From the NCBI GenBank assembly GCA_002215645.1, contig NGFI01000010.1, forward strand, positions 62,001 through 126,000: a DNA stretch of 64,000 nucleotides, written 5' to 3'. The translations under genes were made by a program, and so were the position numbers. Of the stretch, positions 1-64,000 are shown in pieces (the stretch's first letter is position 1; each line of letters begins with the position of its first letter). This DNA is from Gemmatimonadetes bacterium 2013_60CM_65_52. GTDB taxonomy: Bacteria; Gemmatimonadota; Gemmatimonadetes; Gemmatimonadales; Gemmatimonadaceae. Below the pieces are notes generated by a model that was not told where the DNA came from, made no database searches, and saw only the letters and a program-made list of their open reading frames with translations.

Positions 1-359
1 ACCTCCCCGCTCACGCGCTGCGCCGTCTCCACGCGGACGCGGAGGGCCTCCTGCGCATTCGGGAGATCAGCGTGATCAAGTACACGAAGCAACAGAACAG
101 AGGTGTCTTCTTCTCTAACGTCGACCGTCTGATCAGGGTAAATGCGGCTCGCCAGAAGGAAGGAGAGTGCCGGCACGCCTCCGACCTTCGCCCGGTAGTG
201 GTCGTGAATCTGCACCAGGCTCTCGGCGTATGACAATGAGTACACGTCACCGACGTACGCAGCCTCCTCGATCAAGTCCGTGAGGAGACGGCCGGCGTCG
301 GCGAGGTCAGGTGCGAGTTGCTCCGCTAGTCCCTTCGAGACCTTCCCGATGATGTCCAT
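1..359 (-). CDS. HerA-like ATP-binding protein, N-terminal part (runs off the left edge)
   Basis: The frame is open from an ATG at 359-357 to the window edge. The 119 visible residues begin MDIIGKVSKG and include VGDVYSLSYAESLVQIHDH, VGGVPALSFLLASRI and a stretch ending RVRVETAQRVSGE. This pattern fits the N-terminal HAS-barrel of HerA/DUF87-type hexameric DNA translocases; the Walker motifs would lie outside the window, so the ATPase itself is not seen. HerA proteins pump DNA and in defence systems pair with a nuclease or effector. It lies 251 bases downstream of the sacsin/DUF3883 gene on the same strand. No clear ribosome site precedes the ATG. Family assignment is from sequence resemblance only. 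Confidence 0.6.
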   Translation of the reverse strand, partial: MDIIGKVSKGLAEQLAPDLADAGRLLTDLIEEAAYVGDVYSLSYAESLVQIHDHYRAKVGGVPALSFLLASRIYPDQTVDVREEDTSVLLLRVLDHADLPNAQEALRVRVETAQRVSGE

Positions 360-610
360 TCGGAGCTTGTGGGGTTGTGCGTGCGGAGGCGCGTCATCCT
401 GCGCGCGGCGGGCGAACTACATGGGCGTCCGACGTTAACGCGACCATCAGCCGAGTCGGCGGTTCCTGATGCCATTCAGGACGGGCCGCGCAGCCGGAGG
501 AACCATGCCGCCGCCGTCGCTGTGAGTCAAGGAGTCGCTTACAGTGCGCTGTCAAGAATGTCGGTGACAGGCGCTCAATTACGCGGTCGCCCCTCGCGGT
601 ACCTGTGACC

Positions 611-3600
611 TCAGCGCTCTTCGGCGATGCTCCGCCAACCGTGGTCGAATGTGAAGCTTTGGGACTTGCCTGCCGGGTCTTGAATTCGGACGATTCGGGG
701 AACCTCACTTCCCGCGTGCTCGACGATGTACAGCCAATAATTCTCGCCGCGATCGCGAGCGCATTCGAACTGCGTTCGCGACATCCCTACAGATCGATCA
801 TCGAGACTGCCGGTCATCGCCTTGACCTCGCACAAGCGGGTAGCGGCGCCCAGCGCCTCGCCCTGGTACAAATCAAAACCGGGGTTGTTAGCTGGCGTGC
901 GCCGCCACGTGGGCTCCTTGCTAATGATCAGATCAATGGCCTTCCTCTCAAGCGTCATGCGTGCCAAATGATCAAGGCCGTCAGGGTCCGGCGCTTCCGT
1001 TTCAGAATGGGCCGCGACGTAGGAGACGAAGGGTCGTTTTCCCGTGCCGTCGGGCGCGCGCTTGGCGCCCGCTTCGCGGTCATTCGCTTCCTTGTCGCCC
1101 CCGGTGCCTTCGCTACGCGTGTGATCTTGGCCAGAATCAGCGCCGCCCCCGTTAGCATCACCGTCATCGCCCCCGTCGACAGCACTCACCAAAGGATCTT
1201 GATCATCCCGGTGCGGGACGGACGTCTCGTCATTCAGCGTATCCCCATCCGACGTCTTGGCGCCATTCTCCACATCGCCTTCGCCCGACGTCACATCGGG
1301 AACTATCTCATCCGCAACGCCGAGCCGCGCGCGGAGCTCCGACTCGCTCGTTACACCAAGCTGCTTGAGCAAGTCCAACACTCCAGGCTCGATACCAGCC
1401 TCTTTGGCCAGTTGGTCGATAATTGCTGGCCTAAAGCGCACTTTGGCGAGAAGAAACGGATTCGCCTTCCAGCCGAGCGAGCCAAACAGAATCGCATCGG
1501 GTACCTGCAAATTGCCATCTCCGTCCGCAATCCAAGCCGTCGTATTGAGTACGCGAACGAACGTCGAGTCGAACCGTCGTCGGTAACCGCCGTAGTGAGA
1601 CCAACTGTACTCACCATCAAATATATCCTTGCCACGGCGCTCTTCGAGATGATCAAGCTCTTCCCAGAGCAATCCGGCTTTGGTGCGACGCACCTGAAGC
1701 GTGAACCCAGAGAGGGATTTGAGAAGGCCTTCAAGCCCGAGGAGCGTCCAGTCAGTAACGTGGTCCTTGAAGCCAGAAGTCTCGGCGTGGCCTGCCTGCA
1801 CACGCAGTGCCTCGCGCTCCTGCCATGACAGGCCAATGCCGCCAATCGGGCGCAGGTAACGCACCGCGCCACAGGCTTCAAGCAGCTCGCGTATTCCCTC
1901 TCCTCGCAGGCAAGAATACCGACCATCGACTAGCAGAACGTTCGCCACCGACGCGAACAGCTCCTTGAGTCGCTCGGTTGCGATATAGAGCTGGCCGGGC
2001 CTCGCCATTTGCTCGCTCTCGTCGCCCATATTGACCGCCATGACAAACGCAGTCTCGCGAAGCGTCCCAAGTAGCTTCTCTCGCTGGGCCTTTGAATCAG
2101 TGCTGAATGCATTCAGAATTCGACCGATATCGGCCTCGTATTCCGCCTTACTCATGCTGACATGCTGTCGGTACTTCGGCAGAACGTTGCGCACTACGTC
2201 GTCCACGGGATCTGGCTCAGTTAGGCCAAGTGAACGCAGGAAATGGAGGGCTGTCTCTCGACCGCAAACGGTGCCGCGCACAATGGGAAACCCCGTTGCG
2301 ATCTTCCCGGGCAGAAACGCTTGGGGCTGTCCGTCCGCGTGCGACAGAACGTGTGTGCCATCCTCCAGCCTAATTAGTGGCAGGTCGTCCAAGTGTCGTC
2401 GCAACGCGGGCTGATCATTAAGAAAGGCGTACAGCCTCTCGATCCAAATGTCGGACTGCGCTACCAGAAACGATGGCGTGAGCAGACCGATGACGTCTTG
2501 CGGCGCTAGCTCTGCAACATCCAGCTCCTGTATCAGATAACGGCGCACTTCCGGCATCCGATCGTGGGTGATGTCGCCGCTGATCCACGCGACGTGACCT
2601 TCTCCGCCGTAAAGCTCCGTAAGTTGCATTGGGGTGAGCAGGTCCCGGATTTCCTGTGTACGGCCGAGGCGCGCGTCAACGGCCGCCACGTGTCCATCGT
2701 CAAAGCGCGGAAGCAGCGACTCAGACAGGAGCACCGACTTAGTGGCGGAAAAGAGTGGCGCGAACATGGTGTCGTCCCCGAACCTTCCCGAGTCTAGCGG
2801 CAGGCACCGTAGCGCTTGACCATCGAGAAGCTTGTTATCTCGCAACCAGAAGAGTGCCTCCCGAAGCAGCAAAGCTGTCTCTCGCACCAGAAGCTGATTC
2901 CAGGCGTCAGCGCGAGGCACGTTATCGCGACTCGGAGTCGTCCGATACGCGCCCTGGATGAGAAATCCGAGATGCGTCTCTAGAATTGTCGGAAAAAACA
3001 CCACGAGTGGCGACCGCTCGACACGTTGAATGCGCTCTCGTTGGGATCGCTCATCGAAGGTGATAAGAAACGCGAGCTCGACGTGCGCCGCTGGCTGCCA
3101 ATTCGTCGCAGGTTCTCCTCGATTGAATAGCAGCCACGTCTCATGAAACGCGGGTTGTGCCTCCTCTTGGCCAATCACAGTGACGCGTCGTACACCTACC
3201 GCGATCTCCTTCGAGGCACGGATATAGTGTCCAGACCGGTCCCCATCGACGCTCCAGCGAATCTCCTCGATTTCGCGTAAAAACAGCAACGCAGTGGCGC
3301 CTAGTTGGCCGAGCCCGCACGCCATTTCGTCGTGACCTGTTGCATCGTTTGCCTTGAGGGGGATTGAAATGACCGTCTCCTCTGTATCATGCACCTCCTT
3401 CCTCGCGGCAACCGGCCAGACAAACTTCTCAATCGCAAAGGCTTCGTCGCCCGAATGGATCTCTGGGCGGTCCGTGAACGCGTAGACGGACTTGAAGCCG
3501 ATCCCGAACCGGCCGATCGCCGTAATGTCCTTGGTGCTTTCGGCGATTCCGCAAATGCCACGGACATCCCGTTCATCAAACGGCCGACCAAAGTGGCTGA

Positions 3601-3817
3601 CACGCAGGCCGTTGTTGGTTAGGTCAAAGGATACCGCACGCGAGCCTTCCCACTCCGCTCTTCGAGACAGCGCGTCTTCAGCGTTCTGGAGAAGCTCGAA
3701 AATGAAGTGCGTGCGGTCGTCGTACCGATCCGCGAGCAACATCGGTCCGATGCGCCCGATGTCGGTACCGTAGCGCCTTTCGTTTTCGTGGCGAATGGCG
3801 TTGTAGTCGCAAGCCAT
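611..3817 (-). CDS. Sacsin/NO VEIN-type ATPase with C-terminal DUF3883 nuclease-like domain
   Basis: 1068 aa. The N-terminus has an Hsp90-like (GHKL) ATPase: N-box ELLQNAEDA at about 41-49 and glycine motif IGRFGIGFKSVY at about 101-112, typical of sacsin-like proteins. A long middle part has no motif I recognise. An acidic Gly/Asp-rich linker (about 830-925) leads to a DUF3883 (NO VEIN C-terminal) domain: GFDLYQ at about 980, then RLCEVKAM, the spacing of a PD-(D/E)XK core, followed by ENYWLYIVE. I chose the ATG at 3817 over a TTG nine bases upstream because GAGG precedes it and it overlaps an upstream stop as TAATG. Expected role: ATP-gated nuclease or sensor in defence. This is inference; biochemistry of bacterial members is poorly known. 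Confidence 0.8.
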   Translation of the reverse strand: MACDYNAIRHENERRYGTDIGRIGPMLLADRYDDRTHFIFELLQNAEDALSRRAEWEGSRAVSFDLTNNGLRVSHFGRPFDERDVRGICGIAESTKDITAIGRFGIGFKSVYAFTDRPEIHSGDEAFAIEKFVWPVAARKEVHDTEETVISIPLKANDATGHDEMACGLGQLGATALLFLREIEEIRWSVDGDRSGHYIRASKEIAVGVRRVTVIGQEEAQPAFHETWLLFNRGEPATNWQPAAHVELAFLITFDERSQRERIQRVERSPLVVFFPTILETHLGFLIQGAYRTTPSRDNVPRADAWNQLLVRETALLLREALFWLRDNKLLDGQALRCLPLDSGRFGDDTMFAPLFSATKSVLLSESLLPRFDDGHVAAVDARLGRTQEIRDLLTPMQLTELYGGEGHVAWISGDITHDRMPEVRRYLIQELDVAELAPQDVIGLLTPSFLVAQSDIWIERLYAFLNDQPALRRHLDDLPLIRLEDGTHVLSHADGQPQAFLPGKIATGFPIVRGTVCGRETALHFLRSLGLTEPDPVDDVVRNVLPKYRQHVSMSKAEYEADIGRILNAFSTDSKAQREKLLGTLRETAFVMAVNMGDESEQMARPGQLYIATERLKELFASVANVLLVDGRYSCLRGEGIRELLEACGAVRYLRPIGGIGLSWQEREALRVQAGHAETSGFKDHVTDWTLLGLEGLLKSLSGFTLQVRRTKAGLLWEELDHLEERRGKDIFDGEYSWSHYGGYRRRFDSTFVRVLNTTAWIADGDGNLQVPDAILFGSLGWKANPFLLAKVRFRPAIIDQLAKEAGIEPGVLDLLKQLGVTSESELRARLGVADEIVPDVTSGEGDVENGAKTSDGDTLNDETSVPHRDDQDPLVSAVDGGDDGDANGGGADSGQDHTRSEGTGGDKEANDREAGAKRAPDGTGKRPFVSYVAAHSETEAPDPDGLDHLARMTLERKAIDLIISKEPTWRRTPANNPGFDLYQGEALGAATRLCEVKAMTGSLDDRSVGMSRTQFECARDRGENYWLYIVEHAGSEVPRIVRIQDPAGKSQSFTFDHGWRSIAEER

Positions 3818-3957
3818 TAGTCGCAATCCTCATTCGCGATGGCAACCGCCGCGTTACGGAGGCGCTCAGTGACGTCAGGCGCAATAGCGACTTGCCGTGC
3901 GGCCAATATGGGGCCAATCACAAATTGAAGATAGCCGTCCCCCGTTCGGCTAAGCAT
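3817..3957 (-). CDS. Possible small ORF (46 aa) coupled to the sacsin-like gene
   Basis: Frame from ATG 3957-3955 to a TAA that overlaps the start of the sacsin-like gene (TAATG). It encodes MLSRTGDGYLQFVIGPILAA and continues to IANEDCD at the C-terminus. A GTG two codons earlier could also start it, right after an in-frame TAA. Amino-acid composition is protein-like, but no family is recognised. It could be a small regulator, a coupling leader or the tail of a decayed gene. It shares the low GC of the surrounding region. Confidence 0.3.
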   Translation of the reverse strand: MLSRTGDGYLQFVIGPILAARQVAIAPDVTERLRNAAVAIANEDCD

Positions 3958-4044
3958 TTGCACTTAGAGGCACCAGGCGGACAGGACTGGGCTCTGAGAA
4001 AAACCGCGATCCTATTTCGCCGAGAGGAATGTGATTGCCTGAAG

Positions 4045-4608
4045 CTAAGGAATCGGCACGAAATAGTGAGTAAATACAAGAAGGGGATAGTTCTGCCGAA
4101 AGATGGTTTGGTCAATTGCACGAGCTTCGGGGAACAACGTCGGCTTTCCGCCCCTGCCTATAAGGTCGGCCGAAACATGGCTGGTGTGGTTGGGCCCATT
4201 CGCTAGATCCGCAATGGGTATTTCGAAGACCCCATTCCACTCTCTCGGATCACAATTTTCGCCGATCGAGAGAACGCCGGCGCGGTTCAATCCTTGATCC
4301 ATGAGATGCTCGGTATCGACCAGGGTGCCATCAGGCTTTTGCTTCTGCCGTTCCATGCACCTTGGTAGCCCATGCGACTTGATATGGTAGCTTCCGTCGG
4401 CATGGAGGCTTGCATGTGCATTGATGCTAGGGTCACGCGGCCGTGGCAGCATCGTGAAGAATTCACTTCGCAGCGACACTCGCACCCACATGAACAGATG
4501 AAGGCCGCCCGCGTCGCGTACCGCGACTGCGTACTTCTCTTCCGCGACGGCGCCGCCATGCATCCTCTTCATCCTACTCATCGTCGGCATTCGTAAAGGC
4601 AGCGTCAC
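4045..4608 (-). CDS. Hypothetical protein of the left-end accessory region
   Basis: 187 codons from a GTG at 4608; several in-frame ATGs follow within the first 16 codons (MPTMSRMKRMHGG), so the true start is uncertain and the protein may be about 170-187 aa. No signal peptide or membrane span. Visible stretches include GGLHLFMWVRVSLRSEFFTM, HADGSYHIKSHGLPRC and CDPREWNGVFEIPIADL. The composition is that of a folded cytoplasmic protein. I do not recognise the family. It is the first gene of the low-GC minus-strand group, 87 bases before the small ORF and about 230 bases before the sacsin-like gene, so it may belong to the same accessory unit. Confidence 0.6.
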   Translation of the reverse strand: MTLPLRMPTMSRMKRMHGGAVAEEKYAVAVRDAGGLHLFMWVRVSLRSEFFTMLPRPRDPSINAHASLHADGSYHIKSHGLPRCMERQKQKPDGTLVDTEHLMDQGLNRAGVLSIGENCDPREWNGVFEIPIADLANGPNHTSHVSADLIGRGGKPTLFPEARAIDQTIFRQNYPLLVFTHYFVPIP

Positions 4609-4721
4609 AGAATTCTAAGAGGATCCGGTAGGTGCGATGATGCGGCTCGATGTCGACGCTTCGACGCGAAAGGGAGGTCCATACGGACGGACTAAAGCGC
4701 GGCCCTAGGCACGACTCCCGT

Positions 4722-4761
4722 GCGAAAGAGAAAGGCCGGAGATTTCCCCGGCTTCTTTCGC
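4722..4761. terminator. Hairpin downstream of nrdJ, possible terminator
   Basis: GCGAAAGA (4722-4729) pairs with TCTTTCGC (4754-4761) and GCCGG (4735-4739) with CCGGC (4748-4752), with an asymmetric internal loop. It lies 26 bases past the nrdJ stop. A short T-run follows only on the plus side (GGTTTT), so it is a weak intrinsic terminator for the minus-strand gene, or a bidirectional one. Confidence 0.45.
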
Positions 4762-4786
4762 GGTTTTGCGCTAGCGGATTCTCACA

Positions 4787-7291
4787 TCACCCGCACTCAC
4801 TAAACCCGCACACATGACACTTCACACACCCCTCTGCATACTCGAGCTGCGCTCCACAGTCCGGGCACGTCCCCATAAACGTCTCCCCACCGTTGTACGC
4901 CTCGAGCTGCCCCTGCTCCCCACTCTGCCCTGACCCTCGCGCCACCGGCACCGCCTGCGGAATCGGCGTCCCATGCACCGGCGTCTCCATGCCGAGCAGA
5001 TTCTGCTGAATCCCCAGCGTCCGGTCTCTCCACCACTCCTCCAGCGCGAGACCGATCGCATCCGGCACCGACAGCACCTTGTTCGGCCCCAGCCCCACCG
5101 CACGATCCGACGAGATGCCGCGCAGCTGACGATGCACTTCCATCAGCGGAATCCCCGACCGCAACGCTAGCGAGATCAACCGCCCCATCGCCTCAGCGTC
5201 CGCCATCGCGGAACCGCCGGCCTTGCCCAGGGTGACGAACACCTCGAATGGCTGCCCCTTATCGTCCTCCGTCAGGTGGACGAACATGGTGCCCAGCGGG
5301 GTTTCCTTGCGGATGGACGTCGAGCGGAGCTTGTCGGGACGCGAGCGCTTCGCACGACGCTGAAGATTCTCCGCCTCGACGTCGAACAGCGCCTTCTTGA
5401 GACGGTCGATGTCCGCGTCCTTCTCCGCGAGCTGGCCCTTGAGGTCCCCGATCTCGCTGCGGCTGTCCATCGAGGTGGCGCCGCTGGCGCGCTGCTCGCT
5501 GGCCTTGGCGGTGGCGCCGGTGCTCAGCACCTGCGCGTCACGGCTGCCGTCGCGATACACGGTGACGCCCTTGCACTTCATGTCGTACGCCATCTCGTAG
5601 ATCTTGCGCACGTCTTCCACCGTGGCGGTGTGCGCGAAGTTCGTGGTCTTGCTGATGGCGCTGTCGCAGTGCTCCTGGAAGGCGGCCTGCATGCGCATGT
5701 GCCACTCGGGCGCGATGGCATTGGCAGTGACGAACACACGCTGCCACTTCGCCGGCACCTCGGCGAATGAGATGTGGCCCTCCTTGGCGATGCGCTCCAT
5801 GAGGGCGTCGCTGTACCAGCCTTCGCGCTTGGCGATGGCGACGAAGTCCTCGTTCACGTCGGGCATCATGACGCCGGCCTGATTGCGCATGAACGCAACG
5901 GCAAACAGCGGCTCGAGGCCGGACGAGCACCCGGCGATGATTGAAATCGTTCCGGTGGGCGCGACGGTGGTGACATTGCAGTTGCGCAGGAGCTGCATGG
6001 GACGAATGCGCTTGCCGTCCGCGTCCCGCGCGCACGTGGCGTCCGGACCCCAGATGGACTTGTGCCACTCGGGGAACGGGCCGCGCTCGTTGGCGAGACG
6101 CTCGCTCTCCTTCTTGCTCTCGACGTCGAGAAACTCCATCACCTTCTTGCCGAAGGCGACGCCCTCGTTGCTGTCATAGGCGATGCCGAGCCGCACGAGC
6201 GTGTCGGCGAAGCCCATGATGCCGAGCCCGATGCGACGGATACGCTTGGAGAGCGCGTCGATTTCCGGGAGCGGATACTTGTTGGCATCGATGATGTTGT
6301 CGAGCAGATGGGTGCTGAGCTGGATGTCGCGGCGGAATGCGTCCCAGTCCAGCGCGCCGTCCTTTACATAGACGCCGATGTTGATGCTGCCAAGATTGCA
6401 GACATCGTATGCCAAAAGCGGCTGCTCACCACATGGGTTAGTCGCTTCGTACGCACCGAGATGCGGCACGGGGTTGTAGCGATTGGCCTCGTCGATGAAG
6501 AAGCAGCCGGGCTCCCCGGTGCGCCATGCGCCGAGGATCATCTTGTCCCACACGGCGTTGGCGTCGAGCTGGCCGGTGACCTCGTGCGTCGTCGGATCCA
6601 CGAGATCGTAGGACGTCCGATTCTTTACCGCCTCCATGAACGTCGTGGTGACGGCGACCGAGATGTTGAAGTTCGTCACCTGCGTGAGGTCTTCCTTGCA
6701 GGAGATGAAGTCCATGATGTCCGGATGATCCACGCGCAGGATGCCCATGTTGGCCCCTCGGCGCGTACCACCCTGCTTCACGGCGTCGGTGCTGGCGTCG
6801 TACAGCTTCATGAAGCTGATGGGGCCACTGGCGACGCCGGTGGTGGACCGCACCATCGAGCCCTTTGGCCGGAGCTTGGAGAAACCGAAGCCCGTGCCGC
6901 CACCACTCTGGTGAATGATGGCCATGGACTTGAGCGTGTCGTAGATGCCGTTCTTGCCGTTGGCGAGGGCATCCTCGACGGGCAGCACGAAGCACGCGGA
7001 GAGCTGGCCGAGGGGACGGCCGGCGTTCATGAGCGTCGGGGAGTTGGGCTCGAAGCGACGCTGGGTCATGAGGTAGTAGAACTCCTCCGCGACCGCCTGC
7101 ACCGCCCCTTCAGTCGCACCATAGCGCGCGTCTGCTTCGGCGACGACGGTGGCCACGCGCCAGAAGAGGTCCTCGGGACTCTCCGTAGGACTCCCCGTTT
7201 TGTCCTTGACGAGGTATCGCTTCCCGAGAACGGTGCGAGCGTTCTGTGAGAGCGTGACCGGACCGGTGGGGAACGTGGAGGTCAGGGACAT
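4787..7291 (-). CDS. nrdJ: Class II (adenosylcobalamin-dependent) ribonucleoside-diphosphate reductase
   Basis: 834 aa. Reduces ribonucleotides to deoxyribonucleotides with B12 as radical source, independent of oxygen. Motifs: [20 protein letters not shown], the active-site region [20 protein letters not shown], and LNPT-type segment [26 protein letters not shown]-type domain follows ([20 protein letters not shown]), and the C-terminus carries a zinc ribbon, [14 protein letters not shown] with CHVCGFSEC, typical of NrdJ. The ATG at 7291 is preferred over 7315 because GGGAG sits eight bases before it. Likely monocistronic: a hairpin lies downstream, and an inverted repeat beside a -10-like box lies about 160 bases upstream. 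No partner nrdA/B genes are in view. Confidence 0.96.
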
Positions 7292-7452
7292 TTCTGCTTC
7301 TCCCAAGTGGATCAATTGTGACTATACAGCAGCGCTTCGTCGGCGGGGAGCGTCGTCGCTAGACCGGGGAGCAGCGCAAAGGGTGCAATTGTCGGATTCA
7401 ACTGCGGGGGCGCATTCTACCCGCACTCGTGAGTCCGCGCCAGTCCTATATT

Positions 7453-7475
7453 AACTCGTTTGGCGGCAACGAGTT
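7453..7475 (-). promoter_or_regulatory. Inverted repeat overlapping a possible nrdJ promoter
   Basis: AACTCGTT and AACGAGTT form perfect 8-base arms around a 7-base loop. On the minus strand the repeat runs straight into TAATATAGG, a -10-like box, so it would cover the -35/-10 spacer. No good -35 is visible. It may be a repressor operator for nrdJ or a terminator for the gene to its right. Confidence 0.35.
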
Positions 7476-7633
7476 CCACTGTATGCATCACTTTGTTAGG
7501 AATGGATGAGGCCGAGAGTGGAAAACAGGTGGAGGCAGGATGTGAAACGAATGTTTGCGATCATTGGAGCGGCTGTGACTGTTTCGTTACAGAGCTAAGT
7601 GGCGTTCGTTTCGAGACTTAGACGGACGAACCC

Positions 7634-7668
7634 GGTAGGACAGTAGGACGGTGGGCCAGTAGGACGGC
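7634..7668. repeat. Short GTAGGAC tandem repeat
   Basis: Three spaced copies of GTAGGAC within 35 bases: GGTAGGACAGTAGGACGG, then TGGGCC, then AGTAGGACGG. It is non-coding and looks like a small sequence repeat between the protease-barrel gene and nrdJ. Confidence 0.6.
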
Positions 7669-7739
7669 AAGCAAAAGCAGTCAGAGGTTGGAAATTGCTT
7701 GCTTGGACTCACGAGAATTAGTTCGCGATGAAATGCAGA

Positions 7740-16647: not shown

Positions 16648-18023
16648 CGCTGGAGCTCCGCGTGATGAGCGGCTCGCGCGCGGGGGCGAGCCTGAGCTTC
16701 GACAAGTCCGACGTGACTGTCGGACGCCATGGAACGAGCGACCTGCGATTCGATCCGCACGCCGATCTCGACGTCTCCACACGCCACGCGGAGCTCCATG
16801 AGCAGAACGGTCTGTGGCGCATCATCGATCAGGCGAGCACGAACGGAACGTACGTGAACGGCGTGCGCGTTTCCGGCAGCAAGGCGCTGAAGGACGGCGA
16901 CGTGATCAACTTTGGTGTGAACGGACCTCGCGTGGAAGTTCATCTGGGCGGATCCGGCGCCGCGCCGGCGACGAGACTGAGTCCGGGAATCGCAGGTATT
17001 CCACTGCGGACGGCATCGGGACGCGTGGACACCGGCGTGCGCGTGGCGATCGCCGTGAATGAGCAGACCAGGGCAATGCGCCGGCTCTTCGCGGGAGTCA
17101 TCGCGGTCGTCGTACTGGCCGGCGCGGCCGGACTGGTCTGGAGCCAGCGTCGCTCCGCGTCGCACGAGGCGGAGCTGAACGCGCTCATTGCACATGGCGA
17201 CAGCATGACGGCCGCGCTTCAGAAGACGATCGCGTCCATGCGCCCCGCGGACTCGGCGCTGCGTGCATCGCTCGAGGCACAGCTCGCCAAGCAGAGGAGT
17301 CAAATGGCGAGCGCGCGCGAGCTCGTCGCGGACGGCAAGGGCACGGTTGAAGAGCTGTCGCGGCGCCTGGGCCCTGTGCCAGAGGTCGCGCGGATGGACT
17401 TCGCGCGCGTCTCCGAGCTGAACGATGCGGCTGTCGCGATGATCGCCAGCGACTTCGACGGAAATTTCCTCGCGGGCACGGCATTCGGCGTCACGCCCGG
17501 CGGGCTGTTGATGACGAACCGCCACGTGGTGCGCACAGAGGGGGGCAAGGACGCGCGACGTGTGATGGTGATCTTCGCCAACACGAAGGTCTGGCTCCCG
17601 GCGAAGATCGTCCGCGCGAGCGACACGGACGATCTCGCGCTGCTTCAGATCGACGTGCCCGGATCGTACCCGGTGGTGGCGGGCGTGAGCCGAGCTGGCG
17701 GGCTGGCGCGCGTGGGCGCGGCGGTGGCGTCGATCGGTTATCCGGGCGCGACCGACACGCCGATGGAGGGCAGCGGCATGAAGATCACGGCGCGCACGAC
17801 CATCACGGCCGGCACGGTGAGCAAGCGCCTGGATGACGTGCTCCAGATCGACTCGTACGCGGGCCACGGCTCCAGCGGGAGTCCCGTGTTCGACGCCGCC
17901 GGCACGGTGGTGGGCGTCATCTATGGCGGAGCGAGGGAGAGCAACGGCCGCATCGTGTACGCGATTCCCGCGCAGCGCGTCGCGGCGTTCCTCGGCAGCG
18001 AAGGCTCGGCGATTATCCGTTAG
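16644..18023 (+). CDS. FHA domain - membrane span - trypsin-like serine protease
   Basis: 459 aa. The cytosolic FHA domain (about 1-90) has VGRHGTSDLRF, STRHAEL and ASTNGTYVNG. A span (LFAGVIAVVVLAGAAGLVW) at about 150-168 is followed by a periplasmic coiled region (about 175-240) and an S1C/trypsin-like domain with catalytic His in TNRHVV, Asp in DDLALLQI and Ser in GHGSSGSPVF. No PDZ domain. The layout suggests that phosphothreonine binding inside controls proteolysis outside, which is inference. It is the last gene of the operon; its stop overlaps the convergent anmK stop by 11 bases. Confidence 0.92.
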   Translation: MTLELRVMSGSRAGASLSFDKSDVTVGRHGTSDLRFDPHADLDVSTRHAELHEQNGLWRIIDQASTNGTYVNGVRVSGSKALKDGDVINFGVNGPRVEVHLGGSGAAPATRLSPGIAGIPLRTASGRVDTGVRVAIAVNEQTRAMRRLFAGVIAVVVLAGAAGLVWSQRRSASHEAELNALIAHGDSMTAALQKTIASMRPADSALRASLEAQLAKQRSQMASARELVADGKGTVEELSRRLGPVPEVARMDFARVSELNDAAVAMIASDFDGNFLAGTAFGVTPGGLLMTNRHVVRTEGGKDARRVMVIFANTKVWLPAKIVRASDTDDLALLQIDVPGSYPVVAGVSRAGGLARVGAAVASIGYPGATDTPMEGSGMKITARTTITAGTVSKRLDDVLQIDSYAGHGSSGSPVFDAAGTVVGVIYGGARESNGRIVYAIPAQRVAAFLGSEGSAIIR

Positions 18024-19155
18024 GGGGCGTCAGCATGCCAAGCACGCGCCGCTCTCTCGCGCCGGTGGCGGATGGCACGTTTCCGGGAATTCCCTCGAGA
18101 TGCAGATGCGCGAGCAGCGCGAAGGCCACCGCTTCCTTGGCCTCACCGTCGAAATAGCGCTCGTCGAACGGAACGACGTCCAGCGGGGCGAGTGCCTCCC
18201 GCAGCTGGCCAACCAGCGTCGGATTCCTGGCGCCACCGCCCGAGATGAGGACTTCCTCCACGGGCTCGGGAATGAATCGCCGATATGCGTCGGCGATGCT
18301 GCGTGCCGTCAGCGCGGTCGCGGTGGCGACGACGTCCGCGTCCTCTGCGCCCGCGTCGCGGCACAAGGCAATGAAGCGCGCGAAATACTTGTCGTCGAAC
18401 AGCTCGCGTCCGGTGCTCTTCGGCGGCTCCAGCCAGAAGTAGGGTTCGGCGAGCAGCGTCGTGACGACGTCGTACAGCACGCGGCCTGACGCTCCGATGC
18501 GGCCGTCGACATCGTAGCGTTTGTCGAAGAGCTTCTGCGTCACCGCGTCTACGATCCCAACGCCCGGTCCGGTGTCGAAGGCACGCACGCTCGCGAGCGT
18601 GCCGTCGGGCGGCACGACACTCACGTTGCCGATGCCGCCGATGTTCTGAAGCGCGCGCCAGCGTCCTCCTCCGAACAGCAGCGCATCCGCGATGGTGACG
18701 AGTGGCGCGCCCTGCCCTCCCACGGCCATGTCGCGCACACGGAAGTCACTCACGACCGGAAGACCAGTGCGCTCGGCGATCACCGATGGCGCATCGATCT
18801 GCCAGGTGGAGTGCGGCGGCTCATGCCAGAGCGTGTGGCCATGTGAACCGACTGCACGAATGTCCTCGCGCGCGACGCCGGCATCAGCGATGACTGCCAC
18901 GGCGGCGTCCGCGAGCCAGCCGCCGAGATCCACGGCGAGCATGCAATACTCTCGCGCGGCGCCCTCGCGCATCGCTCGCATGAGGCGCTCTCGCTGTGAC
19001 GGCGAATATTCGGCGACGCGAAAGCTGAGCAGCTCGACGTCAAATGTGGAGCCCGTCGATGGTGCAAAGCGTGCGACGGCGGCGGAGATGCCGTCGAGCG
19101 ACGTGCCCGACATGAGTCCGACGTATGTTCCGCCCTGACGCTCGTCGGCGGTCAT
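18013..19155 (-). CDS. anmK: Anhydro-N-acetylmuramic acid kinase
   Basis: 380 aa. Phosphorylates and hydrolyses 1,6-anhydro-MurNAc to MurNAc-6-phosphate in murein recycling. Motifs: GLMSGTSLDGISAAV at the N-terminus, GSHGHTLWHEPP, NIGGIGNVS, FDTGPGVGIVDA and ISGGGARNPTL, all AnmK/ASKHA signatures. I started at ATG 19155, which overlaps the murQ stop (ATGA); the longer open frame upstream is murQ read out of frame. The product of AnmK is the substrate of MurQ, so the pairing is functional. Confidence 0.96.
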   Translation of the reverse strand: MTADERQGGTYVGLMSGTSLDGISAAVARFAPSTGSTFDVELLSFRVAEYSPSQRERLMRAMREGAAREYCMLAVDLGGWLADAAVAVIADAGVAREDIRAVGSHGHTLWHEPPHSTWQIDAPSVIAERTGLPVVSDFRVRDMAVGGQGAPLVTIADALLFGGGRWRALQNIGGIGNVSVVPPDGTLASVRAFDTGPGVGIVDAVTQKLFDKRYDVDGRIGASGRVLYDVVTTLLAEPYFWLEPPKSTGRELFDDKYFARFIALCRDAGAEDADVVATATALTARSIADAYRRFIPEPVEEVLISGGGARNPTLVGQLREALAPLDVVPFDERYFDGEAKEAVAFALLAHLHLEGIPGNVPSATGARERRVLGMLTPPNG

Positions 19156-20069
19156 TCGACCGGTGGCGGCGCGCCACCGATGACGCGGCGCACGACACCG
19201 CCGTTCTCGGCCAGGCGACGCTGAGCCTCCTCTGGCGACATGCCGAGCGCGTTCATGACGATGGCGAGCTTCACGGAACCGTCGGCGCGCTCGAGCAGCT
19301 CGCGCGCTTCGTCGCGGGACACGCGACATACCTCGGCCACGATGCGCTGGCTGCGGTCGACCAGTTTGTCGTTGGTGGCGCGCAGGTCGATCATCAGGTT
19401 GCCGAAGGTCTTGCCCAGCCGGACCATCGCGCCCGTGGTGATCATGTTGAGGATCAGCTTGGTGGCGGTCCCCGCCTTGAGACGTGTGCTTCCGGTGACG
19501 ACCTCCGGTCCCGTGATGGCGACGATGGGGACGTCTACCCATTGCAGCGTCTCCGGCGGCGGCGGAGAGCATGCGACGATGGCCGTGCGCGCTCCGACGC
19601 CGCGCGCGTATTCGAGCGCGATTCGTACATAGGGTGTCGTCCCCGAAGCGGCGATACCGACGACCATGTCTCCCTTGCGAACGCCGCGCGCTGCGAGATC
19701 GGCGCGCGCCTGCGGGAGGTCGTCTTCCGCGCCTTCCTGTGATCTCGTCAATGCCGCTGGACCACCGGCGATGATTCCCTGCACCATCTCGGGGTCGGTG
19801 CCAAACGTGGGCGGACACTCGGACGCGTCCAGGACGCCGAGTCGTCCCGACGTTCCGGCGCCGACGTAAAACAGGCGGCCGCCCTTTCTGAACGTATCTT
19901 CCGCCGAGGAAATGGCCTCGGCGATGCGGTCGCGTTGCATGGCGACGGCATCGGGCACCGTGCGATCCTCGGCGATCATGAGGTCGACGATGCCTGCTGG
20001 CTCCGCGAGATCGATGTCTTGCGTGCGCGGGTTGCGCCGCTCGGTAACGCGGGGATCAGGAACGCGCAC
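19152..20069 (-). CDS. murQ: N-acetylmuramic acid 6-phosphate etherase
   Basis: 305 aa from a GTG at 20069; the frame stays open to a GTG at 20129 but family proteins begin near here. Cleaves the lactyl ether of MurNAc-6-P to give GlcNAc-6-P and D-lactate. The SIS-domain signature GAGTSGRLGVLDASECPPTF and the following GIIAGG are diagnostic; also AASGTTPYV and the C-terminal helical segment LGMSPEEAQRRLAENGG. It is translationally coupled to anmK and divergent from a small envelope protein, with the start region sharing a gap of about 60-120 bases. Confidence 0.96.
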   Translation of the reverse strand: MRVPDPRVTERRNPRTQDIDLAEPAGIVDLMIAEDRTVPDAVAMQRDRIAEAISSAEDTFRKGGRLFYVGAGTSGRLGVLDASECPPTFGTDPEMVQGIIAGGPAALTRSQEGAEDDLPQARADLAARGVRKGDMVVGIAASGTTPYVRIALEYARGVGARTAIVACSPPPPETLQWVDVPIVAITGPEVVTGSTRLKAGTATKLILNMITTGAMVRLGKTFGNLMIDLRATNDKLVDRSQRIVAEVCRVSRDEARELLERADGSVKLAIVMNALGMSPEEAQRRLAENGGVVRRVIGGAPPPVE

Positions 20070-20187
20070 GTGATCCGGTTGGGAGACGACAACAAAAACG
20101 GGAACCGCGGGTAGAAAACCGCTGTTCACTCTCGGACGACGCGGCTAAGTTACCGGGCGTCGTTCGCCACTCGCAAGCCGGAGCTCC

Positions 20188-20811
20188 GTGCGCACACGAC
20201 TCATCGCCATGCTCATCCTCGCGACCGGTACGTCGGCCGGCGCGCAGATTGGCCGTTCCCGATTCGGATTCACCCAGCCCGCCGCGTGGGTCTCGGCCGG
20301 CGTCGGCCTCGATCAGGGCTTCACCGTCATCGATGGCAAGACGAACAGCCGCTGGGAGTTTGGCAGCGCGACGCAATATCATGTGACGATGGAGAAGAGC
20401 GTGTCGCCGGGTGCCACGCTCGGAGTCCACGGATCAACGGGACGCGTGCCGCTCCTGTTCAACGGCATCACGGCGACTGAAGCGGACGCGAATGTCTCGC
20501 GCATATTCGCGACCGCGCGTCTGTCGAGCGGCGTCGGCTTTCACAGCGTGCTCGAGGCGAGCGCCGGCGCGACGATCTACTCGAACTTTCAGCGGCGCGA
20601 CACGGGTGCGCAGATCGGCCCGTCCGGCGCGACGACGGACTTCTCGTTCGCGTTCGGTTACGGATTGGGTTATGCGTTCTCTCCGACGTTCGCGGTGGAT
20701 GTGGTGCAGGACATCACGACGGATCTGCATTCATCCAGCGGAGTGCCGCCAAACACGGATTCCTCGGTTCGCATACACGGGACACGAATTATGGGTAGAA
20801 TTGGATGGTGA
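20188..20811 (+). CDS. Exported small beta-barrel-like protein, unknown function
   Basis: 207 aa from GTG 20188. A signal peptide (MRTRLIAMLILATGTSAGAQ) ends with a GAQ cleavage region. The rest alternates hydrophobic and polar residues with many Gly/Ser/Thr (FSFAFGYGLGYAFSPTFAVD), and ends in IMGRIGW, an aromatic C-terminus typical of outer-membrane barrels. Probably a small outer-membrane protein. The family is not recognised. It is divergent from murQ; whether it is linked to murein recycling is unknown. Confidence 0.75.
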   Translation: MRTRLIAMLILATGTSAGAQIGRSRFGFTQPAAWVSAGVGLDQGFTVIDGKTNSRWEFGSATQYHVTMEKSVSPGATLGVHGSTGRVPLLFNGITATEADANVSRIFATARLSSGVGFHSVLEASAGATIYSNFQRRDTGAQIGPSGATTDFSFAFGYGLGYAFSPTFAVDVVQDITTDLHSSSGVPPNTDSSVRIHGTRIMGRIGW

Positions 20812-20930
20812 GCTTCGGACGTCAGAGTTACTACTCCAGGACTCTCCGCCGCCGATGCCCCTGCGGCGATGGGACGGCTGACGGCAGAGATCAGCTTTCA
20901 GAGATCAGACTCTGACTCGGAAACGTCGTG

Positions 20931-20986
20931 TACCGGATACGCTTTTTTACCGAGTGCCGGGTATCGAGTACTGGTCTTCACTACTG
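20931..20986 (+). repeat. Dispersed repeat element, partial copy upstream of cydA
   Basis: TACCGGATACG at 20931 followed by the conserved arm at 20948-20974 (begins TACCGAGTGCCGGGTATCGA) and TCTTCACTACTG. It matches the right half of the elements at 10644-10911 and 61549-61710. It ends 11 bases before the cydA start, so it forms the cydA leader. Confidence 0.8.
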
Positions 20987-20997
20987 CCGTTGATTGT

Positions 20998-22293
20998 GTG
21001 AACGATCTGTTCGCCGCGCGTCTGCAGATGGCGATCTCCCTCGGCTTCCATATCATCTTCGCCGAGATCGGGATTGCGATGCCGTTGATGATGGTGATCG
21101 CAGAATGGCGGTGGCGGCGCACGGGAGACGCCGCATTTCTTCAGCTCGCGAAGCGGTGGGCGAACGGAACGGCGGTTCTGTTCGCGGTGGGTGCGGTGTC
21201 CGGGACCGTGTTGTCCTTCGAGCTCGGACTGCTCTGGCCAGGCTTCATGCGCCTCGCCGGCCCGCTGATCGGCATGCCGTTCTCGCTCGAGGGTTTTGCC
21301 TTTTTTCTCGAGGCGATCTTTCTCGGCGTCTATCTCTACGGGTGGGATCGTGTGCGCCCGAAGGTGCATCTCGCCGCTGGAATCATCGTCGCAGCGAGCG
21401 GCGCGGCGTCGGCGGTGTTCGTCGTGATGGTCAATGCATGGATGAATACTCCGACCGGATATTCCCTCGACTCCGGTGGCCACCTGGTGGACATCGATCC
21501 GATCGCGGCGATGCAGAGTCCGGCGGCGTTTCAGCAGGCGCTGCACATGCTGCTCGCCGCATATGCGGCCACCGGACTCGCGGTGGCTGGCGTGCATGCG
21601 TTCATGTTGCTGCGCGGCGCCTCGCCCGTATTCCATCGTCGCGCGCTCGCCATCGCGCTTGCCGTTGGCGGGCCAGCCGCCGTGCTCCAGCCCATATCGG
21701 GCGACATCAGCGCTCGCGTCGTGGCCCTCACGCAGCCGGTGAAGCTCGCTGCGCTGGAAGCGCAGTGGAAGACCGAGCGGGGCGCTCCAATTCGCATTGG
21801 TGGATGGCCGGATGCCGCACGTGAACAGACGCGGTGGGCGTTGGAGATTCCGTACGGATTGTCACTGCTGGCCTTTCATGATCCGGGCGCGGTGGTGAAA
21901 GGACTGCAGAGCGTTGAGGCGTCGGATCGGCCGCCGGTTGCGGTCGTTCACCTCGCGTTTCAGGCAATGGTGGGACTGGGTACGACGATGGCGCTCGTGG
22001 CGCTGTGGGCGGGATGGGTCGCGTGGCGGCGGCGCGACGTCGCGGCAAGTCGTCGCGTGCTGCGCGCGTTGGTGGTGATCGCGCCGTTCGGATTCATTGC
22101 GACCGAGGCCGGCTGGATCGTGACGGAGGTGGGCCGGCAGCCGTGGGTGGTGCAAGGGCTGATGCGGACGTCTGACGCCGTGACACCGATGCCAGGGCTC
22201 ATCGTACCGATGGTCATCTTCACCCTTCTCTATGTGGGACTCGGTGCGATCGTCGTCGCATTGATCGCATCGCTGGTGCGGGAGACCAGATGA
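20998..22293 (+). CDS. cydA: Cytochrome bd-type quinol oxidase subunit I
   Basis: 431 aa from GTG 20998. High-affinity terminal oxidase transferring electrons from quinol to oxygen in the inner membrane. Haem ligand regions: His in GFHIIFAE, His in ALHMLLAAYAATG, Met in MVGLGTTMAL, and the GRQPWVVQGLMRT motif. About nine spans. It is shorter than E. coli CydA (about 520 aa), consistent with the short Q-loop (CIO-type) group. The frame is open upstream, but those residues are repeat sequence. It overlaps cydB (ATGA). Confidence 0.95.
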   Translation: MNDLFAARLQMAISLGFHIIFAEIGIAMPLMMVIAEWRWRRTGDAAFLQLAKRWANGTAVLFAVGAVSGTVLSFELGLLWPGFMRLAGPLIGMPFSLEGFAFFLEAIFLGVYLYGWDRVRPKVHLAAGIIVAASGAASAVFVVMVNAWMNTPTGYSLDSGGHLVDIDPIAAMQSPAAFQQALHMLLAAYAATGLAVAGVHAFMLLRGASPVFHRRALAIALAVGGPAAVLQPISGDISARVVALTQPVKLAALEAQWKTERGAPIRIGGWPDAAREQTRWALEIPYGLSLLAFHDPGAVVKGLQSVEASDRPPVAVVHLAFQAMVGLGTTMALVALWAGWVAWRRRDVAASRRVLRALVVIAPFGFIATEAGWIVTEVGRQPWVVQGLMRTSDAVTPMPGLIVPMVIFTLLYVGLGAIVVALIASLVRETR

Positions 22294-23336
22294 TAGGACT
22301 CCCGGAGATCATTGCCGGCATCATGGTGATGGGGCTCAACGCATATGTGCTGACGGGCGGAGCCGATTTCGGTGGAGGCATGTGGGATCTGCTGGCGCGC
22401 GGCCCGCGCCGCGACGCACAGCGCACGTTGATCGCGCACGCGATCGGGCCCATCTGGGAAGCGAACCACGTCTGGTTGATTCTCGTCGTCGTGATTCTGT
22501 TCACCGCGTTTCCAGCCGCATTTGCCACGCTCGGAACTGTGCTGCACATCCCGCTGTCGCTCATGCTGACGGGGATCGTGTTGCGCGGATCGTCGTTCGT
22601 GTTTCGCAGCTACGGCGCGCGCGACGACCTGAGCCAGCGACGCTGGGGACGCGTGTTCGCCATCGCCAGCCTCCTTACCCCTCTTCTTCTTGGCGTCATC
22701 GTCGGTGCCATCGCCTCGGGCGCGGTTGGTGCGGTATCGCCAGGCGCCGAGTCGTCCTCGTTCGTCGCGGTCTACGTGGCCCCGTGGCTTTCGCCGTTTC
22801 CGCTTGCGATGGGCGTGCTTGCGCTCACGATGTTCGCGTTTCTCGCGGCGGTGTATCTCGCAGTCGCCGCGGGCGACGAACCGTTGCGCGACGATTTCCG
22901 GCGACGCGCGCTCGGCGCAGCACTGACGATGTTCATCGCGGCGTTCGGTGGACTCGTTGTGGCGGAGCTGCACGTGCCGCACGTGAGCTGGCGCATGACG
23001 CACGGGATCGCGCTCGTGCTTCAGGCCGCGATCGCGCTCGCTGCTCTCTCGGCGATCTGGTCGCTCTGGACGCTCTGGACGCGGCGCTATGCGGCCGCGC
23101 GTGTGGCCGCGGCGACGCAGGTGTCGCTGATCGTGTGGGGCTGGGTCATCGTGCAGTATCCATTCGTCGTGCCGCCGACGCTTACGCTTCGCGACGCGGC
23201 GGCGCCCTCAGTCACGCTGCGGCTGCTCCTGTACGGGTTGGTCGGAGGCGGCGTGATCCTGCTGCCGGCACTCGCCTATCTCTTCCGCACCTTCGCAGCC
23301 ACGGAACGGCGCGTCGACCGGATGCCCGAGCCCTGA
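22290..23336 (+). CDS. cydB: Cytochrome bd-type quinol oxidase subunit II
   Basis: 348 aa. Partner of CydA. The N-terminal YVLTGGADFGGGMWDLLA and the following GPIWEANHVWLILVVV are CydB signatures; about eight to nine hydrophobic spans follow. The start overlaps the cydA stop. No cydX or cydDC genes are nearby; the ABC exporter at 28515 is a single-gene MsbA-like type rather than CydDC. Confidence 0.95.
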   Translation: MIGLPEIIAGIMVMGLNAYVLTGGADFGGGMWDLLARGPRRDAQRTLIAHAIGPIWEANHVWLILVVVILFTAFPAAFATLGTVLHIPLSLMLTGIVLRGSSFVFRSYGARDDLSQRRWGRVFAIASLLTPLLLGVIVGAIASGAVGAVSPGAESSSFVAVYVAPWLSPFPLAMGVLALTMFAFLAAVYLAVAAGDEPLRDDFRRRALGAALTMFIAAFGGLVVAELHVPHVSWRMTHGIALVLQAAIALAALSAIWSLWTLWTRRYAAARVAAATQVSLIVWGWVIVQYPFVVPPTLTLRDAAAPSVTLRLLLYGLVGGGVILLPALAYLFRTFAATERRVDRMPEP

Positions 23337-23412
23337 GCGCACGCGGGAAGGGATCTTGCAGCGAGCAAGGCTGCACCAATGATGCAGATCGCTCTTACGC
23401 CGGGAGTCTCAC

Positions 23413-24150
23413 ATGTCAAATCGCGCTTCGGTTGGCGCAGTCGTCCGGTCACTGGTTGCGGCAACTTTCATGACGTCGGCTGCATGCGGCACGCACGACG
23501 CCCCACGAAATGACTCGACCGCAGCGCTCGCCCCCGCTCCGGCCGAGTCGGCGAAGTCCAGTAGCCCCATGACACCGGTGCGCGGCAGCGTTGCCGCCGT
23601 GAGCGATACGTCGATCACGGTGACGACCGCGACGGGTGCGCAGACGATCCACATCGTCGCTCCGCTTCACGTCTACACGCGGACGCCGTCCGATCTTGCA
23701 CATGTGACACCGAATGCATTCGTGGGCATCACGTCGGTAGCGCAGCCGGACGGCTCGCAACGCGCGACCGAGATCCACGTCTTCCCGGAGGAGCTGCGGG
23801 GCACCGGCGAAGGGAGCCGCATGATGGAACAGACGGCCGGAAGCGCGGGGCGCAGCACGATGACGAACGGCTCCGTGTCGCCCTCCCGAATGACGAATGG
23901 CAGCGTGGCGGGTTCGCGGATGACCAACGGCACCGTCGGCACGACGAAGGGCGCTACCACCTACACGGTGACGTATCAGGGCGGCACACAAACCATCGAG
24001 ATTCCGGCCGGCGTCACGGTGACCACGATCGCGCTCACCCAGACCAGGCTTGTTCCCGGTGCGAATGTCGTCGTGCTGACAAAAGCAGGACCGGATGGCC
24101 GGCCGAGCGCCTCCGCCGTCATTCTCAGTGCTCCAATCGGAACGAAGTGA
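23413..24150 (+). CDS. Lipoprotein with MTNGSV repeats, unknown function
   Basis: 245 aa. An N-terminal hydrophobic segment ends in SAAC, a lipobox-like site, followed by an Ala/Pro/Ser-rich linker. A beta-rich part (about 53-130) and another (about 178-245) flank a repeat zone at about 150-178 with RSTMTNGSV, SRMTNGSV, SRMTNGTV. The two flanking parts each resemble a small DUF5666-like beta domain, though this match is weak. Probably an outer-envelope lipoprotein. It starts 76 bases after cydB and may be co-transcribed with it. Confidence 0.65.
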   Translation: MSNRASVGAVVRSLVAATFMTSAACGTHDAPRNDSTAALAPAPAESAKSSSPMTPVRGSVAAVSDTSITVTTATGAQTIHIVAPLHVYTRTPSDLAHVTPNAFVGITSVAQPDGSQRATEIHVFPEELRGTGEGSRMMEQTAGSAGRSTMTNGSVSPSRMTNGSVAGSRMTNGTVGTTKGATTYTVTYQGGTQTIEIPAGVTVTTIALTQTRLVPGANVVVLTKAGPDGRPSASAVILSAPIGTK

Positions 24151-24167
24151 AGCGCGCGCGCAGGGTG

Positions 24168-24173
24168 TATAAT
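24168..24173 (+). promoter_or_regulatory. Possible -10 box for ggt
   Basis: Perfect TATAAT at 24168-24173 in an otherwise GC-rich gap, 61 bases before the ggt ATG. The -35 position (AAGTGA at 24145-24150) matches the consensus poorly. Confidence 0.45.
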
Positions 24174-24233
24174 GCGCGGTGAGCGGATCGGTCGGATTTG
24201 AAGCGCGAGATCCGCGCCTTACCAGGAGCACAC

Positions 24234-32887: not shown

Positions 32888-34017
32888 GCGCTCGCCCGGG
32901 CGGCGACGAGCGTCAGGCCGCGCTGGTCGAGCTCCCGTTCCACGAAGATGCGGAGGATGTGCATGAAGTCCTGCGCGTTCGTCACCACACCGAATGCCTG
33001 GTGCGTGCCACGGTCCTTGAGCTTGCTGACGACGAATTCCAGCGAGTCGACGCAGATGGTCGTGAGCGGACGCACACGGCCGTCGGCCTCGGTGACGAAC
33101 GCGGGCAGCATGTTGCCCGTCGCGATGGCGTGCAGCGCGGTGGCGATCATGATGGCCATCGTGGTTTTCACGGCGTGCGAGCGCATGGCATCCTGTCCCT
33201 CGAGCGCATCGGTGATGACGTCGGGGAGTGGACCGTCGTCGCGGATGGAACCGGTGAGCACGAAGGGAACGTTCTCCTCCACGCAGGCGTGCATGATGCC
33301 GCTCGTGATGGTGCCGGTCCGCACGGCGGCCGCGATGGAGCCCGCGTTGCGCACCCGGTTGATGGCCCGCATGTGCAGTCCATGGCCGCCGGCGGTGGTC
33401 TCTCCTTCGCCGGTCATGCCAAGCGTGGTGCCGAAGATGGAGGCCTCGATGTCGTGCACCGCGACGGCATTGCCGGCGAGCAGCACGCTGACGAAACCGT
33501 TCCGGATGAACCACACGAGGTCGTTGCGCGCACGCGAATGCACGAGCGCAGGTCCCGTGACCCACGCGACGTAGCCGCCGCGCTCACGCTCGTCGATGAG
33601 CAGCCGCGCCATCAGCGCGTAGTCGGTCGGCTTCTCGCGCGAGACTTCACTGGCCATGAACCGAAACTCGCCCTCGCCGTCGCGATCGCCGAGGAAGCCC
33701 GCGGCGTCCACGTAGATTCCGTCGCGCCCGTTCTCGTCCTGCCCGACCGCAACGCGCTCTCCCACCCGCACGCGCCTCGGCTCCCTCACCCACAGCTCAC
33801 CGGCCGCGTCGAGCACGAGGGCAGAGTCCATGCGCGGCTCCTTCGGCATGCGCCACGTGCCGTCCACCCGCACGTACGTCGGCAGATTGGTCGTGGAGAA
33901 GAACCCTTCGGGGAGGACGCCGTCCTTTGGCGCGGGCTCGAAGCGCGCGTCGGGAAAGTCCGTGAAAGGTGCTCGGGAGAAATCGGGGGCGGAGACGGTC
34001 ACGAGGTGAAATCTCAC
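32884..34017 (-). CDS. TIGR00300 / LOR-SDH domain protein (archaeal-type ornithine cyclodeaminase family)
   Basis: 377 aa. Family features: N-terminal APDFSRAPFTDFPDARFEPA region and GFFSTTNLPTYVRVDGTW, then a Rossmann-like part with NGFVSVLLAGNAVAVHDIEA, FGTTLGM and GHGLHMRAINRVRNAGSI. Related archaeal and cyanobacterial (AgrE C-terminal) proteins convert ornithine to proline or occur fused to arginine-handling domains. Here the likely role is NAD-dependent ornithine or related amino-acid conversion, but activity cannot be read from sequence. It is coupled to the hypothetical gene downstream and lies 44 bases after priA. Confidence 0.8.
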   Translation of the reverse strand: MRFHLVTVSAPDFSRAPFTDFPDARFEPAPKDGVLPEGFFSTTNLPTYVRVDGTWRMPKEPRMDSALVLDAAGELWVREPRRVRVGERVAVGQDENGRDGIYVDAAGFLGDRDGEGEFRFMASEVSREKPTDYALMARLLIDERERGGYVAWVTGPALVHSRARNDLVWFIRNGFVSVLLAGNAVAVHDIEASIFGTTLGMTGEGETTAGGHGLHMRAINRVRNAGSIAAAVRTGTITSGIMHACVEENVPFVLTGSIRDDGPLPDVITDALEGQDAMRSHAVKTTMAIMIATALHAIATGNMLPAFVTEADGRVRPLTTICVDSLEFVVSKLKDRGTHQAFGVVTNAQDFMHILRIFVERELDQRGLTLVAARASA

Positions 34018-34061
34018 TACCCCGCCATCGAGCTACAAGCGTCGCGAGCTAACGCGTCGCG

Positions 34062-36320
34062 TCACATGAGCTGCTGGGGATCGCGGTCGATCGTCATTCG
34101 CAACCCGAATTGACGGGGCACCTCCAGCCGCCGAGCCAGATAGTTCACCATCCGGCCCAAATCCGCTGGCCGGTCGGATTTGAGGAGCACGTGCCACCGC
34201 CAGCGTTGTTTGACACGCTCCACCGGACAGGGGGCGGGCCCAATCACGGAGACGCGAAGCGCCGGCTTGGCGGCCAGCAGATCGCGCATCCAGGCGGCGG
34301 CGGTCGCCGCAAAGGTCGCCGTCGCCTCCTCCTGCGTTCCACTCACCACCACGTTCGCGAGGCGGACGTCCGGCGGATACGGGGGATCGTGACGTCCGGC
34401 AAGCTCCTGTTCGACGAACCGGTGATAGTCGTGCGTGACGGCGCAGCGCACGGCATGATGCGACGGCGTTCTGGTCTGGATGAGCACTTCCCCACCCTTC
34501 GGTCCGCGGCCGGCACGGCCGGCCACCTGACTGAGAAGCTGGAAGCAGCGCTCGGACGCGCGGAAGTCCGGGAGGTTGATGCCGACGTCCGCGTCGATCA
34601 CCCCAACGAGCGTGACGTTCGGGAAGTCGAGCCCCTTCGCGATCATCTGCGTGCCGAGCAGAATGTCGACATGGCCTGCGCCAACCCGATCGAGAATCTC
34701 CGTGTGCGCCCATTTTCCGCTGGTCGTATCCACATCCATACGGGCGACCCGTGCGTCGGGAAAACGCTCGCTCAGCAGACGTTCCACCTGCTGCGTGCCG
34801 AGGCCGCGCTGACGCAGTCGTTGTCCGCCGCAACGAACGCACGCGAGCTGAAGGGGCTCGACGTGCTGACAATAGTGACACACGAGCTGTTCCGGCGTGC
34901 GGTGATACGTGAGGCTGATGCTGCAGTTGGGACACACGGTCACGTCGCCGCAGGTACCGCACTGGATGAACGCCGAGTAGCCGCGGCGATTCAGCAGGAG
35001 GATGCTCTGTTCCTTTTTTGCCAGCCGGTCACGGAGCGCAGTCTCGAGCGGCTCGCTCACGGCAAGTCGGAACGTGACGTCTGCCGCGGGCGGTGGAGTC
35101 GTCGTCGTCCGCTCCACGCGCAGATCGACGACGCGTACCTCTGGCAGCGACGCACCGCCTGCACGGTCGGGGAGCGTGAGCAGCTCGTACTTCCCCGACG
35201 TCGCATTCGTCCAGCTCTCCAGACTTGGCGTCGCACTGCCGAGCACCACCACCGCGCCCGCAGCCCGCGCCCGTACGATGGCAACCTCGCGCGCATGATA
35301 TCGCGGCGATTCGCCCTGCTTGTAGCTCGACTCGTGCTCCTCGTCCACGATGATCGCGCCGAGATCTCGCAGAGGAGCAAAGATGGCGGAGCGTGCGCCG
35401 ACCGCGATGCGCTTTTCTCCGCGCGCGAGGGCGAGCCAGGCGTCGTAACGCTCACCCGTCGACAGGGCGCTGTGCAGCACGGCGATGCGGTCGCCGAACT
35501 CGGCGCGGAAGCGATCCACCGTCTGGGGCGTGAGTGCGATCTCCGGCACGAGCACGATGGCCGTGCGATTCTGCTCGATGACGACGCGACGGAGCAGCTC
35601 CAGATAGACCAACGTCTTGCCGCTCCCGGTGACGCCGTGCAGCAGAGCGACATGGCCCGGCGGCGCCGCAGACAGGCGCGCGATCGCATGACGCTGTGCT
35701 TCCGTGGGCGTGTGACGTGCCGGCGACATGCGCGCGCGCGACAAGAACGGATCGCGCGCGACTGTTTCGTCTTCCACGTCCACGAGGCCGCGCGTGGCAA
35801 GCCCTTTGAGCACCGACGACGAGAAGTGCAACTTCTCCTGGAGCGACTCGACTGCTGCCGAGCCGCCCACCGCCTCGATGAGCTCATAGAGCGCGCGCTG
35901 CTGCGGCGCGCGTGCAAAGACCTTCTCGCGCTGCATCAGCGACGGCAGCTCTCCGCGCAGTCGCGCCACACGCCGTTTCGCGCGAGTCGGCTCCGGCGCC
36001 TCGGCTCCCGTCAGGGCCGCGGGTAAAGCGGCACGCAAGGCCACGCCCAGCGGGGCGACATAATAGTCTGCAATCCATCGGCAGAGCGCGATCATCGCGT
36101 CGCTCAGCACCGGGCCTTCATCCGGTGCGGCAGCGATGGATTTCACGCGCACGGCGTCATTGGCGACGCCAGTCCCCACGACGATGCCGAGCTCCCTGCC
36201 ACCGTGGAAGGGCACGATCACGCGCGATCCGGCGGCGACGCTTCCTGTCGTCCCCTCAGGCACCGAGTAGGTGAACGTGCGATACAGGGGCAGCGCGAGG
36301 GCGACGTCGATCAGCGACAC
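34062..36320 (-). CDS. priA: Primosomal replication protein N' (PriA helicase)
   Basis: 752 aa. 3'-5' DNA helicase that restarts collapsed forks. N-terminal DNA-binding part (ALPLYRTFTYSVPEG; VIVPFHGGRELGIVV), Walker A HGVTGSGKTLVYLELL, DEEH box IIVDEEHESSYKQ, SATPSLESW, then the zinc-binding cysteine insertion CGTCGDVTVCPNCSISLTYH with CHYCQHV and CVRCGG, and motifs V/VI around LLGTQMIAKGLDFPNV and QVAGRAGRG. Normal length. The GTG-type start at 36320 follows the epimerase gene by 18 bases. Confidence 0.96.
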   Translation of the reverse strand: MSLIDVALALPLYRTFTYSVPEGTTGSVAAGSRVIVPFHGGRELGIVVGTGVANDAVRVKSIAAAPDEGPVLSDAMIALCRWIADYYVAPLGVALRAALPAALTGAEAPEPTRAKRRVARLRGELPSLMQREKVFARAPQQRALYELIEAVGGSAAVESLQEKLHFSSSVLKGLATRGLVDVEDETVARDPFLSRARMSPARHTPTEAQRHAIARLSAAPPGHVALLHGVTGSGKTLVYLELLRRVVIEQNRTAIVLVPEIALTPQTVDRFRAEFGDRIAVLHSALSTGERYDAWLALARGEKRIAVGARSAIFAPLRDLGAIIVDEEHESSYKQGESPRYHAREVAIVRARAAGAVVVLGSATPSLESWTNATSGKYELLTLPDRAGGASLPEVRVVDLRVERTTTTPPPAADVTFRLAVSEPLETALRDRLAKKEQSILLLNRRGYSAFIQCGTCGDVTVCPNCSISLTYHRTPEQLVCHYCQHVEPLQLACVRCGGQRLRQRGLGTQQVERLLSERFPDARVARMDVDTTSGKWAHTEILDRVGAGHVDILLGTQMIAKGLDFPNVTLVGVIDADVGINLPDFRASERCFQLLSQVAGRAGRGPKGGEVLIQTRTPSHHAVRCAVTHDYHRFVEQELAGRHDPPYPPDVRLANVVVSGTQEEATATFAATAAAWMRDLLAAKPALRVSVIGPAPCPVERVKQRWRWHVLLKSDRPADLGRMVNYLARRLEVPRQFGLRMTIDRDPQQLM

Positions 36321-36338
36321 ACGATGCCCCCGCGCCGC

Positions 36339-37367
36339 TCAGCGCGTGCGCGCGTCGACGCCGAGTCCGGGCCCGTCGGGCAGTCGGATGATGCCGTCGT
36401 CGATCGTCGCGCCGACGAAGGGATCGTTGGAGACCAGCGCGTGCCCGTCGAAGTCCGCGCAGTCCAGCAGCGGCGCGAAGTGGCAGGCCGCGGTGATGCC
36501 GAGCGAGCTCTCGATCATGCAACCCGCCATGACCATCATGTCGTGTGCGCGCGCGGTGGCGATCATGCGGAGCGCTTCTCGCAATCCGCCGCACTTGGCG
36601 AGCTTGATGTTGATGCCGTCCACCACGCCGGCAAGCTTTGGGATGTCGCCCGACACGAGACAGCTCTCGTCGGCGATGATGGGGAGCGCCGACCGCTCGC
36701 GTACGAAGCGCAGGCCGGCGATGTCACCGGGCGGCAAGGGCTGCTCGACGAATTCGACGCCGAGCTCCTGGAGCAGCGGCACAATACGGAGCGTGGATTT
36801 CGGCGTCCACGCGGCATTGGCGTCGACGCGAAGCACCTTGTCGGGAACGAGCTCGCGAACCACGCGCACGATGCGTTCGTCCCACGTGCTGCCGAGCTTG
36901 ATCTTGAGCACGGGGTACTGCTGTGCCTCTTCCACGCGCTGGCGCAGCGTCTTCTCGTCGGGCGCGATGCCGATGGTGAAGCTCGTGCGGGGAGACGCCG
37001 CCGGATCGAGCCCCCACAGGCGATAGACCGGGATACCGAGTCGCTTTCCGACGAGATCGTGCAGCGCCGCACTCACGCCGGCGCGCGCCGCGCCGTTGAA
37101 GCGAATCGGCCCCTTGAGTGCGTGCTCCATTGCCTCCAGCGACCAGCTATCCATGCCGGCGATGGCCGACGCGAGGATCGGGAGCACGTCCACGACCGTA
37201 TCGGCCGTCTCGCCGTAGAATGCGCTGGGTGCGGCCTCGCCCCATCCCGTGGCGCCGTCGCGGTCCGTGACCGTAATGCGGACAACGCGATATTCACTCG
37301 CCCCGCCGCGCGAGATGAAGAAGGGGTTCTTCGTCCGCAGCGTGAGGATTTCGTGCGTGAGCTTCAT
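36339..37367 (-). CDS. Dipeptide epimerase (L-Ala-D/L-Glu type), enolase superfamily
   Basis: 342 aa. Enolase-superfamily motifs: general base KxK in LKIKLGSTWDER, metal ligands in LRVDANAAWTP, FVEQPLPPGD and IIADESCL, second lysine in GINIKLAKCGGLREA, and a late NDPFVG. The CMIESSLGI segment and the DPF end are typical of L-Ala-D/L-Glu epimerases that act on murein dipeptides; another dipeptide substrate is possible. ATG overlaps the kinase stop (ATGA). Fits with anmK, murQ and the amidase elsewhere in the window. Confidence 0.87.
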   Translation of the reverse strand: MKLTHEILTLRTKNPFFISRGGASEYRVVRITVTDRDGATGWGEAAPSAFYGETADTVVDVLPILASAIAGMDSWSLEAMEHALKGPIRFNGAARAGVSAALHDLVGKRLGIPVYRLWGLDPAASPRTSFTIGIAPDEKTLRQRVEEAQQYPVLKIKLGSTWDERIVRVVRELVPDKVLRVDANAAWTPKSTLRIVPLLQELGVEFVEQPLPPGDIAGLRFVRERSALPIIADESCLVSGDIPKLAGVVDGINIKLAKCGGLREALRMIATARAHDMMVMAGCMIESSLGITAACHFAPLLDCADFDGHALVSNDPFVGATIDDGIIRLPDGPGLGVDARTR

Positions 37368-38371
37368 GTCGTTTCGGAGAGCAGTGGCCTGGCGAGAGTT
37401 GCGGAACGGCGGGTGGTTGTCTTCGGGTCGTCGGCCGTTGCAAGATATGCGAGCAGCGCGTCGGCAACGTCACAGCCTCGCTCGTACCGCTCCGACGCCT
37501 GCTTGGAGAGACATCGCATGATGACGTTGACGAGGCCTTCGGGCAGGCGCGAGTCCACGACGGCGAGGTCCACCGGCTGTTCGTGCACATGCTTGTATCC
37601 GACGGAAAACGCATCCGCTCCGTCGAAGGGTGGAAACCCTACGAGCGCCTCGTACATGACGATGCCGAGCGCATAGAGATCGCTGCGGCCGTCCACGAGC
37701 TTGCCCATGGCCTGCTCCGGGCTCATGTAGTGCGGGGTTCCCATCGCGCGTCCGCTGGCGGTGAGACGCGCGTGGAATCGCGCGGTCGCGATGCCGAAGT
37801 CGGTGATGAGGGCGTTTCCGTCCTCATCGAAGAGGATGTTGTCGGGCTTCACGTCGCGATGCACGACGCCGCGGCGATGCGCGTGATCGAGCGCGACGGC
37901 CACTTGCGCCGCCGCCGCGGCGATGAATGTGGGCGCGAGCGCATGCTCCTTGTGCACGCGGTCGGCGAGCGAGCCACCGGCCAGAAAAGGCATGACGATG
38001 TAGATCGTCTCACCCGAGCGGCCGAAATCCAGCAGCGGACAGATGAACGGATGCACGAGCTGCGCGGCCGCCTCGGCTTCGCGCCGGAAGCGCTCCGCCA
38101 TCTCGGTATCCCGCGCGAGATGCGGATGCAACACTTTCACGACGACGTCCCGCCCAAGCGGCATCTGCTCGGCGCGATACACCGTGGCCATGCCGCCGCC
38201 GCCGAGCCGGCCGAGGATGCGATAGCGGCTGCCGGTGGCGCGGCGGATCGCGGTGATCTCGTCGTCGGGTTTTTCCGTGGAGACGCCGGCCACCGCCGGG
38301 AGGGCGGCGCTGCACCGGCTGCACGTCGCGGCGAGCGCGCGATTCCACGTGCCGCATTCAGGACAGAACAT
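37364..38371 (-). CDS. Ser/Thr protein kinase with N-terminal zinc ribbon
   Basis: 335 aa. Zinc ribbon CPECGTWNRALAATCSRC at about 3-20, then a kinase domain: GRLGGGGMATVYRAEQ, lysine in VVVKVLHPH, HRDVKPDNILF, DFG in ITDFGIATA, and GTPHYMSPEQA. No membrane span and no C-terminal sensor, so it is cytosolic. The start overlaps the GvpL/F-like stop as TGATG, and the stop overlaps the epimerase start. Confidence 0.94.
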   Translation of the reverse strand: MFCPECGTWNRALAATCSRCSAALPAVAGVSTEKPDDEITAIRRATGSRYRILGRLGGGGMATVYRAEQMPLGRDVVVKVLHPHLARDTEMAERFRREAEAAAQLVHPFICPLLDFGRSGETIYIVMPFLAGGSLADRVHKEHALAPTFIAAAAAQVAVALDHAHRRGVVHRDVKPDNILFDEDGNALITDFGIATARFHARLTASGRAMGTPHYMSPEQAMGKLVDGRSDLYALGIVMYEALVGFPPFDGADAFSVGYKHVHEQPVDLAVVDSRLPEGLVNVIMRCLSKQASERYERGCDVADALLAYLATADDPKTTTRRSATLARPLLSETT

Positions 38372-38982
38372 CAGGCTCCGAGCTGCATCTGAACGAAGTC
38401 GTAGGGCGGCCAGGGCCCGGTGATCTCGAAGCGGACTGACGTCGTCGTCTTGCCCTGCGCTTCCACTTCCGCCACGAAATCCTTCCAGAGCTCGTCTTCA
38501 ACGAGAAACGCGGCGCTGAGGACGACGCCCGCCTGCCCCTCCATTCGCAGTGGCAGCGACGCTACCGCCGCTCTCCGCAACACTCGCAGGCTCTCGCCGG
38601 CAATGGTGGCGAGGTCGATGTTCGCGTCGCGAGCCTCGCCGCGGTGCGCGCGCCTGACGTGCACGCGCGCCGCCACGCGATTCTCAACGTAACTCAACGC
38701 GTCTGTCAACGTGCTGTAATGGAGCTCGAGCCACCGCTGCACCGACTCCTCGGAGCGAAACACGACGCCCACCGGTGATGGCAGCACCGGTCCCCGCGCT
38801 CCGTAGGCGGCGACCACGTCCGCGAAGTGTTGCACGGTGGCATCATCAGGCTCGGTGGGATGGTACTCAGTGGCTCCGCAGATCGCGGCGATGTCACGCA
38901 CGGTGACGAGCATCGCGTCGGGCACCTGCAGGTCCGTCACGTGTGCGTCGTACACGGTTACGCCGAACAGATTCAGGGCCAC
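38371..38982 (-). CDS. Solitary GvpL/GvpF-like protein
   Basis: 203 aa from GTG 38982, chosen because AAAGGAG lies seven bases upstream; the longer frame upstream is shadow. Two-part layout: N-terminal alpha/beta part (VALNLFGVTVYDAHV; VVFRSEESVQRWLELHY) and a C-terminal ferredoxin-like part ending VRFEITGPWPPYDFVQMQLG. The GPWPPYdFV ending is the hallmark of gas vesicle GvpL/F family proteins. No gvpA, gvpN or other gas-vesicle genes are in view, so it may have another role. It is translationally coupled to the Ser/Thr kinase. Confidence 0.82.
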   Translation of the reverse strand: MALNLFGVTVYDAHVTDLQVPDAMLVTVRDIAAICGATEYHPTEPDDATVQHFADVVAAYGARGPVLPSPVGVVFRSEESVQRWLELHYSTLTDALSYVENRVAARVHVRRAHRGEARDANIDLATIAGESLRVLRRAAVASLPLRMEGQAGVVLSAAFLVEDELWKDFVAEVEAQGKTTTSVRFEITGPWPPYDFVQMQLGA

Positions 38983-39061
38983 GCGCTCGCTCCTTTGCGT
39001 TTCACCCGACGCCAGGGCCGAGCTGTGAAGATATGTCCGGTGCCGCGCTGCGAACAGGCGA

Positions 39062-39991
39062 TCAGAGCAGCGCGCGCAGGTGCCGGGCGCTTGCCGCGCC
39101 GAGTCGATCCGGGACATACCCGCCCTCGAGTACACTCACCACGCGGCCACCACACCACTGTTCGGCGCGCGACACGAGAGCGCGCGTCAGCTCCTCCACG
39201 TCATCGAGCTCGAGGGTGAAGTTCCCGAGAGGATCGCCGGCGAGGGAGTCGAAGCCCGCCGAGATCAGGACGAGGTCGGGAGTGAAGCCCGACGTGGCGT
39301 CGTCGACGGCCCGAACCAACGCATCCACGTATCGCTGCCGGGGAAGACCACCGGGAAGCGGGACATTCCAAACGTTGTCGTGCGGTCCGCGATCCGAAGC
39401 GGCGCCCGTGCCCGGATACCACGGCCACTGATGCATGGAGACGAAGTGCACGTCGGCAATGTCCTCGACGAGCGCCTGCGTCCCGTTGCCGTGATGCACG
39501 TCCCAATCGACGATCAGAACGCGTTCGGCGCCGTGCTTGGCGCGGACATACCGCGCGCCGATGGCGACGTTGCCGAAAAGACAGAACCCCATCGCCTGTC
39601 CACGCAGAGCATGATGTCCGGGCGGTCGCACCGCGCAGAAGCTGCGGCGCGGGCCGTCGCCGAACGCTGCATCAACGGCGTCGAGCACGGCTCCGACTCC
39701 GGCCGTTGCCGCCAGCCACGAGCCGGCGCTGACCACGGTGTCCGCATCGAGCCGGCCGCCACCGGTGTTCGCGAGGGACTCGACCTGCGCGACGTACGAC
39801 GCCTCGTGCGCGAGGGAAATCTCGTCCGCCGTCGCATGCCGCGCCTCGCGGTGGTCGAGCGCGTGATACAGCTCGATGTCGTCGCGAAAAGCGCGCGAGA
39901 TCGCGCGCAACCTTCCCACGTGGTCGGGATGTCCCCAGCCAGTGTCGTGCGTGCCGCAGTCCGCGTGCGAGATATAGGCGACGGTGCTCAT
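39062..39991 (-). CDS. Histone deacetylase family (acetylpolyamine/AcuC-like) hydrolase
   Basis: 309 aa. Zinc-dependent deacetylase of the HDAC/AcuC family. Motifs: AVRPPGHHALRGQAMGFCLF, the zinc ligands in VDWDVHHGNGTQ, and AGFDSLAGDPLGNF, then LEGGY. Bacterial relatives remove acetyl groups from acetyl-CoA synthetase lysines or from acetylated polyamines; substrate here unknown. The start overlaps the preceding Bat-cluster gene (ATGA), and 79 bases separate its stop from the GvpL/F-like gene. Confidence 0.93.
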   Translation of the reverse strand: MSTVAYISHADCGTHDTGWGHPDHVGRLRAISRAFRDDIELYHALDHREARHATADEISLAHEASYVAQVESLANTGGGRLDADTVVSAGSWLAATAGVGAVLDAVDAAFGDGPRRSFCAVRPPGHHALRGQAMGFCLFGNVAIGARYVRAKHGAERVLIVDWDVHHGNGTQALVEDIADVHFVSMHQWPWYPGTGAASDRGPHDNVWNVPLPGGLPRQRYVDALVRAVDDATSGFTPDLVLISAGFDSLAGDPLGNFTLELDDVEELTRALVSRAEQWCGGRVVSVLEGGYVPDRLGAASARHLRALL

Positions 39992-41265
39992 CGTACTCCA
40001 CGGAAGCGACGTGACGCCGTTTCTGCCAGTTCCGCCAGAATGACAATTCCAAGGAGGATGGCGGGTAGCCGGTCTTCCGGCACGCGAGGCGTTTCGCTCG
40101 CCGCGCCCGACGGAGGGCCGAGTGCGTCAATCAGTGCCGCGCGCGGCGCGGCGTCGGCGCCGGCGGCAGACGTATCCGCCCGCTCCGGTGCCACCGCGGC
40201 GATCACACGCGACCACCAGTCGCGATGCTCCGCGAGTCCGGAGAAACCGCCCAGCATGCGCCAACGCCAACTCTCGTCGTAGCCCACCGCGAGCGCGCGA
40301 CCAAGTCCGACGCGCCGTACGGCGAGGGCGACGCCCGCGACATGGCGCTCGAGTGTCGCGGCATCCTCACGAACGAGGAGTGGGCGAAACGGCAGATCGC
40401 TCGGCGACACGGTGTCCGACGCGAGAAGTATCCGTCCTGGTCGGCGATCACCCGCCGCAGCCGGGGTCAGTGCGCGCAACGCAGGAATGCCGAGAGCGCC
40501 GCCACTGACCACGAGGCCGCCGCCCTGTTGCACGAATCGCGTTATTGCCGGCGACAGGTCACTCGCACTGCTGTCGAGCACCACGACGGCGTCGTACCGA
40601 GCGGTATCGATGGGAAGAAGTCCATCGTCGCGCACGACGACGCCCGGCGCCACGGGCACGCGCGCCCGCACCTGCCAGCCTGCCTCGCCGAGCGCTGCCT
40701 GGACGAACTTCTCCTCCCAGTCGGGCTGGCCGAGTACGAGGACGGCCCGTCGTGGCGTCGTCTTCGGCGTTCGCGCGCTTGCGAGAGTGGTGAGGCGAGT
40801 TGCACTCACGGCGCCTACGAGCGTGCCGACGTCGACCGACACCGCCCCGGCACGCACGGTGTCGATCAGGCCGGCGGAATCCGAAAGGACCAGCGGAGCG
40901 CTGCCGGCGCCAATGACGGTAATCGTGGCTCCGCCGGCGGGCTCGCGTCGCCGAATGACCTCGAGGGCAATGCCTGGCACCTCTCCGCGCCAGTGGATGG
41001 AAATACTATTCCTCCGCAGTGCCACGAGCGCGTCTCGCTGCGCAGCCGTCGGTGGAGCGGAGAGCTCGACGTCGACGCCGCTCACTTCGCTGCTGTGAAG
41101 AGCGCGGCGCGTGTCCCGGTCGAGCGTCTCGGTCCTTGCCGCGATGACGCGGGACGCCGAGGGCGATTGCCGCAGGCTGCGCCAGAGCGCCAGCACGAGC
41201 GTCGCGAGCAGCACAGCACGAAGCGCGATCTCGGCCGCATGCCGCACGTCAGCGCGTGAGGGCAT
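39988..41265 (-). CDS. Membrane protein of the MoxR/Bat cluster, class I glutamine-amidotransferase-like fold
   Basis: 425 aa from ATG 41265, overlapping the DUF4159 gene by 17 bases. A span near the N-terminus (LRAVLLATLVLALW) and one near the C-terminus (AILLGIVILAELAE) bracket a large periplasmic part. The part around AVLVLGQPDWEEKFVQAAL and ITRFVQQGGGLVVSGGALG looks like the amidotransferase-like fold common in these operons, without a visible catalytic cysteine triad. Probably structural. Confident as a gene; function unknown. Confidence 0.75.
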   Translation of the reverse strand: MPSRADVRHAAEIALRAVLLATLVLALWRSLRQSPSASRVIAARTETLDRDTRRALHSSEVSGVDVELSAPPTAAQRDALVALRRNSISIHWRGEVPGIALEVIRRREPAGGATITVIGAGSAPLVLSDSAGLIDTVRAGAVSVDVGTLVGAVSATRLTTLASARTPKTTPRRAVLVLGQPDWEEKFVQAALGEAGWQVRARVPVAPGVVVRDDGLLPIDTARYDAVVVLDSSASDLSPAITRFVQQGGGLVVSGGALGIPALRALTPAAAGDRRPGRILLASDTVSPSDLPFRPLLVREDAATLERHVAGVALAVRRVGLGRALAVGYDESWRWRMLGGFSGLAEHRDWWSRVIAAVAPERADTSAAGADAAPRAALIDALGPPSGAASETPRVPEDRLPAILLGIVILAELAETASRRFRGVR

Positions 41266-41860
41266 ACACGACGATGTTGACCGAGAACCTGGTGTTGTCC
41301 ACGGAGAGGAAGCGCTTGTTCTCGGGGTGGTAGTTCCACTCCGAGCTGTAATCCTTGTTGCTGAAAAGCAGCACGAGGCGCCCCTCGCGCTCCACACCCG
41401 AGAGCGTCTTGTGGACGAGGTTGTCGCCCCAGCCGTTCAGTTCGTGGCTCGTGGTCGGCGGGCCATCCTCGAAGACGAAGAACGCCTGATAGAGGGGATG
41501 TGTCTTCGGCAGCGGCTTCAACCCGCCATAGACACGCGTCAGCTCCTCGGTAGCCGTCTTGTGAAACGTGCCGTCGATGTCGTGGTTGTGATCGTCCACG
41601 AACAACAGCCCGCCTCGCGCGGCGAACTGCCGGAGGTTCGCCCGCTCGGCGTCACTGAATCGCACCGGAAGGTGGCCCGTGAGATAGACGAGAGGATATC
41701 TGAACAGCGAGGGAGACGAGAGCGGCACGATGACGCCCGTGGGCGCCACCTCGATGCTGGTATAACGCGCGATGGAGTCGATGACGTTCGCGGGCAGCAG
41801 CGGTGCGCTGTCCCAATCGCCGGACTCGTATTGCGCAGTGGCGAAGACGAACTCACTCAC
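41249..41860 (-). CDS. DUF4159 domain protein
   Basis: 203 aa from GTG 41860, which overlaps the stop of the upstream gene (GTGA). Sequence features: EFVFATAQYESGDWD, FRYPLVYLTGHLPV, a GGLLFVDDHNHD stretch, and FSNKDYSSEWNYHPENK. DUF4159 proteins are amidotransferase-fold proteins found with MoxR and BatA genes. No signal peptide at this start; a longer start 25 codons upstream is arginine-rich and lies in the neighbouring gene. Role in the MoxR complex is unknown. Confidence 0.85.
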   Translation of the reverse strand: MSEFVFATAQYESGDWDSAPLLPANVIDSIARYTSIEVAPTGVIVPLSSPSLFRYPLVYLTGHLPVRFSDAERANLRQFAARGGLLFVDDHNHDIDGTFHKTATEELTRVYGGLKPLPKTHPLYQAFFVFEDGPPTTSHELNGWGDNLVHKTLSGVEREGRLVLLFSNKDYSSEWNYHPENKRFLSVDNTRFSVNIVVYALTR

Positions 41861-43866
41861 GGCGCACCGCTCCACGATGAGATGCCGGCGCGAACGCGCG
41901 GTGCGCCGCCGAGTGCGCGCCGGACGCGAGTCCATGCGAGAGCGATTCCGTGCTGGTCGTGCTTTCTGAGCGCCTTGGCCGCGTCGTCGAGCGCGGCCGC
42001 GAGCGCAGGCGCATCGCCGAGCGCGTCGACGCGCATGAGGAGCAGCGAGTCCGCGGCGGCATCAGGGTGCGTGGCCATCAACGGCGTCACACGCTCAAAT
42101 GCCTCGGCGCGGCGGCGCGAAACTGGGTCATGCGGGAGACGAGTCTCGCGAAGGGGAGGGGTTCCCTTGTCCTTCCCCGAGAGACGCACGCGTGCCACGT
42201 CGACGATCGCGCCCTTGGTGCGCCCGCGGAGATATATCCGCTCGGCAACCCGCGCCCGTTCGATTGCGGCAAGCGCGACGCGCATGGGAGGGAGCGCGTT
42301 CCTCGGCTCGCCGATCTCGAGTGCGCGCCCTGCGTCCCACATGGCGTTGAACGCCTCGAGCAACGGCTTGTTGAGCGCGAGAATAGGCGTTTCGTCTCCT
42401 TCGACGTCCATCACGGCGCCAGCACCGCCCGTGACGGAATCGGCAAGGCGCAGCAGTTCTTCCGGCGTCAGCTTTCCTCCCCGGCTTTCCTCGGAACCTT
42501 CCTCCGCTAACGGCTGTGCGCCGATGCGTTGGAAGATGACGTCGCCAACCCGCTTGCGAAGCCGCTGCTGATCGCTCGCAATGCGGCGCGACTCGGCCAC
42601 GAGCATGGGGCGCACGAGTTGCCGCTGCCGGCGCACGAGCGCCTCCGTGAGATTGATCAGCATGCGCTGACTCAGCACCTGTGCGTCCTCGTCCGGCGGC
42701 GGTGCCGCCTCGACGGACAGCGAGTCATACTCATCCGGGCGTGCCACGCGAATGGAACGTGTTTCGGAAGCGCCGACGCCCGGACCGGTGACGGTGTTGC
42801 CGTCACGCGCTACGGCGCGCACCTGAAGCAGATCGCCGGGCTTCAGCGCGAGTGAGTCGAGTGAGAGCCGCGTAGCGAGTGTCGCCTCTGTGCGTGAGGC
42901 GAACACCGTGCGCGCGAGCGTGGTGGTCCGAAACGTGAACGACTCGCCGCCCCCCGAGCTGATCACGAGCTCGAACGACGCATCACGCAGCCCGATGTCG
43001 TCGCGCACCTCGGCGTTGAGCGCAAGCACGCCTGACGCACGACGCACGATCGTATCGCGAGATGGAGCGATCAGTGTCACCACAGGAACGGCGTCCATGG
43101 CGGGTGCAAGCACGATCAGCCGGTCACGTCCCGCCGAGGAATGAAGGTGCAGCAAGGCAGGCCGCGCCGGCATTGCCAATGAGACGCTCCATCCAGCTCC
43201 CCGCTGTGCCACGGCGCGTGGGGACGAATCCGCCTCGGCAGTGAGCAGCCTCGCGTCGCCAGAGCCGCTGACCGTGATGACGCTCCCGATCAGTGCATCG
43301 ACACTCGTCGGATCATCGGTGGACATCGCCGCGCGGCCGGCATAGGCGGGCGGCGTCACCGCAACGTGAACCGTCGCAAGGACGTCCATCGACGCGGCCG
43401 CGGTAGCGAGGGTCGGCTCGTTCGAGAACGTTGGAGCAAAGGCACTGTGACTCCATACTGCGATGCCTCCGGTCACGAGCAGCGCAAGCAATGGCGCGAC
43501 GAGCGACCTTAGAAGCGTCCGTGAAGCGTCCGCCCACCATGGCGCGGAGAGCGCTTGTGTCTCCAGGCGAGGATCTTTAACACCTTCGGCGACGGTCACC
43601 AGCGCGTACCGCAGCGACGGCGTTCGCTCCTCCACCCACAGCGCGACACGCGGCAGCGATGCCATGCCGCGAAGGCGCAGCAGAAACAACGCTGTAGCGA
43701 CTGCGGCAACCAGTGCAGCTACACCCATCGCCCACCTGGGCGCACCACTCATGCGCACCAGCACCAGGGCCGCGAGAAAGACAGTGATGCCAATCGTTGC
43801 CGCGCGCGTCGCAACGGCGAGACGCATGGAACGCTGTAGCCCGATGAGACGATCGCGTGCGCTCAT
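41857..43866 (-). CDS. Large membrane protein of the MoxR/Bat cluster (DUF4175-like)
   Basis: 669 aa. Two N-terminal spans (TIGITVFLAALVLVRM; WAMGVAALVAAVATALFLL) and a third at about 120-145 (LVAPLLALLVTGGIAVW) precede a long periplasmic part with beta-rich domains (VTLIAPSRDTIVRRASG) and a C-terminal helical part (about 395-640). Resembles DUF4175 proteins that accompany BatA/DUF4159 genes. ATG 43866 overlaps the BatA stop. Probably an inner-membrane component assembled or remodelled by the MoxR ATPase. Confidence 0.75.
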   Translation of the reverse strand: MSARDRLIGLQRSMRLAVATRAATIGITVFLAALVLVRMSGAPRWAMGVAALVAAVATALFLLRLRGMASLPRVALWVEERTPSLRYALVTVAEGVKDPRLETQALSAPWWADASRTLLRSLVAPLLALLVTGGIAVWSHSAFAPTFSNEPTLATAAASMDVLATVHVAVTPPAYAGRAAMSTDDPTSVDALIGSVITVSGSGDARLLTAEADSSPRAVAQRGAGWSVSLAMPARPALLHLHSSAGRDRLIVLAPAMDAVPVVTLIAPSRDTIVRRASGVLALNAEVRDDIGLRDASFELVISSGGGESFTFRTTTLARTVFASRTEATLATRLSLDSLALKPGDLLQVRAVARDGNTVTGPGVGASETRSIRVARPDEYDSLSVEAAPPPDEDAQVLSQRMLINLTEALVRRQRQLVRPMLVAESRRIASDQQRLRKRVGDVIFQRIGAQPLAEEGSEESRGGKLTPEELLRLADSVTGGAGAVMDVEGDETPILALNKPLLEAFNAMWDAGRALEIGEPRNALPPMRVALAAIERARVAERIYLRGRTKGAIVDVARVRLSGKDKGTPPLRETRLPHDPVSRRRAEAFERVTPLMATHPDAAADSLLLMRVDALGDAPALAAALDDAAKALRKHDQHGIALAWTRVRRALGGAPRVRAGISSWSGAP

Positions 43867-45125
43867 GCGATCTCTTGCCTCGCGCGCGCGCGAACCACGA
43901 GCTCGAGCACGGCCGCCGCAAGTGCGATGAGCAGCAGCCATTTCGCCATCGGCGAAGCCTGATCCCCCTCGCCACGAAGGACGGCGCTGGGAGCACTGGC
44001 GCGCGAGCCACCGAGCACGTTGTTGACGCTCGCGGAATCAGCCGCGATCTCGGCTGAACGAACGCCGCACGGTGCAAGCAGTTGCCGCGCGATACGCTGA
44101 AACGGCGCGTGCAGCGGAAGATCGCCACGCAATGGCAGCAAGATGCCGACTTCGCGCATGCATCCCGCACCCAAACGAGTCTCTTGTGCCGCGGCCGATC
44201 CATCGGCCCAACGCGCAATGACAGCTCCTTCATCGCGAATGGCCGCTCTGCCGAGCATCGCGACGATGACCTCGTCTCCCAATGCGAGGCCTTGGGGCGT
44301 CGGGCGTGGCGTCGGCGCCGCACGCCACCGTACGACCGTTCCACCGCCGCGCACGAACGCGGTGTCGTCCGCACTCGGCGACGTCCGCACGAGCCTCGTT
44401 GCCCGACCCCTGGACCCAATCGGAATGAGAGCGACGGCCGGCGCGAGGGGATCGCTCGGAGCCAACGCCATCGAGAGTCGCCAGGACGTCGCGGTGTCCT
44501 GCGCGAGCGCGGTGCGCACGATCTCCACGCCGCCCGGCCACTCAGCACGAAGCGTCTTCGTGGCCGAATCGATCTCACTCATCGCAATCGGCGACACGAG
44601 TGTGAGACGCACCGAGTCCGCCTGCTCGGCAAGCGACGCTCCGATTCGGCGCGCGGCGACGAGTGCGTTGCTTAGGGATCCTGGTGCCCGCGACGTGGGG
44701 GCGTCGCCGAGTGAATCGAGCGCTGACCCGCGAACAACCATGAGCGTGGTGTCAAACGCGATCGTCGTCGCGTTGGCGTCATTGCCGATCGCTGCTCTCG
44801 CCCGGTTTACAGCGTCGCGCATGTCACCCGCCGCGCGAGACCGGTCGAGCAATACGATGTGGGCGACGCTTCCGCGCATCGGAGCAAGGACAGGGCGCGC
44901 AAATGCGGCACCCGCGGCGAGCAGCATCGACACGCGAAGGGCGAGAAGCAGAAGGTCGCGTGGTCTGAACGCGGCGCGGCTCACGAGCGACCGCTGATCG
45001 GGAATGAAGCGCGCCGTCGGCAACGCATATTCAGCCGGCTGCTGCCGCGAGACGAGATGCAGCAGCACCATGCCAACCGCGCCGGCCACGCCGACCAGCA
45101 GCGCCCACGGAGCGAGGAACGTCAT
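43863..45125 (-). CDS. BatA-type protein, N-terminal double-transmembrane region
   Basis: 420 aa. Starts MTFLAPWALLVGVAGAVGMV and includes LVSRQQPAEYALPTARFIPD, the BatA/aerotolerance-operon signature. A second span (LLLLALRVSMLLAAGAAF) is followed by a vWA-like domain (HIVLLDRSRAAGD), in which the MIDAS motif is partly degenerate (DRS rather than DxSxS). A last span lies at the C-terminus (WLLLIALAAAVLELVV). It is coupled by ATGA to DUF58 upstream and DUF4175-like downstream. Confidence 0.85.
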   Translation of the reverse strand: MTFLAPWALLVGVAGAVGMVLLHLVSRQQPAEYALPTARFIPDQRSLVSRAAFRPRDLLLLALRVSMLLAAGAAFARPVLAPMRGSVAHIVLLDRSRAAGDMRDAVNRARAAIGNDANATTIAFDTTLMVVRGSALDSLGDAPTSRAPGSLSNALVAARRIGASLAEQADSVRLTLVSPIAMSEIDSATKTLRAEWPGGVEIVRTALAQDTATSWRLSMALAPSDPLAPAVALIPIGSRGRATRLVRTSPSADDTAFVRGGGTVVRWRAAPTPRPTPQGLALGDEVIVAMLGRAAIRDEGAVIARWADGSAAAQETRLGAGCMREVGILLPLRGDLPLHAPFQRIARQLLAPCGVRSAEIAADSASVNNVLGGSRASAPSAVLRGEGDQASPMAKWLLLIALAAAVLELVVRARARQEIA

Positions 45126-45985
45126 TGTCCGCGGCGTGCGGCGCCCGCGATGCGGCGCACCAGGCCTGCCGCGGGCGTGTCGGTCTCCGCGCGAACGTAG
45201 CGAACACCCGCCGCACGCAGCGTACTGGACGCATCGTGCAACCATCGCGAGATGTTCGCCTGATATGCCGCGCGTGCCGGCTCGTCGAGCATGCGTCGGA
45301 GCGACGGGTTCTCCGGATCGACGGCCAGCACCGCTCCGCCGGGGGGATCCAACTCTTCCGTCGCCATGACGTGCACGATGATGACTTCGTCGCTGCGCGC
45401 CACGCGCAGTCGGGCCGCACGCAGCACATCATCGAAGTCGCCGAGCAGGTCGGTGATCACGACGAGCCGTCCAGCACGTGCCGCCGACACGAGGGGAGCA
45501 ATCGGAGCGGCTCCGGCAGGCGACGTCTCGTCGAGTGCGCGCATCATCTCGTGCAGGACGCTGCGGCGTGCACGAGGAGCCAGCACCGTCGACGACGGTC
45601 CTGCCACGGCGAGGCCAACGGGATCGCCCTCCCCGTGAGCGACGGATGCGAGCCCCACTGCGATCTCGCGCGTCAGGCGCCACTTGTCGCGGCCCGGCTG
45701 GGGAAACGCCATCGAGGCCGACGCATCCACGATCACGGTCGTCGGCAACGTGGCGCGATCGGACGTCAGTCTTACGAACGCCCGGTCGCTCCGAGCCAGC
45801 AGCCGCCAGTCGACACGACGTGGGTCGTCACCCTGTCGATAGGGACGAAACTCGCTGAACTCCGATGAGTTGCCGCGGAGATGCGACGGATGCGCGCCCA
45901 GTGTAGCACCAGCCACGCGGCGGGCCGCCGGCCAGCGGACTCCGCGGACGGCGTCGAGCAGCGCGCCGTACGGGCCCGCCGGCAT
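45122..45985 (-). CDS. DUF58 domain protein
   Basis: 287 aa. DUF58 signature RPYRQGDDPRRVDWRLLARS preceded by GNSSEFSEFRPY, then a vWA-like core with VIVDASASMAFP (a DASAS MIDAS motif) and LVVITDLLGDFDDVL. DUF58 proteins are regular partners of MoxR ATPases. Cytosolic. It starts two bases after the MoxR stop and overlaps BatA. Confidence 0.92.
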   Translation of the reverse strand: MPAGPYGALLDAVRGVRWPAARRVAGATLGAHPSHLRGNSSEFSEFRPYRQGDDPRRVDWRLLARSDRAFVRLTSDRATLPTTVIVDASASMAFPQPGRDKWRLTREIAVGLASVAHGEGDPVGLAVAGPSSTVLAPRARRSVLHEMMRALDETSPAGAAPIAPLVSAARAGRLVVITDLLGDFDDVLRAARLRVARSDEVIIVHVMATEELDPPGGAVLAVDPENPSLRRMLDEPARAAYQANISRWLHDASSTLRAAGVRYVRAETDTPAAGLVRRIAGAARRGQ

Positions 45986-45986
45986 G

Positions 45987-47069
45987 CTAGATCACCAGCC
46001 CGCTCCGCGGCGGGGTGATGCGCGCAAGCACGTCGGCTACGATCTGCTCCGGCGTGATGCCTTCCGCCTCTGCGGCGAAGCTCGTGAGCACGCGATGCCG
46101 CAGCACGGGCAGCGCGACGCGAACGATGTCTTCCGGCGCAACCGCGGCGCGGTCGCCGAGAAATGCATGCGCCTTGGCTCCGAGAATGAGGGCCTGGCCT
46201 GCGCGTGGACCGGCGCCCCAACGGACGGCGCGCTTCACCAGCGCTGTCGCCGTAGGATCATCCGGCCGAGTCGAGCGCGCAAGCGATGCGGCGTACTGCA
46301 ACGCGGGCTCCGAAGCCGAGACATCGCGAACGGCGCGCTGCAGCGCGACCGTTTCATCGGCGCCGAGTATCGGTCGCAGCGGCTCCTGCGCAGCTCCTGT
46401 GGTGGAGCGGAGAATCGAGACCTCGTCGTCGACGTCGGGATATCCGAGGCGCACGTCGAACAGGAACCGATCGAGCTGTGCCTCGGGCAGCGGATACGTT
46501 CCCTCCTGCTCGATTGGATTCTGCGTCGCGAGCACGAAGAACGGCTCGGGCAGGCGAAGGGATTCGCCGCCCGCGGTCACGCGATGCTCCTGCATGGCCT
46601 CGAGCAACGCCGCCTGCGTGCGCGGCGGAGCGCGATTGATCTCGTCGGCCAGCACGATGTTCGCGAAGATCGGACCGCGCACGAATCGGAATGCGCGCGC
46701 GCCCGTCGCCGAATCCTCCTCGAGAATCTCGCTGCCCGTGATGTCGCTCGGCACGAGATCGGGCGTGAACTGGATGCGCCGGAACTCGAGTGCGAGCGCT
46801 TCGGCGATGGAGCGGATCATCAACGTCTTCGCCAGGCCGGGCACGCCAACGAGCAATGCGTGTCCGCCGGCCGCCAGTGCCATGAGGATCTCGTCGAGCG
46901 CCGCGCCCTGCCCTACGATGCGGCGCTGGACCTCGGCGCGCAGTCGATGGAGTGCATCGCGCAACGCGGGCTGGTCGGATGACCGGGCGGTGTGAAGCGA
47001 CGCGGCGGAGCTCAGCGGACGGCGCGCCGGCGGCGATGCGTGAGCAGAAAGATCGAGCCGTCCACGCAT
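45987..47069 (-). CDS. MoxR-type AAA+ ATPase
   Basis: 360 aa. Chaperone-like ATPase that activates or remodels partner vWA proteins. Walker A LVGVPGLAKTLM, Walker B IVLADEINRAPPRTQAALLE, sensor 1 ATQNPIEQEGTYPLPEAQLDRF. The first about 30 residues (MRGRLDLSAHASPPARR) overlap the ubiquitin-like gene by 58 bases; no better downstream start codon is visible before the conserved RAEVQRRIVGQ. Heads the DUF58-BatA group. Confidence 0.94.
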   Translation of the reverse strand: MRGRLDLSAHASPPARRPLSSAASLHTARSSDQPALRDALHRLRAEVQRRIVGQGAALDEILMALAAGGHALLVGVPGLAKTLMIRSIAEALALEFRRIQFTPDLVPSDITGSEILEEDSATGARAFRFVRGPIFANIVLADEINRAPPRTQAALLEAMQEHRVTAGGESLRLPEPFFVLATQNPIEQEGTYPLPEAQLDRFLFDVRLGYPDVDDEVSILRSTTGAAQEPLRPILGADETVALQRAVRDVSASEPALQYAASLARSTRPDDPTATALVKRAVRWGAGPRAGQALILGAKAHAFLGDRAAVAPEDIVRVALPVLRHRVLTSFAAEAEGITPEQIVADVLARITPPRSGLVI

Positions 47070-47335
47070 CCGATGTCGCGCAGCGAGGCCCGCTCGTCGA
47101 GCACCTCGAAGCCGCGCAGCTTCATCAGGAAATCACCCGGAATACTATCCGGGAACAACGCACCGAGCGCCGCGGATTTCAGCACGGACACCGGCTGGTC
47201 CGGTGACACCACCACCTTCACGGTATCCCACACCTCCGGCATCTCCACACGAACGGTGATGGCCGCCGTTCCCGGAGGCGCGAGATGAATCGCATCGGGA
47301 CGTGCCCTGAGCTGCGTCACGAAAGGCTGTGTCAT
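47012..47335 (-). CDS. Ubiquitin-like (beta-grasp) small protein
   Basis: 107 aa. Reads as a beta-grasp domain: VRVEMPEVWDTVKVVVSPDQ, PVSVLKSAALGALFPD, a segment MKLRGFEVLDERASLRDIG, and DGSIFLLTHRRR with an RRRRAVR tail. The order (strand pair, helix, GFEVLDE turn, DGS-IFLL strand) fits ubiquitin/EsaB-YukD-like folds. It lacks a C-terminal GG, so conjugation is unlikely. ATG 47335 overlaps the upstream stop; it overlaps the MoxR start by 58 bases. Confidence 0.72.
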   Translation of the reverse strand: MTQPFVTQLRARPDAIHLAPPGTAAITVRVEMPEVWDTVKVVVSPDQPVSVLKSAALGALFPDSIPGDFLMKLRGFEVLDERASLRDIGCVDGSIFLLTHRRRRAVR

Positions 47336-47661
47336 GCCGTGACCTTGTCGGTCGATTTCCGCTCGGGAAGCAGCAGCTCCGTGGCCTCGACGGCGGGCAG
47401 CGTCGTGAAGAAGCGCGACACCTGCATGTCGAAGATGTACGTCGAGCCGGTGACGAGCGTGAATCCGTGCTCCGAGCGAGCCGCAATAACGAGCTCTTCG
47501 CCCCCCTGGCCGCGGAAGGTCGCGTGATTCGCGCTCTCCTTCTCGAGGAACGTGGCGTAGATGCTGTTGCGGCGCGTGAAGAACGACTTCGCGCGCGCCA
47601 ACACGTCGGCGGGCGGAAGCGTGGTCTTGAATTCCTGGAGCGTGCGCTGGGACTGGTTCAT
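47332..47661 (-). CDS. Small conserved-looking protein at the head of the MoxR operon
   Basis: 109 aa. Begins MNQSQRTLQEFKTTLPPADV, then helix LARAKSFFTRRNSIYATFLE, and a beta-rich remainder including GGEELVIAARSE, TGSTYIFDM and QVSRFFTTLP. No signal peptide or membrane span. I do not recognise the family. The stop overlaps the ubiquitin-like start (ATGA), so the two are probably made together. First gene of the long minus-strand run. Confidence 0.7.
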   Translation of the reverse strand: MNQSQRTLQEFKTTLPPADVLARAKSFFTRRNSIYATFLEKESANHATFRGQGGEELVIAARSEHGFTLVTGSTYIFDMQVSRFFTTLPAVEATELLLPERKSTDKVTA

Positions 47662-47687
47662 GTCGGCGAGGACGCGTAGGCGCTGAG

Positions 47688-47703
47688 CCCGTTGGACAAC
47701 GGG
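47688..47703. promoter_or_regulatory. 16-base palindrome before the MoxR operon
   Basis: CCCGTTGGACAACGGG: perfect 7-base arms with a 2-base centre, 26 bases upstream of the first start codon of the minus-strand operon. It is either an operator or a short RNA hairpin; no T-run is adjacent. Confidence 0.45.
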
Positions 47704-47776
47704 CCGCGGTAATGGGTTGTTGAAGAGTAATCACGAGCCGAGCGAAGCCGGGAGTGCCGTCCGTCCGCAGGAGACG

Positions 47777-49120
47777 TCAGGTCCGGTCCGCCCGCTGGTA
47801 TTCGATGGGGAGCTCGACCCTGAACGTCGAGCCCTCTCCCAGCGACGACTCGACGTGGATCTCCCCGCCGAGGAGGCCCGCGAGGCGCTGCGCGAGCGAC
47901 AGGCCGAGGCCGGATCCACCGTACTTGCGCGTGCTCGAGCCGTCCACCTGACGGAACTCCTCGAACACCACTTGCTGCAGGTCGCGCGCGATGCCGATGC
48001 CGGTGTCGGTCACCGTGTAGATGACGCGGTCGTTGCGCGTCGAGACGGCCACGCGAACCTCGCCCGCCGTGGTGAACTTGTACGCGTTACTTAGCAGCGC
48101 GATGAGCAGCTTCGCGATCTTGCGGCGGTCGCTGATCATCATCACCGCGGCATCCGGCTCGGTGACGCGGAGCGCCACGCCATCCGCTCGGCCACGCGTG
48201 GCAGTGATTGCGTCGTGCAACGGATCCCGGATGTCGAAGATCGACGTGATCGCCTCGATGCCGCCGCGCTTGAGCGTCGTGAGCTCCAGCAGGTCGCCGA
48301 TGAGATCGAGCAGGTGGTGGCTCGACGTCTTGACCTGCGCGAGCGTACGGAGCTGCTCCTGCGTCACCGGTCCGGCGAGCCCCTCCTCCATCAGGGAAAG
48401 GTATCCCATCACCGCGGTGAGCGGCGTGCGGAGCTCGTGCGAGATGTTGGCGAGAAATTCGTCCTTCACACGGCGGGCCTCGAGGAGCGCGACATACTGC
48501 TGTTCCAGCTCCGCGTTGGTCTCGAGCAGGGCGCCATTGGCGCGGCGGAGATCCTCGATGAGCCGCGCCTTTTGCGCCGTGGCGGCCATCTGATCCGCCA
48601 CCATGCGCAGCAGCGAACGCGTCTCGGCGCTGATGGCGCCGGCCTGCTCGAAGTAAAACGCGACGGCGCCAAGGACGCCGTCGCCGGTTTGGAGTGGGAG
48701 CGCGACGATGGCCCGGAAACCCAGCTCGTTCGCGACCTCCGCCCAGTCTTCGAGTGAGGGATCGGACATGACGTCCGGCACCTCGATCACTCGTCGTTCA
48801 GCGGCCGCCTCGCCACTTGGCCCGAAGCCGAGGCGTACTCGCATCTCGCCCAGGAATGGTGCGTAGCGTTCCGGCCAATTGTGAACGGCCGCCAGCCGCA
48901 TCAGCTCCGATGCGCCGTCGATGAGATACACGCACGCGAAGGACGCGCCGACCAGTGGGCTGACCCGATCGAGCGCGAACTGAAAGACTTCCTCCGGCCG
49001 GTCGGCCGTGAGGAACGCGTGAACGATCTCGCGGACGGCGATCAGCTCGCGCAGGCCCGAGTCCGTGGGCTCGGCGGGCGTGCGAAAGCGATCCCTCGTG
49101 AGCGGAGTGATCTTCGTCAC
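47777..49120 (-). CDS. GAF-domain sensor histidine kinase
   Basis: 447 aa from a GTG at 49120; the much longer open frame upstream is arginine/glycine-rich shadow of the SDR gene. GAF domain (about 25-175: VREIVHAFLTADRPEEVFQF; VGASFACVYLIDGASELMRL), a coiled-coil linker (about 190-222: LLETNAELEQQYVALLEAR), HisKA with [20 protein letters not shown], and HATPase with LIALLSNAYKFT, TDTGIGIA and GGSGLGLSLAQRL. No membrane span. No response regulator is adjacent. Confidence 0.92.
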   Translation of the reverse strand: MTKITPLTRDRFRTPAEPTDSGLRELIAVREIVHAFLTADRPEEVFQFALDRVSPLVGASFACVYLIDGASELMRLAAVHNWPERYAPFLGEMRVRLGFGPSGEAAAERRVIEVPDVMSDPSLEDWAEVANELGFRAIVALPLQTGDGVLGAVAFYFEQAGAISAETRSLLRMVADQMAATAQKARLIEDLRRANGALLETNAELEQQYVALLEARRVKDEFLANISHELRTPLTAVMGYLSLMEEGLAGPVTQEQLRTLAQVKTSSHHLLDLIGDLLELTTLKRGGIEAITSIFDIRDPLHDAITATRGRADGVALRVTEPDAAVMMISDRRKIAKLLIALLSNAYKFTTAGEVRVAVSTRNDRVIYTVTDTGIGIARDLQQVVFEEFRQVDGSSTRKYGGSGLGLSLAQRLAGLLGGEIHVESSLGEGSTFRVELPIEYQRADRT

Positions 49121-49161
49121 GAGCCTCAATATGTAGGGGAAACGTTTGTGGGGCCAGATGT

Positions 49162-49875
49162 TTAGGGTGGGGGGCGCTTGGGCGGGGCCGCACTGGATCG
49201 TATCTCCAGCCGGTGCACCAGCACCGAACCGGGCGCGGCCAGGACGTGAGCCACGGCATCCGCCACGTCCTCCGGCGTCAGCTTCCAGCGATCCGCCTCG
49301 TTCGGCACCTTGCCGCCGAATTCCGTCGCCACTCCACCTGGCATCACCACCGACACCTTCACGCCGCGCTCCCGCACCTCGAGCATCAGGGATTCCGACC
49401 AGGAGGTCACGAAGGCCTTGGTCGCCCCGTAGCACGAGCCGCCCACCCACGCGCTACGTCCGCCGATGGAGCCGATGGTGCAGACCTGCCCGCGGCCGCG
49501 CTGCAGCATGCCCGGCAGCACGGCACGCGTCACGTGAAAGAGCGCGTTGACGTTCAGGTCGACCATCGCGCGCCACTCGTCGAGCGAGAGATCCACGAAG
49601 GGCTTGATGATCCCGGTGCCGGCATTGTTTACGAGCACGTCGACGTCGAGTCCCGAGAGCGCCTGCGCCGTGTCCTGGGCATTAGAGAGATCAACAGCGA
49701 TGGGACGACAACGCCCACCCGCCGCGACGATCTCGTCACGCAGCGCGTCGAGCGCACCCCGACCTCGCGCCACGCCGATCACCTCGTAGCCATCGCGAGC
49801 AAGGCGAAGCGCGATCGCACGGCCGATGCCGCGCGACGCGCCCGTGACGAGCGCCGATCCCTCGCCCGCACTCAT
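49162..49875 (-). CDS. Short-chain dehydrogenase/reductase
   Basis: 237 aa. Classical SDR: TGASRGIGRAIALRLA at about 10-25, NNAGTGIIKPF, and YGATKAFVTSW with catalytic Tyr and Lys; the SIGG segment supplies the Ser. Substrate unknown. It is divergent from the glucarate-type operon, so a sugar-acid role is possible but not shown. ATG 49875. Confidence 0.92.
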   Translation of the reverse strand: MSAGEGSALVTGASRGIGRAIALRLARDGYEVIGVARGRGALDALRDEIVAAGGRCRPIAVDLSNAQDTAQALSGLDVDVLVNNAGTGIIKPFVDLSLDEWRAMVDLNVNALFHVTRAVLPGMLQRGRGQVCTIGSIGGRSAWVGGSCYGATKAFVTSWSESLMLEVRERGVKVSVVMPGGVATEFGGKVPNEADRWKLTPEDVADAVAHVLAAPGSVLVHRLEIRSSAAPPKRPPP

Positions 49876-49955
49876 GCCGATTGCCGCCGACGCGTGTTCA
49901 TGACAGTAAAACTATCGCACTTGTCCTCATGCGCGCGGCGATGGACTTTTCCCGC

Positions 49956-50831
49956 ATGAGCACCCTTCCCGTCATCGGCTTCATCGGAACCGGCGTCATG
50001 GGCCGCAGCATGGCCCAGCATCTCAAGGCCGCCGGCCACGAGCTGCACGTCCACAATCGCACCCGAGAGAAGGCACAATCGCTCGTCGACAGCGGTGCGC
50101 AGTGGCACGATTCGCCCGCCGATGTCGCACGCGCCGCGGATGTCGTCATCACCATGCTCGGCTTTCCAAGCGACGTCGAAGACATATATCTGGGGCATGG
50201 CAAGGTCGTCGCCAGTGCGCGGCCCGGCGCGTTGCTCATCGACATGACGACGTCGAGCCCGGTGCTCGCGCGTCGCATCGCATCCGAGGCGGCTGCCCGC
50301 GGCCTCGAGTCACTCGACGCGCCGGTCTCGGGTGGCGACATCGGCGCTCGCGAGGCGCGCCTCGTCATCATGGTCGGCGGCGAGACGAACGCCTTCGAGG
50401 GCGCGAAGCCCATCCTCGAGCGCATGGGCAAGAATGTCGCGCTCCTGGGACCCGCCGGCTCGGGTCAGCATTGCAAGATGGCGAATCAGATTGCCGTCGC
50501 CGTTGGGATGGTGGCGTGGTGCGAAGCACTCGCTTACGCAAGAAAAGCGGGGCTCGACCCCAACGCGGTGCACGCCAGCATCAGCGGTGGCGCCGCGGGA
50601 AGCTGGGCGCTCACGAACCTCGCACCACGGGCCCTGAGCGGCAATTTCGAGCCGGGCTTCTTCGTGAAGCACATTCTCAAGGACATCAAGATCGCGTGCG
50701 ACAGCGCGGAGGAGATGGGCCTGGCCGTGCCCGGGTTGCAGTGCGCGCGGGAGCTGTACGAGCGCGTCGCTGCGCTCGGATGGGCAGACAAGGGAACGCA
50801 GGTGCTTTACCAACTCTACACATCTCAATGA
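49956..50831 (+). CDS. garR: 2-hydroxy-3-oxopropionate reductase / 3-hydroxyisobutyrate dehydrogenase family
   Basis: 291 aa from ATG 49956 (others at 49929 and 49941); this gives the family's usual length. Rossmann motif GFIGTGVMGRSMAQHLKAAG, DAPVSGGDIGAREARLVIMV, catalytic lysine in GSGQHCKMANQ. In this operon the expected role is reduction of tartronate semialdehyde to D-glycerate, the last step of glucarate breakdown. The symbol rests on context: sequence alone fits any beta-hydroxyacid dehydrogenase. The stop overlaps the aldolase start (ATGA). Confidence 0.82.
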   Translation: MSTLPVIGFIGTGVMGRSMAQHLKAAGHELHVHNRTREKAQSLVDSGAQWHDSPADVARAADVVITMLGFPSDVEDIYLGHGKVVASARPGALLIDMTTSSPVLARRIASEAAARGLESLDAPVSGGDIGAREARLVIMVGGETNAFEGAKPILERMGKNVALLGPAGSGQHCKMANQIAVAVGMVAWCEALAYARKAGLDPNAVHASISGGAAGSWALTNLAPRALSGNFEPGFFVKHILKDIKIACDSAEEMGLAVPGLQCARELYERVAALGWADKGTQVLYQLYTSQ

Positions 50832-51598
50832 CCATCAGCGGCGATTTCCGCGCCCGTCTACTTGCCGGCGACTTCGTCGCCGGATGCTGGCTCAATCTCG
50901 GCTCGCCGGTGACGGCGGAGATGGCCGGCCTTGCCGGCTTCGACTGGGTGCTGCTGGATCACGAGCACGGACCCGGCAGCGAAGAAACCATTCTCCATCA
51001 GCTTCAGGCGGCATCGGCGACGCCGGCGGTGCCGCTGGTCCGCATTGCGACCAACGATCCCGCGCGGTTCAAACGCGTGCTCGACGCGGGGGCACACGGC
51101 GTAATGGTGCCGTACATCAGCACGCCGGCCGAGGCCCAGGCCGTGGTCAATGCAATGCGCTATCAGCCCCGCGGCATACGGGGCGTCGCGAAGCTCACGC
51201 GCGCCAGCGGCTTCGGCGCCCGCTTCGACGAGTACTACACGCACGCGCACGAGTGGCTCGTCACCATCCCGCAGGTCGAGACGGCCGAGGCCGTGCAGAA
51301 CGCGGCCGCCATCGCGGCCATCGACGGCGTGGATGTCCTCTTCATTGGCCCGATGGATCTCTCCGTGAGCCTTGGCGTGCCGGGAGACTACCTGCATCCG
51401 CGCTGCCAGGAAGCGTGGACGCACGTAGCGTCCGTCGCACGAGCCGCGGGAAAGGCCGCGGGCATTCTGCTCGCCGATCCGGCGCACGTGGCCATCTGCC
51501 GGCGGCTGGGCTTCACGTTCATCGCGCTCGGCTCCGACGGCAGCGCCGTGCTCGCAGGAATACAGAAGAACATCGGCGTGTTGCGGGCGTCGCCCTGA
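50828..51598 (+). CDS. garL: HpcH/HpaI aldolase, probably 5-keto-4-deoxy-glucarate aldolase
   Basis: 256 aa. Class II aldolase of the GarL/HpaI family: FDWVLLDHEHGPGSEE, VRIATNDPARFKRVLDAGA, GVMVPYISTPAEAQ, and FIGPMDLSVSLGVPGDY. In glucarate catabolism it splits 5-keto-4-deoxyglucarate to pyruvate and tartronate semialdehyde, the substrate of the upstream reductase. The overlap with that gene supports co-translation. Confidence 0.85.
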   Translation: MTISGDFRARLLAGDFVAGCWLNLGSPVTAEMAGLAGFDWVLLDHEHGPGSEETILHQLQAASATPAVPLVRIATNDPARFKRVLDAGAHGVMVPYISTPAEAQAVVNAMRYQPRGIRGVAKLTRASGFGARFDEYYTHAHEWLVTIPQVETAEAVQNAAAIAAIDGVDVLFIGPMDLSVSLGVPGDYLHPRCQEAWTHVASVARAAGKAAGILLADPAHVAICRRLGFTFIALGSDGSAVLAGIQKNIGVLRASP

Positions 51599-51613
51599 CC
51601 GGTTCGTGACCGC

Positions 51614-52900
51614 ATGAGGATCGCCGACATGCAGGTCACGCCCATCGCGCTCGGCGATCCGCCGCTGCTCAACGCGGCGGGCCTCCATGCACCGTATTGC
51701 TTGCGCACAATCGTCGAGCTGCGGACCGACGATGGAGTAACGGGAGTGGCGGAAGTTCCCGGCGGCGTTGCGGTGACAGACGCACTCCAGGACGCGCGCG
51801 ACGCAGTGCTCGGCGCCGATCCACTCAATTGGCATGCGCTACGTGCACGCATCGCGGAGCGCGCGTCGCCCGAGCCGTCTGCGACGAGGGGCGACAAGCC
51901 GTGGGACGGCCGCACACGCGTGCAGGTGTTCAGCGCGCTGGACGTCGCCTGTCTCGACATCGCCGGAAAGGCGTTCGACGTTCCCGTTGCGACGCTGCTC
52001 GGCGGCATCGTGCGCGAGCGAGTGCCGTACTCCGCTTATCTGTTCTACAAGTATGAGGGTGCCGGCGGCGCGCTGGGGTGGGACATCGATCCGCGCGCAA
52101 CGGGATGGGCTGCTGCGCGACAGGCTGAGGCGCTCGACCCGGATGCCATCGTCGCGCAGGCAACGGCAATGGTGAACGAGTTCGGCTTCAAGTCGATCAA
52201 GCTCAAGGGCGGCGTGTTCGAGCCCGAGCGTGAAGTCGCCGCCATACATGCACTCCGCAAGGCGTTCGGGCCATCCGTGCCCCTCCGATTCGACCCGAAT
52301 GCACTCTGGAAGGTCGAGACGGCCGTCCGATGGGGGCGCGAGCTCGAGGGCGTGCTGGAGTATCTCGAGGATCCCGTGCGTGGGCAGGACGGAATGGCGA
52401 CGGTGCGCCGCGCGCTGACCCTTCCGCTCGCGACGAACATGTGCACCACGTCGTTCGACGATCTGCCCGGGAGCGTCGCGCTGGGATCGGAGGACATCAT
52501 TCTCACCGATCACCACTTCTGGGGCGGACTGCGCGCTTCGATGGAGCTGGCTGCACATTGCCGGACCTTCGGCCGCGGCGTGTCGATGCACTCCAACAAT
52601 CACGCGGGAATCTCACTCGCGGCGATGACGCACCTGGGCGCGGCGATGCCGAATCTCTCCCATGCGCTCGACACGCACTATCCGTGGCAGTGCGAGGAGA
52701 TCATCGTCGGCGGCCGCTTCGTCTTCGACGAGGGCAGTATCGTGCTGCCAACCGGCTCCGGCCTCGGCGTCGAGCTGGATCGCGCAGCGCTCGCACGCGC
52801 GCACGACACATACAAGCGCTGCGGTTACGCCGAGCGCGATGACGCACCGGAGATGCGAAAGAAGGTTCCTGATTGGACGTTCAGTCCGACGCGCTGGTGA
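51614..52900 (+). CDS. gudD: Glucarate dehydratase-type enolase-superfamily enzyme
   Basis: 428 aa. Dehydrates D-glucarate (or a close sugar diacid) to 5-keto-4-deoxyglucarate. Enolase features: KxK in FKSIKLKGGVFEPE, metal ligands in LRFDPNALW and EYLEDP, and the catalytic His region MHSNNHAGISLAAMTHL, followed by ALDTHYPW. N-terminal capping domain has PLLNAAGLHAPYCLRTIVEL. Length and motif spacing fit GudD/GlucD. It starts 15 bases after the aldolase and overlaps the transporter gene (GTGA). Confidence 0.9.
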   Translation: MRIADMQVTPIALGDPPLLNAAGLHAPYCLRTIVELRTDDGVTGVAEVPGGVAVTDALQDARDAVLGADPLNWHALRARIAERASPEPSATRGDKPWDGRTRVQVFSALDVACLDIAGKAFDVPVATLLGGIVRERVPYSAYLFYKYEGAGGALGWDIDPRATGWAAARQAEALDPDAIVAQATAMVNEFGFKSIKLKGGVFEPEREVAAIHALRKAFGPSVPLRFDPNALWKVETAVRWGRELEGVLEYLEDPVRGQDGMATVRRALTLPLATNMCTTSFDDLPGSVALGSEDIILTDHHFWGGLRASMELAAHCRTFGRGVSMHSNNHAGISLAAMTHLGAAMPNLSHALDTHYPWQCEEIIVGGRFVFDEGSIVLPTGSGLGVELDRAALARAHDTYKRCGYAERDDAPEMRKKVPDWTFSPTRW

Positions 52901-54276
52901 ATCCGCTCCTGATTCTCGCGCTCAGCGTCGGCGTGGTCGTTCTCGCCGTCGGCGTGCTGCGGCTGCATCCATTCTTCTCGCTGTTGCTCTCGGCAGCGGT
53001 CGTCGCCGTGCTCTCAGCCAAGGGCAGCGATTCGCTTCGCTTCGTCAAGGCAATCGACGGCGTGATGGCCGAGGCAGGTGTCGTGATGGGGAGGCTTGGC
53101 TTCACGATCGCGATGGCCGCGGTCATCGGCATGTGTCTGCTCGAGAGCGGCGCCGCGGACCGAATCATCCGTCGTCTCATCGCCGTTTTCGGCGAACGGC
53201 GAGCCAGCGTCGCTCTCTTGCTTGGCGCCTTCGTGATCGCGGGACCGGTTTTCGTCGACACGGTCATGATGCTGCTGCTACCGCTCGCGCGCGCGCTGAG
53301 CCTTCGCACCGGCCGCCACTACCTGTTGAACGTGCTCGTCGTGTGCGCCGGAGCGTCGCTCGCGAATGGCGTGATCCCACCGGCGCCGGGCCCGCTCTTC
53401 GTGGCCGAGGCGCTCCGATTGCCGCTCGGCATCGCGATGATTGCCGGTGTCGTGTTCTGTATCATTCCGCTCGCCGCGGCGCTCGTCACGGCACGGTGGT
53501 TCGACGGGCGCATCACTGTTCCTGTCCGGCCCGTTCCCGGCTCGACGCTGGATTCTCTTCGGCTCATCGCCGCGCGGCCCGAGTCGGAGCTGCCGCCGCT
53601 CTGGCTCTCGGTGTGTCCCGTGCTCGTGCCGTTGCTGCTCATCTCGATTGCGTCCTTCGCGGCGCTGGCGCATAAGACCTGGTCGCCGGTCATCGAGACA
53701 GCCATGGAGACACTCGGCAACAAGAACGTCGCCCTCGCCATCGGCGGCGTCATCGCGGTGATCATGTATGCGCGCCAGAAGGACGTCACCGGCCGCGACG
53801 CGGCGCGGATTCTCGGCAGGCCGCTGGAGACAGCCGGCGTAATCATTCTCATCGTGTCCGCCGGCGGCGCGTACGGCGCGATGATCAAGAACGCCGGCGT
53901 CGGCGACGCCGTGAAGGCGCTCGCAACCGGCCACTCGATCAACTACGTGGTTCTCGCGTGGCTTCTCGCGGCGCTCATCCGCGCCGCGCAGGGCTCCGCC
54001 ACGGTGGCCACGATTGCGGCGTCCGGGATCATGCTGTCCATTGCGGGAGCGGACGGCTTCGGCGTGCATCCGCTGTACATCTTCCTGGCCATCGGCTTCG
54101 GCGCAAAGTTCCTCGCGTGGATGAACGATGCCGGGTTCTGGGTGGTGTGCCGCATGGGCGGACTCACGCAGGAGGAGACGTTGCGCAGTTGGACGCCCAC
54201 GGTGAGCATCGTGTCGATCGTCGGACTCATCGAGGTGTGGGTCGTCTCCAGCCTGTGGCCGCGGCTTCCGCTTTGA
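52897..54276 (+). CDS. GntP-family sugar-acid:H+ symporter
   Basis: 459 aa from GTG 52897, overlapping the gudD stop; an in-frame TTG at 52873 was rejected. About twelve to fourteen spans. Signatures: AGPVFVDTVMMLLLPLARAL, GASLANGVIPPAPGPLFVAE, LIRAAQGSATVATIAASGIM and WMNDAGFWVVCRMGGLT, all GntP-type. Context suggests uptake of glucarate or galactarate rather than gluconate. Last gene of the catabolic operon; eight bases before a convergent gene. Confidence 0.92.
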   Translation: MNPLLILALSVGVVVLAVGVLRLHPFFSLLLSAAVVAVLSAKGSDSLRFVKAIDGVMAEAGVVMGRLGFTIAMAAVIGMCLLESGAADRIIRRLIAVFGERRASVALLLGAFVIAGPVFVDTVMMLLLPLARALSLRTGRHYLLNVLVVCAGASLANGVIPPAPGPLFVAEALRLPLGIAMIAGVVFCIIPLAAALVTARWFDGRITVPVRPVPGSTLDSLRLIAARPESELPPLWLSVCPVLVPLLLISIASFAALAHKTWSPVIETAMETLGNKNVALAIGGVIAVIMYARQKDVTGRDAARILGRPLETAGVIILIVSAGGAYGAMIKNAGVGDAVKALATGHSINYVVLAWLLAALIRAAQGSATVATIAASGIMLSIAGADGFGVHPLYIFLAIGFGAKFLAWMNDAGFWVVCRMGGLTQEETLRSWTPTVSIVSIVGLIEVWVVSSLWPRLPL

Positions 54277-54284
54277 CGCTGGTC

Positions 54285-55739
54285 TTACTTGCCGGCGGCC
54301 GTGGTCAGGTGGTAGGTCAGTCCGACGTTCGCGCGGATCTTCACCTCGGCCGCTCCGAGGTATTCGGGCTTGTTCGCCCATGAAAGCCCAAAGAGCAGCG
54401 AAGATTGGTCGCTTACCGGCTGGGTCAGCGTGAGCTTGGCTGTCGTTTGATCTGCTCGCTGCGACTCCTTGAGCTGCCAGACGTGTTGCACCTGCAGGTC
54501 GAATCTCCCTTTGTCGGCGCCGTCGGCCTTCTTGCCGACATAGAAGCCGTACGCCAGCGAAGGCGTGAGACTCCACGACGGAGTGAGCGAAACGGTCACG
54601 GTGTCCTTCTTGACGACACTGAACGCTGGCTGCGACTTGAAGTCGACGGAGAGCGAAACACGGTCGCCCCGCTCTAACGAGCCGGCGACGGCAGAGTTGT
54701 TCATGAACGTCGACAGACAGCCGGCGCTCGCAACGCCCCCACAGTAGGACGTGAGGCGGTTGAGGTTGGCGAACCCCCACTCGAGCTTCAATTGGCCCCC
54801 GAATTGGCTGGGCCCAACGAGATCGCGCCGGTTGCGTGTGAATACGGCGATTGAAAGCTGCGGTTGGTTGTCGACGAGGTCGGCGATTCTGTCGAAGCCG
54901 GTCGCGTGAAAGGCCACTTTCGACTGATCGGTCAACGCCTGACGCGCGGAGGAGGCAGCTTTCACCGCTTGCAGGTATGGCGTGCGAGTGGCTTCCGTGT
55001 AGCAGGAGAGGGGTCGGTCGTCGAGCGATGGGACGCGGCACGCAGCGTTCGCGGCCTGCGCAGGGTCTCGAGCGAGATTGTTGAGTGCATTCGTCTCGGC
55101 ATTCACTGCCGCTGCTACGGCGGCGTCGAGCGTGCCCGTGATGTCGCTGGCGAACGCATTGAGCATGGCGTCGTACCCGTCGAACGAACGGCCGAAGTAG
55201 CCATTGTCCAGCGAGAGAGTGCCCGTCAACTCGGCGTCGTCCAGGTCGTTCAGGCCGCCGCGGAACTTCTTCACGATGGCCTCTCTCTTCGCCTCCGGAA
55301 TGCTGTCGGCCAACTGCGAGAAGATCTCGGGTTTGTGCGCCACCATGCCGATTTGCAGTCGCACGCCGGTGTTGAACAGGACGCCGTCGTTGAGAGGAAC
55401 GTTGAGGCTGAGGCCGAGCGCCGCGGTGTCGCCCGACAGGCCTGGAGCAGCGACGGCCGCGGCGAGACGAGGCAGATAGTTCGCGATTGTCGTACCGGCG
55501 CCCACGCCGGGGCCATCGCCTCCGGTGGAGCGCTTTTCGACCGTTGCCTTGGCCTTCGCCTTTTCCGCATCCCGCGCCTGGTTGGGTGCGGGCGGCCGTG
55601 TTTGGTAGCTTGCAACGCAAACGCCGAACGTGCTTGCTGGATCGCACGGGTTCTGCGCCGACAAAGAGTAGCTGGCGGAGATGAGCGCGCCGATGCCTGT
55701 GACCCACATTCTGGCGAGGGTCCTAACGGTGGTTCTCAT
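54285..55739 (-). CDS. Outer-membrane-type protein, unknown function
   Basis: 484 aa from ATG 55739, which overlaps the upstream stop (ATGA). Signal peptide (LARMWVTGIGALISASYSLS, cleaved near SAQ). A linker rich in Ala/Lys (about 45-75), helical middle with NAETNALNNLARD and cysteines in ACRVPSLDDRPLSC, then beta-rich strands to the end (LLFGLSWANKPEYLG; IRANVGLTYHL). The C-terminus suggests a beta-barrel. The family is not recognised. It forms a coupled pair with a small protein upstream. Confidence 0.75.
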   Translation of the reverse strand: MRTTVRTLARMWVTGIGALISASYSLSAQNPCDPASTFGVCVASYQTRPPAPNQARDAEKAKAKATVEKRSTGGDGPGVGAGTTIANYLPRLAAAVAAPGLSGDTAALGLSLNVPLNDGVLFNTGVRLQIGMVAHKPEIFSQLADSIPEAKREAIVKKFRGGLNDLDDAELTGTLSLDNGYFGRSFDGYDAMLNAFASDITGTLDAAVAAAVNAETNALNNLARDPAQAANAACRVPSLDDRPLSCYTEATRTPYLQAVKAASSARQALTDQSKVAFHATGFDRIADLVDNQPQLSIAVFTRNRRDLVGPSQFGGQLKLEWGFANLNRLTSYCGGVASAGCLSTFMNNSAVAGSLERGDRVSLSVDFKSQPAFSVVKKDTVTVSLTPSWSLTPSLAYGFYVGKKADGADKGRFDLQVQHVWQLKESQRADQTTAKLTLTQPVSDQSSLLFGLSWANKPEYLGAAEVKIRANVGLTYHLTTAAGK

Positions 55740-56113
55740 ACGCCATCGCCCCGAGCCATGATCACGCACGTTTGCTTGCCGTCGCCGGCAATGCCCTGAT
55801 AGGGCTTGCTGAATGGCTCAGTGAAATTCGTCCCGTCGGCCTTCTTGATGACGGCCGTCACCGTGACCGTCGTCGCACTGGGCTTCACGAAGATGATTCC
55901 CACCGTGACCGCGACCGTCCCCGCGTTCGGCACGTCGATGGTCGACGGACCTGGGTCCAACTGCTCCTCTGGGATCGCGTAGTCTGCGCGAGGTGGAGGG
56001 CCCGCTTTCATGTCGAAGTGCACGTGCGCATCCGCGAGGTACGCGTCGGTGCCGGACGTGGCAAGCTCCATCAGTGCGCCGGTCGGGACGTCCATCCAAA
56101 CATGGTCCGCCAT
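55736..56113 (-). CDS. Small beta-rich protein coupled to the outer-membrane protein
   Basis: 125 aa from ATG 56113, with GGGAG five bases upstream. Begins MADHVWMDVPTGALMELATS; includes DAYLADAHVHFDMKAGPPP, a Pro-rich stretch, then IDVPNAGTVAVTVGIIFVKP and TVTVTAVIKKADGTNF, a likely Ig-like beta sandwich (CARDB-like, weak). No signal peptide at this start; an upstream ATG at 56146 adds only FASAFHLGVS. How it reaches its OMP partner is unclear. Confidence 0.7.
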   Translation of the reverse strand: MADHVWMDVPTGALMELATSGTDAYLADAHVHFDMKAGPPPRADYAIPEEQLDPGPSTIDVPNAGTVAVTVGIIFVKPSATTVTVTAVIKKADGTNFTEPFSKPYQGIAGDGKQTCVIMARGDGV

Positions 56114-56239
56114 AGAAACTCCCAAATGGAAGGCTGAGGCGAACAATACTTCTATCGATGCTGGCGGCGGTCAAGTGTGGCGGAGTGCCTCTTAGAAAAT
56201 TCTAATTATCGCGTTTCCGCTGCGAGGCGACGGCGCCGC

Positions 56240-57760
56240 TCAGCGCAGGAGCTGCTCGATCTTTCTCACGAGGGGCGCGAAGCCGAGCGCCTTGCCCGTC
56301 ACGCGCTCTGCGAGCTCGTGGGCCAGCTCCCGTTGCGCCTCGCCGAACAACGCATTCGTCATCCACGGCCCCGTGCGAGGATTGCGCCACCAATCCTCGT
56401 TATCTCGCTCGACGAGAGTCTCGTTGAGCAGCGCCTGTAGCTGCCACGCGCGAAGATAGCGCGCCGAATAGTACCGTGGATCCACGTCGACGAACGCATC
56501 CGAGCGCGCGTAGCGGAAATCCGTCGCGGCGGTGAGTAGCTCGACGTAGAGATCGGGCAGCGAGTCCCACGGCACTCCGCCACCATAAAGCTGCGTCTCG
56601 TAGATCAGCTTCGCGCTGTACCGGCGGAGAAAGTGCAGCTCCTCGAACCCGGCGCTCCGCAGGAACGCTGGCGACGTCCGCTTGTCGAGCCCCGTGTAGC
56701 GGTGCAACCAGCCAGCGTCCTGCATCAGATGATCGAAGAGCATGGCGTAGCTCTCCGTCACCGAGTTGTCGCCCATGAAGCGGAACTCCATGGGATGATC
56801 GGGCCGCATGTACGCATAGTGCAGCGCATGCCCGAGCTCGTGGAGAAACGTATTCCAGTCCACCTGGCCGCCGTGCGGGCGCAGTACCAGGTACACCTCG
56901 TCCGGCACTCGTACCGGCGCGCAGAATGCGCGGGGCCGCTTTCCTTCCCGTTCGCCCGTATCGAAGTGAATGCGCCCGTTGGCTTCCGGATCGATTCCCA
57001 TCTCGTGCACCTGGCGACGGATCGCGAGCTCCATGTCGCTTTCGGGGAAGTACTCATCGAACTCGCGCGCACGAAACAGGGCGAGGGCATCCGCACGCGT
57101 CGCCTCCTGCAGCTCCATGCCGAGCACGCGCTTCACTTCAACTCGGGCCACGTCGTCCCACATGGCCTGCGTATCGCGAAGAAAAGCCTCACACTCCGCA
57201 CGGAGGCCGGCCAGCGAGATGCCGCTCAGTAGCTCCCAGGTGGCATTGTAGTCGTTCGCGATCTCGACGGACTCGGTGATCTCGCGCTCACGCTGAAAGC
57301 GCTCTCGCCGGATCGGTGCCAGCTCGCGCTCTACGAGTGCCGAGCGCGCAGCGTCGATGATTGCGCGCTCCTTCCGGTCCGTGCTGTTCGAGATCTCGAT
57401 GGACGTGCGCTGCAGGGGAATCTCGCGTCCATCCGGAAGCCGCACGATCGCTGCGCCTTCCCACGCGATGTCGCGCTCGTCGAGCGGCGCAAGCTCCCGG
57501 CTGCTTTGCGACTCCACCTGCCAGTCGAGCAGCAGCCTTGCCGAGCGTCGTTCCTCGCTCCCCTCCTCGCTGGCGAGCAATGCCTCTCGCGCGACAGCGA
57601 GCGAGTCATGCGAGAAGATCGCGCGGTGCTTCTCGTACAATGGCTGAATCTGTGCTTCGCCCTTCAGCCCACTGTACGCTTCGTAGAATTCGCGAGACAG
57701 CTCGATCATGAACTCCTCGCCCTCGCGGCGAAGGCGATCGAGCGACAGCGGCTCCGCCAT
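56240..57760 (-). CDS. M3-like zinc oligopeptidase
   Basis: 506 aa. Thimet/oligopeptidase F-type fold: active site FLHELGHALHYAYM (HELGH), downstream glutamate in VTESYAMLFDHLM, and a helical scaffold. Cytosolic (no signal peptide). Probably degrades short peptides. The start is ATG 57760, overlapping the glyS stop as TGATG, so it is translated with glyS. Confidence 0.9.
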   Translation of the reverse strand: MAEPLSLDRLRREGEEFMIELSREFYEAYSGLKGEAQIQPLYEKHRAIFSHDSLAVAREALLASEEGSEERRSARLLLDWQVESQSSRELAPLDERDIAWEGAAIVRLPDGREIPLQRTSIEISNSTDRKERAIIDAARSALVERELAPIRRERFQREREITESVEIANDYNATWELLSGISLAGLRAECEAFLRDTQAMWDDVARVEVKRVLGMELQEATRADALALFRAREFDEYFPESDMELAIRRQVHEMGIDPEANGRIHFDTGEREGKRPRAFCAPVRVPDEVYLVLRPHGGQVDWNTFLHELGHALHYAYMRPDHPMEFRFMGDNSVTESYAMLFDHLMQDAGWLHRYTGLDKRTSPAFLRSAGFEELHFLRRYSAKLIYETQLYGGGVPWDSLPDLYVELLTAATDFRYARSDAFVDVDPRYYSARYLRAWQLQALLNETLVERDNEDWWRNPRTGPWMTNALFGEAQRELAHELAERVTGKALGFAPLVRKIEQLLR

Positions 57761-59109
57761 CAGGCAATTCGCTCGCGCACGTAGTCGCGGACTGCGTCGG
57801 CGGCGATGCGGTCCTGTGAGAGCGTGTCACGGTCGCGCACGGTCACGGTGCCGTCCTTCACGGACTCGCCATCCACCGTGATGCAGAAGGGAGTGCCTAC
57901 CTCGTCCTGCCGGCGGTACCGCTTTCCGATGCTGCCGGTCTCGTCGTAGTCCGTGGGGAAATGCTGCCGAAGCGAGCTCGCGATGCGATGCGCCATTTCC
58001 GGCATGCCGTCCTTCTTCGTCAGCGCGAAGACAGCCGCCTTGATTGGTGCGAGCGACGGGCTCAATCGCAGCACGGTGCGCCCCTCCTCCTCCCCCTGCA
58101 CCGTCTCCTCACGATAGGCATTCACGAGCAGCGCCAGCGTCGTCCGATCCGCGCCGACCGATGTCTCGATGACGTAGGGAAGATAGCGCTTGTTCTTCGG
58201 CTGATCGAAGTACTCGAGCTTCTTGCCCGAATATTCCTGGTGCCGCGACAGATCGAAGTCACCGCGGTTGTGGATGCCCTCGACTTCCTGGAAGCCGAGC
58301 GTGCCGCCGAAGTCGAACTCGATGTCGAAGGCCGCGCGTGCGTAGTGCGCGAGTTCCGAACCCTGATGCTCGTGGTAATTCAGTCGCGCGGCTGCCAGAC
58401 CGAGGCCCTGATGCCACCGCATTCTTTCTTCCTTCCAGAACTGGAACCACTCCATGTCCGTTCCAGGCTCGACGAAGAATTGCATCTCCATCTGCTCGAA
58501 CTCGCGCGTGCGGAAGATGAAGTTTCCGGGCGTGATCTCGTTGCGGAACGCTTTGCCGATCTGTGCGATGCCGAACGGCACCTTCTGACGGGTGCTCTGC
58601 TGCACGTTCAGGAAGTTGACGAAGATGCCCTGCGCCGTCTCCGGACGGAGGTACACCGTGGCCGCGCTCTCCTCCACGGGACCCATGAAGGTCTTGAACA
58701 TCAGATTGAACAGCCGCGGCTCGGTGAGCTGGCACTGCTCCGCCTCGCCCGGACGCTTGCTCGGTTTCTGGGGACAACGCGCATCCTGCAGCTTGTCGGC
58801 GCGAAAGCGACCCTTGCACGTGCGGCAGTCCACGAGCGGATCCGTGAATCCAGCGACGTGCCCACTGGCCTCCCAGACGCGCGGATGCATGAGAATCGCG
58901 GCGTCCAGCCCCTCGATGTCGTCGCGCAGGCGCACCATCGCGTGCCACCATGCGTCCTTGAGGTTCTTCTTGAGCTCGACGCCGAGTGGCCCGTAATCCC
59001 ACACCGAGCCCGCTCCGCCGTAGATTTCGGAGCTTTGAAAGATGAAGCCGCGTCGCTTTGCGAGCGACACGAGCTTGTCCATTACGTCGGGTTGTGTGCT
59101 TGCCGGCAT
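57760..59109 (-). CDS. glyQS: Glycyl-tRNA synthetase, single-chain (alpha2) type
   Basis: 449 aa. Charges tRNA-Gly. Class II motifs: [40 protein letters not shown], motif 2 [20 protein letters not shown], and motif 3 near [15 protein letters not shown] cysteine cluster [18 protein letters not shown] may bind zinc. The C-terminal anticodon-binding domain includes [20 protein letters not shown]. This is the eukaryote/Thermus-like single-subunit type, not the alpha2beta2 type. Confidence 0.96.
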
Positions 59110-59126
59110 GGGTCCGCGAAAAGTAC

Positions 59127-60155
59127 TCAGGTATCCAGCTCTGCGCTGAGTGTGGGCGCCTCGGGCGTGGGACGTCCCAGCAGGTGCGCCACGATCCTGT
59201 CGCCGTGATAACGCCCGTTCTCGATGAAGACCTTGTTGGCGTCGTAACCGGCCACGACCACACCGGCGATGTACAGGCCTGCCATGGAGGTCTCGAGGGT
59301 CTCGGAATCATGTGTCGGAATTCCTGTCACTCCGTCGATGGGTACGCCGGCATCGCGCAGCAGGTCCGTGTTCGGAGCAAATCCGGTCATGAGGTAGACG
59401 AATCGCGCGGCCAGATCGTCCTCGCCGCGCGGCGATCGCACCACCACGACGCCGGGTTCGATGCGCGCGACGCGAGAATTCCAACGCGTCGCGATCGCGC
59501 CTTCCTTGGCGCGATTCTCGAAGTCCGGAAGCACCCACGGCTTGATGCGCTTGTCGAACGTGGGACCGAAATGCACCAGTGTGACACGAGCGCCGGCGCG
59601 CCAGAGGTCGAGCGCCGCCTCGGCAGCGGAATTGCCGCCCCCCACGACGACGACGTCCTGATCGAACGCACCGTGCCCTTCGCGGTATGTGTGCCGGACG
59701 TGCGATAACTCTTCACCAGCCACACCCAGCCGATTTGGCGACCCGAAGTATCCGGTGGCAACCACGACGGAGCGCGCTTGCGTCTCGTACTGCGCGCCCT
59801 CCGTGGTCACCGAGTAAACCCTCCACGCATCGCCCACACGCTCGAGGCGGCTGACCCGCTCGTACTGTCGCACGTCGAGAGTGAAATGCCGCACGATGGC
59901 GCGATAGTACGCCAAGGCGTCGCGGCGCGTGGGCTTCTCCGTCGCCACCACGAATGGAACGCCGCCGAGCGACAGTTTCTCCGCCGTGGAAAAGAAGCTG
60001 ACGTAGTAAGGATACTCCGTGATGGTGCTGACGACACACCCGGCATCGAGCACGCGCGCCCTCAGCCCGGCGCGCTGCGCCGCGATGGCCGCGGCTAGCC
60101 CACAGGGTCCGGCACCGACAACCAACAGGTCGATGACTGGCGCGTCAGAGTCCAA
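59127..60155 (-). CDS. YpdA/Bdr-type FAD-dependent thiol-disulfide reductase
   Basis: 342 aa. Two Rossmann folds: FAD site [20 protein letters not shown] and NAD(P) site [18 protein letters not shown], with [20 protein letters not shown] and [15 protein letters not shown], which are characteristic of the YpdA (bacillithiol disulfide reductase, Bdr) family. No CxxC disulfide is visible, as usual for YpdA; a single Cys lies beside the FAD motif (GPCG). Family role: reduces oxidised bacillithiol. Whether this host makes bacillithiol cannot be told here. It overlaps purA by 11 bases. Confidence 0.88.
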
Positions 60156-61425
60156 TGATCTGGTCCCGCCTGGTGCCGACGCTCACATAGGTGATCGGCG
60201 CCTCGACGAGCGATTCGATGCGATCGAGATACCGACGCGCGGCGCCGGGCAGGTCCGTGAGCGTCCGGGCGGCCGCGGTCGAGCATTTCCAGCCCTCGAA
60301 CCGCTCGTAGCGCGGAACCGCGCGCTCGAGTGCCATGAGATCGCTCGGGAACTCTTGGTGCAACTCGCCATCGATCTCATACCCGACGCAGAGCTGAAGC
60401 GAGTCCAGCGTGTCGAGTACGTCGAGCTTTGTCACCGCGAGATCGGTGAGGCCGTTGACTCGCGTGGCGTATCGCACGACGACGGCGTCGAACCAGCCGC
60501 AGCGGCGCGGGCGGCCCGTGGTCGCGCCGAACTCGTTGCCGAGGCCGCGGACTTCAGTCTGGAGCGGCTCGCCGAGTTCCGTTGGCAGCGGCCCATTGCC
60601 GACGCGTGTCGTGTACGCTTTCACCACGCCAAGTACCCGGTCCACGAGGTTGGGACCAATGCCGACGCCGATGGCCGCACCGCCGGCCGTCGTGCTGCTC
60701 GACGTCACGTACGGATACGTGCCATGATCGATGTCCAGCAGCGAGCCCTGTGCGCCCTCCAGGAGCACCGATGCGTGCGACTTCACCGCACGATAGATGG
60801 TGAGGCTGATGTCGTCCGTGAGCGGCACCAGGCGTTTGGCGAGCTGCTCGAGCTTCGTCACGATGGCGTCCACGTCGATCGTCGTATCGGACCCATAACG
60901 CTTGAGGCGCCACTGTGCATGCTCGGCGCCCTTTGAGACCAGCTCGCGAAGACGATCCGGGTAGCGCAGGTCGAGCACGCGGACACCGCGCCGCGCCACC
61001 TTGTCCTCGTACGCAGGGCCAATGCCCCGGCCGGTCGTGCCGATGGCCCGGCTCGACGCACTCTCCGCGTCCACGAGCTTGTGATAGGGCAGTACGAGAT
61101 GCGCGCGGCCACTCACATAGAGTCGCCCCTCGACGTCCACGCCGGCCTGCACGAGGCCGTCGACCTCATCGAACAACGTGTCAGGATCGAGGACGACGCC
61201 GTTGCCGATGGCACACCGGACTCCCGGATGCAGAATGCCACTCGGAATCTGGTGGAGCACGAACGAGCGGTCGCCGAGGTCCACGGTATGTCCGGCGTTG
61301 GCGCCGCCCTGGTAGCGCACCACCCAATCGGCGCGCTCCGCCAGGACGTCCACGAGCTTCCCCTTTCCCTCGTCGCCCCACTGCGCACCGACGACGACCA
61401 CCACGCGCGATTCCGGACCGAACAT
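60145..61425 (-). CDS. purA: Adenylosuccinate synthetase
   Basis: 426 aa. GTP-dependent condensation of IMP and aspartate, first step of AMP synthesis. Signatures: VVGAQWGDEGKGKLVDVLAE at the N-terminus, YQGGANAGHTV, and GTTGRGIGPAYEDK. C-terminal PLTDDISLTIYRAV through TRRDQIIGL. Start ATG 61425. An intrinsic terminator-like hairpin sits about 30 bases upstream. Confidence 0.96.
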   Translation of the reverse strand: MFGPESRVVVVVGAQWGDEGKGKLVDVLAERADWVVRYQGGANAGHTVDLGDRSFVLHQIPSGILHPGVRCAIGNGVVLDPDTLFDEVDGLVQAGVDVEGRLYVSGRAHLVLPYHKLVDAESASSRAIGTTGRGIGPAYEDKVARRGVRVLDLRYPDRLRELVSKGAEHAQWRLKRYGSDTTIDVDAIVTKLEQLAKRLVPLTDDISLTIYRAVKSHASVLLEGAQGSLLDIDHGTYPYVTSSSTTAGGAAIGVGIGPNLVDRVLGVVKAYTTRVGNGPLPTELGEPLQTEVRGLGNEFGATTGRPRRCGWFDAVVVRYATRVNGLTDLAVTKLDVLDTLDSLQLCVGYEIDGELHQEFPSDLMALERAVPRYERFEGWKCSTAAARTLTDLPGAARRYLDRIESLVEAPITYVSVGTRRDQIIGL

Positions 61426-61454
61426 GAGGCTCCGAGCAGTCTACCGTGGGCAAC

Positions 61455-61485
61455 AAAAAACGCCCCGCGGGTTCGCGTGGGCGTT
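61455..61485 (-). terminator. Intrinsic terminator or attenuator before purA
   Basis: Read on the minus strand: AACGCCC-A-CGCG, loop AACC, CGCG-GGGCGTT, then TTTT. That is an 11-pair GC-rich stem with one bulge and a T-run. It ends only about 29 bases before the purA ATG, so it may end transcripts from the DUF456/M28 pair, or act as an attenuator in the purA leader. Confidence 0.7.
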
Positions 61486-61548
61486 GGCTGAATCTACCGG
61501 ATGGGTGGACGAAGTCAACAAACGCAACAGCAGTATCAGGAGGGAACT

Positions 61549-61710
61549 CCAGTACCCGGTATCCGGCATCCTGTACAAACGCGTATGCAGCAGGGCGGTC
61601 TTTGTCGGCCGTCGCTCGGTATGGTATTCCCGCGCTAAGCCGCGTCCGTAGTCCTACCGGATACGACGTTTTACCGAGTACCGGATACCGGGTACTGGTC
61701 TTCACTACTG
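61549..61710. repeat. Dispersed inverted-repeat element between purA and the DUF456 gene
   Basis: Left arm 61549-61575 (begins CCAGTACCCGGTATCCGGCA) and right arm 61672-61698 (begins TACCGAGTACCGGATACCGG) are near-complementary and enclose 96 bases, followed by TCTTCACTACTG as at 20975. With the copies at 10644-10911 and 20931-20986 it forms a repeat family. The rest of the 61426-61725 gap holds only this and the hairpin. Confidence 0.82.
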
Positions 61711-61725
61711 GGTCTGCGTCCCCAT

Positions 61726-62214
61726 TCAGGGGAGTGCCGCGACCATGACCCACGCCGCCATCCCCACGCCGATGCCCACCTTTGCTGCGGCCGACAACGC
61801 ACGCCCGATCAACGCCCCTGTCGCCACCCGCGTCGCATTCGCGCCGCCGCTGCCTCCGGAGATCTCCAACACGAACGCGCCGACAAATGCTCCGACGAAC
61901 GCGCCGATCACCGATCCGACAATCGGCAGGGGAACGCCCATGAACGCGCCGACCATCGCCCCGATGACCGCACCCCAACTGGCTCGCCGCGAGCCGCCGT
62001 ACTTCCGCGTGTACTTCGCCGTCAGCGTCCACTCGATGACCTCGCCGACCACGGCAAGCACCGTGACGCCGACGACCGTAACGATGCCCACGCTGTTGGG
62101 CACGAGCAGCGAGTAGCCCAGCGCTGCCCCCGCGATGATCCACGTCCCGGGCAAGCCGAATGGCACCATCACGAGGCCGAGCAGCAGCACCAGGGCAAGC
62201 AGCAGTTGATTCAT
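61726..62214 (-). CDS. DUF456 membrane protein
   Basis: 162 aa, four or five glycine-rich spans. Typical DUF456 layout: LLALVLLLGLVMVPFGLPGT, TVVGVTVLAVVGEVIEWTL, YTRKYGGSRRASWGAVIGAM and PLPIVGSVIGAFVGAFVGAF. Inner-membrane protein of unknown function. ATG 62214 overlaps the M28 gene stop (ATGA), so the two are coupled. Confidence 0.9.
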   Translation of the reverse strand: MNQLLLALVLLLGLVMVPFGLPGTWIIAGAALGYSLLVPNSVGIVTVVGVTVLAVVGEVIEWTLTAKYTRKYGGSRRASWGAVIGAMVGAFMGVPLPIVGSVIGAFVGAFVGAFVLEISGGSGGANATRVATGALIGRALSAAAKVGIGVGMAAWVMVAALP

Positions 62215-63245
62215 GGAGCCAATGCCTCCGCCGCGTGCGCAAGGATGGCGCCCACTTCGTCGATGCGAGTGCCGCGCATTGCGTCCAACGAGTCCGCGCG
62301 CAGATGCACGCGGCGCAACGAGCTTACAGAGCCATGACTCACCGTAACGGCCTGCCAGCCGGCCTGAACGAGCGCCGTTGAATCGGTCAACAGGCCGGGT
62401 GGCATTCGCCGCACGCGGACCTCGCGTGATGTCGCGCTCGACACCGCGCGAGCGATGTCCTGCGGCAGACGTCGCGAATACATGATCACGATCGACCCAT
62501 CGTCGTCCACTCCGTCACAGTTGAGTGCGATGGATGGCGCTTTCCCGCGCATCCACGCCCGCACACCTGCCAACCCCAACTCTTCGGCGCTCGGCAGCAA
62601 TATCCCGATCGCAAGTTTCGGTGACAGCAGCTCCGCGGCGACGAGCACGGCGGACACACCGGACGCATTGTCCAGCGCGCCAGCCGATCGGTTGCCGGGA
62701 ACACTCAGCGCCAGGGGCAGTGCGCCGGCAACCGTGATTACCGTCGCGGTCACCCACATCGTACGGGCCGGTACGCCGCCGAGTGTCAGCATCACCGAAA
62801 GAAATGACACGCCGAGGCCGAGTCCGAGCACGACGATTCCCGCAACGCGGGTGGCCGACGGCACGGGTTGCGACTTGGTATCCGTGTGCGCCACGAGCCA
62901 CACGCGCGGCGGACCATTGCCGCGCGTCGCGACGAGATTTCGCGAGGTGCCGCGCAGGAAGGGGAGCCACAGCACGGCGTCGCCGAGCATGGCACCCGCG
63001 AAGATCACCGTGAGCAGGAGTCCCGCAAGCAGCGTCGCCGCCGCAAGGCGCGGATCGCTTCCGCTCGATCCGAAGCGTGCCGCCCCGACAACGGTCGCCG
63101 AAATGAGTAGGGCGCCGAGCGGCGACGCAAACCTCGACGGGAACCGGGAAAAGTCGAACGGCTCTTCGCTTACCGCGAACCCGCACTTCTCGAGTACTGC
63201 CGTGGCGTAAGCGCGCGCCACCGCTTCCTCGGCCGAGCCGGCCAT
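62211..63245 (-). CDS. Membrane-bound M28-family aminopeptidase
   Basis: 344 aa. Zinc motifs of M28: His in WLVAHTDTKSQ, Asp in GALDNASGVSA, Glu pair in LPSAEELGLAG, Asp in LNCDGVDDDG, and a late His in RRVHLRADSLD. Before and inside the domain are hydrophobic spans (GALLISATVVGAARFG; LLAGLLLTVIFAGAMLGDAV; VAGIVVLGLGLGVSFLSVML), so the domain is membrane-embedded. No signal peptide. It is coupled to the DUF456 gene. Confidence 0.85.
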   Translation of the reverse strand: MAGSAEEAVARAYATAVLEKCGFAVSEEPFDFSRFPSRFASPLGALLISATVVGAARFGSSGSDPRLAAATLLAGLLLTVIFAGAMLGDAVLWLPFLRGTSRNLVATRGNGPPRVWLVAHTDTKSQPVPSATRVAGIVVLGLGLGVSFLSVMLTLGGVPARTMWVTATVITVAGALPLALSVPGNRSAGALDNASGVSAVLVAAELLSPKLAIGILLPSAEELGLAGVRAWMRGKAPSIALNCDGVDDDGSIVIMYSRRLPQDIARAVSSATSREVRVRRMPPGLLTDSTALVQAGWQAVTVSHGSVSSLRRVHLRADSLDAMRGTRIDEVGAILAHAAEALAP

Positions 63246-63297
63246 TCGAGGCTGCTGCGCGATTGCGCGGAGATGCCGGACGCCGCCGGCATCGGCG

Positions 63298-64000
63298 TCA
63301 CTGGCCGAGGAAATCGAACCCGCCGCCGCCCTGCGTCATGCCGTCCATCCCCGCGGCGGCTGGCGCGGATTCCGCCGACGCGGCCGCCTCCGCCGCAGCG
63401 ACCGCCGACGCGCTGACCGACGAGGTGACACGGCTGAACATGCGCATCTTCAGCTCGAAGTCCGACGGATTGGTGGCCGCCGACATCGCGGTGTCGAACG
63501 TCACCTCGCCCGACTGAACGAGGTCGGCCAGGTGTTGGTCGAACGTCTGCATGCCGTACTGGTCGCGACCGTCAGCGATGTAGTCGCGGATTTCACCGAT
63601 GCGCTTGCCGTCCGCGATCATGTCGCGCACCGCGGGCGTCACGATGAGAATCTCGGCGGCCACCGCGCGGCCGTGGCCGTCGGCGCGCGGCAGCAGGCGT
63701 TGTGACACGACGGAGTTCAGCGTCTCGCTCAACCGGATGCGCACGACGTCCTGCTCCTCGGGCGGGAACATGGCCATGATGCGGAGAATCGTGCTCTGCG
63801 CGTCCGGCGTGTGCAGCGTGGAGATCAGCAGGTGGCCCGTCTCCGCGGCCTTCATCGCCGTGTCGATCGTCTCCGCGTCGCGCATCTCACCGATCATGAC
63901 GACGTCGGGGTCCTGACGCAGCGCGGCGCGGAGCCCATTCTTGAAGTCCATGGTGTCCGACCCGATCTCGCGCTGCGTGATGGCGCTCTGAATGTCGGTA
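63298..64000 (-). CDS. pilT: Type IV pilus twitching-motility ATPase, C-terminal part (runs off the right edge)
   Basis: The frame stays open to the window edge; about 233 residues are visible. PilT features: ITQREIGSDTMDFKNGLRAA (Asp box region), VVMIGEMRDAETI (Walker B), AAETGHLLISTLHT (His box), and AMFPPEEQDVVRIRLSETLN. C-terminal tail is Ala/Ser/Gly-rich. Hexameric ATPase that retracts the pilus. Closest relatives are PilT or PilU; the Walker A is outside the window. The downstream M28 gene starts 52 bases later. Confidence 0.93.
   Translation of the reverse strand, partial: TDIQSAITQREIGSDTMDFKNGLRAALRQDPDVVMIGEMRDAETIDTAMKAAETGHLLISTLHTPDAQSTILRIMAMFPPEEQDVVRIRLSETLNSVVSQRLLPRADGHGRAVAAEILIVTPAVRDMIADGKRIGEIRDYIADGRDQYGMQTFDQHLADLVQSGEVTFDTAMSAATNPSDFELKMRMFSRVTSSVSASAVAAAEAAASAESAPAAAGMDGMTQGGGGFDFLGQ

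Follow-up and report, generated by a model that had tools for sequence, protein, structure and literature searches.

Why should a bacterium without any detectable gas vesicle shell protein gene maintain a gene for a gas vesicle accessory protein, and why should this gene overlap that of a Ser/Thr kinase? This question is raised by a locus of Gemmatimonadetes bacterium 2013_60CM_65_52 (Gemmatimonadota, family Gemmatimonadaceae), located in the 64,000-nucleotide stretch of contig NGFI01000010.1 that was analysed here (the window). Gemmatimonadota are mostly soil bacteria. To our knowledge, GvpF and GvpL have been studied solely as gas vesicle assembly factors, and the molecular job of their fold is still debated. 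A limited literature search retrieved no paper on a solitary GvpL/F with a kinase, nor on gas vesicles in Gemmatimonadaceae, although such an absence proves little. The first-pass annotation of the locus had proposed a repurposed GvpL/F with a regulatory role.

The two open reading frames were found at positions 37364-38982 as annotated, within a series of genes on the minus strand. In order of transcription, these encode a histone-deacetylase-family hydrolase (39062..39991; PF00850, E=7e-82), the GvpL/F-fold protein (38371..38982), the kinase (37364..38371), an enolase-superfamily dipeptide epimerase or DgcA-like racemase (36339..37367) and PriA (34062..36320). The hydrolase, epimerase and PriA were assigned by profile matches combined with synteny and are conserved neighbours, the hydrolase on the upstream side and PriA on the downstream side across the phylum. 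The GvpL/F gene has a GTG start, a probable ribosome-binding site (AAGGAG, 38990..38995) 7 bases upstream of it, and a product of 203 amino acids; as had been noticed, its stop overlaps an intact zinc-ribbon kinase gene, the TGA (38373-38371) sharing one base with the kinase ATG in the sequence TGATG (38369..38373). The kinase stop and the epimerase start in turn overlap by four bases (ATGA). The order in Gemmatimonadaceae (hereafter f1) is deacetylase, CorA or another gene in some genomes, GvpL/F, kinase, epimerase and PriA, the epimerase being absent between kinase and PriA in a few genomes.

The GPWPPYDFV hallmark of GvpL/F proteins is present as described, at residues 189-197 (38392..38418), and the protein matched PF06386 with E=3.6e-25 and 89.9 bits (Pfam gathering cut-off 23.6). 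An AlphaFold2 model, a check that the first-pass annotation had suggested, was obtained from 57 sequences with a pLDDT of 92.2 and a pTM of 0.85, and the cyanobacterial GvpF structures 6l5d (Z 20.5, rmsd 2.4 Å, 201 of 203 residues) and 4qsg (Z 18.7) matched it far better than the next unrelated entry (8.7 or less). In Foldseek and sequence profile comparisons, too, the window protein matched cyanobacterial GvpF over its own full length. As modelled, the window protein has the complete two-domain GvpF fold.

The statement that no other gvp gene is in view was extended to the whole genome (4.2 Mb, 14 contigs, 97% complete), in which the window gene is the only PF06386 gene and no match was found for PF00741 (GvpA/J), PF05121 (GvpK) or PF05120 (GvpG). 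In the same searches the PF05121 and PF05120 models found their genes in two genomes with gvp clusters, and the GvpA model, as positive control, matched in 27 of 298 genomes of the phylum. An overlooked gas vesicle cluster elsewhere in the genome, which would have spoken against a solitary gene, is thereby ruled out for these four families.

The scan of these 298 Gemmatimonadota genomes revealed two kinds of PF06386 genes: cluster copies adjoining gvpA, and a divergent copy whose position is constant. A tree was built from 110 proteins, and in it the divergent copies (47 rows) formed one branch with support 100, standing apart from the cluster-encoded GvpF and GvpL proteins of Gemmatimonadota, Bacillota and Chlorobiota, so that the phylogeny suggested earlier places the solitary copies in a clade of their own. 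This branch splits into the f1 copies (support 95) and those of four other families (f4, f6, f7 and f9), as expected under vertical descent; recent gene transfer is ruled out, since the tree tracks the families. A profile scan of contigs, based on the single peptide pattern [TS]GPWP[PA]YD and therefore liable to miss remoter solitary copies outside the phylum, gave matches that nearly all came from Gemmatimonadota, with Roseisolibacter sp. H3M3-2 and one Longimicrobiaceae genome among them; the few from elsewhere were canonical cluster copies. The solitary protein represents a new subfamily of the known GvpL/F fold, which appears to be vertically inherited and specific to Gemmatimonadota.

The clade is also recognizable by its residues: P70, R106 and D195 are invariant, where cluster GvpF has S, G and N; about 37 residues of cluster GvpF are missing, with the deletion after positions 116-121; and H53, N156, D170, Y187 and others that are fixed in GvpF have been lost. 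The ratio dN/dS was below 1 in every pair of solitary genes and between 0.05 and 0.4 in nearly all, including lineages free of gvpA (0.16-0.20 in genus g9, 0.08-0.15 in family f9, 0.05-0.14 in close f6 pairs); one g22 pair reached 0.63 by this simple method, which probably overestimates at very high G+C. Judged by these ratios, the gene is under purifying selection, also in deep gvpA-free lineages. A pseudogene is ruled out by the same values, the apparent internal TAG in g18 being merely a normal stop codon, and a chance open reading frame by fold, selection and clade. In genus g5 a shortened form (L038:5800-6177, L039:5715-6092) has lost the C-terminal domain but still has the N-terminal one together with the PPYDYVRMELGA tail; its conservation in two species under purifying selection (dN/dS 0.08) is a hint that these two parts form the core.

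A separate clade, purifying selection without gvpA and the loss of GvpF-fixed residues together make it well supported that the solitary protein was repurposed or is independent of gas vesicles, and this part of the original proposal stands; a regulatory role in concert with the kinase is a guess. In gas vesicles, the hydrophobic shell protein GvpA is bound by GvpF, which is believed to hold it in soluble form (PMC7688916, PMC11445434). Starting from the fold, clade, gene order, purifying selection and lack of gvp genes in the window genome established here, the explanation that we favour, with a probability of roughly 0.55, is a gas-vesicle-independent GvpL/F subfamily of Gemmatimonadota, likely a cytosolic adaptor with another client, co-translated with a kinase in f1. 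The subfamily would have been inherited vertically and have lost its dependence on gas vesicles. As body and tail are kept, GvpF-specific residues are lost and there is no GvpA to serve, it would most likely act as a small, soluble binding protein or adaptor in the cytosol, the two-domain body that holds GvpA in gas vesicles being applied to a different client. Within Gemmatimonadaceae, its co-translation with a soluble zinc-ribbon Ser/Thr kinase may reflect contact between the two proteins. A pathway shared by the two is plausible, and it is the least certain step of this explanation; a GvpL/F-kinase module is putative.

The alternative that survives best holds that GvpL/F and kinase are unrelated neighbours in an operon-like block, their overlap reflecting the block's compact style; we give it not far short of an even chance. 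In the window, kinase and epimerase overlap just as tightly, and GvpL/F and the kinase occur apart in both directions. On the one hand, about ten f1 genera (including g2, g4, g6, g8, g10, g16, g21, g24 and g26) carry the kinase without GvpL/F, in the same place, after CorA or the deacetylase. A merely divergent GvpL/F in g4, g8 and others was considered and rejected, the gap there holding CorA, an S51 peptidase or nothing. Retention of the kinase where the GvpL/F place is empty indicates that GvpL/F was lost at least two to three times in f1 while the kinase stayed. On the other hand, f4, f6, f7 and f9 have GvpL/F in the same block without the kinase, mostly close upstream of PriA (f4) or of the epimerase (most of f6, f7 and f9). 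The pairing is thus not specific, and it is the block as a whole that is conserved. Mirror-tree partial correlations with GvpL/F distances point the same way, with 0.31 for the kinase, 0.34 for the deacetylase and 0.72 for PriA: in these divergence data nothing appears to single out the kinase by co-variation. Against mere neighbourhood, however, the kinase lies immediately downstream of GvpL/F in all 44 f1 loci that carry GvpL/F and could be measured, with gaps that never exceed 99 nt and at 33 loci lie between -1 and +5 nt, and the GvpL/F-kinase divergence correlation persists when the two remaining genes are controlled for (partial Mantel p 0.001). The coupling seen in the window therefore holds throughout these loci of its own family, but not in the four other families.

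The opposite view, in which the zinc-ribbon kinase of Gemmatimonadaceae has GvpL/F as its own dedicated substrate or as the subunit that targets it, draws on the same conserved co-translation and on the state of the kinase itself. The window kinase (335 amino acids) is a soluble Hanks-type enzyme that begins with MFCPECG..CSRC and contains the motifs GxGGMAxV, HRDxKPDN, DFG and SPE (Pkinase, E=5e-46). Its orthologs, found in nearly every f1 genome, mostly score at least 500 bits, as against 308 or less for paralogs. In 22 aligned orthologs, the four cysteines of the zinc ribbon (C3, C6, C17 and C20; 38312..38365), K79, H171-R172-D173, D191-F192-G193 and S217-P218-E219 are invariant, so both ribbon and catalytic motifs are intact. 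Yet about ten genera keep an intact kinase with no GvpL/F, other families carry GvpL/F with no kinase, and we regard a dedicated partnership as rather unlikely. The model of the anti-phage kinase PD-T4-6 (PADLOC) matched the kinase domain with up to 297 bits, a score that any Hanks kinase might well reach; the vertically inherited housekeeping block argues against such an identity, and in the case of GvpL/F an anti-phage system was rejected, the PADLOC search giving no match.

A gas vesicle accessory protein encoded outside the cluster, assisting assembly in genomes with a gvp cluster and slowly decaying as a remnant in those that have lost it, is a distinctly unlikely reading, to which the distribution of gas vesicle genes nevertheless lends some weight. 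Among 179 f1 genomes examined, 35 have gvpA, and all 33 that could be assessed carry the solitary gene; the other two (G228 and G338) lack it, but as they are incomplete and lack the kinase ortholog as well, the block was probably not assembled. With these two set aside, gvpA is absent from all of the approximately 95 f1 genomes without the solitary gene, while some 47 have the solitary gene and no gvpA. Such a restriction of f1 clusters to genomes with the solitary gene would fit a gas vesicle role, against the explanation that we favour. By genus, gvpA occurs in 12 of 24 with and 0 of 11 without the solitary gene (Fisher ~0.003, uncorrected for kinship), and on the kinase tree all of about nine cluster changes fall on solitary-gene lineages, which make up 67% of branch length (chance ~0.03), both chance figures being arithmetic from counts. 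In genera g3, g5 and g13 (L238, L235, L236, L237) the cluster is found on the same strand as the block, 10-17 kb upstream of it, and the intervening genes include purA. However, the solitary gene was lost in only two to three events in f1, the association therefore rests on few independent points, and with kinship taken into account it is weak. Outside f1, moreover, gvpA is found without the solitary gene in f3, f5 and two f6 genomes, and gvp clusters encode a GvpF and a GvpL of their own. The selection in deep gvpA-free lineages and the disappearance of GvpF-fixed residues described above likewise argue against decay and against a retained gas vesicle function.

Some gvp loci of the family are of interest in themselves. 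The last gene of Gemmatimonadaceae clusters, right after the GvpA genes, belongs to a single sequence cluster (L238:12105-14408, L235:5788-7947, L240:2011-4380) and encodes a PAS-domain sensor histidine kinase (Pfam-checked in L238), and L238:15005-15607 encodes a 200-aa fusion of a GvpA/J-like domain with GvpK (PF00741 and PF05121). In genus g20, an extra, cluster-type GvpF is located 3-13 kb downstream of the block and is immediately followed by a PAS-domain histidine kinase gene (L239:4958-8070, L233:5401-8387, L234:4412-7524, L232:15313-18296; Pfam-checked in L239). This pair precedes PriA at all but one of these four loci and is accompanied by no other gvp genes, a full cluster being present elsewhere; it looks like a gvp cluster reduced to its two ends. 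That a phylum-wide GvpL/F subfamily was taken from gas vesicle assembly into a cytosolic signalling unit, its GvpF-fold adaptor working with the zinc-ribbon Ser/Thr kinase, seems to us improbable; on that reading, the g20 pair would be a second case.

If selection maintains this subfamily without the shell protein, the GvpF fold would be shown to bind something besides GvpA, and the solitary proteins offer a simple, gas-vesicle-free system to learn what it binds. There is also a practical side, as the annotation "gas vesicle protein GvpL/F", given on a solitary gene alone, would lead to a genome being misread as that of a gas vesicle former.

Compared with known systems, the window protein shares with cyanobacterial GvpF (6l5d, 4qsg) the TGPWPPYxF tail and the residues P68, L160 and F169, but it is only 13-16% identical and about 37 residues shorter, N195, G106, H53 and other GvpF-fixed residues are replaced, and it is encoded outside any gvp cluster in a genome without GvpA. 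It belongs to the same superfamily as the GvpL of gas vesicle clusters (NF045778), but matches that model weakly (27.4 bits), far under the equivalog cut-off of 200 bits, and is placed on a separate branch. GvpL of Halobacterium binds other accessory Gvps (PMC7688916), whereas none of those searched for was found in the window genome. Its neighbour, finally, has the full catalytic domain of PknB-type Hanks kinases (its kinase domain scores 326 bits with NF033483, short of the 450 required), but differs from them in having no PASTA domains and in being short and soluble, with a zinc ribbon at the N-terminus.
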